Origin: a virus
IMG/VR virus record: IMGVR_UViG_3300046462_000707
Span: 1 to 38,542 of that record
Length of the DNA stretch: 38,542 bases
Reading direction: 5' to 3' (one strand)
In this document: positions 1-38,542 of the stretch, one piece after another
Numbering within the stretch: position 1 is the first letter of the stretch
Layout of the letters: the number at the start of each line of letters is the position of its first letter
Notes under the pieces: generated by a model
Databases searched by the model: none
Seen by the model: the letters and a program-made list of their open reading frames with translations, nothing else
Told to the model about the DNA's origin: nothing
Position numbers and translations under genes: made by a program

Positions 1-30
1 GAAGCGCCAGGCGAAGTACTCGGCGCTCAC
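1..30 (-). CDS. Start of the YFAWR-family protein, cut by the window edge (second copy of 38203-38457)
   Basis: Reading leftward from a GTG at 30, the codons give MSAEYFAWRF before the window ends. The same start is present at 38457, where it reads MSAEYFAWRYYHPH and continues to a stop. The two copies are the same gene seen at both ends of a circular contig. They differ by a silent GCC/GCG change and by a Phe/Tyr codon at the very edge. The start lies two bases after the stop of the SWIM gene, so both belong to one leftward operon. Confidence 0.6.
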   Translation of the reverse strand, partial: MSAEYFAWRF

Positions 31-115
31 GCTCAGTCCTCGCGCTCGATCTGGGCGGCGGGGATGACGCCGCGCTGCTGGCGAGCCCAGGCCGCGGGCT
101 TCGGGTTGAGAATGC
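11..115. repeat. Terminal direct repeat, left copy (circular closure)
   Basis: These 105 bases are identical to 38438-38542. The match continues outward imperfectly: 3-9 equals 38430-38436, with mismatches at 10/38437 and 2/38429. Coding regions cross the join in frame, so the repeat is best explained by a circular or terminally redundant genome assembled past its own start, not by two separate genes. Confidence 0.9.
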
Positions 116-452
116 GGCCCAGGTTTGATCCAACCTTCGGGGCGTCGTCGAAGCGGGAGAAGATGTCGTCGTACTTCGAAGCGGCCGCCGCCTGGCGCTC
201 TTCGGCGACCAGGTCGCAGTGCAGCTGGACCGCGATTTGGTGCTTGCAGGTGCGGCGCTGGCCGTCGTAGCAAGTGCAGCTGGTGCGGGTGACGAAGTAG
301 ACCTCGTCGCTGTTGCGGCTCGAGCGGATGCCGTACGCCTTGCGGCCGTCGCGGGTGCGGCACTTGAGCCACTGGCCGGCATCGGTGGCGATGGCGACCG
401 CCTTAGGGCCGCGCGGGTCAGTCTCGGGAAGGCTTATCGTTGAACTGGTCAT
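33..452 (-). CDS. SWIM-type zinc-finger protein
   Basis: A 139-residue protein with the SWIM signature C-x-C ... C-x-H at about residues 59-71 (CTC, then CKH), preceded by a beta-rich segment. SWIM domains bind zinc and mediate DNA or protein contacts. Stand-alone phage versions have no assigned function. It is the first gene of a leftward operon. A sigma70-like promoter lies 75-103 bases upstream (527-555), and the next gene starts two bases after its stop. The last quarter, after residue 95, is basic and Pro/Arg-containing. Its 3' end lies within the terminal repeat. The zinc-finger call is firm. The biological role is unknown, with a regulatory or recombination accessory role possible because it sits beside the integrase and attP. 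Confidence 0.75.
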   Translation of the reverse strand: MTSSTISLPETDPRGPKAVAIATDAGQWLKCRTRDGRKAYGIRSSRNSDEVYFVTRTSCTCYDGQRRTCKHQIAVQLHCDLVAEERQAAAASKYDDIFSRFDDAPKVGSNLGRILNPKPAAWARQQRGVIPAAQIERED

Positions 453-526
453 GCCTGCTAACTCCAGGTATTGGCCTCGGGCAGGTCGGCGGCTTCAACG
501 CTGGCCTGCCCTCTTTGCTTGCTGAC

Positions 527-555
527 ACTATACACGATACTAGCTAGAATTGCAA
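527..555 (-). promoter_or_regulatory. Sigma70-like promoter for the leftward SWIM operon
   Basis: On the minus strand there is TTGCAA (550-555), a 17-base spacer and TATAGT (527-532), close to consensus in both boxes and spacing. Transcription would start near 520, leaving a leader of about 68 bases before the SWIM start at 452. The -35 box overlaps the left arm of the inverted repeat at 543-588, so whatever binds that repeat should affect this promoter. Confidence 0.6.
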
Positions 556-588
556 TTGTAAGAGACCTCTGTCCGCTACAATTCTAGC
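543..588. other. Candidate attP of the serine integrase (46-bp imperfect inverted repeat)
   Basis: Outer arms GCTAGAATTG (543-552) and CAATTCTAGC (579-588) are perfect inverted repeats. A second symmetric element, AGAG (561-564) and CTCT (567-570), flanks a central non-palindromic AC at 565-566. At least 16 of 23 positions are symmetric. Large serine integrases use attP sites of about this size, with inverted half-sites around a two-base crossover and usually next to the integrase gene. This one ends one base before the integrase ATG. An operator for the divergent promoters is the alternative, and both could be true. Confidence 0.5.
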
Positions 589-592
589 CATG
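577..592 (+). promoter_or_regulatory. Leaderless promoter of the integrase gene
   Basis: TACAAT at 577-582 is followed by exactly seven bases and then the ATG at 590, so transcription would begin at or next to the start codon. No Shine-Dalgarno sequence is present. A good -35 box is not obvious. The -10 lies inside the right arm of the candidate attP and would stay with the integrase after integration, while any -35 region would be replaced partly by host DNA. Confidence 0.4.
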
Positions 593-1981
593 CAGGACAG
601 GGTCCCGGCGCGGCTCCGTGCCGTCGGGGTGATACGTGTCTCCGAGGTCGGCAAGCGTGACCGCGAGAGCGAGTCTTTTATCACGGCTCGCGAGCAGCGA
701 GAGCAGTTCACGTCCTGGTGCGCTCGTCACGCCGCGGACCTGGTCGAGGTCGTCAACGAGATCGATGTCTCCGGCAAATTGGAGCTCGCCAAACGCCGCG
801 GCCTGCTTCGCGCGCTCGAGCTCATCGAAGGTGGCATCGCCAACGTCCTGCTCTTTGCGTATTTCGACCGCTCGTTCCGGAATCTCGATGTCCAGAACTC
901 GGTGCTCGCGCGCATCATCGAAGCTGGTGGCGCGACGTACGCGTGCGATTTCGGCGAAATTCGCTTCGGCACGCCAGCCGAGCGCTTCGCTACCACGGTG
1001 CAGGGCGCGGCCAACCAGCTCACCAGTGACCAGGCGGCGTACAAGGCGATGAATGCCAAGCGCGACGCTGTAGCGCGTGGCGTGCCGCCGTTCTCCCGGT
1101 TGTGCCTTGGGTATGTTCGTGGGCCCGACGGACATGTGGCCGTGGACCCCACGCTCGCGCCGCTGGTCACAAAGATGTTCAACATGCGCGCCGACGGCGC
1201 CACGCTGAAGGAGTGCCAGCAGTTCCTGGCCGACAACGGCGTCGTGCGGAGTTACTCGAGCGTCAAGGCCACGTTGGCATCGAAGATGGTGCTCGGCGAA
1301 CTGCACGCGGGCAAACATGTCACTCCGAATCTTGAGTCGCACACGGCCATCGTCGACCGTGTGACCTGGCAGCGCGTGCAGCGCGCGAAGGTGCCGCGCG
1401 GACGGGTGCCACTGCCAGACGGCCGCTTGCTGGGGCGCATGGGCCTGTTGCGTTGCGGCGGCTGTGGCCGCGCGATGTCGTCGGGCGGCTCCAGGAGCGG
1501 TGGCAAGACGTATCGCACCTATGTGTGCGGCATGCGGGCGGATTGCCCGCGGCCGGTCTCGATCAACGCCACGCTGGTCGAGCGGTTGGTGGCCGATGAG
1601 TGCCGGCGTTACATCGCGGGTAGAACACAGTCTGCGAGTCTGGATAGCAAGGTGCGTGAGGCCGAGGACCGCGTGGCGCATGCGGAGGCGGCCCTCGACG
1701 GCGCGATCGGGCTGCTCGCAGGGATCGAACGCCCATCCGCGCGGACGCGACTGCTCGAGTTGCAGCACGACCTGGCGGAGGCTATCGACGCGCTGAACGT
1801 GGTCCAGCGGCAGGCGGGACCGCTAGAGCTCGTGCGCGGCGACGTCGACTGGGATCGACTCAGTCTCGACGAACGCCGCGGGCTGATCCGCGCCATTTTT
1901 CGTTCGATTACGGTGCACCCGACGCAGGCGGGCATCCCGCGCGACGCCAGCGCGCTCACGTTCGAGCCGTTCGTCGAGTAA
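590..1981 (+). CDS. int: Large serine recombinase (phage integrase)
   Basis: A 463-residue site-specific recombinase that would integrate and excise the phage genome. The N-terminal resolvase-type catalytic domain has the nucleophile Ser18 in RVSEVG and the family motif around the FDRSFRN stretch (about residues 87-93). A recombinase domain follows (about 140-250), then a zinc ribbon with CGGCG near residue 290 and a second Cys pair near 313-320. A coiled-coil insertion occupies about 345-410, and the C-terminal segment contains LSLDERRGLIRAIF. This order is standard for large serine integrases. The ATG has no Shine-Dalgarno but sits seven bases after a TACAAT box, suggesting a leaderless message. 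The candidate attP ends one base upstream. No separate directionality factor is recognisable, and one of the nearby small genes may serve. Confidence 0.95.
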   Translation: MQDRVPARLRAVGVIRVSEVGKRDRESESFITAREQREQFTSWCARHAADLVEVVNEIDVSGKLELAKRRGLLRALELIEGGIANVLLFAYFDRSFRNLDVQNSVLARIIEAGGATYACDFGEIRFGTPAERFATTVQGAANQLTSDQAAYKAMNAKRDAVARGVPPFSRLCLGYVRGPDGHVAVDPTLAPLVTKMFNMRADGATLKECQQFLADNGVVRSYSSVKATLASKMVLGELHAGKHVTPNLESHTAIVDRVTWQRVQRAKVPRGRVPLPDGRLLGRMGLLRCGGCGRAMSSGGSRSGGKTYRTYVCGMRADCPRPVSINATLVERLVADECRRYIAGRTQSASLDSKVREAEDRVAHAEAALDGAIGLLAGIERPSARTRLLELQHDLAEAIDALNVVQRQAGPLELVRGDVDWDRLSLDERRGLIRAIFRSITVHPTQAGIPRDASALTFEPFVE

Positions 1982-2110
1982 CCGCCGGGCTGCCCGCGCC
2001 AAGATGCGGTCAACTTCCGCGGCCACGCGCGGCGGCAGCGGAAGTGGAACCAGTCCATGGGAGTCCTCGTCGTTGAGCACGGGCGGGTCGTCTTTGGCCG
2101 CAGGTGACAT
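1823..2110 (-). CDS. Possible small leftward gene overlapping the integrase 3' end
   Basis: From an ATG at 2110 the frame gives 95 codons. The first 43 lie in the gap after the integrase and read like protein: an acidic start, then PLPLPPRVAAEVDRIL and a charged helix. The rest is antisense to the integrase C-terminal codons. A GATACT hexamer on the minus strand (2118-2123) is followed by seven bases and the ATG, the same leaderless spacing seen at the integrase, and the operator-like TGTCTGTCAGT overlaps it. A recombination directionality factor would fit this place, but there is no homology evidence. The 159-base antisense overlap argues for caution. Confidence 0.35.
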   Translation of the reverse strand: MSPAAKDDPPVLNDEDSHGLVPLPLPPRVAAEVDRILARAARRLLDERLERERAGVARDARLRRVHRNRTKNGADQPAAFVETESIPVDVAAHEL

Positions 2111-2210
2111 GTCTGTCAGTATCTGGCGGGCCAGACCTGCCGTCGATGCCAACGTCAGGACACACAAGCTGACTGTCTTGTGTGTGTCGCCGCACTGGAC
2201 AGGTGTCCAG
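2110..2210. promoter_or_regulatory. Operator cluster between two leftward regulatory genes
   Basis: Four elements lie in 100 bases: TGTCTGTCAGT (2110-2120, repeated at 2706-2716); the palindrome TCTGGC-GG-GCCAGA (2122-2135); a long inverted repeat ACACACAAG/CTTGTGTGT with an 8-base loop (2160-2185); and CTGGACA-GG-TGTCCAG (2195-2210). Two palindromes share a central GG and a GGACA-like half-site. They probably bind a phage repressor and control the small leftward gene. The 2160-2185 hairpin could also end transcription of the HTH gene, although it lacks a T-run. Confidence 0.5.
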
Positions 2211-2223
2211 GTATGCCGGCGAA

Positions 2224-2604
2224 TCAGGCTTGCTGAACGCTGACGATGACGGCGCGTGGTCCCAGCTCGGTGCGGATTTTGGCGATCGCTTCGTCGATGG
2301 TGACCGCGGTCACCCACCGCTGACCGCTCAGGGTGTAGGTGATCAGCCACGAGGTCGGGGTCTGCTCAGCTGCGGCTTGCTCCGTGCCGCCAGCGAGCCG
2401 AAGCAACGCTTCCCAATCGTCGAACGGCGGCCACGGCACGTCGAACTTCTGACGAAGCCGATAGAGCGTGCGCGGCGCGATGTTCAGCGCCTGGGCCATG
2501 CCGTCGTGTTTGGCGGCATTGGGATCCGAGATGACCGCTGCCCTCATGGCCTCGGCGAGCTGTTCGCGGGTGCGGTACGGAACAGGGCGTCGCTGAGCTG
2601 ACAT
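2224..2604 (-). CDS. HTH DNA-binding protein, candidate phage repressor or regulator
   Basis: A 126-residue protein. Residues 10-60 look like a Fis/resolvase-type helix-turn-helix: an N-terminal helix (TREQLAEAMRAAV), then GMAQALNIAPRTLYRLRQKF, a typical helix-turn-recognition helix. The C-terminal half has a beta-like SWLITYTLSGQRWVTAVT segment and a final helix, perhaps for dimerisation. Upstream on the minus strand are a TATACT -10 (2642-2647) and an AGGAGG (2628-2633) 23 bases before the ATG. A perfect 7-bp hairpin (2607-2625) fills the gap and would bring the two within about four bases. Operator-like repeats flank the gene on both sides, consistent with a lysogeny regulator. No peptidase domain of the CI/LexA type is present. 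Confidence 0.7.
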   Translation of the reverse strand: MSAQRRPVPYRTREQLAEAMRAAVISDPNAAKHDGMAQALNIAPRTLYRLRQKFDVPWPPFDDWEALLRLAGGTEQAAAEQTPTSWLITYTLSGQRWVTAVTIDEAIAKIRTELGPRAVIVSVQQA

Positions 2605-2842
2605 TGGCGCGACTGGTGGAGTCGCGTCCTCCTGGCCACGCAGTATAGGGACGCTCGCGCCACGGATCGGTGGTCTGTCAGGTCGTCGTGCCAGGGTTTG
2701 TCATCTGTCTGTCAGTGGTATGTCCTGCATGGTATTGTCTGGACGGCTCCGCACAGAACAGTTGTCAGGGTTGTGTTCTGGTCGAACTAAGCCAGTTCCG
2801 ACACGACAGACCTGGCAAGAGCAGCGGATCCAGTCGTATTCT
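2605..2842. promoter_or_regulatory. Divergent control region between the HTH gene and the SOS-box gene
   Basis: This gap carries the leftward leader (hairpin CGCGACT/AGTCGCG at 2607-2625, AGGAGG, TATACT at 2642-2647) and a GGTCTGTCAGG element near 2672-2682. It also has a second copy of TGTCTGTCAGT (2706-2716), and an inverted repeat CAGAACA/TGTTCTG with a 13-base spacer (2754-2760/2774-2780). Half-sites TGTC and GACA recur throughout. The arrangement resembles an immunity region with operators for two opposing transcripts. Apart from the TATACT, promoter boxes here are weak. Confidence 0.5.
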
Positions 2843-2862
2843 TTAGAACTTGTGTTCTAAAA
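2843..2862. promoter_or_regulatory. LexA-like SOS box upstream of the 2879 gene
   Basis: The 20-base perfect palindrome TTTAGAACTTGTGTTCTAAA contains GAAC-N4-GTTC, the core of the Gram-positive LexA (DinR) box. It overlaps a TATTCT -10-like hexamer at 2838-2843 and the expected transcription start, so a bound repressor would block the following gene. The palindrome and its match to the core are seen directly. That host LexA binds it, linking this gene to DNA damage, is inference; a phage-encoded repressor is the alternative. Confidence 0.5.
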
Positions 2863-2878
2863 AGGCAAGGGGCGGTTC

Positions 2879-3217
2879 ATGGATCCTTTGGCGCAGCGCA
2901 TCCTTGACGAGATCCAACGCAGTTCATTGTCACCAGATGATCGCGGTGCGCTCGCGATGGCGATTCGGGGCAATCACCATCAAGGGCACCCGAGCCCGAT
3001 CGCGACCTGGTCGACGACTTCAGAGTTTCTTGTCGAACTCTGTGAGTGGGCGGCCGCTCTACCGGCCGAACACCTGCCGCCACGAGAGGGTGATGCCGCG
3101 CGTCACTTCGGACGCAACATCCGCACAATCGGCAGATGGTTGAGCCGTGCCGGCATAGCGGGGTGGGACGGATTTTTGCGGTTCTGGACGCTCGCGGTGC
3201 GTGAACCCAGCGCGTAG
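2879..3217 (+). CDS. Small putative DNA-binding regulator under the SOS-like box
   Basis: A 112-residue protein with no family I can name. The C-terminal third (EGDAARHFGRNIRTIGRWLSRAGIAGWDGFLRFW) has the shape of a helix-turn-helix: a small-residue helix, a turn and a recognition-like helix with Arg and Trp. The ATG at 2879 has AAGGGG eight bases upstream, one of the few clear ribosome binding sites in this region. The palindrome at 2843-2862 sits 17 bases ahead of the start. Its position opposite the HTH gene suggests the other half of a lysis/lysogeny switch, for example an antirepressor or Cro-like protein made on SOS induction. That role is inferred from context. Confidence 0.6.
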   Translation: MDPLAQRILDEIQRSSLSPDDRGALAMAIRGNHHQGHPSPIATWSTTSEFLVELCEWAAALPAEHLPPREGDAARHFGRNIRTIGRWLSRAGIAGWDGFLRFWTLAVREPSA

Positions 3218-3342
3218 CGGCCATTGATTGACAGGAATACCTGTCTTGACTGTCATGTGTCGCGACAGTTGATGGACACATAGCCTGTCTGTCCTCACGT
3301 TGGCATTTACTGGGCCTGACAACTGGGTGCATAGTCGCTGCC
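3218..3342 (+). promoter_or_regulatory. Promoter-operator region of the ribbon-helix-helix gene
   Basis: GACAGG-AATA-CCTGTC (3230-3245) is a perfect palindrome. TGTCGCGACA (3258-3267) is another, and TGTCTGTC (3286-3293) matches elements at 2110 and 2706. A likely promoter is TTTACT (3306-3311) and CATAGT (3330-3335) with an 18-base spacer, then seven bases to the ATG at 3343, again leaderless spacing. This is probably the main early rightward promoter, repressed through the palindromes. Confidence 0.5.
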
Positions 3343-3501
3343 ATGAGCAACACCGGCCTTTATGTGAGGCTCGACCCAGAAAGTTTCGAGCGGCTGCGGA
3401 AACGAGCCGCCGAAGACCGCCGGACGCCTGGGGACCAGGCCGCGGTGCTTCTTCGAAAGGCGCTTGAAGCGCTTGAGGCGCTCGAGTCTGTCGCGGCTTA
3501 G
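3343..3501 (+). CDS. Ribbon-helix-helix (Arc/CopG-type) regulator
   Basis: A 52-residue protein too short for most ORF finders. It starts with a beta strand (GLYVRLDPESF), followed by helix A (ERLRKRAAEDRR) and helix B (TPGDQAAVLLRKALEALEALE), the ribbon-helix-helix pattern of Arc/MetJ/CopG repressors. The start has no Shine-Dalgarno but lies seven bases after CATAGT. It sits directly downstream of the GACAGG/CCTGTC palindromes and is the first gene of the long rightward early operon, so it may autoregulate that operon. The next gene starts two bases after the stop. Confidence 0.7.
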   Translation: MSNTGLYVRLDPESFERLRKRAAEDRRTPGDQAAVLLRKALEALEALESVAA

Positions 3502-3503
3502 TC

Positions 3504-3806
3504 GTGGCGACGAGCGATCCTGGCGCGAGCCTGCCCAAGATCTCCGATCCGACGAGGCGGTATTTTGCGTGGCGGGCGAAGCACCCGCATCAAGCCGAAG
3601 ACGCGGGCCAGGCCTGGGCTGAGGCCTGGCGGCAGGCCTACTGGGCCGGCATCCGCGAGAACAGCCAGCTCGGCATGCAGCTGCTCGAGGTCATGCAACG
3701 CGTCGAGGCGCTCGAGCAGCGCCTGCGCGACCTGCAGGCCAGCGACGACATCGAACGCGAGATGGAAGAGGCCAGCGCCTACTGGAAGAGCGAGGTGGAC
3801 GCATGA
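3504..3806 (+). CDS. YFAWR-family small phage protein (paralogue of 38203-38457)
   Basis: A 100-residue protein. Residues about 18-45 carry the motif RRYFAWRxxHPHxAEDAxxAWxxAWRxAY, which also opens the protein at 38203-38457. After it comes a long coiled coil (LLEVMQRVEALEQRLRDLQ) and an acidic end. Two copies in one small genome on opposite strands suggest an old duplication and perhaps two partners in one complex. It begins with GTG and overlaps the next gene by four bases (ATGA). Function unknown. Confidence 0.7.
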   Translation: MATSDPGASLPKISDPTRRYFAWRAKHPHQAEDAGQAWAEAWRQAYWAGIRENSQLGMQLLEVMQRVEALEQRLRDLQASDDIEREMEEASAYWKSEVDA

Positions 3807-4111
3807 CTCAGGCGATCGAGACGTGCCGCTACTGCGGCCGCCAGGGTGGTGACGAGTTCAGCTTCGGGCCCGACGACATGGCGCCAGGTGTCTGCCCCAC
3901 GTGCATCGATGCCCGCATGTCAGCGCTCATGCTCGCCGCGGCACGCCGCCTGAAAGGGCTGGCCGGGCAAGGCTCGACACCAGCGCAGGTGCTCAGGGCG
4001 TGGCTGCGCAACGAGATGGTCGCCTTCGGCATCACGCCGACCTGGGCCCAGCGCTTCATCGACGCCGACATGGCCGCGTTCGCCGCGGCGGGAGAAAGGT
4101 TGCACCGCTGA
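3803..4111 (+). CDS. Zinc-ribbon protein with a helical C-terminus
   Basis: A 102-residue protein with CRYCGR at residues 8-13 and CPTC near residue 31, a treble-clef or zinc-ribbon pair. A mostly alpha-helical region follows (MLAAARRLKGLAG, RAWLRNEMVAFGI, RFIDADMAAFAA). It overlaps its neighbours at both ends (ATGA at the start, TGATG at the stop), so translation is coupled. Similar small zinc proteins fill phage early operons. The partner is unknown. Confidence 0.65.
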   Translation: MTQAIETCRYCGRQGGDEFSFGPDDMAPGVCPTCIDARMSALMLAAARRLKGLAGQGSTPAQVLRAWLRNEMVAFGITPTWAQRFIDADMAAFAAAGERLHR

Positions 4112-4206
4112 TGCCCGAGTGGGGGTGGCTCCTGGTGCTGTGGCTGGTCGCGAGCGTGTGCTTCGCGCTCGGCATCGCCAGGTGGTTCCGGTGGCTGCGT
4201 GACTGA
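4111..4206 (+). CDS. 31-residue single-pass membrane protein
   Basis: ATG at 4111 shares one base with the preceding stop. GGAGAAAGG lies upstream at 4090-4098. The product is almost entirely one membrane helix (WGWLLVLWLVASVCFALGIA), followed by a basic, aromatic tail (RWFRWLRD), which would place the C-terminus in the cytoplasm. It overlaps the next gene by eight bases. It is too small to assign; superinfection exclusion and membrane anchoring are possibilities. Confidence 0.6.
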   Translation: MPEWGWLLVLWLVASVCFALGIARWFRWLRD

Positions 4207-4579
4207 GCGGGAGCTCGGGTTGCGGCTTCCGAGTGGGCGCCTTGTTGTGTGGCGCCGCTACAAGCGGACGCAGATCGCCGAGATGGCCGATTGGGAGCCA
4301 GGCTTTCCCATGGACAGCGTGTCCATCAGCGAGCCGGACGCCGCCGCGGGCTCGCCGAAGGCTGGCGACAAGATCGCCCGTAACCCCGCTAACCATGACG
4401 ACCGCTGGCTCGTCTCAGCGGCGTACTTCGCGGCCAATTTCGAGCCGGAGTCACCTTGCGGAAAGATCTTCCCCTGGCCTGTGCGTGACGAGGTCGTCAA
4501 GTTCTGCGCTCGCGAGCGCGGGCATGTCGGCGCACATCAGGCGGAGACCGGCGAGGTCTGGGTGTACCGCGATGACTGA
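4199..4579 (+). CDS. Conserved phage hypothetical protein
   Basis: A 126-residue protein starting at GTG within the end of the membrane gene. The central segment AGDKIARNPANHDDRWLVSAAYFAANFE is the most protein-like part and resembles a short conserved phage module. A later CARERGHVGAH stretch contributes Cys and His. No enzyme motif is visible. The N-terminal 40 residues are basic and may include the true start further in. It is translationally coupled to both neighbours in the early operon. Confidence 0.6.
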   Translation: MTERELGLRLPSGRLVVWRRYKRTQIAEMADWEPGFPMDSVSISEPDAAAGSPKAGDKIARNPANHDDRWLVSAAYFAANFEPESPCGKIFPWPVRDEVVKFCARERGHVGAHQAETGEVWVYRDD

Positions 4580-4769
4580 GCAGGAGTTCGTCGAGCGCGA
4601 GGTCCTGGCCGAGCTCGCGCAGGGCAACTTCCCCGTGTGTGAGATGTGCCACCGCGTCGACCAGGTGAACTACATGGGGCTGTGCGCTGGCGTCCCCTCG
4701 TTCGTGTGCCTGCGCTGCTCGTTCGTCTTCGCCATGGACCTCACCGATGCGGAGGGAGGCGATGACTGA
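4572..4769 (+). CDS. Small zinc-ribbon protein
   Basis: A 65-residue protein starting at ATG 4572, inside the previous gene's last codons. Two Cys pairs (CEMC about residue 24, CLRC about 49) frame a short beta region, a classic zinc ribbon, and the C-terminus is acidic (DLTDAEGGDD). The gene overlaps the nuclease start by eight bases. A nucleic-acid or protein-binding accessory role is likely but cannot be specified. Confidence 0.65.
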   Translation: MTEQEFVEREVLAELAQGNFPVCEMCHRVDQVNYMGLCAGVPSFVCLRCSFVFAMDLTDAEGGDD

Positions 4770-5220
4770 CCTGCTGCGCCGTGGTTTGGCCTTCCCTGCT
4801 ACGCGGCGCATGGCCGTGCGTGTGGTGCCGCAGAAGACCCTGACGCGCGCCCAGATCCTGCTCGTCGAGAGCATCGTCGGCGAGGACGAGTGGACGCGCT
4901 GGGTGAAGTCGCGCGCCAAGCTCTGGGGCTGGCACGGCGTACACCTGCGCGACTCCGAGGGCGTCATGGAAAGCGTCCACCTCACGCGTTTGGACGGTTT
5001 CTCGGAAGCGCTCGGCCAGCCCGACTGGCGCTTCTGGTCCGAGGAATTTGGCGAGGCGTTCGATGCCGAGCTCAAGGGCAAGTTCGGCACGCTGAGCAAA
5101 TGGCAGAAACGGACGATTCCGTCGATGCGCCGCGGCGGCATTCAGGTGTTCACCTGGTGGCCGAAAGACTGGCGCCAGGTCGAGCACGTCTTTCGACATG
5201 GATTGGAGGGACAGGGCTAG
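4762..5220 (+). CDS. VRR-NUC-type nuclease
   Basis: A 152-residue protein. The C-terminal half fits the VRR-NUC domain of the PD-(D/E)XK nuclease fold: a QPDW segment supplying the acidic residue, DAELKGKFGTLSKWQ supplying the E-x-K and following Gln, then GIQVFTWWPKDWRQVE, the usual last strand and Trp-rich end. Phage VRR-NUC proteins cut branched or structured DNA during recombination or packaging. I start it at ATG 4762, because AGGGAGG (4753-4759) lies three bases upstream. An in-frame ATG at 4747 is possible. It belongs with the RecT and exonuclease genes 2-3 kb downstream as a recombination set. Confidence 0.7.
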   Translation: MTDLLRRGLAFPATRRMAVRVVPQKTLTRAQILLVESIVGEDEWTRWVKSRAKLWGWHGVHLRDSEGVMESVHLTRLDGFSEALGQPDWRFWSEEFGEAFDAELKGKFGTLSKWQKRTIPSMRRGGIQVFTWWPKDWRQVEHVFRHGLEGQG

Positions 5221-5681
5221 TGCGCGTCACCCGCATCAGCATTGCGCTCGAGCAACGCCTCGGCGACAACGACTACGGCTCCGAGCGCGCCCAGGTGGAG
5301 TACACGGCAGAGCTGGGCGCCGAGGACGATGCAGTCGACTGCACGCAGAAACTGCTCTGGCACGCGCGCGTGCAGCTCTTTCACGAGCTGAGCAACTCGC
5401 GCACGCTGGCCATTCGCCGCAAAGCGAACCCGCCGGCGCGGTTGTGCGCGGAGTGCAAGCAGCCGCTCGGGGACGAAGACGACTATCGCCACCCGGCCTG
5501 CGAGGAGGCGATGCTCGAGCGGCGCAAGCAGCAGGAGGAGGAGCGCCGCGCGAAGTACGAGGAAGAGCGCAAGGAGCGCGAGGCGGAGTACCAGCGCCAG
5601 CGTGAGCTCGCGGGCGTTGGCGCCTCGACCGATGACAACGCCGACGATGAGCCCGACGACGACGAGGATCTGCCGCTGTGA
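5220..5681 (+). CDS. Conserved phage protein with Cys/His motif, coiled coil and SSB-like acidic tail
   Basis: A 153-residue protein starting at GTG 5220 (TAGTG overlap). Residues 1-60 form a beta-alpha domain beginning VRVTRISIALEQRLG, like a family common in phage early regions. Residues about 77-95 contain C-x2-C and H-x3-C, a probable zinc site. A charged coiled coil follows (EERRAKYEEERKEREAEYQRQ), and the last 16 residues are strongly acidic and end DEDLPL. That ending resembles the acidic tip of bacterial SSB proteins that recruits partner enzymes. This is a resemblance only; no OB fold is evident. Confidence 0.6.
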   Translation: MRVTRISIALEQRLGDNDYGSERAQVEYTAELGAEDDAVDCTQKLLWHARVQLFHELSNSRTLAIRRKANPPARLCAECKQPLGDEDDYRHPACEEAMLERRKQQEEERRAKYEEERKEREAEYQRQRELAGVGASTDDNADDEPDDDEDLPL

Positions 5682-5815
5682 CGTGGACGAAGCTGCAACA
5701 GCAGGCCATGGCGGCGCCCTCCGCTCGGGCCCACCAGGTGCAGGGCGAGCACTTCGAGGATTACGTCAGTCCGACGAATGAGGACGCCAGGCTCGGCCTG
5801 ACGGTCAACCGTTGA
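5678..5815 (+). CDS. Upstream part of an ORF interrupted by an in-frame TGA
   Basis: From GTG 5678, which overlaps the previous stop, the frame reads 45 codons to a TGA at 5813-5815. GAGGA lies about ten bases upstream, so translation here is likely. The same frame continues open past the TGA for another 166 codons (to 6313) with protein-like composition. The two parts look like one gene with a TGG-to-TGA change, a natural readthrough, or a base-call error. See the entry for 5882-6313. Confidence 0.4.
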   Translation: MTWTKLQQQAMAAPSARAHQVQGEHFEDYVSPTNEDARLGLTVNR

Positions 5816-5881
5816 AACGACGCCTTTGGCGGCGAGCCGGTCTGGCTCGCATCCGTCTCGCTGCGCAATCGCCGCGGCGAG

Positions 5882-6313
5882 GTGATCTCGTCCAACGTGT
5901 GGACCCCGCGGCAGATGCGGCACGCGAGGCGGTTGCTCGACCAGGTCCTCGAAGGCGCTGGCAACCCGAGTCGCGAGCGGGTCTTTCGGATGTGCATCAC
6001 GCTGTGCATGCACCGCGCGGTGCGCGACGACGAGCTCGCCCAGATCCCCGATTGGTGGCATCAGGCGGATGCGGTCGACATCGCCGGCGGGCCGCTCGAG
6101 GTCCTCGAGTCGTGCGGCGTGCCCGACATTCCGAGCGCGATGCCCTGCTACTCGCCGGGGCGTCGGACATTCGACTGCAATCGTCCCGATCTGTGGATCC
6201 CCGTCGACTGTGGCGTGTGCCCGCCGTGTATGGCGCGCAAGGCCGTGCGGACGCGGGGACCACTGACCGCCAACGTCGAGTTCGACGACCAGCGCCCGCT
6301 GTCAGTGATCTGA
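5882..6313 (+). CDS. Downstream part of the TGA-interrupted ORF; Cys-containing hypothetical
   Basis: The first start codon in this part is GTG 5882, giving 143 residues, but the frame is open from 5816. The stretch before the GTG (NDAFGGEPVWLASVSLRN) reads as real protein, so the native product probably starts at 5678. Visible features are a helical segment (RQMRHARRLLDQVLEG), then CITLCMH, and a C-terminal cluster CNRP ... CGVCPPCMA that could bind zinc. It overlaps the next gene as TGATG. Function unknown. In context it is one more small early operon protein. Confidence 0.55.
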   Translation: MISSNVWTPRQMRHARRLLDQVLEGAGNPSRERVFRMCITLCMHRAVRDDELAQIPDWWHQADAVDIAGGPLEVLESCGVPDIPSAMPCYSPGRRTFDCNRPDLWIPVDCGVCPPCMARKAVRTRGPLTANVEFDDQRPLSVI

Positions 6314-6531
6314 TGCGGCTCAAACACGTGCTGTTTGACAGCAAGCCCGAGGTGATCTGCCACGTGTGCCCGGAGCACAAGTCGATCGCCGACTCGCTCC
6401 CATGCGATGACGACAAGGGTGCCGACGGGGAGTGCGCTCACGTGCAGTACCGCCCGTGTGACTGTGCTGACCCGGAGCCATGCGTCGCGTGCCCGCTCGA
6501 GGGTGCCGTCTCAGTCGAGGTTGCGGTCTGA
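6313..6531 (+). CDS. Cys-rich small protein
   Basis: A 72-residue protein with eight or more cysteines: CHVCPEH near residue 16, then CDDD, GECAH, CDCADPEPCVAC. Several metal-binding pairs are possible. The start ATG overlaps the previous stop by one base and the stop overlaps the next ATG the same way, so it is coupled within the early operon. No family recognised. The density of cysteines in a phage without disulfide context suggests zinc binding in the cytoplasm. Confidence 0.6.
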   Translation: MRLKHVLFDSKPEVICHVCPEHKSIADSLPCDDDKGADGECAHVQYRPCDCADPEPCVACPLEGAVSVEVAV

Positions 6532-7028
6532 TGGCGCGCGCCATGATGTTCGTGGGCGGCCTGGCGTGCGGCTTCCTACTGGCGACCGCGGTGATCGCCA
6601 GTCATGCCGACGACGTCAACGCCGAGGTGCTCGCCGCCGCGACGGCAGCGCACAAAGATCCCGTAGCGTTGGCCGGGGCGGTGGCCAGCACTGGCGTCGA
6701 CCCCTGGACCTACCTCCAGACGACGCCCGGCGAGTTGGATCCACCGCCAGCACACGCAAACTTCCCTGGCCAGTCATATACCAGCCAGTCAAGTCCCCGC
6801 GTGGACTGCATCATCCACTACGAAAGCCGCGGCGATGCGCGTGCTGTGAATCCGCGGTCCGGCGCGGCGGGGTTGGGCCAATTCTTGGCCTCTACCTGGA
6901 GGTCCACACCCCAGGGCCGCGCCGGACTGTCGGTGTTCAACGCTGAGGCGAACCGCGCCGCGGTCGGCTGGATGCTGTCGGCCGGGCGCGCCCGCGAGTT
7001 CGCTGTCGTCGCGGCAGGGCTCTGCTGA
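6531..7028 (+). CDS. Exported transglycosylase/lysozyme-like protein
   Basis: A 165-residue protein starting at ATG 6531. Residues 1-25 form a signal peptide or membrane anchor (basic MARA, then MFVGGLACGFLLATAVIA). The C-terminal half matches the Rpf/SLT-type lysozyme fold: CIIHYESRGD with Glu98 as the likely catalytic residue, then NPRSGAAGLGQFLASTWRSTP and the EANRAAVGWMLS helix. Such enzymes cleave peptidoglycan glycan strands. It lies among early genes, far from the lysis genes, so release of progeny is less likely than a role in the lysogen's wall or in excluding other phages. The alternative is an inactive peptidoglycan-binding form. Confidence 0.7.
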   Translation: MARAMMFVGGLACGFLLATAVIASHADDVNAEVLAAATAAHKDPVALAGAVASTGVDPWTYLQTTPGELDPPPAHANFPGQSYTSQSSPRVDCIIHYESRGDARAVNPRSGAAGLGQFLASTWRSTPQGRAGLSVFNAEANRAAVGWMLSAGRAREFAVVAAGLC

Positions 7029-7570
7029 TGCGCTACTGGCTGGACACCGAGTTCATCGAGTCCGGGCCCGATCGTCCGATTGAGTTGCTGAGCATCGGCA
7101 TCGTGGCCGAGGACGGCCGCGAGTTCTACGCCGAGAACGCTAGCGCCGACCTGTCGAAGGCCAATGATTGGGTGCGCGAGCACGTCATCCGGCAGTTGAT
7201 TTGCGTCGGCCATGTCAACCACCGCGTCGAGCTGCCGAGCTGCCCGGCCGCCTTTCGAAGTGCGATTGCTCTGGCAGTCCAGTTGTTCTGCGACCGCGAG
7301 ATGTACGGCAAGCCCGAGTTCTGGGGCTACTACGCCGACTACGACTGGGTGGTGCTGTGCCAGCTATTCGGCTCCATGGTCGACCTGCCGAAGGGCTGGC
7401 CGATGTACTGCCGTGACTTGAAGCAATGGGCTGACGAGCTCGGCAATCCGCAGCTGCCCGAGCAGGGCAAAGGCGAGCACCACGCGCTCGCCGACGCGAA
7501 GTGGAACCGCCAGGCGTGGGAGTTCCTGGCTCACTACAAATTGGTGCTCGACGGAGGTTTCACCACATGA
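7028..7570 (+). CDS. DEDDh 3'-5' exonuclease (Rv2179c-like)
   Basis: A 180-residue protein with all DEDDh residues: Asp6 and Glu8 in LDTEF, Asp104 (with Asp106 near) in YYADYDW, His152 and Asp156 in HHALADA. The spacing and the IELLSIGIVAEDG and NDWVREHV segments match the Rv2179c-like 3'-5' exoribonuclease family found in mycobacteria and phages. It would trim RNA or single-stranded DNA in a Mg-dependent reaction. It overlaps the RecT gene by four bases (ATGA). Coupling to an annealase suggests it may process DNA ends as the partner nuclease. That pairing is inference. Confidence 0.8.
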   Translation: MRYWLDTEFIESGPDRPIELLSIGIVAEDGREFYAENASADLSKANDWVREHVIRQLICVGHVNHRVELPSCPAAFRSAIALAVQLFCDREMYGKPEFWGYYADYDWVVLCQLFGSMVDLPKGWPMYCRDLKQWADELGNPQLPEQGKGEHHALADAKWNRQAWEFLAHYKLVLDGGFTT

Positions 7571-8586
7571 CACGAGCTCTTGAACAACGCCGACCGCTGG
7601 ATAAAACCTCGGGCGTGCGTCAGTTTGGCGACCTGCCGCCGGCCACCTCGAGCATGGATCTCAGCCGTGCGCTGGAGCTGGCGGGCATCGACGAGCCGGA
7701 GCTGGTGCTGCTGGCGTCCACCACCTTCAAAGAATGCTCCTCGATGGAAGAGCTGATCACGCTCATCGCCACGGTGCGGCGACGTGGGCTCGACCCGCTC
7801 CTCAAGCAGGTCTATTACGAGCGTTTTGGGGGCGAGAGCAGCGGACCATCGCTGCACATCGGGATAGACGGACTGCGCACCATCGCCGTCAAGACCGGTC
7901 GCTACGTCGGCGCGGGTGAGCCACGCTTTTCCGACGTCTACGACATGCGCGTCGACGATCGCGGCGCGACCAAGCCAGTGCCAGCGAAATGCGTCGTCAC
8001 GGTGTTTGCCAACAATGGCGCTCGCGTTGGCGCATTCGAGGGCGTCGCGTTCATGGACGAGTGCTACCCGGGCGTCGGACCACGCGGTCGAATGTGGCGC
8101 GCGCGGCCGCGCAGCATGCTTTCCATAGCCGCCGAACGGCAGGCGTTGCGGCGCGCGTTCCCGTCCGAGACGGGCGGCCTCGCGGATGTCGACGAGGGCG
8201 AGCAACCGACGGGCCCGGTCGTGGTCGAACGTCCGTCAGAACGCGACACAGCGGCCGGAGCCGATGACTACAACCGCATGCTCGGCGAGAGCGTCTACGC
8301 AGTGGACACACGCACCGGCGAGGTCGTGCAGGACCCGCGCGCCGCGGCGATCGTCGAGCAGGCGCGCGCCGCGGCCCAGGCGCGAGACGAGACGGTGGTC
8401 CAGCTCAACCGCGCGGAATTGCGGGAGCGCTGGGGACTACTGACAGGGAAGGCACGCGACCTGGGCGTCGAATACGAGCCCATCAGTCAGTCGGTGAGTG
8501 ATGCTGACGCCCTCGCCGCGGTCGAGGACCTCGAGCGGCGGGTGCGCGATGCAGAGGCCGGAATCGTGAAGGAAGGGGTGATCTGA
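7567..8586 (+). CDS. recT: RecT/Bet family single-strand annealing protein
   Basis: A 339-residue protein. The core at residues about 50-225 has the Bet/RecT hallmarks: RRRGLDPLLKQVYYERFGG, HIGIDGLRTIAVKTGRYVGAGEPRFSD, AKCVVTVFANNG, then MLSIAAERQALRRAFPSETGGLADVDE. These proteins coat single-stranded DNA and anneal complementary strands during phage recombination and replication. The C-terminal 120 residues are helical and charged, and end in a likely partner-binding segment. Start ATG 7567 overlaps the exonuclease stop. No alkaline exonuclease of the lambda type is present, so the DEDDh exonuclease or VRR-NUC protein may supply ends. Confidence 0.9.
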   Translation: MTRALEQRRPLDKTSGVRQFGDLPPATSSMDLSRALELAGIDEPELVLLASTTFKECSSMEELITLIATVRRRGLDPLLKQVYYERFGGESSGPSLHIGIDGLRTIAVKTGRYVGAGEPRFSDVYDMRVDDRGATKPVPAKCVVTVFANNGARVGAFEGVAFMDECYPGVGPRGRMWRARPRSMLSIAAERQALRRAFPSETGGLADVDEGEQPTGPVVVERPSERDTAAGADDYNRMLGESVYAVDTRTGEVVQDPRAAAIVEQARAAAQARDETVVQLNRAELRERWGLLTGKARDLGVEYEPISQSVSDADALAAVEDLERRVRDAEAGIVKEGVI

Positions 8587-8792
8587 TGCCGTTGTTCGAA
8601 GTCGCGATCCTGCAGAACCCGACGAAGAAAGCCGCCGAGGATGGCATCGGCCAGGAGCTGATCTTCGGTCCGAAAGCCGTGATCGCCCGCGACGCCCAGT
8701 CCGCGGCGATCAGCGCGGTGTTGGACTCCAACGGCGAATTGAAGGAGGTCGACCGCTCGCGGCTCGAGGTCCTCGTGCGCCCTTTCGCGTGA
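8586..8792 (+). CDS. Conserved small phage protein
   Basis: A 68-residue protein with MPLFEVAILQNPTKKAAEDG, FGPKAVIARDAQSAAI and a closing DRSRLEVLVRPFA. This short alpha/beta protein recurs in actinophage and metagenomic phage genomes, but I know of no assigned function. It is coupled to RecT (TGATG) and to the next gene (GTGA), so it may take part in recombination or replication. Confidence 0.65.
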   Translation: MPLFEVAILQNPTKKAAEDGIGQELIFGPKAVIARDAQSAAISAVLDSNGELKEVDRSRLEVLVRPFA

Positions 8793-9058
8793 GCGCGCCC
8801 GACACTGCCGAGCCGTCGCAGCGGGGCAAGCAGGCACCGACTGCCACGGCGGCGCCGGACATGGTGTTGGTGCCGGACCCAATGTTCCAGCAGCTGCAGG
8901 GACTTGTGTCGCCGTCCGGCAACGTCAACCCGTATTGGCAGCAGAACCTCGGCATGACGACGCAGGTCCTGCCGGGCGTGGCGGGCGCGCAATCGTTCAA
9001 TGCGCAGCAGCTCACTCAGACCGTGCCCGACTTCTACGTGAGCACGCACCGTCAATGA
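8789..9058 (+). CDS. Hypothetical protein, low complexity N-terminus
   Basis: An 89-residue protein from GTG 8789. The first 25 residues are Ala/Pro/Thr-rich and probably disordered. The rest is Gln-rich (MFQQLQGLVSPSGNVNPYWQQNLGMT, FNAQQLTQTV) and resembles the Gln-rich style of the phage virion proteins encoded later. It overlaps both neighbours by four bases. No function assigned. Confidence 0.55.
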   Translation: MSAPDTAEPSQRGKQAPTATAAPDMVLVPDPMFQQLQGLVSPSGNVNPYWQQNLGMTTQVLPGVAGAQSFNAQQLTQTVPDFYVSTHRQ

Positions 9059-9309
9059 GCCGCTGGTGGCTCGTGGAGCTGCACGAGGACCTGGAGCATC
9101 TGCCGTTGACGGCGACGACCGCGCCGACGGACCGCTTCGGCGTGTGGAACGGCGTGCGCAGCGTCAATGGCGTCAAGCAACTCACCGACATGGAGGTGGT
9201 CAGCTTCGAGACGCTGGAGGAGCTGCTGCGGCCGACCGATCCAGAGCTGATTCGTTTGTGGAGGAGGCAGAGGGCCGAGCGTGCCAAGGAATCCACAGCC
9301 AGCACTTGA
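9055..9309 (+). CDS. Hypothetical protein
   Basis: An 84-residue protein starting at ATG 9055 inside the previous stop (ATGA). It begins MSRWWLVELHEDLEHLP, has a central beta-like part (RFGVWNGVRSVNG) and a C-terminal helix (PELIRLWRRQRAERAKEST). It overlaps the next gene by 29 bases. No recognisable family. Confidence 0.55.
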   Translation: MSRWWLVELHEDLEHLPLTATTAPTDRFGVWNGVRSVNGVKQLTDMEVVSFETLEELLRPTDPELIRLWRRQRAERAKESTAST

Positions 9310-9547
9310 GGGCGAAACCCAGCGCGAGTACGCCTGGCGGATCTATCCGAACGATGCGCGCGCGATCCTTGAGCTCACGGAGGCGCACACCACGCGCTGC
9401 AAACAGCCGATGTGCCAGGCGCCGATCTGGTGGGGCACCACCCGGGCGAACAACCGGCGCTGTCCCTTCGATGTGAAGCCTGACGGCACCCGCACTGGGA
9501 CCTCCCACTGGCGAACGTGTCGACAACGCCCAGAAAGGAATCGATAG
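9281..9547 (+). CDS. Zinc-binding small phage protein
   Basis: An 88-residue protein from GTG 9281. The C-terminal half shows TRCKQPMCQAPIWWGTT, then RRCPFDV and SHWRTC, a pattern of Cys and His that occurs in a widespread phage protein (C-x3-C ... P-x-D ... HW-x2-C). The zinc site is likely; the function is unknown. The start lies within the previous gene. A GAAAGGAA element near its end serves the next ATG at 9550. Confidence 0.6.
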   Translation: MPRNPQPALEGETQREYAWRIYPNDARAILELTEAHTTRCKQPMCQAPIWWGTTRANNRRCPFDVKPDGTRTGTSHWRTCRQRPERNR

Positions 9548-9617
9548 CGATGCAATTTCGAGCACGGCTCGCTGCGGTGCGCGGCACGCCCTCACGCGCG
9601 GATGATGTGCGCAGCGG

Positions 9618-9830
9618 TTGTGGCAGGACGAATCGGAGTTGGACTGGGTGCCCACTGACGGTCTGGTGAAGTCGTTATTGAGACGGTATTCGCCGGAGGT
9701 TGTTGCCAAAGGCATCTGCGACGTCGCTGGGAAGATTGGGACCGGGTATCTGCCGCAGCACGGAAATAAGTGGATTGCGTATCTCCATGTGGTCTGTCGC
9801 ACCTTCGCGACAGAGTCTGGAGACGGCTGA
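9618..9830 (+). CDS. Hypothetical protein, probably the frameshifted rest of a gene starting at 9550
   Basis: The frame from TTG 9618 encodes 70 residues that read as genuine protein (SELDWVPTDGLVKSLLRRYSPEVVAKGI, GTGYLPQHGNKWIAYLHVVCR). No ribosome binding site precedes this TTG. An ATG at 9550 with GAAAGGAA upstream opens a different frame (MQFRARLAAVRGTPSRADDV) that stops at 9669. A one-base shift near 9607-9611 would join the two into one gene of about 93 codons. A natural frameshift, an assembly error, or a weak TTG start are all possible. The neighbouring replication-initiator-like gene begins directly after its stop. Confidence 0.5.
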   Translation: MWQDESELDWVPTDGLVKSLLRRYSPEVVAKGICDVAGKIGTGYLPQHGNKWIAYLHVVCRTFATESGDG

Positions 9831-10508
9831 ATGCCACGTACGCGCAATATCCGCCCAGGGTTCTTCACAAACGATTCGCTTGGCGAGTTGCAGCCTGTCG
9901 TGCGCTTGCTCTTCGCCGGACTGTGGACCGTGGCTGACCGCGACGGACGCTTGCTGGACCGGCCCAAGAAGCTGAAGGCGGAGTTGCTGGCATACGACCA
10001 CGTGAACGTCGAGAAGGCGCTCGACCAGCTGGCGGAGCGCGGGTTCATTCAGCGCTACGAATCCGGTGGTGAGCGGTGTATCCAGGTCCAGAACTGGCGC
10101 AAGCACCAGCATCCGCATCCGCGCGAGGACGCATCCGTGTTGCCGGCTCCGGAGGGATATCAAGCCGGACCTGAGTTAACCCCAGAGCCGGACCCGGAGC
10201 CGGACCTAGGTGCTCCCCCGGCCCGTCTCGTAGCTTCGTCTTCTTCGTCTTCTTCGTCTTCTTCGTCTTCTTCGTCTTCTCGTAGCTCGTACCCCCTGCC
10301 CCCTATCCTCGGCCCAGCCGAGGCAGGGGGTGACGCGCCCCCCAATGGGGCGCCCGATTTGAGTACGAACGGGACGAGGCCACGAGTCCGAAGCGCCAAA
10401 GCCGAGTCACCACGAGACCCAACGTGCTGCCCAGACTTCGCCAGGACAGGCACCGACCACTGGGCGTACTGCCCGAATGCCAAAGCACCGGCCGAAGGCG
10501 AAGCATGA
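9831..10508 (+). CDS. Replication-initiator-like protein with a poly-Ser linker
   Basis: A 225-residue protein. Residues 1-95 match the winged-helix domain of phage replication organisers: GFFTNDSLGELQPVVRLLFAGLWTVADRDGRL, then KKLKAELLAYDHVNVEKALDQLAERGFIQRYE and CIQVQNWRKHQHPHPRE. A disordered linker follows with a run of 15 serines encoded by five 9-base repeats, then Pro-rich sequence. The C-terminal 40 residues hold CCPDFARTGTDHWAYC, a probable zinc site. The N-terminal domain would bind the origin or load the host helicase. No phage helicase or polymerase is visible in the window. The origin might lie inside this gene, but I see no iterons to support that. Confidence 0.7.
   Translation: MPRTRNIRPGFFTNDSLGELQPVVRLLFAGLWTVADRDGRLLDRPKKLKAELLAYDHVNVEKALDQLAERGFIQRYESGGERCIQVQNWRKHQHPHPREDASVLPAPEGYQAGPELTPEPDPEPDLGAPPARLVASSSSSSSSSSSSSSSRSSYPLPPILGPAEAGGDAPPNGAPDLSTNGTRPRVRSAKAESPRDPTCCPDFARTGTDHWAYCPNAKAPAEGEA
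10236..10280. repeat. Five tandem copies of a 9-base unit (TCGTCTTCT)
   Basis: The unit repeats five times without change and codes for serines in the replication-initiator-like protein. It is flanked by a 10-base direct repeat TCTCGTAGCT (10226-10235 and 10278-10287). Copy-number changes would keep the frame because the unit is a multiple of three. The opposite strand reads as an Asp/Glu run in a shadow ORF. Confidence 0.9.
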
Positions 10509-10741
10509 CGACCACGCTCAGCGCGGACTGGTATCTGGCGGCTCGCGAACGCTGCCACGCCCTGGCCGTCGAGATGGTGCGGCTCGATCACCTCGCCGAC
10601 GCCTTCGAGGCCGCGGGCCAGTACACCCGCTCCGATCAGGTGCGTTTCGATCGCGAAAGTGTGCGCGAAGATCGCTCGAAATTGATGCGCGAAATCTGGC
10701 GCCATCGGCGCGTTCTGGCGCCCAGGCGGGTCCATGCCTGA
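10505..10741 (+). CDS. Small helical protein
   Basis: A 78-residue protein from ATG 10505 (ATGA overlap). It is predicted all helical: DWYLAARERCHALAVEMVRLDHLADAFEAAGQY, then DRESVREDRSKLMREIWRHRR. The length and charge suggest a coiled-coil hairpin. It lies between the replication and terminase genes. No family recognised. Confidence 0.6.
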   Translation: MTTTLSADWYLAARERCHALAVEMVRLDHLADAFEAAGQYTRSDQVRFDRESVREDRSKLMREIWRHRRVLAPRRVHA

Positions 10742-10758
10742 TGCGGCGGGGGTGACGG

Positions 10759-10953
10759 GTGAGCAGCAAGCGGCACGTGCGGCAGCGACAGTGTGGCCAG
10801 AAGCGCCCGTTTCCCACGCTCGGTGAAGCCCGCGGGATGGCGGCGATCCAGCGGCGTCGCAGCGGCGAGCGCTGGTCCGCGTATCGCTGCAAGTGGTGCG
10901 GCTTCGTCCACGTCGGACACACTCCAGCGCCGCGGGCCACCGGCCGCCGCTGA
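10759..10953 (+). CDS. Zinc-ribbon small protein
   Basis: A 64-residue basic protein from GTG 10759. One Cys in RQCGQKRPF and a later CKWCGFVHVGH give four metal ligands, a pattern found in small phage proteins next to terminase genes. The many Arg residues suggest nucleic-acid binding. The stop overlaps the terminase small-subunit ATG by one base (TGATG). Confidence 0.6.
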   Translation: MSSKRHVRQRQCGQKRPFPTLGEARGMAAIQRRRSGERWSAYRCKWCGFVHVGHTPAPRATGRR

Positions 10954-11390
10954 TGCCTCGTGGCGTCGCGCATCCGCCCGAGCTGCGCGCCCAGGCCGTC
11001 GCGGCGGTCCTGGCCGGCACGGCGCTGGCGGAGGTCGCGCGGCAGTTCGGTGTCTCGAAGGGCACGCTCGGCAACTGGCTCGCGGCCCACAATGAAGCGC
11101 CAGTTGGAACGGTTGGAACGCCCCACGCGCGTGCGCGCGATCCCGAGTCGATCGCCGAGCTGATCCTTGACCTCATCACCACCCACGTCACCACCATTCA
11201 GGCTCAACTTCAGGCAACGACCAGGCCCGACTGGCTTGAAAAACAGTCCGCGGCCGAGCTTGCCCAGCTGGTTGCCGTTGAGCGCGATACCACGCTTCGA
11301 CTTCTCGCCGGACTCCGGCCTGTCGCTGCAGACGCCGACGACGACCAGCGCACCCTCGCAGCTCCCGACTCAGGAGACGCTCGAGCGTGA
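10953..11390 (+). CDS. terS: Terminase small subunit
   Basis: A 145-residue protein. Residues 8-45 form a helix-turn-helix (PELRAQAVAAVLAGTALAEVARQFGVSKGTLGNWLA) of the type used by small terminases to recognise packaging sites. A helical oligomerisation region follows (ESIAELILDLITTHVTTIQAQL, EKQSAAELAQLVAVERDTTLRLLAG) and an acidic tail. The start at ATG 10953 aligns with the HTH and shares a base with the preceding stop. An upstream start at 10893 is unlikely because it would add a shadow of the zinc gene. It sits immediately before the large subunit. Confidence 0.75.
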   Translation: MPRGVAHPPELRAQAVAAVLAGTALAEVARQFGVSKGTLGNWLAAHNEAPVGTVGTPHARARDPESIAELILDLITTHVTTIQAQLQATTRPDWLEKQSAAELAQLVAVERDTTLRLLAGLRPVAADADDDQRTLAAPDSGDARA

Positions 11391-12852
11391 CTGGCGGTTG
11401 TGGCTGCGCACGCTGTTCGGTCGCTACCTGAGCCGCGCCGGGCAGTTCGTCGCATTCGCCCCGCACCACGAGGACCTGTGGAGCTGGCTCTGGTCCATCG
11501 AGCTCGAGCAGCGCACCGTGCCATTCGTCGCCGTGTGGCCCCGCGGAGGCGGCAAATCGACCAATGCGGAGCTCGGATGTGTGGCGCTGGGCGCGCGCGG
11601 TCGACGGCGCTACGCGCTCTACGTATCGGCGACGCAGGCGCAGGCCGATGACCATGTGCAGACGATCGGCGGCCAGCTCGAGTCCGCGGCGTTTGCCGAG
11701 GTCTACCCGGACGCGGCGGCGCGGCTGCTGGGGAAATACGGCTCGGCGCGTGGTTGGCGCCGCGACCGGTTGCGCACCGCCTCCGGTTTCACCATCGATG
11801 CCCTCGGTCTGGATGCTGCCGTGCGCGGTGTGAAGCTCGACGAGGCCCGTCCGGATCTGATTTTGTTCGACGACCTGGACCGCAGCGACGATTCACCCCA
11901 GACCATCTCCAAAAAGATCGACGTGCTCACCCGCGAGCTGCTGCCTGCTGGATCCGTCGACTGTGTGGTGCTCGGCGTGCAGAACCTGATCCGCTCCGAC
12001 GGCATCTTCGGCCAGCTCGCCGACGGCACCGCGGACTGGCTCAGCGACCGGCAACTCTCGGGGCCCGTTCCGGCGCTCCACGAGTTTCGCTACGAGCAGC
12101 GCGGTGGCAAGACGTGGATCACGGGCGGCACGCCCAGTTGGAGCGGTCAGGACGTGACGGTGTGCCAGGCGCGGATCAATGATCTCGGACTGCGCTCGTT
12201 CCTGGCGGAATGCCAGCACGAGGAGTCGGCCGAGGGTCGTGCATTCCCGGAGTGGTCCAACGACGCACACGTCTGCGATCCGTTTGACATTCCGAGTGAG
12301 TGGCTCCGCTTCCGCGCGGTGGACTACGGCTATGGCGTCCCGTTCTGCTGTCTGTGGGGCGCACGTGCACCGTGGGGACAAGTGTTTATCTATCGCGAGC
12401 TGTACGGCGCGGGCATCGTGGATAGCGAACAGGCAGTGCAGATTTTGGCTGCAACGCCTCGGCGCGAACGAATCCACGACAGTGTCGGGGATCCCTCGAT
12501 GTGGACGCGCACCCACAATGGGCGGCCGGTGCTCGCGCCGTCCGACGCATACGCCGAAGTGGGACTCGTGCTCGGCAAGGCGAGCAATGAGCGACTGGCG
12601 GGCAAGGCGCGCGTGCACGAGGCGCTGTACTTCGACGACGACGTGCAGCCCATGCTCCAGGTTTTTCGCGGGGCGGCGCCGAACCTGGTGCGCACACTGC
12701 CGAAATTGCCGACGGATCCGCACAATCCCGAGGACGTGGACACCACCGCCGAGGACCACGCGTACGATGCGCTGCGCTACCTGCTGGCGACGATCGAGTT
12801 CACGTGGCCGTCGCGTGAACTGGGGCGCTCAACCTACAGCTTCAGCCGCTAA
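11278..12852 (+). CDS. terL: Terminase large subunit
   Basis: The packaging ATPase-nuclease. With a TTG at 11278 it has 524 residues: Walker A in WPRGGGKST (about residue 89), Walker B with catalytic acid in LILFDDLD (about 194-201), and an RuvC-like nuclease domain with Asp349 in RAVDYGYG. The late acidic residues are in AEDHAYDALRY (Asp493, Asp497). The start is uncertain. The frame is open from 11167, conserved sequence begins near 11380 (ERDWRLWL), and no ATG or GTG with a ribosome binding site lies in frame, so translation may be coupled to the small subunit, whose end it overlaps. ATP drives DNA into the prohead through the portal encoded downstream. Confidence 0.9.
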   Translation: MSAIPRFDFSPDSGLSLQTPTTTSAPSQLPTQETLERDWRLWLRTLFGRYLSRAGQFVAFAPHHEDLWSWLWSIELEQRTVPFVAVWPRGGGKSTNAELGCVALGARGRRRYALYVSATQAQADDHVQTIGGQLESAAFAEVYPDAAARLLGKYGSARGWRRDRLRTASGFTIDALGLDAAVRGVKLDEARPDLILFDDLDRSDDSPQTISKKIDVLTRELLPAGSVDCVVLGVQNLIRSDGIFGQLADGTADWLSDRQLSGPVPALHEFRYEQRGGKTWITGGTPSWSGQDVTVCQARINDLGLRSFLAECQHEESAEGRAFPEWSNDAHVCDPFDIPSEWLRFRAVDYGYGVPFCCLWGARAPWGQVFIYRELYGAGIVDSEQAVQILAATPRRERIHDSVGDPSMWTRTHNGRPVLAPSDAYAEVGLVLGKASNERLAGKARVHEALYFDDDVQPMLQVFRGAAPNLVRTLPKLPTDPHNPEDVDTTAEDHAYDALRYLLATIEFTWPSRELGRSTYSFSR

Positions 12853-12856
12853 CTGC

Positions 12857-13144
12857 TCAGTTGCCGAGGTAGATCACCGACGGCGTATTTACCGACGTAC
12901 CGATGCGGTTGCCGCTCGTGTCGTAGTGGGTGGTGGTCGTTGGCACGTCGTTGTGCGTGCTCCCGTCGAGATAGATCACCGATGGGGTCGTGACGCTCGT
13001 GCCGATCTGGCGGCCGTACTGGTCGTAGTCGATGGAGGTGGTGCTCGGCTGGACGAGCGTGTCGGCGCTGGCGCTGGCGATGGCGGGGGCCAGGAGTGCG
13101 CTACCAAGCGCGAGTGCGGCGAGGAGATACGATCGAATATGCAT
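12857..13144 (-). CDS. Secreted two-repeat protein, candidate lysogenic-conversion gene
   Basis: A 95-residue protein on the opposite strand inside the late operon. Residues 1-27 are a signal peptide (MHIRSYLLAALALGSALLAPAIASASA, cleavage after an Ala-rich end). The mature part has two copies of a motif of about 29 residues, YDxxGxxIGTSVxTPSVIYL, joined by a Thr-rich linker, suggesting a small extracellular beta-repeat domain. Upstream on the minus strand a TATAGT -10-like box lies in the intergenic region. Own promoter, opposite strand and export are typical of a moron expressed in the lysogen. It ends four bases after the terminase stop. Confidence 0.7.
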   Translation of the reverse strand: MHIRSYLLAALALGSALLAPAIASASADTLVQPSTTSIDYDQYGRQIGTSVTTPSVIYLDGSTHNDVPTTTTHYDTSGNRIGTSVNTPSVIYLGN

Positions 13145-13323
13145 CGCGAAGATCTGCCTTCGTTGTGCGAGGTGTCTCGGCCCGTTCTGCGGGCCGGGCC
13201 GCCGACTATAGCCCGCAGTCGAGTCGAGTGGCGGTGGAGTCTGCGTGTCGGCATGGTTACGGCCGGTCCCGGCGCGTGAAACATTCGCCGTGAAACATCG
13301 CGTTACACTTCGGCCCCAGAGTC
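13145..13323. promoter_or_regulatory. Divergent control region between the secreted protein and portal genes
   Basis: On the minus strand TATAGT (within GGGCTATAGTCGG, near 13205-13216) could be the -10 for the secreted gene. GGCCCG-TTCTG-CGGGCC (13179-13195) forms a hairpin in its leader. On the plus side, CGTGAAACAT occurs twice with a 14-base period (13275-13284, 13289-13298) just before TACACT (13304-13309) and the portal GTG. The paired direct repeat looks like an activator or repressor site for a late promoter. Confidence 0.4.
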
Positions 13324-15288
13324 GTGGCTGATCGTCCGCCCAGCGCGTCGTACCTGAGCGAGCTCCAGACGGAGATGTACGACCGCTACCGCCGCGACGA
13401 TGTGCAGATCGACACCATGCGCGCCCAGCGCGAGATGCGCATCCCGGCCATGATGGGCGCCGACGAGAAGTACACCCTCGTCAACGTCGACCCTCGCGAC
13501 CCGGACGTGAGCGAGGAAGCCTTCCAGCAGACGGCGATGCTCACCCTCGAGCGGCCCAAGCTGCACCTGGACGGTGGCGAGTCCGATACGGCGCAGACCG
13601 CGGCGTCCCAGCGCGAGCACTGGACCGAAGAGACGCTCTGGTCCTGCGGCTCGAGGACGCCCGGCGCGGACACGATGACCTTTGTGACCGACGCGGCGCT
13701 CAACGACGGCGGCGCGTGGGCCAAGATCCTGTTCCTGCCAGACGCCTGGGACAAGCGCTACGCCTATCCGGTGCCCAACCCTGGCGAGAGCGCCGAGGCG
13801 TGGGCCCACTACGACAAGGCCACCGAGGACGTAAAGAAGGCGTGCGGCCCGCCGTTTGCCTGGGAGTTCTGCGACGCCCGCGCGGTGTACCCCGACTACA
13901 TGGGCGGCAGGATCGCCGAGGTGCTCGAGGTCACCGACCGACCGGTGCGCACCACGTTCCGCCGCTACCGCCTCGGCGTCGACGGCGAGGGCAACATCGT
14001 GCCCGAGGAGTTCGGCCAGTCGCAGGCTTCGAACGCATACGGCGCGGCCGGACGGCCGATCTTGCCGACCAGCATCACCATGATCGAGCACTGGGACGAG
14101 ACGTGGGCGTCGTGGGCGGTGACCGGCACCAACTGCAAGAGTGAGCCGACGGGCGCAATCGTCAAGCAGTTCAAACACAACTACGGCTTTCTGCCCTACG
14201 ACTTCGCGCCAGGCCTGTGGATGAACCACTGGCGCAACCGCAAGGTGGGCTGGGGGGTGTCGCAGACCAAGCTCTGGCTGGTGCAGTACCGCCAGTATCT
14301 GCGCGCGATGCACGCCCAGTACGTCGCCCGTGACCTCCTGTCACCGCTGGTCACGTACGGCGATTCGAGTGCGGCGCCGGTCATCGGTGACGACGGGAAG
14401 CCGCGGGACCGCGACCCCGGCCCGCTGCCCGGCGAGGTGATCAACCTCGGACCTGGTCGTCAGCTCGCGCGGATTCAGTACCCCGACGCGGCCACGCTCG
14501 AAAAGCATATGCAGCTGATCGACAACGCCATCCGCGAGCTCGAGTCGCCGCGCGTGACGACGCTCAGCGGCATGGAGGGCGCCGGCTTCGCCATCAGTCA
14601 GGTGCTGAGCTACTCGAGGACCCGCGTCGGGCCGATCGTCAACAACATCCAGGCGCTGCTCGAGCGGCAGTCCGAAAAACTCTGGGACCTGGCGCAGAAC
14701 AAGGTCAAGGAGAAGATCTGGGTCGGCTATACCGGCTCGGACTCCAGGAGCGGCAGCGGCTACATTGGGCTGGGCCCGGACGACTTCGCGCGCCCGGTCA
14801 AGGTGCGCTGGGAGGTGCAGCAGGAGCTGCCGACCGACGACCTGATCAAGGCGCGCTACGCACACGAGCGGCTGCAGGCCGGCACGTGGGGCAGCGACGA
14901 GGCGATCGAGTACCTCGGCAACAATCCGGACGAGATCCGCCGAAGCAAGGCGCGCGACCGCATCCGCCAGAGCGATGAGTACCAGAAGTGGCTCGACCAG
15001 CAGGTGTTCCAGTTTGCAGGACGAGGAGACATCCTGGGCGCTGCATCACAGGCCCAGGCGCTGGCTGCCAAGGGCACCCTACCCGGACAACCAGGCGCGG
15101 GGCCGAACGGCATGCAGACCCCGGCTCCGGGTGTCTTCGAGGGCGGCGCGGCAGGTGCAGGAGGGGTCCCGGACCTCGCCGCACTCGCCACCGCGCCGAA
15201 CGGCGCCGGCGCGTTGCCACCGCCGGGGCAGCAGGTCATGATGGGCTCAGCCGCGAATATCGGCGCCCCAGGCGCAGGAGGTTTTTAA
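13324..15288 (+). CDS. Portal protein
   Basis: A 654-residue protein directly after the terminases, the normal place for the portal. It has an acidic, Tyr/Arg-rich N-terminus (YLSELQTEMYDRYRRDD), a long middle region with MHAQYVARDLLSPLVTYG and PGEVINLGPGRQLARIQYP, and the helix-rich core QLIDNAIRELE ... GAGFAISQVLSYSRTRVGPIVNNIQALLERQSEKLW. That core is typical of the stem and crown of SPP1/P22-like portals. The last 90 residues are Gly/Ala/Pro-rich and probably disordered. It would form the dodecameric DNA channel at one capsid vertex. The start is GTG 13324 without a strong ribosome binding site. Confidence 0.8.
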   Translation: MADRPPSASYLSELQTEMYDRYRRDDVQIDTMRAQREMRIPAMMGADEKYTLVNVDPRDPDVSEEAFQQTAMLTLERPKLHLDGGESDTAQTAASQREHWTEETLWSCGSRTPGADTMTFVTDAALNDGGAWAKILFLPDAWDKRYAYPVPNPGESAEAWAHYDKATEDVKKACGPPFAWEFCDARAVYPDYMGGRIAEVLEVTDRPVRTTFRRYRLGVDGEGNIVPEEFGQSQASNAYGAAGRPILPTSITMIEHWDETWASWAVTGTNCKSEPTGAIVKQFKHNYGFLPYDFAPGLWMNHWRNRKVGWGVSQTKLWLVQYRQYLRAMHAQYVARDLLSPLVTYGDSSAAPVIGDDGKPRDRDPGPLPGEVINLGPGRQLARIQYPDAATLEKHMQLIDNAIRELESPRVTTLSGMEGAGFAISQVLSYSRTRVGPIVNNIQALLERQSEKLWDLAQNKVKEKIWVGYTGSDSRSGSGYIGLGPDDFARPVKVRWEVQQELPTDDLIKARYAHERLQAGTWGSDEAIEYLGNNPDEIRRSKARDRIRQSDEYQKWLDQQVFQFAGRGDILGAASQAQALAAKGTLPGQPGAGPNGMQTPAPGVFEGGAAGAGGVPDLAALATAPNGAGALPPPGQQVMMGSAANIGAPGAGGF

Positions 15289-15290
15289 GA

Positions 15291-15479
15291 GTGATGGCAG
15301 GCAACAAACTCGGTAGCAATCCCTCGAGCAAGGGCTGGAAGCCCCCGTCGAACCGCGAGCACCCACCCAAGGCCGGTGCGCATGACTGCGGCCCGGTCAG
15401 CAACCACGGTGGTGGCTACGGCGCCGGCGGCAGTGGTGGACCAGTCTCTCCGCCGCCCCACGGCGTCGCGAAGCGCTGA
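15291..15479 (+). CDS. Small Gly/Pro-rich protein
   Basis: A 62-residue protein. GTG 15291 lies nine bases after AGGAGG (15276-15281); ATG 15294 is the other choice. The sequence is Lys, Gly and Pro-rich (SSKGWKPPSNREHPPKAG, NHGGGYGAGGSGGP) and probably disordered, with no hydrophobic core. It is the first of five tiny proteins between portal and the giant virion protein. Possible roles are capsid decoration or DNA-binding virion components. No family recognised. Confidence 0.55.
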   Translation: MMAGNKLGSNPSSKGWKPPSNREHPPKAGAHDCGPVSNHGGGYGAGGSGGPVSPPPHGVAKR

Positions 15480-15482
15480 GCC

Positions 15483-15632
15483 ATGGTCCAGAAGCGGCGG
15501 GGTCGAAAGTGGACCGAGGCCGCTGACACCGCGGCCGACAAGCGCGCCGGGATCAAGCCCGGCAGCGCTCGAGACAATGCCCTCGACCGCTCGCGGGGCG
15601 TGCCCGTGCGGCCGCCGAAGAAAGGCAAGTAG
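15483..15632 (+). CDS. Small very basic protein
   Basis: A 49-residue protein, MVQKRRGRKWTEAADTAADKRAG and a closing RPPKKGK, starting three bases after the previous stop. Thirteen or more Lys/Arg suggest binding to DNA or RNA. Size and place match small DNA-packing or virion proteins, but this is not proven. Codon use and GC match the neighbours. Confidence 0.5.
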   Translation: MVQKRRGRKWTEAADTAADKRAGIKPGSARDNALDRSRGVPVRPPKKGK

Positions 15633-15634
15633 CG

Positions 15635-15817
15635 GTGGCCGGCAAGAACTGGATCAAGGATGCGGTCAAACGACCGGGTGCGCTCACACGGAAGGCCAGG
15701 TCCGCGGGCATGTCGGTCTCGGAGTTCGCCAACAAGGCCACCAGGCCCGGCAGCAAGGCGAGCACCCAGACCAAGCGCCAGGCCAACCTCGCGAAGACCC
15801 TGCGAAAGCTTGGGTGA
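15635..15817 (+). CDS. Conserved small basic phage protein (KNWI family)
   Basis: A 60-residue protein from GTG 15635. MAGKNWIKDAVKRPGALTRKARSAG with MSVSEFANK and a final RQANLAKTLRKLG is a pattern I recognise from many phage genomes, where it lies near portal or capsid genes with no known role. Lys-rich helices could bind DNA. It sits two bases after the previous stop. Confidence 0.65.
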   Translation: MAGKNWIKDAVKRPGALTRKARSAGMSVSEFANKATRPGSKASTQTKRQANLAKTLRKLG

Positions 15818-15896
15818 CGATGCCATCTTTCCGCTGGTGTGCTTCGGGCTGATGGTCCTGGTGCTGGCGGTGATCCTGCTCAACGAGTGGCGCTGA
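15810..15896 (+). CDS. Possible 28-residue membrane protein
   Basis: From TTG 15810, eight bases inside the previous gene, the frame gives GDDAIFPLVCFGLMVLVLAVILLNEWR, one clear membrane helix. The start codon is weak and no Shine-Dalgarno is obvious, but the hydrophobic stretch is unusual for chance translation of GC-rich DNA, and the stop overlaps the next ATG as TGATG. It could be a micro-holin or virion membrane peptide. Confidence 0.4.
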   Translation: MGDDAIFPLVCFGLMVLVLAVILLNEWR

Positions 15897-16018
15897 TGCG
15901 ACCCCGTCGCTTCGGCCGCAACTGGCGCTGGCCACGCCGCTGGCCGGCATGGTTCGACGCGATGGGCTGGCACGGATGCCCGAACTGGTCGCACCACTTC
16001 ACCTGGCGGGACGCTTAG
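15896..16018 (+). CDS. Trp/Arg-rich micro-protein
   Basis: A 40-residue protein starting at ATG 15896 (TGATG). It begins MRPRRFGRNWRWPRRWPAWF and ends PNWSHHFTWRDA, with eight Trp and many Arg, a composition resembling membrane-active or nucleic-acid-binding peptides. It is in line with the four other tiny genes before it. Function unknown, and support is the coupled start plus an odd but consistent composition. Confidence 0.45.
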   Translation: MRPRRFGRNWRWPRRWPAWFDAMGWHGCPNWSHHFTWRDA

Positions 16019-16024
16019 AGAAAC

Positions 16025-16555
16025 ATGCCGAGCCAGAACAATCCGCAGGACCCGGACGTGCTGCGCGACTCGCTCACCCGCGAGGTGACCAACGACGCGT
16101 ACGCCATCGCGGGCCAGATCTTCAAAGGGCCGCATTCGGACGTCAGCCGCGTGAGCAACGAGCAGCTCGACGAACGCTACCGCCAGGCGTTCATGCGCGA
16201 GGACCGCGGCTACCTGATGGCCGAGGCCTCGCGTGACCCGGCCCAGTTCCTGGCGGCCATGGAGCGCCTCGGCGTGAGCATGCCGCCCGGCGAGGAGCTG
16301 CAGCCCAACCCGCCGCTACCCAAGGCGGCCAAGAGCGCCGCGCCGATCCCGAAAGCGCCGACCGCGACCCAGCCGACAACGTATGCCGCGCCGGAAGACG
16401 TGCCCGCGCTGCCGACGCCACCAGCCGCGCCCGCCGCGGTGCCGCCGATGGTGCTTTCTCCATCGCAGGCACCCGTGCCCTTGCAGGCGCCAGTAGTCAC
16501 CGCGATGCCGCCCCCGCCCGGCGTGATCCCGCCGCCGGCGCAGCCTCCGTACTGA
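16025..16555 (+). CDS. Hypothetical virion-region protein with Pro-rich tail
   Basis: A 176-residue protein. Residues 1-95 are helical and polar (DVLRDSLTREVTNDAYAIAGQIF, NEQLDERYRQAFMREDRGYLMAEASRDPAQFLAAMERLGV). The remaining 80 are Pro/Ala-rich (VPALPTPPAAPAAVPP, MPPPPGVIPPPAQPP) and extended. A helical head with a flexible proline tail suits an adaptor that docks to another virion protein, perhaps the giant protein encoded seven bases downstream. Start ATG 16025 is clear. No family recognised. Confidence 0.6.
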   Translation: MPSQNNPQDPDVLRDSLTREVTNDAYAIAGQIFKGPHSDVSRVSNEQLDERYRQAFMREDRGYLMAEASRDPAQFLAAMERLGVSMPPGEELQPNPPLPKAAKSAAPIPKAPTATQPTTYAAPEDVPALPTPPAAPAAVPPMVLSPSQAPVPLQAPVVTAMPPPPGVIPPPAQPPY

Positions 16556-16562
16556 GCCACTC

Positions 16563-19500
16563 GTGCCGTACCTGCTGCTCGACGACGCCGCGGACGAGGC
16601 GACGCGTCGGCTGCATCAGTTCGGGCAGGACCAGCTCTCGAGCCTGCAGAGCGCGCCGGCGGGGCTGGTGCAGGGCGCCCAGAGCGCCACCGCCAGCGCG
16701 CAGGACATCACCCAGCGCTTGATGCAGTTCGGGCAGGATCAGCTCGGCTCCCTGCAGCAACAGGCCCAGCCGATCGTCTCGAACGTCGATGACATCACGG
16801 GCCGGCTGCACGCCTTCGGCCAGGACCAACTCAACGCTGTGACCCAGGTGCCGCAAGCGGTGCAGTCATTGCTCACGCCCATGGCACAGCAGGCACAGGC
16901 CGCCGGCGCGCAGGCGCTCCAGCCCTTGCAGCCGCTCGTCGACGTCGCGCAGGCGGGCAACGTCAACCTGGACCAGGGTCAGGGTCAGGCTGATCAGCAA
17001 CTGCAGACCGGCGGCGACCTGAAGGACTACGCACGCCAGGCGGCGCTCAAGTTCGGCATCGATCCGGACATCTTCGTGCGCCAGATCCAGCAGGAGTCCG
17101 GGTTCAACCCGAACGCCAAGAGTCCGGCCGGCGCGACGGGCATCGCCCAGTTCATGCCTGGCACCGCGGCCGGTGTCGGGCTGGACCCGACCGACCCGTA
17201 CGCGAGCCTCGCCGCCGCGGCGAAGATGGACGCCGACAACCTCAAGAAGTACGCGGGCGACTGGGCCAAGACGCTGGCGGCATACAACGCCGGGCCCGGC
17301 AATGTCGACAAGTACGGCGGCGTGCCGCCCTTCGAAGAGACGCAACGCTACGTCAGCACCATCCTGCAAGGCGCCAAAGACGTCGTGCAGCAAGGCGTGC
17401 AGGCCGCGCAGGACCTCGGCACCAAGGCTAGCAACGTCCTGCCGCAGCTCAGCCAGTTCGGCGACAAGCAGCTCACCAACGCTGAGGCGTACGCCGCGTG
17501 CGGGCCCGCGGCCGCAGTCCGGTTCGCGGAGATGTTCGGACGCAACCCAACCCTGCGCGAGGCGGTCGATTTGGCCAAAGGCGTCGGCTGGACCGCTGCC
17601 AACGGCATGGCCGGCCTCGCGTCCGAGAGCAAACTTTTCGACGCGATGGGCATCGCCCACCGCACCGTCGGTGCGGACTGGCAGGCGCTCGCCAAGGAGG
17701 CCCAGAGCGGCAACCCGGTGGCGATCTCCACTCCAGGCCACTACTTCACGGCCGATGGCTACGACCCGAACACCGGCGCGTTCCACGTCGGCAGGAGTGG
17801 CACGGACCTGCGCCAGGGCTCGGAGTGGATGACGCCGGCGCAGATGGAGTCGGTGATGGGGCCTTTGCAGGGCGGGCTGGCCGCGGATCACCCGCTGGTG
17901 CCAGGCAGCTCGCCATTGAGCGCCGGCACCGCGGGTGGTGCAACAGAAGCGGCCAACCGCTTGATCGACGTCGCGGGCCAGGCCAAGGACCGAGCCATGC
18001 AGATGCTGGACCGCGGGCTGCCACTGGCCGGCGACCTCGCCACCGGTGGGCTGACGCGGCGCTTCAACGAGAACCTGCAGGACCTGACCCAGAAGGTGCT
18101 CGGCGCCGGCCAGCAGGACGTCAATCAGCCGACTGCCGAGTTGACTGGCGGGGGTACGGTGGACTCGCAGCAGACGCTCGACCAGCTCGCCAACAAGTAC
18201 GGCACGCGCGATGTTGCCCAGTACAACCCCCAGGACCAGCAGCTCGCCGGACAGGCGATGCTTGCGGCCGGCGGCGACCTGGCGGCCGCCAGGTCCTCTG
18301 GCATCAGCGCGCCGAGCCTGGATGACATTGGGCAGGCAAAGGACAGTGCGCTCGATGCACTGGAGCGTTTTCGTCAGCAGCAAGCCGCCGGTGACACGCG
18401 CGACCTCGGATGGACTGCGCCCATTACGGCCGAGATCAGGCGACAGATGACTCCGAGACCTGACGAGGAGCTGCCCGATTGGGCGCGGCCGAAGCCGCTC
18501 GATCTGACCAAACCACTCGGCCCGCAACTGGGCATTGACCCGTACGGCGACATCGTGCAGAAGGGCATCCCGCAAATCATCAGTGGCGTGCAGCAGGGCA
18601 ACCTGGGCGACGTGCTTGGCGGCGGGCTGCAGACGCTCATGGGCGCAGCGTCGGTACTACCCGGCGGTGGCGCGGAGTCGGCTGCGGGCCGCGGTGCCCG
18701 CGAGGTGCTGCCGGCGCTTGAGCAGGGCGTCCTGGGTGACCTCGGCAAGACTGGCGAACAGGCCGCTGAGGACCTGCTGCGGGGCGAGGGTGGCGCAATC
18801 CCGGTGCGTGCAGGACTGACCCTGGGCGGTGCCGTAGCCGGTGGTTACGCTGGCAATGCGACCGCGCCCGAGGACGCCGAGCTGCGCGATCGTGCCGCGC
18901 GCATCATCGCTGGCGCTGGCGCCGGAGCCGGCCTGGCTTCAGGCGTGGCGGGGCTGAGCAGACCGCTCGAGCAGTCAGTACTGCAGAGCCTGCGCACTGC
19001 TGGTGTGGTTGCGGGTCCGGCGCGGGCGACGCCGTTGCGCGGCCCGATCGCCGAGGCCGTCGACCTCACGAAGCAGTCGATCCTGACTAACCCCGCGACC
19101 CATATCGCCAACGTCATCGGCAACACGATCGAACTGGGACGGCAGCCGATCGCGCTGGCGATGGGTGGACGGGGCGATGACGCACTGGCTGGCCTGATCT
19201 CGGTCGCGCGCGCCGTGCCAGATGCCGCAGGTAATGCGCTCTCAGCACTGCAAGGACGAAGCCTCGCCACCCTCGCCGGTGGCGCGAGCAACATCCCCGC
19301 GCGCGCGCCGGTGTTCCGCGCCCTGTCCGCGGCCGATGCCTTCACTCGCACACTCGGCGAGTACCAGGGCATGGCATCCGAAGCCAATCGGCTGCTGCGC
19401 CAGGCCGGCATTGCCCCGAGCGATCCGGGCGCTGCGGCCTACCTCGCGACCCACGCGGCGGATCTGTACGCCCAAGGCGCGCGCGCCGGCGCTCAGAGCG

Positions 19501-20834
19501 TCTTTGGGCGTGTCGCCAGCGCTGGTGGTGGCCGTAGCGTGCTCGACAACATCTTCCAGACGTACGCCAACGCCAAAGAAGGGCTGCTCAACAGTCCGCG
19601 GCTGCGCGACCAGGCGATGGGTGCACTGATGGACTTCTTCGTGCCGTTCAGCGGCGTGCCGGTGCAAATGCTCGAGATCGGCATGAACCGCCTACCGGTG
19701 GCAGCCCAGGCCAGCGGTGCCGTCCGCGCCGTACGCGCGCTCGCTGCTGGCAACGTGGGCGAAGCCCAACGAGCGGTCGGCGAGACCGGCCTGGAGACCG
19801 CACTGCAGCTGATGATCGCCAAGCAAGTCGCTGATGGGAACATTCGCGGACCCGACGATCCCGAGCACCCCAACTCGGTGCGCATTGCTGGCAACTGGGT
19901 CAGCATGAACGAGTGGGGTGCGTACTCGCTGCCGATGCAGATCATGGCCTCGTTTGCCGATGGCTACGAAAAGGGCGGCCAGGACATCCCTGCCGGCGCG
20001 GACGTCGCCGGCTACTACGGCCCGCGCTTCGCCGGCGCGTTGAACGCCTCACTCAAGCCCTTCCAGCAGGGCATCCCTGGCGAAAACCTGCTCAGGCTGG
20101 TCTCCAATATCGGCCAGGGCGGCACGACCGCGGGCGCGCTCGGCCTGGCGCAAGACGCCATCAATCGCGTCACCGTGCCGGGCGCGGCGCGCTTCGTTGA
20201 GAACCTGATCGACCCGGTGGCGCGCGAGGTTGACCGCAAAGGCATCGCCTCCCTGTGGCAACTGCCGATGTCCAGTTGGCCAGGCCTGGCGGACAAACTG
20301 CCGGTCAAGATCGACCCGACGACAGGCGAGGCGCTGCAGAAAGCGCGGACAGGAGCTGGGATTCTCGTCGGTGTCCAGCAGGACGTGGCAAGCCCGATCA
20401 CGCGCGAGGCTGACCGCCTCAACAAGGCCGGTTACAACCTCACGCCACCCAAGGCATATCCTGACACCGTCTCATACCAGGGAGCCCAGGTGAAGTTGAG
20501 CCCAGCAGAACAGCGGGCCGTCGCGCAGGCCACTGGCCACATTCTGGGGAACTTTGCCCAGCGCCTGAGCGAGCCTGACTATCAGCAGTCGGACGAGGGC
20601 CGCAAGGCGCGCCTGATGCAGGCGTACCTGAACGCCGCGTCGGACGCTAGGCTCAAGGCGTGGATTGACCTGGTCGGACCTGACGTTGCGCGCCAGCGAC
20701 TGCTCGCCGGCCAGACGACGGTTGGCCGACTCAACCAGCAGGCCACGCCGCCGGCGATCGTGCCGCCGTTCCTGTCCAGCTCGAGCCTGTCCGCTCAGGA
20801 GCAGGCCGCGGCGCTCTCCGGGGCTGGCCGCTAA
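16563..20834 (+). CDS. Giant virion protein with lytic transglycosylase and C39-like peptidase domains
   Basis: A 1,423-residue protein, likely injected with the DNA. The N-terminus has three FGQDQL repeats at residues 20-25, 56-61 and 85-90, and a weaker fourth (FGDKQL) near 299. Residues about 150-270 are a lytic transglycosylase: FVRQIQQESGFNP with catalytic Glu178, SPAGATGIAQFMPGTA, and LAAYNAGPGNVDKYGG. Residues about 308-430 look like a C39-type papain-fold peptidase: AACGPAAAVRFAEMFG with Cys313, and TPGHYFTADGYD with His393. The remaining 950 residues are helical, Ala/Gly-rich, with semi-hydrophobic stretches (about 745-800). Enzyme heads on a large virion protein resemble ejection proteins of short-tailed phages that bore through peptidoglycan. 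GTG start, no Shine-Dalgarno. Confidence 0.85.
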   Translation: MPYLLLDDAADEATRRLHQFGQDQLSSLQSAPAGLVQGAQSATASAQDITQRLMQFGQDQLGSLQQQAQPIVSNVDDITGRLHAFGQDQLNAVTQVPQAVQSLLTPMAQQAQAAGAQALQPLQPLVDVAQAGNVNLDQGQGQADQQLQTGGDLKDYARQAALKFGIDPDIFVRQIQQESGFNPNAKSPAGATGIAQFMPGTAAGVGLDPTDPYASLAAAAKMDADNLKKYAGDWAKTLAAYNAGPGNVDKYGGVPPFEETQRYVSTILQGAKDVVQQGVQAAQDLGTKASNVLPQLSQFGDKQLTNAEAYAACGPAAAVRFAEMFGRNPTLREAVDLAKGVGWTAANGMAGLASESKLFDAMGIAHRTVGADWQALAKEAQSGNPVAISTPGHYFTADGYDPNTGAFHVGRSGTDLRQGSEWMTPAQMESVMGPLQGGLAADHPLVPGSSPLSAGTAGGATEAANRLIDVAGQAKDRAMQMLDRGLPLAGDLATGGLTRRFNENLQDLTQKVLGAGQQDVNQPTAELTGGGTVDSQQTLDQLANKYGTRDVAQYNPQDQQLAGQAMLAAGGDLAAARSSGISAPSLDDIGQAKDSALDALERFRQQQAAGDTRDLGWTAPITAEIRRQMTPRPDEELPDWARPKPLDLTKPLGPQLGIDPYGDIVQKGIPQIISGVQQGNLGDVLGGGLQTLMGAASVLPGGGAESAAGRGAREVLPALEQGVLGDLGKTGEQAAEDLLRGEGGAIPVRAGLTLGGAVAGGYAGNATAPEDAELRDRAARIIAGAGAGAGLASGVAGLSRPLEQSVLQSLRTAGVVAGPARATPLRGPIAEAVDLTKQSILTNPATHIANVIGNTIELGRQPIALAMGGRGDDALAGLISVARAVPDAAGNALSALQGRSLATLAGGASNIPARAPVFRALSAADAFTRTLGEYQGMASEANRLLRQAGIAPSDPGAAAYLATHAADLYAQGARAGAQSVFGRVASAGGGRSVLDNIFQTYANAKEGLLNSPRLRDQAMGALMDFFVPFSGVPVQMLEIGMNRLPVAAQASGAVRAVRALAAGNVGEAQRAVGETGLETALQLMIAKQVADGNIRGPDDPEHPNSVRIAGNWVSMNEWGAYSLPMQIMASFADGYEKGGQDIPAGADVAGYYGPRFAGALNASLKPFQQGIPGENLLRLVSNIGQGGTTAGALGLAQDAINRVTVPGAARFVENLIDPVAREVDRKGIASLWQLPMSSWPGLADKLPVKIDPTTGEALQKARTGAGILVGVQQDVASPITREADRLNKAGYNLTPPKAYPDTVSYQGAQVKLSPAEQRAVAQATGHILGNFAQRLSEPDYQQSDEGRKARLMQAYLNAASDARLKAWIDLVGPDVARQRLLAGQTTVGRLNQQATPPAIVPPFLSSSSLSAQEQAAALSGAGR

Positions 20835-20986
20835 TGCCCGAAGAGGGTCAACGGCCAGAGCACGATGCGCCAGAACTCGACCGACGTGACCAACATCACG
20901 GCCCACAGCAAGAGCGCGAAGCCACCGATCCAGGCCAGGACCGTTTTCAAGTTAAAGCGTGGCGTGGAGCTAGACTCTTCGCGCAT
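20831..20986 (-). CDS. 51-residue membrane protein on the opposite strand (moron candidate)
   Basis: ATG at 20986 on the minus strand is preceded by AGAAGGAAGG eight to ten bases upstream, a strong ribosome binding site. The product starts polar (MREESSSTPRFNLK), then has one long membrane helix (TVLAWIGGFALLLWAVMLVTSV) and a second hydrophobic, Trp-rich part (WRIVLWPLTLFGH). The stop overlaps the stop of the giant virion gene tail-to-tail. It is a small gene inserted against the grain of the late operon, like 12857-13144, and may act in the lysogen, for example in superinfection exclusion. It is too short for standard ORF cut-offs. Confidence 0.6.
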   Translation of the reverse strand: MREESSSTPRFNLKTVLAWIGGFALLLWAVMLVTSVEFWRIVLWPLTLFGH

Positions 20987-21087
20987 CTGGAAGCCTTCCT
21001 TCTGGGTGCCATGCCCCGGCCGTTCGTGCGGCGCGGGGTTCTTTCGTGTCAGTATGCGGCCGGACTGTTGAGGCGGGGCTGAAATAA

Positions 21088-23082
21088 ATGGCCAAGATCA
21101 ACGAGCTGGTCAAGTCGCTGCCCGGTGGCCCGTGGACGATCTACGGTGACGGCCAGCCGGTCGAAGAGCTGCAGACGATCGCCAACCCGGCCGCGAGCAA
21201 CCCGACCTCGCCAGCCAACACGCCCTCGACGGTTCAGGTCGGCACCGGCCGCTACTACATCATCGTCCAGGACGCCGATGGTCACCAGCGCGCGCAGTTC
21301 TTGACCGCGTCCAGAGACCAGGGCACCCCAGCGCCCGGCGTGCAGCCAGTTGCGCCGGTGACGGGCCAAACTCCTGGACCTGGCACGAAGCTCATCACGG
21401 ACCTGAAAAACGCCAACTGGGACCCGGCGGGTCCGCTCGGCGACGTGCCAGCGGGGCCGAGTACCAAGCAACCCAGCGCCACGTCCCAGCTCGACCGCCT
21501 CGACGCTGACGGGAACGACGCGACCAAGACCGGCAAGCCCACCGTCACGCTGCGCGACCCAGCCACGGGTACGACGATCGCGCTGCCGAAGGACCCCGCG
21601 GGCACGCTGACGACGATCAACAACCAGCCGATGGTGGTCAAGCCCGACGGCACCGCCACCGCGGTCGTCGGGCCCGACGGCAAGCCGATCACCGTCAGCA
21701 AAGACAAGTCGCAGATGAACGTGCCAGGCATCGGCCTGGTCGAGTACGACCCGTCAAAAACGGGCAGCGACGCCTACAACGTTGTCGTCAAGACGCCCAC
21801 CGGCGTCCAGGCCAAAGACCTGCAGCCGCAGAAGGTCAACGGCAAGGTCTATATCGCCGTCGACGACGGCAAGGGCGGCGTCACCTGGCAGGAGACCAAC
21901 CTGCCCGAGAGCCACGTCTACACCGTGGCTGCCGGCGGCAACGACCCGCGCTCGCCCAACATCACGCTGATCGACGAGCAGGGCAACTCTACGACCGTCA
22001 AAAAGGAAGGCTGGACGCCGCCGCCCAACGCCCAGGCCGGTACGGCGATCACTCCCGACACGAGCTCGCCGTTCATCGTCACCATCGGCGACAACGGCCA
22101 GCCGATCTTCACCGAGAACAAGAACAAGGTCAGCATCTCCGAGGCGCAGAAGCAGCTGATCCAGCAGCTCGGCGGCAAGGTGGCCGACGGGTCGATGTCC
22201 GAGAAGTCCGCTCAGGACCTCATCGCGAGCACGACCCAGGCGATGACGGCCGAGGCGAACAAGCAGAACGCCGCGGCCAACATGCTGACGGCCCAGACCG
22301 GGCAGCAGCGTCTCGGCGTCGACGCCGCGAACAACGTCATCTCTGGCGTCAACCAGGCAGCTCAGACCGGCGCAGGCCTGCTCCAGAACCGCGTCACCAA
22401 CGCGATGAGCGGGCTCAACACCGCCATTGGCGCCATCGGCAGCTCGAAGATGACCTCCGCGCCGGCGGGCATGGGCGAGAACCTGGTCGGTGGCCTGAGC
22501 GAGTGGGTCACCGGCCTCGGCGGCGGCCAGCCCGTGTACGACTCGGCCGCGGCGATGGTCAACGCCGCGAATCCCTCGGTCAAGGGCGATCCGACGGTGG
22601 CCACTCAGGCGTACGCCGCGCTGCGCGGCGCCATGGATCTGTACAAGCAGCAGACCGGCCAGGAGTGGCAGCCGCAGCAGCCGTTCAACTCGCCAGTCAC
22701 GGCGCCGGTGGGCGCGGCCGCGGGCACGGCTGGTGGCGGCGCGCAGCCCGTGTTCAACACGAGCACGAATCCGGCACTCACGGCGGCGAATCACACCAAC
22801 GCGCAGGGCTTCAACCCGCAGGCCTCGACTGCGGCGCTCAATGCTCAAGGCTTGATGGACAACCCGCAGGGCCGCGCGATCGCCGCCGGCCAGACACCGA
22901 TCGCCTCGCAGGGCGCACCGACCACGCCAGGCCTGTACAACCCAGCCTGGCAACAGGGCATCCGCAGCGCCGTCGGCCAGCCCGCGACCGGGCCCGTCGT
23001 CGGCTCCGTCCAACCCATTCCGAGCCTCCCCATTCCGGGCTACTCGCCCTACGGTCCGTGGCGGGCGCCAGTGACGGTCTGA
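21088..23082 (+). CDS. Large virion-region protein, repeat-rich, function unknown
   Basis: A 664-residue protein. The first 330 residues are beta-like and Thr/Asp/Gly-rich, with recurring VKPDGTATAVVGPDGKPITV and YIAVDDGKGGVTW segments. Residues about 350-480 are helical and Gln/Ala-rich (EAQKQLIQQLGG, AEANKQNAAANMLTAQTGQQRLG), with amphipathic stretches. The last 100 residues are Gly/Pro/Asn-rich and include FNPQASTAALNAQGLMDNPQGRA, repeated almost exactly at the start of the next protein. Position after the giant transglycosylase suggests a second ejected or internal virion protein. ATG 21088 has a GA-rich region upstream. Confidence 0.65.
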   Translation: MAKINELVKSLPGGPWTIYGDGQPVEELQTIANPAASNPTSPANTPSTVQVGTGRYYIIVQDADGHQRAQFLTASRDQGTPAPGVQPVAPVTGQTPGPGTKLITDLKNANWDPAGPLGDVPAGPSTKQPSATSQLDRLDADGNDATKTGKPTVTLRDPATGTTIALPKDPAGTLTTINNQPMVVKPDGTATAVVGPDGKPITVSKDKSQMNVPGIGLVEYDPSKTGSDAYNVVVKTPTGVQAKDLQPQKVNGKVYIAVDDGKGGVTWQETNLPESHVYTVAAGGNDPRSPNITLIDEQGNSTTVKKEGWTPPPNAQAGTAITPDTSSPFIVTIGDNGQPIFTENKNKVSISEAQKQLIQQLGGKVADGSMSEKSAQDLIASTTQAMTAEANKQNAAANMLTAQTGQQRLGVDAANNVISGVNQAAQTGAGLLQNRVTNAMSGLNTAIGAIGSSKMTSAPAGMGENLVGGLSEWVTGLGGGQPVYDSAAAMVNAANPSVKGDPTVATQAYAALRGAMDLYKQQTGQEWQPQQPFNSPVTAPVGAAAGTAGGGAQPVFNTSTNPALTAANHTNAQGFNPQASTAALNAQGLMDNPQGRAIAAGQTPIASQGAPTTPGLYNPAWQQGIRSAVGQPATGPVVGSVQPIPSLPIPGYSPYGPWRAPVTV

Positions 23083-23083
23083 G

Positions 23084-24691
23084 ATGGTTGCCTTCAATCC
23101 GCAGGGCAGTACCGCGGCGCTCAATGCGGCGGGGTACATGGATACCCCGGAGGGCCGCGCGGCATTCTCCGGCACGACGTACCCGACTTCAGGAGGCTCC
23201 GGCGTGGCAGACAGCACCAACAGTCCTCAGCTCGCAGCGTTCATCAACCAACTTGCGGGTGCCACCGCCTCGGGCAACATCCAGCAGATCCAGGAGGCCA
23301 TCCGCGAGTTCAACCTGAAGTACGCCAACGACGTTGCAGGCCTCTACGGTCAGAACTTCGGACCTGGCAACCCAGCGCCCATCGGCGCGGCGACTCTCGC
23401 CTCAGGTCAGGCCACCGGCGGCATCGGCTACATCCCTGGCTATACCGGCACCAACGCCTCGCAGACACAGTCGCTGCTCGAGGGCCAGGCCGGCACGGCC
23501 CAGGCCGCGGCGGGCCTGACCGGCTTCTACTCCGCGCCCAGCCAGTCCGAGTGGACGCCCGGCACCTTCGTGCGCCTGGACCCGAACACGTACGACACGA
23601 GCCAGTACGGCGACGTCCAGATCAGCTACGTACTGCCGTCAGGCCAGCTGCAGCGCGTCAACATCCCCCAGGCCAGGGCGATGGGCTGGAACGGCGACCT
23701 GTCGACGATGAACACGACGACGGCGCAGCACGCGCTGGCGCTCGAACGGGCGCCACCGCAGCAGCTGCCGCAGCAGACGCTCCAGGGGCTGAGCACGTAC
23801 AGCAACCTCAATACCAACGCTCAGAACACCGCGCTGGCTGTTGCGGGCACGACAGGCATGTACCAGGCGCCGGTGACGATCCAGCCACCGGGCACGGATA
23901 TCGGCGGTGGCAAGTTCTCTGACCTGCCGCCCGATGTGCAGCAGGCGTACTACCAGTCGCGCGGTTCAGACTGGAACGCGGCGATGGCGGCCTGGGTCAA
24001 CGATTCGAACAACGCGATCCGTCAGTTCTATCAGCAGAACGGTTTACCCCTGCCGAACCAGCCCGGCGCGCCGCAGGAGACGCTCGCGGCGCAGAACCAG
24101 TACTTCACCCAGGCCGCGGACCTGGCCAACCAGTTCGGCCAGTACTACGCGCCGGGCGCGCCAGGTCAGGCGGGTCAGGCGGGCGTCAATGCGCCGCAGG
24201 TTGGCCAGCAGACGCTCGCCGCCAACGAGCAGTACTACCGCCAGCAGCTCGACGCGATCAACGCCGCCGCGGCGCTGCAGGCCAACCCGTTTCGCCAGCA
24301 GCAGGTCATCGGCCAGCTCGGCAACGTGCTGGGCGTCGGCGGTCACCCCGCGGCCAGTTTCAGCGCCCCCAACACGGTGGCCGGCGTCGGCACCGCGGGC
24401 GGCACCGGCCCGAACACCGGCATGGCGTACATGTCGCAGCTCATCGACGACATCCGCGGCGGCACCAACTCGGCCAACTCCCAGGGCGTGCAGGGCGTGC
24501 TCGACGCCATCCCGACGCCCAACAAGATCAACTCCCAGGATTTTCTGCGCTCGGCGCCATCGACCCAGAACATGATCCTGCAGGGCATGCAGGAGAAGTA
24601 CGGGCTGGATCCGAACGACTCGCTGACCCAGATCAAGAACACGCTGCCGTCGTTCCAGGCGCCCACGACGTTCGGGACGGTGAAGGGGTAG
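23084..24691 (+). CDS. Large Gln/Asn/Ala-rich virion-region protein
   Basis: A 535-residue protein starting one base after the previous stop. Residues 4-23 (FNPQGSTAALNAAGYMDTPE) match the C-terminal motif of its neighbour. The body is very rich in Gln, Asn, Ala, Tyr and Gly (NQLAGATASGNIQQIQEAIREFNLKYAND, QNQYFTQAADLANQFGQYYAPG, ANEQYYRQQLDAINAAAALQANP), similar to ejection proteins of short-tailed phages. The C-terminus has a soluble helical end (QNMILQGMQEKYGLDP). Likely a third ejection or internal virion protein; no catalytic motif seen. Confidence 0.65.
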   Translation: MVAFNPQGSTAALNAAGYMDTPEGRAAFSGTTYPTSGGSGVADSTNSPQLAAFINQLAGATASGNIQQIQEAIREFNLKYANDVAGLYGQNFGPGNPAPIGAATLASGQATGGIGYIPGYTGTNASQTQSLLEGQAGTAQAAAGLTGFYSAPSQSEWTPGTFVRLDPNTYDTSQYGDVQISYVLPSGQLQRVNIPQARAMGWNGDLSTMNTTTAQHALALERAPPQQLPQQTLQGLSTYSNLNTNAQNTALAVAGTTGMYQAPVTIQPPGTDIGGGKFSDLPPDVQQAYYQSRGSDWNAAMAAWVNDSNNAIRQFYQQNGLPLPNQPGAPQETLAAQNQYFTQAADLANQFGQYYAPGAPGQAGQAGVNAPQVGQQTLAANEQYYRQQLDAINAAAALQANPFRQQQVIGQLGNVLGVGGHPAASFSAPNTVAGVGTAGGTGPNTGMAYMSQLIDDIRGGTNSANSQGVQGVLDAIPTPNKINSQDFLRSAPSTQNMILQGMQEKYGLDPNDSLTQIKNTLPSFQAPTTFGTVKG

Positions 24692-24694
24692 AGC

Positions 24695-24844
24695 ATGCCG
24701 CTACTGGGCGGGAGAAAGGCCAGGACGAAAGCGGGAATCGCGAGCAACATCCGCACCGAGATGAAAGCGGGCAAGCCGCAGGACCAGGCGATTGCGATCG
24801 CCATGCGTAAGGCGGGCAAGCCGAAACCTTTGAGAAAACGATGA
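24695..24844 (+). CDS. Conserved 49-residue basic phage protein
   Basis: A short protein, MPLLGGRKARTKAGIASNIR, then EMKAGKPQDQAIAIAMRKAGK and a basic end (KPLRKR). I recognise the NIRTEMKAGKPQxQAIAIA motif from small proteins encoded near capsid genes in many phages and metagenomic contigs; the role is not known. ATG 24695 follows the previous stop by three bases, and the stop overlaps the scaffold ATG (ATGA). Confidence 0.7.
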   Translation: MPLLGGRKARTKAGIASNIRTEMKAGKPQDQAIAIAMRKAGKPKPLRKR

Positions 24845-25758
24845 CTGTCGACGTCACGCGCTCCATCCATCCCGACCTGCTCGACGAGTACCAGGACCAG
24901 ATGCAGCTGGCCGCCGGTGCGACCGCCGAGATGCCGCCGACGGCTAAACGCCAGCGGCGTGGACGTGGTGCCACGGCCCAGTCTGCTGCTTCCACTCCCG
25001 GAGCCGAGCAGGCGCCCGAGCTTCCTCCGCTCGAGGCCCCCGTCGCACCCACGGACGGATCCGGGGACGGCGCCGTGTTGCCCCCGGACACCGCCGAGCC
25101 CGAATGGCTGAAGCAGCTGCGCGCCACGAGCGACCCGAAGGAGATCGTCGCACTGGTCACGCGCAACGTGCCGCGCGAGGACCTGAGCCGCGACGACGTG
25201 CTGGCCGGCCTCATCGGCGATCTGGGTAACAAGCGTGCCCGCCAGATGCTCGAGGACCAGGAGCGCCAGCGCCAGGAGCGCGCCCGTCAGGAGGCCTACG
25301 AGAAGGGCGACCTGTACACCCTCGGCCAGCTCGAAGCCACCAACCTGCAGCAGCAGCGCCAGTCAGCCCAAGCGCAGAACGACCCGTACCTGGTCGCCGT
25401 GCGCAACTTCCAGGCCGGCCTGCCCGAGGAGGTGCAGCGCGAGGTCCAGGGAAAGAACTACGATTCGTTCGGCGCATACTTGTCCGCCGTCCAGGACGCT
25501 GCGATTCGCCACGGCGTCTCGGAAGAGGTCAAGAAGCGCTCGGGGGCTCTGGAAAAAGCAGAGCTCTCGGCAACCGTCGGAAGTGAGCAGTCCCCAGAGC
25601 TAGACGGAGGACCTGCCCAGGCGTACCGCGAGATCACGGACGCCCAGGTCGCCGCCATGACGCTCGAGGAGTACGACCGTCACTTCGACGAAAAGGGCCG
25701 GCCAAGACCCGGCGTTCGCGTGCGCCTGGAGCGGGGTATCGACGTTCGCAGGCGGTGA
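24841..25758 (+). CDS. Scaffolding protein
   Basis: A 305-residue, highly charged protein immediately before the major capsid gene, the standard place for a scaffold. The N-terminal 90 residues are disordered and Pro/Ala-rich. Residues about 95-250 are helical and coiled-coil (LEDQERQRQERARQEAYEKG, LEATNLQQQRQSAQAQND), with acidic patches. The C-terminus holds ITDAQVAAMTLEEYDRHFDEKGRPRPG, a short helix-loop that would contact the capsid protein. It would template prohead assembly and leave before or during packaging. Identification rests on position and composition, since scaffolds diverge quickly. Confidence 0.7.
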   Translation: MTVDVTRSIHPDLLDEYQDQMQLAAGATAEMPPTAKRQRRGRGATAQSAASTPGAEQAPELPPLEAPVAPTDGSGDGAVLPPDTAEPEWLKQLRATSDPKEIVALVTRNVPREDLSRDDVLAGLIGDLGNKRARQMLEDQERQRQERARQEAYEKGDLYTLGQLEATNLQQQRQSAQAQNDPYLVAVRNFQAGLPEEVQREVQGKNYDSFGAYLSAVQDAAIRHGVSEEVKKRSGALEKAELSATVGSEQSPELDGGPAQAYREITDAQVAAMTLEEYDRHFDEKGRPRPGVRVRLERGIDVRRR

Positions 25759-25797
25759 TCTCCTCACCTGAAAGGGTGGGACGCCAAGGAGCGACCA

Positions 25798-26649
25798 ATG
25801 CCCGTTGGGGCTACAGAGTTCGTCGACAAGACCATCGCCGACGGCGTGTTTTCGCCAGACATCTGGTCCAAGCAGGTGCTGCGCGCCACCGAGTCGAACC
25901 TCGTGCTCGCCAAGTGCGTCAACCGCGGCTACGAGGACGACGCCAGCGTCGGGAAAGCGGTCAAGGTCGCCAGCATCGGCAACGTCGCCGCGCGGGCAAA
26001 AACCGAAAACACCGCCATCACCTACGAGACGGTGGCCGAGACCGCGACCACCATCACCCTCAACATCTGGAGCTACGCCGCGGTCGGCATCGAGGACATC
26101 GTCAAGGTCCAGTCGATCGTCGACGTGCAGAACGAGTACCAGATGAAGATGGGTTACGCCATCGCCAAGGACATCGATTCGAAACTCGCCGCGGACGTGG
26201 CCGGCTTCTCCCAGACCGTCGGTACCCTCGGCACCGCGCTCGCCGACGTCGACATCATCCGCTCCAACCAGTACCTCGACGATGCCGACGCGCCCGAAGA
26301 GGACCGCTTCTGCATCCTCAGCCCGGCCGAGAAGGCCAACAAGCTGACGCTCGATCGCTGGACCAACGCGCTGTACGTCGGCAACCCCAAGCCAGTGATC
26401 AGCGGCAGCATCGGCGACATGTACGGGCTGAACATCATGGTCACCACGAACCTGGTCAAGCCGTCCGGTGGTCAGGCCAACAACACGGTCTTTCAGCGCG
26501 AGGCGCTGGCGCTCATCGTGCAGCGCTCGCCCAAGATGCACCTCTTCTACGACATCGACTTCTTCACCTGGAAGCTCGCCTCGGAGGTCATCTACGGCCA
26601 CCAGGAGATGAGGGACAACTTCGGCGTGTGGGCCAAGGGCGTCGGATGA
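25798..26649 (+). CDS. Major capsid protein
   Basis: A 283-residue protein with AAGGAG seven to eight bases before the ATG, one of the best ribosome binding sites in the window, fitting a highly expressed gene. The opening EFVDKTIADGVFSPDIWSKQVLRATESNLVLAKCVNR and GKAVKVASIGNVAARAKTENTAITYE, then VDVQNEYQMKMGYAIAKDIDSKLA, match the N-arm, A-domain entry and spine helix of HK97-fold capsid proteins of the P22-coat-like groups. The C-terminus (LIVQRSPKMHLFYDIDFFTWKLASEVIYGHQEMRDNFGVWA) is the usual closing P-loop and strand. It directly follows the scaffold gene. Confidence 0.85.
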   Translation: MPVGATEFVDKTIADGVFSPDIWSKQVLRATESNLVLAKCVNRGYEDDASVGKAVKVASIGNVAARAKTENTAITYETVAETATTITLNIWSYAAVGIEDIVKVQSIVDVQNEYQMKMGYAIAKDIDSKLAADVAGFSQTVGTLGTALADVDIIRSNQYLDDADAPEEDRFCILSPAEKANKLTLDRWTNALYVGNPKPVISGSIGDMYGLNIMVTTNLVKPSGGQANNTVFQREALALIVQRSPKMHLFYDIDFFTWKLASEVIYGHQEMRDNFGVWAKGVG

Positions 26650-27218
26650 GCGATCTTCTCGAACGCCTCGAGCAGCGGGCCGCGCCGGCGCAGGTTCAGC
26701 CGCGGCGCGGCATGAACTACAACTTTCCGCTGCAGTGGTACCGCCGCCCCGATGGCGACATCGTGCGCCTGCAGAGCGACCCCAACAACCGCACCTATTA
26801 CGAGGACAAGGGCTTCGTGCTGTTGCGGCCCGCCGAAGAGCGGGAGTGGCTGGCCGAGGTGCGGCCGGTGGTCATCGCCGAGCAGAAGAAGCGCGCGCAA
26901 CTGATCACCGCCATTCGCAAAATTCAGGCGGTCGCGCCCCAGTTTCTGATCGACGACGACGACCAGCTGGCGTTCGCCACGATGCCGCTCGACGAGCTGG
27001 ACCAGTTCTACAAGGACGGCTGCGAGCTCATCGGCCGCAAGGTCCGCCTGCCGGCCATCCGACCCGAGAAGGGCGACGCGCTCAAGGATCCCAACCTGAG
27101 CGGCGTCGAAACGTCTGACCAGACTTCCATCGAGGAGCTGCAGGGCAAGCTCGAGCGCCAGGGCGCGACATTCCAGGGTCAGGGACATGACCCCATCCGG
27201 GAGAGCAGACGACGATGA
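26646..27218 (+). CDS. Head-associated hypothetical protein with a PDGD module
   Basis: A 190-residue protein starting inside the capsid stop (ATGA). Residues about 22-62 (NFPLQWYRRPDGDIVRLQSDPNNRTYYEDKGFVLL) form a short beta module that recurs in weaker form in the next two proteins. The rest is helical and charged (AEQKKRAQLITAIRKIQ, SIEELQGKLERQG). Its place suggests a head-completion, vertex or decoration protein. No known family. Confidence 0.6.
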   Translation: MSDLLERLEQRAAPAQVQPRRGMNYNFPLQWYRRPDGDIVRLQSDPNNRTYYEDKGFVLLRPAEEREWLAEVRPVVIAEQKKRAQLITAIRKIQAVAPQFLIDDDDQLAFATMPLDELDQFYKDGCELIGRKVRLPAIRPEKGDALKDPNLSGVETSDQTSIEELQGKLERQGATFQGQGHDPIRESRRR

Positions 27219-27505
27219 GCCAGTGGCTCGATGCAGCGCAACAATCGACGGAACCGCTCGGCACTCCGCCGGGCGACCTGTACTTCGAATACTCCAAGCC
27301 CGACGGCGATACCTTCCTCGCCTCGGCAGCCAACGCTGAGCATTACCTCGCCAAGGGCTACACGGTCACCGGCGAGCAGACGATCAGCGACTCGGACACC
27401 TTTCGAGACGTGCTGAGTCCTGGCACCAACGCCGTGCCGGCCGATGGAACCGCGACGAGCGAAGCCACGGCGACGACGGGCGTCGACCAGCCAACGGCAC
27501 CCTGA
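27215..27505 (+). CDS. Small protein with the PDGD/KGYTVTGE module
   Basis: A 96-residue protein. Residues 18-57 (GTPPGDLYFEYSKPDGD ... YLAKGYTVTGEQTI) form a module shared with the genes on either side. The C-terminus is Thr/Ala-rich and flexible (GTATSEATATTGVD). Starts and stops overlap the neighbours. Possibly a capsid decoration or neck component; function unknown. Confidence 0.6.
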   Translation: MSQWLDAAQQSTEPLGTPPGDLYFEYSKPDGDTFLASAANAEHYLAKGYTVTGEQTISDSDTFRDVLSPGTNAVPADGTATSEATATTGVDQPTAP

Positions 27506-28191
27506 TGCCGCCGCCCACGCTCAATGCGCCGGGCACCTGGGCAGCGTGGGCCAACAACGCCGCCACGCTGCAGAGCTACGTGGCCGCACCCGACCCGCCC
27601 GGCACGCTCATGTTCCAGGTCCAGAAGCCACCGGGCGGCGCGACCGGCGACAAGGTCAACATCCCCGCCTGCAACGGGCCCAAGTACGTGCGACTGGGCT
27701 ACACCATCACGGGCGAGTGGACCATCGACCCGCTCGATGTGAGCAACGTGGTACCCATCGTTGGTACCCAGGCCGCCACGGGCAAGATCACGCCGCCGGC
27801 GGGCGCCGCCGCGGGCTTGTGGACGCACACGGCCGTGGACTGGGGCGGCAACGAGGGCAAGACCAAGCCGTCGAGCTGGCCAGCCGACGCGATCAACGGG
27901 CAGCCAGGGCCTGGGCGCGGCACACGGCCCCAGGGCACGACCTACGTGGTCATTCCCGCGTCCACGCCGGCGGGGCTGATCACCTGGTCCACCCCAGTGC
28001 CTGGCGATTCGCTGGTCGAATACGGGACCACGACGGCGTACGGCCTGAACAAGTACGACGGCACGTCGGTCACCGCGCACAGCGTGCAGCTCACCGGCCT
28101 GGCCGCGGCGACGCAGTACCACTACCGCGTCAGCACGCTGGGCGCCGGCTTCTACGCCGCCTCGACAGACTTCACCTTCACCACCGCATGA
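27505..28191 (+). CDS. Virion protein with a C-terminal fibronectin-III-like domain
   Basis: A 228-residue protein. Residues 30-75 (PPGTLMFQVQKPPGGATGDKVN, then YVRLGYTITGEWTIDPLD) repeat the module of the preceding gene. A Gly/Pro/Thr linker follows, and the last 80 residues read like an Fn3 domain: LITWSTPVPGDSLVEYGTT, TAHSVQLTGLAAATQYHYRVST, ASTDFTFTT. Ig or Fn3 domains on capsids and tails help phages adhere to surfaces or carbohydrates. A surface-exposed decoration or neck protein is most likely. Confidence 0.65.
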   Translation: MPPPTLNAPGTWAAWANNAATLQSYVAAPDPPGTLMFQVQKPPGGATGDKVNIPACNGPKYVRLGYTITGEWTIDPLDVSNVVPIVGTQAATGKITPPAGAAAGLWTHTAVDWGGNEGKTKPSSWPADAINGQPGPGRGTRPQGTTYVVIPASTPAGLITWSTPVPGDSLVEYGTTTAYGLNKYDGTSVTAHSVQLTGLAAATQYHYRVSTLGAGFYAASTDFTFTTA

Positions 28192-28616
28192 CCGACGCGC
28201 AGCTGGTCCCGGTCTCGGCCCCGCGCGAGGCGCACCGCGATGGGTGCATCTTCGGGCCCGGCTTTTTCCGGATCACGCTGCGCGACGGCGGGCGGCGCTA
28301 CTGCCAGTCGGAAGGCGAGGTCGAGTTCGTGCGCCACCTGCTGCCTGATGGGGCGGTGGTCCGCGTGCAGCGGGATGGGTACTGCCTGGATGGGTACAAC
28401 GGCGGCACGCCCGACGTCGTCGACGCCGAGACGTTCCTGGGCATGTCGCGCGAAGACGCGATCCGCGAGCTGGGCTTCGAAACCGAGGGCGACTACGCGC
28501 GGGCGTACCGTGCCGTCGAGGCCGCGGTGCTCGAACGCGATCGCCTCCAGCACGGTGGCACCCCGCCGAGCATCGTCGTTAAGAAGCACGGCCGCAAGGT
28601 CAACGAGATCACCTGA
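28188..28616 (+). CDS. Hypothetical structural-region protein
   Basis: A 142-residue protein from ATG 28188 (ATGA overlap). The first half is beta-like (GCIFGPGFFRITLRDGGRRYCQSEGEVEFVRHLLPDGAVVRVQRDGYCLDGYNGG). The second half is helical (DAETFLGMSREDAIRELGFETEGDYARAYRAVEAAVLERDRL) with a basic end. Length and place fit a head-tail connector, but no family is recognised. Confidence 0.6.
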   Translation: MTDAQLVPVSAPREAHRDGCIFGPGFFRITLRDGGRRYCQSEGEVEFVRHLLPDGAVVRVQRDGYCLDGYNGGTPDVVDAETFLGMSREDAIRELGFETEGDYARAYRAVEAAVLERDRLQHGGTPPSIVVKKHGRKVNEIT

Positions 28617-28619
28617 GCG

Positions 28620-28808
28620 ATGCAGACCGACACGCTGCAGACCAGCCTCGAGCGCCGCACCGGCGGCCCGTGGACGCACACCGGGCGACTGGTCATCCGT
28701 TTTCAGCTCGATGACGGCACGCTGCATACGGTGACGCTGCCCGACGACCTGGTAGCCCTCCAGGCGCGTCTGGCCGCGCTCGAGGGCCCGCCGCCCGCTG
28801 CTGCATGA
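28620..28808 (+). CDS. Small hypothetical protein
   Basis: A 62-residue protein from ATG 28620. It has a polar N-terminus, a beta segment ([20 protein letters not shown]) and a helix ([15 protein letters not shown]). The stop overlaps the next ATG by four bases. It may chaperone or connect the collagen-like fibre encoded next. No family recognised. Confidence 0.55.
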
Positions 28809-29506
28809 CCGAGACGCCCACCCTCAATCCGCGACAACCCACGCCAGCGCCGCCCTTGCTCCCCATTGGTGGCACCGATGCCCCGCCGCTGGTCCCGCCT
28901 GGCGCGCCGCCGCCGGCACCGACCCCGCCGCTGGACCCGACTTACCCGCCGGCGTGGCAAGGTCCACCAGGTCCGCAAGGACCCACCGGTCCACCTGGTC
29001 CGGCTGGACCACAGGGTGTACCTGGCGTTGCCGGACCCGAAGGCCCGCCCGGTGCGCAGGGCGATCCCGGTCCTGGTCTCGTCTGGCGCGGCACGTGGGA
29101 CTCGGCGCAGGCCTACGCGCTCAACGACGCGGTCTACTACCTCGGCTCGTCGTACGTCACCGTTGCCGACAAACCCGCCGGTAGCCAGTCACCTGCCGTG
29201 GACCCCGACTGGGGCATCATGGCGCGCATCGGCCTCCAGGGGCCCGCCGGTGCTGCGGGCGCCGACGGTGCCCCTGGACCTCAGGGTGCCCAGGGCCCGC
29301 CAGGGCAACCCGGCGTCGGCGTTATCGCCGGCGGCACGACGGGCCAGCTCCTGACCAAGACCAGCGCCACCGACTACGCCACCGCCTGGCAGGACCCCGT
29401 GGTGACGCTCGCGGCGTTCAACGCGCTGATGGCGCGCGTGGCCACGCTCGAGACCCAGGTCGCCGCCATGCCCAACAGCCTCGAAGACCTCAAATACGCG
29501 GGTTGA
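28805..29506 (+). CDS. Collagen-like tail fibre or appendage protein with a carbohydrate-binding module
   Basis: A 233-residue protein. After a Pro-rich leader come two Gly-X-Y blocks, about residues 55-95 ([19 protein letters not shown]) and about 141-170. Between them a domain of about 45 residues ([29 protein letters not shown]) has the W-x-Y-x-G pattern of CBM5/12-type carbohydrate-binding modules. The C-terminus is a short helical trimerisation-like segment ([19 protein letters not shown]). Collagen repeats in phages form rigid trimeric rods in appendages. With its binding module this is probably a fibre that touches the host or environmental glycans. Confidence 0.8.
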
Positions 29507-29508
29507 TC

Positions 29509-30549
29509 ATGCCGACACTTGCTGCGTACCGATCCACCTTCAGCGTCGAGTGCGGGCCCTATATCGGGCCAGAGAGCTATGACGTACGCGCCACCAGCGG
29601 CTCGAGCTACTCGGAGCTGTTCTGCTCGGCGTACCCGATCAAGAGCGGAATTCCGCAGCAGGACTCGCTGATCGACCGTCCACTGTTCCGTCCGAACGCG
29701 GTCGAGCCCGGCGACAGAAATCGGTACATCAAGGGCTACACGCCCGACCAGGGTCTGATCGAGCCGGACCTGGACTGGACCAATCCGCCGATCGCCGACC
29801 CCGGCCTCGGCACGCGCTACACCGATCTGGAGGCCTTCACCTACAACGGCCTGGAGCTGATGACCTACGAGGAGCTCGAGAACACCGGCCTGGCCGGCTT
29901 CGGCGAGCGGTTCGAGGTCCTGGGTCCGTTCGACGTGCCGACGACGCACCGCCTGATCAACGACGGGCTGAAGCAGTGCTGGCTGATCGTCGAGGTGGCG
30001 TGTGTCCCGACGCCGCTCAAGTCGCGCCACAACCTGTCGGTGGTCTGCCCCTGGCTGCAGGACCCCAACGACGTGCTGCAGGTCGGCGTGATCAAGAATT
30101 ACATCGACCGCGACCTGACCGACCCGTTCGAAAACGTGGTCCGGGGCATGGTCGAGCGCGACGGCGGGGACTTCTACCTCAACACGGGCACCTCCACCTT
30201 CCTGGAGGATGAGGTGCTCTGGCTGCGCGTGCTCAAGCGCGCCTACGACCACTGCCGCACCAGCGGCGGCACCTTCGGGGAGCAGCAGGGCCTGGTGCTC
30301 GAGACGGATGAGGCGCCGTGTGAGCGGGACTGGGTCGCCTCGGCGGCACTGGTGGTCGCCTGGCGGCGCTACGCGCACATGCTCGAGCCGCAGGCCAACC
30401 AGCGCCTGATCCGCGACCAGGCGGCCGCGGCGGCGTGGTTCACCGACCGTTGCCGCGAGCACTTCACCGCACCGTTGCCGGGTCGCACCCTGCGACGTCG
30501 GCGCTACTTCGGGCCGCCGCGCCAGCTCGCAGGGCAGTACTGGGGGTAA
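29509..30549 (+). CDS. Tail or head-tail connector protein
   Basis: A 346-residue protein with ATG 29509; a TTG at 29503 would add two residues. The sequence mixes acidic loops and helices: RYTDLEAFTYNGLELMTYEELENTGLAGFGERF, TTHRLINDGLKQCWLIVEVACVP, and a helical end (AALVVAWRRYAHMLEPQANQRLIRDQAAAAAWF). DGLKQCW and the long terminal helices resemble gatekeeper-like tail-tube adaptor proteins of short-tailed phages. Position after the fibre and before the propeller-like protein supports a tail role. Homology is not certain. Confidence 0.55.
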   Translation: MPTLAAYRSTFSVECGPYIGPESYDVRATSGSSYSELFCSAYPIKSGIPQQDSLIDRPLFRPNAVEPGDRNRYIKGYTPDQGLIEPDLDWTNPPIADPGLGTRYTDLEAFTYNGLELMTYEELENTGLAGFGERFEVLGPFDVPTTHRLINDGLKQCWLIVEVACVPTPLKSRHNLSVVCPWLQDPNDVLQVGVIKNYIDRDLTDPFENVVRGMVERDGGDFYLNTGTSTFLEDEVLWLRVLKRAYDHCRTSGGTFGEQQGLVLETDEAPCERDWVASAALVVAWRRYAHMLEPQANQRLIRDQAAAAAWFTDRCREHFTAPLPGRTLRRRRYFGPPRQLAGQYWG

Positions 30550-30552
30550 GCC

Positions 30553-30747
30553 GTGACGATGCAAGCCAACGATGAATACTTCGGGCGGATTTGCTACGAA
30601 GCGTACGCAACGCAGACCGGCGGCAGGAGCCTGGTCACCGGTGACGAACTGGTGCCCTGGGAAGGTCTCGGCGACGAGCTCAAGGCGGCGTGGATCGCCG
30701 CGGCGCAGACGGTGCGCGCCCAGGCCACGGTGAGGCAGATCGAGTGA
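30553..30747 (+). CDS. Conserved small phage protein (EAYA...TGG type)
   Basis: A 64-residue protein from GTG 30553; ATG 30559 is also possible. FGRICYEAYATQTGGRSLVTGDELVPWEGLGDELKAAWIAAAQTVR matches a small family, usually 50-70 residues, found across actinophage and other genomes with no known function. It overlaps the next gene by four bases (GTGA). Confidence 0.65.
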   Translation: MTMQANDEYFGRICYEAYATQTGGRSLVTGDELVPWEGLGDELKAAWIAAAQTVRAQATVRQIE

Positions 30748-32693
30748 GCCTGTACGCCAAGCGCGAGCCGTGGCCGTTCACGCTGAAGATCTCGGGGAAT
30801 GGCTTCATGCTCGGCTCAGCAGGACCTGGCCAGCCGGCGCTGCTGAGCTCCAAGGCCGAGGACATCAGCAAGGTCGACCCGCCCGACTACTCGTATGCCA
30901 ACCTCAGCCCGCTGGCGGACCGCGAGGAGCCGTACGAGGCGCTGACGATGGGCCTCGGCCTGCGCACCCAGCACAAGTGGGCCGACCACCGCTACGCCGA
31001 GGCGATGGGCGTCGACCTGAGCGTGTGGCCGTGGTGCAAGGGGCCCGAGGTCCTCGACTCGAGCGGGGCGGCGAACGGGGAGATCGTCGACTTTTTCGAG
31101 CTGGGCGGCACGCTCTACGCCGCGGGCGGCAGCCAGGTGCTGCGCTACACGCCCGGCACCAACACCTGGGCGGTCGCCCACGACTTCGGCGCTGGCCACA
31201 CCATCGTCGCCGCGGTGGTCTTCGCCTCCAACTTCGACGGCGTCGCACGCGTGTGGGTCGGTTTCGGTAACGGCGTGCTGGCGCAGTACTCGAGCGACGG
31301 CACCGCGTGGACGGCGATGGCGAGCTTCGGCGCGCTGGCGTTCATCAAGATCGGCCGCGAGTGGTGGTGGGCCGACGGCACCAATCTGCTGAGAAAATGC
31401 GATACCAACGCCGACCCGACCAACGAGGCTAACTACACGGCGCTGATCTTCCGCGTGGGCGATATGAGCGCGCCAATCACGGGCCTGATGGCCACCGCCG
31501 GTGGCGTGCTGATCGTGGCCAAGACCGACGGCCTGTACACCCTCGACCAGCTGGGCGACGACCATCCGCTGTTTCCGTTCCTGCAGTTCGCGCCCAACGT
31601 GCGCAACGGCACGTGCCGCGGCCAGTTCATCAACGACCTGTACTTCGGCTACGGCACCAACCTGAACCGCGTGGGCACCGACCTGGCGCTCGAGGAGATC
31701 GGGCCCGAGCGGCTGCCGGACTATGACGGGCCGGTTCGCGGCCAGGTGACGTGCTTCGCCGGCGTCGGCAACATGTTTGCCTACGCTGGGCTCTGGAATC
31801 CTGACACACAGACGTCGTACCTGCTGAAGTTCGGCGCCTTCATCACCCAAGGCACCTTCTCGTCGTACGAGACGCTCTCGAACGTGCTGGCCAGCCCGGA
31901 GCGCATCGACGCGTGGCACGGCAGCCTGAACGATGGCTGGGCGGGCAAGTACCCCTCGCGCATGTGGACCACCGCGCTGGGCGCGCCGGGCGGCCACACC
32001 TTCACCCTGATCGGCTTTTCGAACGGCAGCGTGGCGCGCCTGCTCAACCCGTGCGTCTACAACCCGCTGGCGTGCAGCGTCTATCGCTTCAGCGTTGGCG
32101 ACGACTGGGTGCGCCTGCCGCTCTGGAACGGCACGTACGCCGCCAGCCGCAAGACGCTGCGCTCCTGGGGCGTCACCGGGCCCAGGATCGACGCTAACAA
32201 CTACCTGACGCTCGAGTACCGCACCGACCCGGCGCAGACGACGTGGACGGACCTGGGCTACCAGTTCAGCCACGGCACATTTGACCGTCAGGCGTTCCCC
32301 GTCGGCACCGTGGCCATCCTGGCCCAGTTCCGCGTGCACCTCCACAACACGGACGCCACCGCCTCGCCCGCGGTCAGTTCGGTGTCGATCGGGCACGCGC
32401 TGCGGCCATCGCGAATCATGACCTTCGAGGGCGACATCCTGTGCGCCGACGGCATCATGCGGCGCGACGGGGTGATGATGCGCAAAGGGCGGCTCCAGAT
32501 CCGGAGCGAGGTGGAGGCCGCGGTGGACGATCCCGGCGCGGTGGCGGTGGTGCTGCCGGACGAGACGAACACCTACCTGTCGATTGTCGATTACCGCGTC
32601 GGCCAGGCCTTTGACGAGGTCGGGCGGCAGTGGCGAGGGAGCCTGCACATCAAGGCTGTGCAGTGGACGGCGGTCGAGCCGCCGCCGAGTTAG
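30744..32693 (+). CDS. Large beta-rich tail protein, propeller-like
   Basis: A 649-residue protein from GTG 30744. It contains repeating short beta blades: IVDFFELGGTLYAAGGSQVLRY, FDGVARVWVGFGNGVLAQYSSDGTAW, EWWWADGTNLLRKC, GGVLIVAKTDGLYTL. After residue 430 a beta-sandwich-like part carries FTLIGFSNGSVARLLN and YLTLEYRTDPAQTTWTDLGY. This layout resembles propeller-shaped tail hub or DNA-stabilising proteins of short-tailed phages. Trp-rich strands suit stable virion assembly. It is the largest gene of the tail block, and the fibre gene follows. The exact family is uncertain. Confidence 0.6.
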   Translation: MSLYAKREPWPFTLKISGNGFMLGSAGPGQPALLSSKAEDISKVDPPDYSYANLSPLADREEPYEALTMGLGLRTQHKWADHRYAEAMGVDLSVWPWCKGPEVLDSSGAANGEIVDFFELGGTLYAAGGSQVLRYTPGTNTWAVAHDFGAGHTIVAAVVFASNFDGVARVWVGFGNGVLAQYSSDGTAWTAMASFGALAFIKIGREWWWADGTNLLRKCDTNADPTNEANYTALIFRVGDMSAPITGLMATAGGVLIVAKTDGLYTLDQLGDDHPLFPFLQFAPNVRNGTCRGQFINDLYFGYGTNLNRVGTDLALEEIGPERLPDYDGPVRGQVTCFAGVGNMFAYAGLWNPDTQTSYLLKFGAFITQGTFSSYETLSNVLASPERIDAWHGSLNDGWAGKYPSRMWTTALGAPGGHTFTLIGFSNGSVARLLNPCVYNPLACSVYRFSVGDDWVRLPLWNGTYAASRKTLRSWGVTGPRIDANNYLTLEYRTDPAQTTWTDLGYQFSHGTFDRQAFPVGTVAILAQFRVHLHNTDATASPAVSSVSIGHALRPSRIMTFEGDILCADGIMRRDGVMMRKGRLQIRSEVEAAVDDPGAVAVVLPDETNTYLSIVDYRVGQAFDEVGRQWRGSLHIKAVQWTAVEPPPS

Positions 32694-32700
32694 GAGCGCT

Positions 32701-33705
32701 ATGGCACGCGGCACATCCGTCAACTACACCGGTGCACTTTCGTTCACGTACGCCACCACCGGGCCCGACCTGTTCAAGATGACAGACGTGCAGAGCCTGG
32801 CCCAGGCGGTCGAGCTGCACACCCACGACGCTGCGGGCAAGGGGCTCGGCGTGGCCGGTACGGCGATCAAGACCGCCATCGACATGCCGGACTGGTTCCG
32901 TTCGACGGGTCACACCTCCGCGTATCCAGCAGCCGGTCAGGGGCTCGAGATGTTCTACGAGCCAGGTTCTGGCGGCCTCGGCATCGTGCAGGCTTACAAC
33001 CGCGGCGCCTCGCAGTTCATGCCGCTCCAGCTCATGGGCAGCAGTGTCGGGCTGTACGCGGGCGCCGGCTCCGCGGCACTCACCATCTCGAACACCGGCA
33101 CCACGGTGCTCAGCTTCCCAGTGACGTGCAATCAGGACCTGGCCGTGGGCGGCGCGACGCATCTGACAGGCCAGCTCACCTGTAACGGCATCACGTGCGC
33201 TGGCATCAACTCCAGTGCCGCCGTCAGCGTCACCGGCAACTTCAGCGCGAGCGGCACCGCGACCGTGGGCAACCTGACGACCACCGGCACGGCGTCGGTG
33301 GGCGCACTGACCACGCCCAATGCGGTCAGCGCGGGTCAGTACAACATCGGCACCGGTGGTTCGTACATCCTGCCGCTCAACCCGTCGATCCGCTACATGT
33401 CCATGGGGGGCGGTGAGCACTCGTTCGAGGCGCTGAGCGGCAACAGCCAGGTCCGCACCAACAACCTGGTCGTCACCAACCAGGTCATCGGCAACCTGGT
33501 GCATAGCGGCGCCATGATTGCGCTGGGGCCGGCGGTCTCCAGCGGGGGCCTGTGCATCGGCTCTGAGGTCGGCCAGGGCAATGGTGCTGCTTCAGTGTTG
33601 CCATTGCAGAGGGGCACTGGATTCGGACCCGCGGGCGGCGCTGGCGTGGGTTGGGTGAAGTTCATGGTTGGCGCCACCGTCTGCTACTTCCCGTACTGGA
33701 ACTAA
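32701..33705 (+). CDS. Tail fibre / receptor-binding protein
   Basis: A 334-residue protein with ATG 32701 and GGAG five to eight bases upstream; the open frame extends further left but the earlier part is shadow. The N-terminal anchor (VQSLAQAVELHTHDAAGKG) resembles fibre N-termini. The middle is Gly/Ser/Thr-rich with repeated short strands (SVTGNFSASGTATVGNLTTTGTASVGALTT), a beta-helix or triple-spiral shaft. The C-terminus is aromatic (GWVKFMVGATVCYFPYWN), typical of a compact receptor-binding tip. It closes the structural block. Confidence 0.7.
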   Translation: MARGTSVNYTGALSFTYATTGPDLFKMTDVQSLAQAVELHTHDAAGKGLGVAGTAIKTAIDMPDWFRSTGHTSAYPAAGQGLEMFYEPGSGGLGIVQAYNRGASQFMPLQLMGSSVGLYAGAGSAALTISNTGTTVLSFPVTCNQDLAVGGATHLTGQLTCNGITCAGINSSAAVSVTGNFSASGTATVGNLTTTGTASVGALTTPNAVSAGQYNIGTGGSYILPLNPSIRYMSMGGGEHSFEALSGNSQVRTNNLVVTNQVIGNLVHSGAMIALGPAVSSGGLCIGSEVGQGNGAASVLPLQRGTGFGPAGGAGVGWVKFMVGATVCYFPYWN

Positions 33706-33716
33706 AGGAGCACACA

Positions 33717-34019
33717 ATGCCCGCTGGAATCCCCGTAGACCGATATAGCCTGGATCAGCAATCCGGCAACCTGGCACGCGCGATCGAGCAATTCGCCAAT
33801 CAGGCGCTGCAATTCAAGCAGTATCTGGACGCCACGCCCGACGCGACACTGCTCGAGCCCCCGTTCAGCTATGAGCAGGCGGACGTGGACAACATCAAGA
33901 GCGCCGCGACCGACATGGCCACCGTCGCCAGCGTCTACAAGGGCCTCGTAGACCACACGCCGGCGAGCGACCTGGGTGTGTTCTCGCGGCGGCTGATGGG
34001 TTTGTACCTGGGGGGCTGA
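33717..34019 (+). CDS. Small hypothetical protein before the lysis genes
   Basis: A 100-residue protein from ATG 33717 with AAAGGAG seven bases upstream. It is helical: NLARAIEQFANQALQFKQYLDATPD, EQADVDNIKSAATDMATVASVYKGLVDH, and a closing FSRRLMGLYLGG. It may be a fibre chaperone or a virion protein. The strong ribosome binding site suggests good expression. No family recognised. Confidence 0.6.
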   Translation: MPAGIPVDRYSLDQQSGNLARAIEQFANQALQFKQYLDATPDATLLEPPFSYEQADVDNIKSAATDMATVASVYKGLVDHTPASDLGVFSRRLMGLYLGG

Positions 34020-34288
34020 TGCCACGCATTGAGTCGCAGACGCAGCTCCGCGCGCTCGAGTTGCGCTACGCCGCGGTGCAGGGCGCGCTCCAGCTCGCGC
34101 AGCTCGTCCAGAACGACGCCCAGGACCTGGTCAAGAGTTACCTCGAGGCGGTTGCCTTCGCCGCGGGCATCGATCTGGGCCAGGGCGATCGCGTCACCGT
34201 CAACTGGTCCAGCGGCGAGGTTGAGGTCGAACCGCCGGTGGTGCCGCAGTTCGGCGAGCTCGTCGCCAACGGGGTGGCCCACGAGTGA
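34019..34288 (+). CDS. Small helical hypothetical protein
   Basis: An 89-residue protein from ATG 34019 (TGATG). The first 60 residues are a long helix (ESQTQLRALELRYAAVQGALQLAQLVQNDAQDLVKSYLEAVAFAAGI), followed by a beta strand with DRVTVNWSSGEVEVEPP. It is coupled to the previous gene and to the next. Role unknown; it may act as a chaperone or spanin-like partner, but no membrane anchor is present. Confidence 0.55.
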   Translation: MPRIESQTQLRALELRYAAVQGALQLAQLVQNDAQDLVKSYLEAVAFAAGIDLGQGDRVTVNWSSGEVEVEPPVVPQFGELVANGVAHE

Positions 34289-34482
34289 CCGACACCGACA
34301 CGACGGCCCAGATCACGCAGCTCCAGCAGCAGCAAGCGCTCACCGTCCAGGCACTCGTGGCCGCGCTGGCCGGGCGCTGGACCGGCGCCGGGTCGGTGGA
34401 AGCCTACCTGTACGCCATTGATCCGGCGCTGCAGGGGCAGCTCACCTCGGACCCGCCCGTGGTGCAGAGCGAACAGACGTGA
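34285..34482 (+). CDS. Stand-alone copy of the endolysin N-terminal domain
   Basis: A 65-residue protein from GTG 34285. ITQLQQQQALTVQALVAALAGRWTGAGSVEAYLYAIDP is clearly related to residues 7-46 of the next protein (ITQLQAQQALTVETLRAMLEGHWTGEPPTVEALLLAINP). A stand-alone copy next to a fused copy suggests a duplication. The small protein may associate with the enzyme, as seen for phage endolysins that combine with an extra binding-domain protein. Function otherwise unknown. Confidence 0.65.
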   Translation: MTDTDTTAQITQLQQQQALTVQALVAALAGRWTGAGSVEAYLYAIDPALQGQLTSDPPVVQSEQT

Positions 34483-35144
34483 CCGCGGCGGCGGACATCA
34501 CCCAGCTCCAGGCGCAGCAGGCGCTCACGGTCGAAACCCTGCGCGCCATGCTCGAGGGGCACTGGACGGGCGAGCCGCCGACGGTCGAGGCGCTGCTGCT
34601 GGCGATCAACCCGACGCTCGCGCCGCTGCGGACGGTCGACTACCTGCTCACTTCAGAGGTGGGCGAGCATATCGGCCCGGATTGGTGGCGACAGTACGAC
34701 CCCAACACGTACATGCCGCAGCAAACAGCGTCGTGGACGTGCTCGGCGTGCAGCCTGGCGTGGGTCGAGCGCGCCACCGGGGTCAACCCCAACGCCGACG
34801 AGTGGAGTGCGGTCGCCGAGATTGGCCAGCCCAACAACATCAACCCGACGTATGGCCTGATGGACGGATCCGGCGCCCAGCTGCAGCGCGTGCTGCGCGA
34901 CTACGGTGTGCCGTCGAATCAGGGCTGGCTCAATTTCGACACCGCGTACGCGATCTATAGCGGCACGGCGGGGTGCATGTCTGGCGGCAACTGGTACCAC
35001 TGGGTCGGCGTCCGCGGCGTGATTGACGACAAGCTCTGGATCGCAAATTCAGCGCTTGGCTACAAAAACGTCGGGGACACGCTAACGCGGGAGCAGTTCA
35101 ACGCCCTGGGCCCCTTTTCGTGTGTCTACCTCGACAACGCGTGA
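34479..35144 (+). CDS. Cysteine-peptidase-like endolysin candidate
   Basis: A 221-residue protein from GTG 34479. Residues 1-50 are the helical repeat domain shared with the preceding gene. From about residue 70 the protein shows a papain-like C39/CHAP-style layout: QQTASWTCSACSLAWVERATG with a likely nucleophile Cys, MSGGNWYHWVGVRGVID with the His, and LWIANSALGY with an Asn, the usual Cys-His-Asn order. Such enzymes cut peptide bonds in peptidoglycan. Four tiny membrane genes follow directly, making this the lysis cassette. A second cysteine (CSAC) leaves the nucleophile ambiguous. Confidence 0.6.
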   Translation: MTAAADITQLQAQQALTVETLRAMLEGHWTGEPPTVEALLLAINPTLAPLRTVDYLLTSEVGEHIGPDWWRQYDPNTYMPQQTASWTCSACSLAWVERATGVNPNADEWSAVAEIGQPNNINPTYGLMDGSGAQLQRVLRDYGVPSNQGWLNFDTAYAIYSGTAGCMSGGNWYHWVGVRGVIDDKLWIANSALGYKNVGDTLTREQFNALGPFSCVYLDNA

Positions 35145-35147
35145 TGT

Positions 35148-35333
35148 GTGAGCATCTGGCCCGACTTCCTTTTGTTCCTGGCCGACTGGCTGGGGAAGCA
35201 CGGGCTGCCGACCATCGCCGGGTTTGTCGGCGGCGTCGCGGGGGCTGAGGTCCGTGCTCGATGGATCAGCCGCCGCAACTCGACCCCGACCATGCGGTCA
35301 TCCTCGAATGGCGAGGACTCAAGGTCACCCTGA
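35148..35333 (+). CDS. Small membrane-active protein overlapping the next gene
   Basis: A 61-residue protein from GTG 35148. The first 40 residues (SIWPDFLLFLADWLGKHGLPTIAGFVGGVAGAEV) hold one hydrophobic helix and a glycine-rich second stretch. The tail is basic and Ser-rich. It overlaps the next gene by 73 bases in a different frame, so a shorter product or a holin/antiholin-like pair is possible. Confidence 0.5.
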   Translation: MSIWPDFLLFLADWLGKHGLPTIAGFVGGVAGAEVRARWISRRNSTPTMRSSSNGEDSRSP

Positions 35334-35494
35334 CCCTGGCGCGGCTGGTCGCGGGTTTCTGGCTGACCCTGTTTATCGGTGGTGGCTGCTTCGCCATCCT
35401 GCTGGGCAGTGACAAGCCCGTTGAAGAGCAGGCGGCGATTGCCATCCTGTCGTCGGTGACCACGGCATGGATCACCGCGCTGACGCGCCGATGA
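35261..35494 (+). CDS. Holin-like two-helix membrane protein
   Basis: A 77-residue protein from ATG 35261. After a polar N-terminus with DPDHAVILEWRGLKVTL there is a membrane helix (LVAGFWLTLFIGGGCFAILLG), a short acidic loop (SDKPVEEQ) and a second helix (AAIAILSSVTTAWITAL) ending in basic residues (TRR). Size, loop charge and place after the endolysin fit a class II holin. The start lies inside the previous gene, the stop overlaps the next ATG. Confidence 0.6.
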   Translation: MDQPPQLDPDHAVILEWRGLKVTLTLARLVAGFWLTLFIGGGCFAILLGSDKPVEEQAAIAILSSVTTAWITALTRR

Positions 35495-35670
35495 CCGACC
35501 AGCACCTGGAGCTCGCCAAGCTGGTGGTCACCGCGGTCATGGCGGTCGTGCTGATCGTCGCGATGACGTGGATCGTGGTCAGCCCGAACACGGACGAGGC
35601 GGCGATCAAGGGCGCGCTGGTCATCGTCGGCAGCGCCGTAGGTTTTATCTTCGGGAGGGAAACACGCTGA
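35491..35670 (+). CDS. Holin-like two-helix membrane protein
   Basis: A 59-residue protein from ATG 35491 (ATGA). Helix one is LVVTAVMAVVLIVAMTWIVV, then the acidic loop SPNTDEAAIKG, and helix two ALVIVGSAVGFIFG ends in RETR. It is shaped like the preceding protein but with different sequence. It may be the holin, with a neighbour as antiholin or auxiliary. The order cannot be settled from sequence. Confidence 0.6.
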   Translation: MTDQHLELAKLVVTAVMAVVLIVAMTWIVVSPNTDEAAIKGALVIVGSAVGFIFGRETR

Positions 35671-35837
35671 TGCAGAACCGTCCGGGCCTACCCGCCTACC
35701 CGATCGCGCGCTCGTGGCTTGGTGCAATCATCAGCCTGATCGTGCTCGTCCTGGACGTCGTGTTCCTCGCGACCGGCCAAATGGAGCTCAAGACCGGCCT
35801 GCTCATCGGCGGCCTGGCGCTGGCTTACTTGCTCTAA
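35670..35837 (+). CDS. Holin-like two-helix membrane protein
   Basis: A 55-residue protein from ATG 35670 (TGATG). Helix one is LGAIISLIVLVLDVVFLATG, a short loop with MELK, then helix two TGLLIGGLALAYLL at the very C-terminus. It is the last rightward gene of the late operon and is followed by the structured region at 35838-35960. Likely part of a multi-component membrane lysis set. Confidence 0.6.
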   Translation: MQNRPGLPAYPIARSWLGAIISLIVLVLDVVFLATGQMELKTGLLIGGLALAYLL

Positions 35838-35960
35838 GTGGTTATGGGAGCCCGGTGAAACCGGAGGGCGGGGGTAGCTACTCCCCCGCGTGGCTAACCA
35901 TGGGAATATGGAGGCGGTCACCCCCGGATGAGACTCCGCAAGCCTCGGCCGGAGTGTATC
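35838..35960 (+). ncRNA. Candidate structured RNA or two-way terminator after the lysis genes
   Basis: Helices seen: P1 TGGTTA/TAACCA (35839-35844/35895-35900) closes a three-way junction containing CCGGT-GAA-ACCGG (35852-35864) and GCGGGGG-TAGCTACT-CCCCCGC (35868-35889). Then CCAT/ATGG around GGGAAT (about 35899-35912) and ACTCCG/CGGAGT (35933-35938/35950-35955). No T-run follows. It lies between convergent operons and may stop transcription from both sides. The three-way junction is more elaborate than a plain terminator needs. The last 43 bases overlap the leftward gene ending at 35918. Confidence 0.4.
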
Positions 35961-36181
35961 CCCGTGACGTCGACTGATTCCCGCCTCGTGCTGTTCGCGA
36001 GCCTGGTCGGCGACCGCCAGCAAGCCGACCAGGCACACGGTGCACACCAGGCGCACTCCTCGTCGAGCGGGGTCGGGTCGTAGAGCACACGTATGGCGCA
36101 CTCGGCGCAGCGGTAGTCCGTCGGGTCCCGGCGCAATCGAGGCGCTCCCAGCGCAGGCAGAAGTGCTTTCTCATCGTTCAC
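35918..36181 (-). CDS. Leftward zinc-finger-like protein
   Basis: An 87-residue protein from GTG 36181 on the minus strand. Residues about 22-52 give YRCAECAIRVLYDPTPLDEECAWCAPC, two Cys pairs separated by about 20 residues, a zinc ribbon. The remaining half is Arg/Ser-rich and less convincing. A frame change after CAWC would give a more regular helical end, so a small frameshift is possible. It starts inside the end of the preceding leftward gene. Function unknown. Confidence 0.5.
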   Translation of the reverse strand: MNDEKALLPALGAPRLRRDPTDYRCAECAIRVLYDPTPLDEECAWCAPCAWSACWRSPTRLANSTRRESVDVTGIHSGRGLRSLIRG

Positions 36182-36326
36182 GCCGCCAGAGTGCCCTGGT
36201 GAAGGTCATGCCGCCGACGATGCCGAAGCACGCCGCGGCGACCACCGCTGTGGCGTACTGCTCGTACATGTAGCTGAACACGGTGGTCACCAGCAGCATC
36301 GCCGTGGCAAACCATTCCACCCACAA
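36171..36326 (-). CDS. Two-helix membrane micro-protein on the minus strand
   Basis: A 51-residue protein. AGGAG on the minus strand lies about eight bases before a TTG at 36326; a GTG at 36335 is in frame but too close to that site. The sequence has a helix (WFATAMLLVTTVFSYMY), a short EQYATA loop and a second helix (VVAAACFGIVGGMTF), ending basic (RALWRRER). It lies in a leftward operon after the antitoxin-like gene. It is under the usual ORF size limit but has a clear ribosome site and membrane pattern. Confidence 0.55.
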   Translation of the reverse strand: MWVEWFATAMLLVTTVFSYMYEQYATAVVAAACFGIVGGMTFTRALWRRER

Positions 36327-36354
36327 GCCCTTCACTCCTGGTCTGCGCCTGCTT

Positions 36355-36759
36355 CTAATGCGCCAGTGCGCCCCCTTGAGACGCTCGCCCCTGGATGACC
36401 CCGCCGTGAGTAAAAGGCACGGGGCCGCCCTTGCTGATCATGACGAGTTCAACAATCGTTGGGCTCCCCTGAGAGCCTGCATTTGCAAAGGGTGCTCCGA
36501 CTGTCCAACTGATGCCGGCCTCTAGGCGGGGCCCGCCCGCCTCGATAAAGGCAATGATCGCCTCGCGCCCCATGCGCGACAGCGAGATTCCTCGCGCCTT
36601 TGCGAGCTGCTGCAACCGATCCACTTCCTCGCCCGACAAACGAATTGATAGGACAGCCCCAGCTCGTGGTCGGCGTTCAACCTCAATAGGCTCGTCGCCT
36701 AGCTCAAAATCCTCTGGCTCGACGCTGGTCACTCTGATCTCTTCACTTTCCGATGGCAT
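36355..36759 (-). CDS. Ribbon-helix-helix antitoxin-like protein
   Basis: A 134-residue protein from ATG 36759. After an acidic N-terminus (ESEEIRVTSVEPEDFELGDEP), residues about 30-75 form a ribbon-helix-helix: AVLSIRLSGEEVDRLQQLAKARG, then ISLSRMGREAIIAFIEAG. The 60-residue tail is Gly/Pro/Ala-rich and unlike an RHH protein; it may be disordered or result from a shift. It starts 13 bases after the stop of the BrnT-like gene, the usual toxin-antitoxin order in BrnTA modules. The antitoxin would bind the toxin and repress the shared promoter. Confidence 0.65.
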   Translation of the reverse strand: MPSESEEIRVTSVEPEDFELGDEPIEVERRPRAGAVLSIRLSGEEVDRLQQLAKARGISLSRMGREAIIAFIEAGGPRLEAGISWTVGAPFANAGSQGSPTIVELVMISKGGPVPFTHGGVIQGRASQGGALAH

Positions 36760-36772
36760 GGTGGGGGAGTTT

Positions 36773-37066
36773 TCAACGCAACTTGGCGTTTTGATAGCGG
36801 CTTCTCTCTGCTTGGCTCGACGGCCAGGCCGTTGCGGGGCGCCACACGCCGTCACGTCCCGTAGGCGCGAGCGGTACGGTCAGAAACCGACCCGAGATAG
36901 TGGGCCCGATCATGACCAGAGGCGCCGGATGTCGCCCTTTATTCGGCAGGAAGACGGGACGCTCGTCCAAGACCTCAAAAAGTTCCACGCCGGCATCAAC
37001 ACCGTGCCGAGCGCATTCCGACTCGTTCCATTCGTCGATCTCAAGATCGAACACCCGTGGATGCAC
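36773..37066 (-). CDS. BrnT-like type II toxin candidate
   Basis: A 97-residue protein from GTG 37066; GTG 37054 is an alternative. DLEIDEWNESECARHGVDAGVELFEVLDERP resembles the BrnT opening (E-W-x-E ... RHGV ... EV). MIGPTISGRFLTVPLAPTGRDGVWRPATAWPSSQAERSRY matches the central strands and closing helix of BrnT-superfamily toxins, RelE-fold ribonucleases that cut mRNA. Conserved His, Arg and Trp/Tyr are present. Gene order with the RHH gene and the palindrome just upstream support a toxin-antitoxin operon. Family membership is by pattern recognition only. Confidence 0.6.
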   Translation of the reverse strand: MHPRVFDLEIDEWNESECARHGVDAGVELFEVLDERPVFLPNKGRHPAPLVMIGPTISGRFLTVPLAPTGRDGVWRPATAWPSSQAERSRYQNAKLR

Positions 37067-37082
37067 TGGCTATCTCTGATAG

Positions 37083-37108
37083 AGTATACATTGTTTACAC
37101 GTGTATAC
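37083..37108. promoter_or_regulatory. Palindromic operator between the toxin and DUF6941 genes
   Basis: GTATACA (37084-37090) and TGTATAC (37102-37108) form perfect inverted arms, and TACACGTGTA (37096-37105) is a nested palindrome. TATACT (37083-37088, minus strand) could be the -10 of the leftward toxin operon. The region is AT-rich compared with the rest. An RHH antitoxin often binds such a site to autoregulate the operon. The rightward gene starts at 37133, so both sides may be controlled. Confidence 0.5.
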
Positions 37109-37132
37109 CTCCATTTAGGACGGATCGATGAG

Positions 37133-37618
37133 ATGGCTTCAGAAATGGAACCGAGTTTGTTTGAAGACACAAAACCCAGCCTGGACTTCCTGATCCTCGC
37201 CGATCGGGCGGAGGCAGTTGGCGGAAAGCTCTACATGATGGGCGGCGCCTGGGAGCACATCTACACCCAGGACCTCACCCAACCTTCGTTGATCTCGATT
37301 GCGGTCGGTATTCTGGTCCCCTGGGAAGCCGCCAATCAGCAACACAAGATCCGGATTGTCATCGAAGACAGCGACGGGCAGGAGATCGGCTTCACGGCCG
37401 AGGCGAGCTTTGCCGTAGGACGCCCACCCTGGGCTTCTGTCGGTGAGACGCAACGCGTCGTGATCGCCATTCCCACCATCGGGGTAACGTTCATGAAGCT
37501 GGGCGTTTATGTGCTGCGGGCCGAGATCAATGGGGAACACGTAAAGCGCATTCGATTCCGCGTCCTCAACCCGCAGCAAGTGATCGGCCTTGTTCCTCCG
37601 CAGAATCCGCCAATGTGA
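37133..37618 (+). CDS. DUF6941-like protein
   Basis: A 161-residue protein from ATG 37133 with AGGA about 13 bases upstream; the open frame extends left but that part is shadow of the leftward genes. LDFLILADRAEAVGGKLYMMGGAWEHI is the family pattern of DUF6941, a beta-sandwich protein of unknown function found in bacteria and prophages. Later strands include HKIRIVIEDSDGQEIGFTAE, RVVIAIPTIGVTFMKLGVYVLRAEINGEHVKRIRFRV. Sited among accessory genes with its own control region, it is probably expressed in the lysogen and could be a host-benefit or defence-related gene. Confidence 0.65.
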   Translation: MASEMEPSLFEDTKPSLDFLILADRAEAVGGKLYMMGGAWEHIYTQDLTQPSLISIAVGILVPWEAANQQHKIRIVIEDSDGQEIGFTAEASFAVGRPPWASVGETQRVVIAIPTIGVTFMKLGVYVLRAEINGEHVKRIRFRVLNPQQVIGLVPPQNPPM

Positions 37619-37712
37619 CGACACGGGGCCTTGGCAGTATGACAGGAAGCCCGCAGAACATGGGTTCAGAAGCAGGTATGCAGAGCTGGCTGACGCGTCC
37701 AACGGTCGAGGC

Positions 37713-38075
37713 TCACGAGTGTTCGACCCACTTGAGCCACTTGTCAGCCAGCACCAGGACGTGGTCGCTTTTGACCTCTTCGCGGGACTGGCCCCACAAC
37801 CCGACGAACTCCGCCGCGGCCTTGAGCACTGCCAAGCGTGTGATCCGGTCATCCTTCGCGCTCAGAAGTGCGGGAGTTGCGCCTGAGGACAGGTTCTCGA
37901 GGCCCACGATGTACCCCTTTGCATCCACCTGAAGACGCACATGGGCGCCGCTCTCGGGCAGCGTCACCGGGTGAAAGCGCGAGACGTTGACCCACGTGCC
38001 GCCGATCTTGAGGCCTGTCCCGTTGACGCTCTCGACGATGCCCTCGACGTCCTCGGTCGGCACACGCCCGTTCAT
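37713..38075 (-). CDS. Conserved phage protein, small beta domain plus helical tail
   Basis: A 120-residue protein from ATG 38075. Residues about 8-60 (VEGIVESVNGTGLKIGGTWVNVSRFHPVTLPESGAHVRLQVDAKGYIVGLENL) look like a small OB-like or SH3-like beta barrel. The end (DDRITRLAVLKAAAEFVGLWG ... VLVLADKWLKWVE) is helical and amphipathic, a combination I recognise from phage early proteins thought to handle single-stranded DNA, without confirmed function. It overlaps the micro-protein before it by four bases and is the last gene of the leftward operon. No ribosome binding site is visible, so translation is probably coupled. Confidence 0.65.
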   Translation of the reverse strand: MNGRVPTEDVEGIVESVNGTGLKIGGTWVNVSRFHPVTLPESGAHVRLQVDAKGYIVGLENLSSGATPALLSAKDDRITRLAVLKAAAEFVGLWGQSREEVKSDHVLVLADKWLKWVEHS

Positions 38076-38206
38076 GGCTTGCGCCGCACAATTCTGCGAA
38101 GCAGCTGCCACCAGACCAACAGATAGCCGGGGTGGAACGCGTTGATCATTCCGCCGCCACACAGGTGCTCGTGCTCGCCGTCGGCACCGCACCAGCAGCG
38201 ATTCAC
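38072..38206 (-). CDS. 44-residue Cys/His micro-protein
   Basis: From GTG 38206 on the minus strand: MNRCWCGADGEHEHLCGGG, then a hydrophobic Trp-rich helix (FHPGYLLVWWQLLRRIV) and a basic end. The Cys and His residues could bind zinc and the helix could sit in a membrane. Its start overlaps the stop of the YFAWR gene by four bases (GTGA) and its stop overlaps the next ATG (ATGA), strong support for a real, translationally coupled gene despite its size. Function unknown. Confidence 0.6.
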   Translation of the reverse strand: MNRCWCGADGEHEHLCGGGMINAFHPGYLLVWWQLLRRIVRRKP

Positions 38207-38457
38207 CACTGCACCTCGCACTCGTCGTCGTCGAAGGTGGGCGCTGGTCGGCGATCACTGGCGCGGACCAGGTGCTCGATCTGCCCGTCCTCCAACAGGC
38301 AGAGCAGGTCCCGCAGCAGCGGCACGAGCTCGACGAGGCGCGTGGAGTCCTGCATTGCCGCGCGGCCGCCGGCGCGCCACGCGGCGCCCCAGATGGCGCT
38401 GGGGTCCTCGGCCTCGTGCGGGTGGTAGTAGCGCCACGCGAAGTACTCGGCGCTCAC
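38203..38457 (-). CDS. YFAWR-family small phage protein (paralogue of 3504-3806)
   Basis: An 84-residue protein from GTG 38457. It opens SAEYFAWRYYHPHEAEDPSAIWGAAWRAGGRAA, closely matching the motif of the protein at 3504-3806. It continues with a helical segment (LVELVPLLRDLLCLLEDGQIEHLV) and an acidic end. The first ten codons reappear at 30-1 because the contig wraps past its own start. It is the second gene of the leftward operon led by the SWIM protein. The repeated YFAWR-HPH-AED motif marks a phage-specific family; function unknown. Confidence 0.7.
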   Translation of the reverse strand: MSAEYFAWRYYHPHEAEDPSAIWGAAWRAGGRAAMQDSTRLVELVPLLRDLLCLLEDGQIEHLVRASDRRPAPTFDDDECEVQW

Positions 38458-38542
38458 GCTCAGTCCTCGCGCTCGATCTGGGCGGCGGGGATGACGCCGC
38501 GCTGCTGGCGAGCCCAGGCCGCGGGCTTCGGGTTGAGAATGC
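38438..38542. repeat. Terminal direct repeat, right copy (circular closure)
   Basis: Identical to 11-115. It contains the first codons of the YFAWR gene and the 3' end of the SWIM gene. Joining 38437 to 11 (equivalently 38427 to 1) gives a circular map in which the leftward operon is continuous. Confidence 0.9.

Follow-up and report, generated by a model that had tools for sequence, protein, structure and literature searches.

A candidate attP site abutting the serine integrase gene of an uncultured phage

The window analysed here is the whole of the virus record IMGVR_UViG_3300046462_000707 (38,542 bp). Its final 115 bases repeat the opening 115 with two mismatches, so the window effectively amounts to a full circular genome. 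A large serine integrase of 463 amino acids, identified from Pfam, PHROG and a structure model, is encoded at positions 590-1981 on the plus strand. Upstream, at positions 33-452 on the minus strand, is a gene carrying a SWIM-type CxCxnCxH motif (CTCYDGQRRTCKH), whose product reaches no Pfam family. The intergenic region contains a 46-bp dyad at 543-588, the top symmetric site of the window and the candidate attP examined below; the SWIM gene is its neighbour on the P side. A terminator-like hairpin of 13 pairs (479-511) lies between the start of the SWIM gene and its likely promoter, where it would form a 5' leader element on the leftward transcript; it is recognisably conserved in the related contigs L008, L013, L014, L016 and L018. 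Downstream of the integrase gene, positions 2157-2188 contain an inverted repeat (GACACACAAG...CTTGTGTGTGTC type), which is followed by a leftward Xre-like gene (2224-2604). This repeat is a possible repressor operator and does not rank with the best-scoring attP-like sites around the integrase gene.

The domains Resolvase, Recombinase and Zn_ribbon_recom were all detected above the Pfam cut-offs in the integrase, which also matches the integrase family phrog_95 (E 3.6e-52). In the AlphaFold model, a long helix follows the catalytic domain, and the zinc ribbon is followed by a coiled coil of two helices (351-376 and 382-408). The elements that characterize a large serine integrase, i.e. the resolvase catalytic domain, the recombinase domain, the zinc ribbon and the coiled coil, are all present. 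With this protein as query, tblastn against phage and plasmid collections gave weak partial matches only, and the cultured-phage collection contains just distant partial matches to the subfamily. A search of viral contigs recovered a single sequence, the sister phage G001 (IMGVR_UViG_3300025944_000006); degenerate searches then yielded about 12 relatives sharing 31-43% identity. In the alignment with these relatives, Cys289, Cys292, Cys313 and Cys319 are invariant and Ser18 is near-invariant. When a profile built from 12 relatives was compared with solved structures, the Bxb1 integrase ranked first (E 1.1e-16) and the A118 integrase second. Foldseek matched the model to the integrases of SPbeta, phiC31, Bxb1 and A118 with low TM-scores; these and the low pTM are plausibly due to flexibly placed domains.

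The outer arms of the dyad, GCTAGAATTG (543-552, P half, plus strand) and CAATTCTAGC (579-588, P' half, minus strand), form a perfect 10-bp inverted repeat. An inner pair, AGAG at 561-564 and CTCT at 567-570, flanks the dinucleotide AC at 565-566, which is the dyad centre and, by symmetry, the presumed crossover dinucleotide. The right arm is directly followed by C589 and by the ATG start codon of the integrase at 590, so that the arm ends one nucleotide before the gene and the dyad centre is 25 bp from the start codon. On direct reading, the 46-bp symmetric site of the original prediction, with its perfect 10-bp arms, its AGAG/CTCT pair and its central AC, is exact. The arms were correctly placed at 13-22 bases from the centre, which corresponds to half-site positions 14-23 when the core bases are numbered 1, as is done in the papers on Bxb1 and A118. 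Of the 23 symmetric position pairs, 16 are occupied by complementary bases, a value that is unique among the even centres of the window. The log-odds symmetry score calculated over 25+25 bp reaches 17.0, the maximum of the window (0.01 expected per 200 positions). The arm-pair search allowing at most three mismatches had 543-588 as its sole match (0 expected). A dyad of about 50 bp, made of imperfect inverted repeats around a non-palindromic dinucleotide, is what characterizes the attP of a serine integrase, and this organization is found at 543-588.

Such symmetry could have arisen by chance in AT-rich intergenic DNA: the stretch is AT-rich within a G+C-rich genome, and the 38.5 kb hold four other perfect 10-bp arm pairs, G+C-rich and hairpin-like by eye. 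However, the dyad score was equalled in just 2 of 5000 dinucleotide-preserving shuffles of the region 453-610, and 11 of 5000 shuffles contained any perfect 10-bp arms at a spacing of 14-44. As the position abutting the integrase gene also recurs in relatives (see below), we regard a chance origin as very improbable.

For calibration, the same symmetry scan was applied, with no knowledge of the att sites, to six integrase genes that have been studied experimentally, covering 200 bp ahead of each. In four of the six cases the scan located the known attP, with the dyad centred on its central dinucleotide. The centres are GT at 26 bp before the integrase start for Bxb1, TT at 60 bp for phiC31, GT at 81 bp for phiBT1 (inside the attP annotated in its record) and TT at 37 bp for TG1. 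The central TT is the known core of the phiC31 and TG1 attP sites. In the Bxb1 upstream region, a terminator-like hairpin outscores attP, and the scan of the 200 bp upstream revealed no clear site for the A118 and TP901-1 integrases. The central GT is documented for Bxb1 (PMC3642061) and for phiBT1 (PMC5937489).

Among these systems, the attP-integrase (gp35) arrangement of mycobacteriophage Bxb1, whose integrase is the top solved-structure match of our profile, has nearly the same geometry as the window: the dyad is directly upstream of the integrase gene, with the centre at 26 bp versus 25 bp here, inverted arms are present on the outside, and the central GT corresponds to AC on the opposite strand. 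The two differ in that the integrases are only weakly similar in direct comparison, that the arms are at 18-24 in Bxb1 and at 14-23 here, and that the site described here is a candidate attP. The short core GGTCTC common to both sites was discarded as evidence, being too short. In the Streptomyces phages phiC31, phiBT1 and TG1, attP is likewise upstream of the integrase gene and has a non-palindromic dinucleotide between outer inverted repeats, but it is more distant from the gene than in the window. The integrases of these phages are also longer than the 463-residue protein of the window: about 605 residues for phiC31, from its annotated length, and 594-619 for phiBT1 and TG1 (PMC11530663). 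The LI integrase of the Listeria phage A118 is comparable in size and domain order, but in contrast to the window its upstream 200 bp contain no clear symmetric site in the scan. The zinc-ribbon motif of A118 occupies half-site positions 16-24 (PMC3783163). In Bxb1, attP identity depends on flanks at 18-24, within which positions 19-21 and 23 have strong effects (PMC3642061). Arms at 14-23 overlap both intervals, in agreement with the proposal that they lie in the region contacted by the zinc ribbon; the agreement is good, although imperfect at the outer edge, as the arms fall slightly inside the A118 and Bxb1 positions.

Two circular contigs of uncultured phages encode more distant members of the integrase subfamily with an arm dyad of 10 to 14 bp that also abuts the integrase start. 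In L061 (IMGVR_UViG_3300037466_001610; integrase 43% identical), the arms CGTACTGTTT and AAACAGTACG are at 17-26, the right arm ending 1 nt before the ATG. In L041 (integrase 38% identical), the arms GGTTACCGTCATAT and ATATGACAGTAACC, which include one mismatch, are at 15-28 and the right one ends 3 nt before the GTG. The arm sequences are unrelated to those of the window, and the cores are different, being GA and AA by symmetry. A weaker upstream symmetric site was observed in L036, and the same inspection of the other subfamily integrases found none with a clear site upstream, which weighs against the attP reading. The arms of L038 were rejected as an attP on account of an odd spacer, which leaves no centred 2-bp core, and the CG-centred sites of L008, L013 and L040 were rejected since a palindromic core gives no polarity. 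Perfect 10-bp arms are present at two of the six integrase starts tested and arms with at most one mismatch at four of the six, versus 17 and 186, respectively, among the 18,501 ATG/GTG triplets of the same genomes; the ranges of arm gap and spacer were set after the first examples had been seen, and this enrichment is therefore supportive and not a clean test.

In L061 (region 3826-3971), the left half of the site belongs to the 5' coding piece of a host-type Bcp peroxiredoxin gene. This piece extends from a GTG codon (3826) to the residues DDTP (3951), stopping right ahead of the expected catalytic motif GCT, and it matches positions 2-43 of the Pfam family AhpC-TSA (E 2.9e-14). Phage proteins, a tape measure protein among them, are encoded on the contig. 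A prophage junction in bcp was rejected: L061 ends with a 127-bp terminal repeat and is circular, and the bcp piece is therefore carried by the phage. A phage that has, next to its integrase gene, a host-gene piece reaching close to the dyad is as expected if the dyad is attP and bcp is the target, and this strengthens the case for attP in the subfamily. No precedent for such an arrangement was found in a literature search.

The closest relative of the window, G001 (39,023 bp, with an exact 127-bp terminal repeat), is circularly permuted with respect to it and about 76-99% identical across the aligned blocks. In G001 the integrase gene and its upstream site are located mid-contig, and 543-588 is uninterrupted and identical in both circular genomes, as expected of an attP that is intact on the circular phage genome and adjoins the integrase gene. 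No difference was observed in 543-589, versus two in 453-542 and one across the entire integrase gene, so that the identity of 543-589 has little power in a region that is near-identical anyway. The case that would count against the prediction, an integrase kept with the repeat absent, was not encountered, since G001, the only close relative, has both.

A RecT-based search detected 14 related contigs. Several of these sisters retain the SWIM gene and the terminator-like hairpin and then diverge into other modules: an HTH gene with a different serine integrase in L008, L012, L013, L018 and L021, and an integrase of tyrosine type, as read from its sequence, in L014. The repeat of the window is absent from all the sisters with other integrases, and the intergenic sequences of L008, L013, L014, L016, L018 and L021 differ from that of the window. 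The site 543-588 and the integrase of the window are thus missing together in sisters that share the SWIM side. Homology with the sisters is lost around positions 518-535, immediately to the left of the site, and the site and the integrase gene therefore act as one cassette. Comparison of window positions 521-590 with their equivalents in L008-L021 indicates that the DNA to the right of the SWIM promoter is swapped among modules, which include at least four types of serine integrase (that of the window among them) and one of tyrosine type.

The intergenic region also contains promoter-like sequences. On the minus strand, TTGCAA-17-TATAGT (527-555), a consensus match ahead of the SWIM gene, overlaps the P half and its arm; on the plus strand, a second consensus match, CTGACA-17-TAGAAT, points rightward. 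In total 2 such matches were found, versus 0.1 expected. The right arm overlaps TACAAT (577-582, plus strand), a possible -10 box, by sequence reading, of a leaderless integrase transcript that would start at about ATG 590; no good -35 box was seen. TACAAT is 7 nt before the ATG, the same layout as in L008, L013, L014, L016 and L018, in which the first rightward gene has a -10 box some 6-8 nt ahead of its start codon; this spacing suggests leaderless transcripts in the phage group. One of the two intergenic changes of G001, C526G, damages CTGACA, and TACAAT is therefore favoured as the integrase promoter.

These elements raise the alternative that the repeat is an operator of divergent promoters, through which a regulator binding as a dimer, either a phage repressor or the integrase, would control the integrase gene rightward and the SWIM gene leftward, with no recombination. 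The excess of promoter-like matches on both strands, the resemblance of TACAAT to the leaderless starts of the sisters and the presence of the Xre-like gene agree with such a role, as does the weak symmetry of the divergent promoters of L008 and L013 (scores 10.5 and 9.1, centre CG). On the other hand, the outer arms and the centre fit the attP geometry of four known systems, the repeat is missing in sisters where both the SWIM gene and the leftward promoter spot are retained, and the location of an L061 arm within a host-gene fragment would be odd for an operator. Promoter use alone also leaves unexplained the arms at attP distance beside three related integrases in unrelated contexts. We consider a purely regulatory repeat unlikely. 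The symmetry at 543-588 could in part reflect promoter function, and the site may have both roles; such a dual use is possible and would be compatible with the attP reading.

The layout, the distance to the integrase gene, the zinc-ribbon position of the arms and the recurrence in related circular phages all support the predicted attP, and we conclude with good confidence that 543-588 is the attP of the integrase encoded at 590-1981. Most likely this is a feature of a known kind, an attP beside its serine integrase being ordinary for such phages. Scanning the genome_contigs collection (GTDB r220) with integrase and RecT peptides, an approach that would miss distant relatives, detected no prophage. 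DNA patterns spanning the centre or covering the left half recovered only G001, with no attL/attR or attB in the collections searched. In the mechanism that we propose, an integrase dimer would bind 543-588 with one subunit per half, the catalytic and recombinase domains being placed near the centre and the outer arms being contacted by the linker and zinc ribbon. After synapsis with a host attB, cleavage around the AC at 565-566, subunit rotation and religation would insert the circular phage genome. The resulting prophage would have the integrase gene next to the P' half at one end and, at the other, the P half adjoined by the leftward SWIM gene.

More tentatively, and with doubt prevailing, the attP of this subfamily may overlap the integrase start in a compact arrangement in which the P' arm doubles as a leaderless integrase promoter. 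The attP-bound integrase would then silence its own gene, and integration would replace the upstream half of the promoter with host DNA. At least one member, L061, carries a 5' piece of bcp, its presumed target gene, as far as the core, and its insertion would thereby restore the interrupted gene. The rebuilding of an interrupted target gene on insertion is usually associated with tyrosine integrases.

These results provide a concrete 46-bp candidate attP for an integrase subfamily with only distant partial matches in cultured phages, and this candidate fixes where the host junctions of this uncultured phage group should lie. As an unsupervised dyad scan upstream of the integrase gene recovers the known cores in four of six cases, an attP could be proposed for other uncultured phages without a host genome.

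Follow-up and report, generated by a model that had tools for sequence, protein, structure and literature searches.

A conserved LexA-type box over a small regulator gene suggests a route for DNA-damage sensing in a phage family probably infecting Chloroflexota

The window, as we call the whole 38542-base virus record analysed here, carries at positions 2842-2861 the palindrome TTTAGAACTTGTGTTCTAAA, which very probably functions as an operator for the LexA protein of the host. This reading, made from sequence, follows from three lines of evidence taken together, namely conservation of the palindrome among related phages, matching boxes before the lexA genes of a Chloroflexota class, and the score of the palindrome in a PWM built from those boxes. 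The LexA-type identity proposed in the initial annotation of this DNA agrees with the outcome in each case. The box lies over the promoter of a small regulator gene, termed 2879 after the position of its start codon, and the product of this gene is probably the trigger of the lytic switch.

A LexA-type palindrome spans the start region of the 2879 promoter

Inspection of the sequence places the palindrome, TTTAGAAC-TTGT-GTTCTAAA, one base to the left of the interval 2843-2862 from which it had initially been reported (2842-2861; no strand assigned). Its two 8-base arms repeat each other perfectly in inverted orientation, and symmetry is absent from the 4-base centre, TTGT. The full palindrome pattern, with up to three mismatches allowed, occurs once in the window, whereas 0.01 occurrences are expected from shuffled sequences. 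Its core, GAAC-N4-GTTC, occurs twice (2846 and 37656) where 0.32 copies are expected, and 7 of 100 shuffles reach two copies. The core alone is therefore only mildly unusual in one window, and it is conservation, not the core count, that is decisive.

The likely promoter of the 2879 gene, whose hexamers were picked by eye, extends from 2813 to 2842 on the plus strand and consists of TGGCAA (2813-2818), an 18 b spacer and TATTCT (2837-2842). The last base of TATTCT is also the first base of the LexA box, and an AAGGGG ribosome-binding site (2867-2872) is located on the 3′ side of the box, before the ATG at 2879. Because the box sits between TATTCT and AAGGGG, it covers the expected transcription start of 2879. 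The overlap with the likely -10 element and start of this promoter that had been noted at the outset thus holds for the promoter as read by eye.

Farther upstream is a possible weak second LexA-like site (CACAGAACAGTTGTCAGGGT; 2752-2771, no strand assigned) that is partly conserved. Among PWM sites it ranks fourth in the window (score 6.2), third in the related phages L004 (12.0) and L005 (9.0) and second in L014 (9.7), and it falls outside the six best sites in L006 and L011. The sequence AGAACA-N13-TGTTCT, found at 2755-2779 approximately 90 b upstream of the LexA box and partly kept in L004, L005 and L009, may be a further LexA site of low strength or an operator of a different kind.

The box is conserved in seven distinct phages

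Relatives of the 2879 protein are present in IMG/VR at 100, 89, 80, 68 and 60% identity. A further record, L009 (the same as L014), encodes a homologue with 62% identity and was also reached through the protein of the neighbouring gene 2224, and the most distant relative, L193, shares 51% identity. Near-identical records were counted once (the window with L003; L011 with L012 and L013), which gives seven distinct phages. GAAC-N4-GTTC is located upstream of the 2879 homologue in all seven, so that the conservation in relatives by which the initial annotation had wished its proposal to be judged is borne out. The distance from GAAC to the 2879 start is 28-41 b in six phages and 34 b in L193.

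Box spacers vary across the seven phages (TTGT, GAGT, GCAC, GCAT, GTGT, AAGT and TTGT), and despite this variation both half-sites and the TA behind them are constant. In an alignment of six phages, all eight half-site columns are invariant, compared with 16.7% of the other columns; the corresponding value of approximately 6e-7 assumes independent columns, and related sequences are not independent. Seven other phage records (30-42 kb) contain the core once in six cases and twice in one, and the site before 2879 is always included.

An additional search of IMG/VR was conducted with the pattern of the two outward promoters that flank the regulator genes (PL and PR, described below). This search returned 28 stretches, of which 10 are known relatives and two are new and carry the same early gene (L193 and L197). 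L193 was retrieved by the promoter pattern alone, yet it has a LexA box and a 2879 homologue between PL and PR; the L197 record ends just before PR. Among the remaining 16 stretches, a core box precedes the match by 24 b in L199 and L200, whose sequences are identical, and the other 14 show no core box within 900 b. Comparison of positions 2001-3400 of the window with public phage records by DNA similarity gave no match.

The probable host phylum and the LexA box of its class

The box alone cannot name the host, because GAAC-N4-GTTC is also the Gram-positive LexA motif; it is described for B. subtilis and M. tuberculosis and extended from these to Gram-positive bacteria (PMC3323433). Neither the motif nor the phylum names appear in PMC8565304. 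A more specific lead comes from L009, in which a tyrosine integrase gene (PF00589) is adjoined by the 3′ part of a tRNA that constitutes the attP. A search with 25 bases of this tRNA fragment, covering GTDB at one genome per species, recovered 102 loci from several phyla. An unbroken match to the L009 attP, from CTCTGGA to the 3′ end, is present in three of the 102 (L054, 45 nt; L061, 43 nt; L097, 43 nt). All three derive from Chloroflexota MAGs, and none of the other 99 loci comes near. By reading, CTCTGGA corresponds to the anticodon loop of tRNA-Gln. The family of soil phages to which the window belongs thus probably infects Chloroflexota, a link that passes through one relative and its attP. 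Chloroflexota was one of two phyla originally named as possible hosts; the L009 attP points to it, and the lexA boxes of the class examined below agree.

Other routes to the host were less informative. ARAGORN detected no complete tRNA gene in the window or in L009, and a T-arm scan identified the L009 fragment only. The terminase, RNase H and integrase of the window have only distant matches among public phages, all below 60% identity, and a host call from these genes was rejected because the hosts of the matches are mixed (Arthrobacter, Streptomyces, Mycobacterium, Tunturiibacter and others). An integrated copy of the module was not found in the GTDB scan, in the 29 genomes of the class to which the first MAG belongs, or in 400 Chloroflexota genomes. 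Specifically, 91 peptide-pattern stretches from one genome per GTDB species included no relative of the 2879 family, a search of the 29 class genomes that was run without a positive control likewise gave none, and the PL/PR pattern produced two single matches in the 400 genomes, approximately the chance level by a rough estimate, and no pair. The window terminase has two weak matches, at 34% identity, in the 29 class genomes.

Each lexA gene of the three Chloroflexota MAGs is preceded by CGAACGCYTGTTCTAG, with its GAAC 59-63 b upstream. Among the 29 genomes in the class of the first MAG, 27 have a LexA match, and all 27 carry an exact GAAC-N4-GTTC within 250 b upstream of the best lexA copy. 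Among the second lexA-like copies of this class, the three retrieved (L184, L185 and L186, each from a different genome) have no exact GAAC-N4-GTTC upstream; six more such copies exist. In the three MAGs, GAACRNRYGTTC gave forward counts of 24, 27 and 34, compared with 2, 14 and 8 for the reversed control. The core box is located directly before six of nine matches to Y-family polymerases in these MAGs, and one of the three misses (L156) begins at a contig end, without upstream sequence. No exact box is present in the stretches fetched for recA of the three MAGs.

A PWM was built from the 27 lexA-promoter boxes, whose own scores range from 14.9 to 26.9. The box in the window scores 27.1, above all 27 training boxes, although part of this score is built in because the training boxes were chosen for the exact core; the flanks and spacer were not so chosen. 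The next-best score in the window is 12.0, the score of the other exact core, and the highest score in 20 simulated windows is 18.0. The box before 2879 likewise ranks first in every one of the five further phages scored, which are all but L193.

The 2879 gene and its divergent neighbour encode predicted helix-turn-helix proteins

The predicted LexA-controlled regulator gene (2879-3217, plus strand) encodes 112 aa with a C-terminal helix-turn-helix (HTH) at residues ~70-107, and its product would act as a trigger of lytic growth or excision. Pfam yields weak HTH_23 matches in six of six members of the family and weak HTH_28 matches in five of six. The AlphaFold2 model has pLDDT values of ~91-93 over residues 71-100, blocks of 79-93 over residues 41-100, and 73 overall. 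Foldseek returned nothing significant (best E 0.69 in PDB and 0.32 among viral models). In a structural second look, the AraC-family activator Rns ranked first (Z 7.1, rmsd 1.8, 55 residues), with a Z within the usual noise, and the 2879 model superposes on one HTH of Rns. AraC-type activators possess a pair of HTH motifs with a linker helix between them, bind DNA and activate transcription. No AraC-family Pfam match was obtained for 2879 up to E 0.1, and the likeness of its modelled HTH to Rns is suggestive only. The core of the recognition helix, RTIGR, is constant in all seven phages. In L009 the homologue (5438-5710, minus strand) is, as read, ~27 N-terminal residues short, and both the whole HTH and the LexA box are kept.

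The 2879 gene had been described as antirepressor-like. Nothing marks its product, a protein with a C-terminal HTH, as an antirepressor, and scans of Pfam, PHROGs and NCBIfam produced no match that would liken it to Tum, GfoA/GftA or AntC. A role in activation through DNA binding, or one like that of Cro, is just as possible for the protein as antirepression.

The divergent gene 2224 (2224-2604, minus strand) encodes a 126-aa HTH regulator with homologues in the relatives, and is a candidate for the lysogeny repressor or a partner. Its match to an Xre-like HTH is weak (E 6.6e-5) and below the cut-off, and profile comparison with hhalign aligns its HTH with that of 2879 (86.8%). The core of its recognition helix is constant in four phages and different in L006, L011 and L193. 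The predicted structure is poor (pLDDT 67.8), and its matches in the second look do not rise above noise (Z no higher than 4.8). In front of 2224, a small hairpin, GGCGCGACTGGTGGAGTCGCG (2606-2626, minus strand), separates the AGGAGG ribosome-binding site from the ATG; it is kept in L004 and L005 with a changed loop and a partly changed stem.

Peptidase_S24 (PF00717) has no match in the window at E 1 and none at E 0.1 in seven relatives, whose records may be fragments. The earlier statement that the window encodes no self-cleaving repressor therefore stands for PF00717, the one family searched.

Predicted twin outward promoters share a conserved candidate operator upstream

On either side of the regulator pair lies one arm of a 32-nt inverted repeat (81%; 2146-2177 and 3275-3306), and this repeat region holds matching predicted outward promoters, PL and PR, together with GACA-N11-TGTC. 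Both starts are apparently leaderless. The predicted PR (3306-3335, plus strand) comprises TTTACT (3306-3311), an 18 b spacer and CATAGT (3330-3335), with the start codon 7 b on at 3343. The predicted PL (2117-2146, minus strand) comprises TCGACG (2141-2146), an 18 b spacer and ATACTG (2117-2122), with the start codon 6 b on at 2110. The proposed PR operator (3275-3293) is found in the same place in all seven phages and the proposed PL operator is at 2159-2177 (no strand assigned to either); these are the only two copies of GACA-N11-TGTC in the window. Simulation put at least two copies in 29 of 200 windows, and additional copies outside PL and PR are present in L005, L006 and L011, so that the assignment of these sites as operators rests on position and conservation rather than on count.

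The distance from TGTC to the start codon is 48-50 nt in all 14 PL and PR promoters of the seven phages, although the search pattern already fixed the initial part of this spacing for the L004 PL and both L193 promoters. In the same promoters, a -35 element of the TCGAC or TTTAC type lies 12 nt after TGTC and the -10 position 36 nt after it, which leaves no room for a leader; the -10 of the L193 PL is poor. The centre of the operator is thus held ~59 b upstream of the start codon and at a fixed spacing to the -35. Activators that touch RNA polymerase (class I, such as CRP) bind at a comparable upstream position, and for simple repressor sites a location ~59 b upstream of the start codon is unusual. 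The operator position at PL and PR therefore suggests an activator site. Since RTIGR is constant in all seven phages and the 2224 HTH varies in three, the 2879 protein is the better fit to the unchanged operator half-sites. Whether it acts there as a direct activator is, in our estimate, evenly balanced.

PR precedes the first gene of the rightward operon (3343-3501, plus strand), which encodes a 52-aa ribbon-helix-helix (RHH) protein (weak RHH_5 match, E 0.015; Arc-like PHROG, E 0.059). This protein is conserved in the relatives to the same degree as that of 2879, and could be an alternative binder of GACA-N11-TGTC. PL precedes a leftward gene (1823-2110, minus strand) whose 95-aa product has no Pfam match and is a candidate recombination directionality factor. 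The leftward gene overlaps the 3′ end of the gene for a large serine integrase (590-1981, plus strand), which has Resolvase, Recombinase and zinc-ribbon domains and matches the phrog_95 integrase at E 3.6e-52.

In L009 the place of the leftward gene is taken by an excisionase-like HTH_17 protein, beside the tyrosine integrase. The relevant part of L009 (6894-6970 and 7053-8321) combines an attP in tRNA-Gln with the tyrosine integrase and the HTH_17 gene that follows PL, where the window has its serine integrase. The integration module is swapped between L009 and the window, and the switch is retained.

A model for damage-induced switching and its alternatives

We consider it likely that induction proceeds from LexA through 2879 to PL and PR. 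In a lysogen, host LexA bound at 2842-2861 would shut the 2879 promoter; on DNA damage, RecA-triggered cleavage of LexA would permit the 2879 protein to be made. This protein would most likely bind GACA-N11-TGTC upstream of both outward promoters, turning on the leftward gene with its presumed excision function from PL and the rightward early operon from PR, after which the prophage would excise and replicate. The regulator that opposes 2879 is probably encoded by its divergent neighbour, 2224. Sequence comparison supports this account through the box, its conservation, its match to the LexA sites of the probable host class, the absence of any recognisable S24-type self-cleaving repressor, and the twin operators. 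We infer that LexA occupies its box in the cell, that the 2879 protein binds at PL and PR, and that it activates these promoters rather than relieving repression. A stronger version, in which lysogeny depends mainly on host LexA and its silencing of a phage activator needed by both PL (excision) and PR (early genes), is put forward tentatively and is the more doubtful part of the model. If it is true, one LexA box governs excision and replication together, and a two-step relay from LexA to an activator operates in Chloroflexota phages.

It is unlikely, but worth weighing, that the 2879 protein is instead a LexA-controlled antirepressor that inactivates the 2224 protein by contact, in the manner of Tum and GfoA/GftA, so that PL and PR would be derepressed rather than activated. 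Known LexA-controlled phage induction proteins are antirepressors (PMC3121763), and a divergent HTH gene, 2224, does adjoin 2879. However, the near-invariant HTH of 2879, with RTIGR in seven of seven phages, would be needless for action by protein contact. The sites at PL and PR could be repressor operators, yet three of the seven phages have a deviating 2224 HTH although the operator half-sites are constant, and an operator centred ~59 b upstream at a fixed spacing in both promoters is an unusual arrangement for a simple repressor site.

Somewhat less probable still is a scheme in which 2879 is an SOS side gene, coding for a Cro-like repressor or an excision helper, and induction passes through an unrecognised sensor such as a divergent cleavable repressor. 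Room for such a sensor is left by the search of PF00717 as the sole cleavable-repressor family and by the many scanned window genes without a known domain, and the likeness between the HTHs of 2879 and 2224 recalls CI/Cro pairs. Nevertheless, none of eight records has an S24 match, and the site before 2879 is the one GAAC-N4-GTTC common to all records. It is very improbable that the palindrome itself serves a regulator encoded by the phage (2224, 2879 or the 3343 RHH protein) and bears only a superficial likeness to LexA sites: it does stand between divergent regulator genes, the usual place of phage operators, and part of it, TTGTGTTCT, is found again at 2771-2779, but PL and PR have a different common operator, the core is present once, at this site, in six of seven other records, the box outscores all 27 lexA boxes, and all three candidate hosts have lexA boxes with the same CTA behind the right half-site.

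The favoured account, in which LexA controls 2879 and 2879 in turn acts on PL and PR, offers a testable description of DNA-damage sensing by phages of a large and hardly cultured soil phylum, with the site, the regulator and the probable target promoters named. For one Chloroflexota class it also defines the LexA box, on the basis of 27 of 27 LexA-bearing genomes, in a form usable for predicting the SOS regulon there.

Comparison with known phage switches

A lambda-type switch has OL and OR operators and the divergent genes cI and cro. The arrangement in the window is similar in its divergent regulators with similar HTHs and in its outward promoters with shared operators on both sides. In contrast to lambda, the damage signal here seems to enter via LexA on a regulator promoter and not by repressor cleavage, and the operators are upstream of the -35 elements.

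A closer parallel in the input signal is provided by the LexA-controlled antirepressors described in PMC3121763, which are Tum of coliphage 186, AntC of N15, and GfoA/GftA of the Gifsy prophages. In these systems, as would be the case here, a small prophage gene under host LexA triggers induction by damage. Unlike those proteins, 2879 has an HTH DNA-binding domain, and it has no DinI-family match in the scans made. The present system further differs in its GAAC-N4-GTTC box and twin PL/PR operators, and antirepression is not part of the favoured account.

In Bacillus phage GIL01, the lysogenic state is maintained by host LexA, and late genes require a phage activator (PMC6182141; further sources are PMC4551915 and PMC9700832). 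Lysogeny through host LexA with no dedicated phage repressor is stated for GIL01 and proposed here, and a phage DNA-binding protein, gp6 in GIL01 and by our proposal 2879 in the window, activates lytic genes. The LexA motif of B. subtilis is likewise GAAC-N4-GTTC (PMC3323433). There are also differences. The GIL01 switch uses sets of LexA boxes with assistance from gp7, whereas in the window a single strong box stands at a dedicated regulator gene; the gp6 activator is homologous to LexA and acts on late genes; and GIL01 is non-integrating, whereas the window phage has an integrase.

A search of the open-licence literature yielded no account of a phage switch under LexA control in Chloroflexota. 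Relative to the known systems with LexA input, the differences lie in the regulator protein, the twin operators and the probable host phylum.
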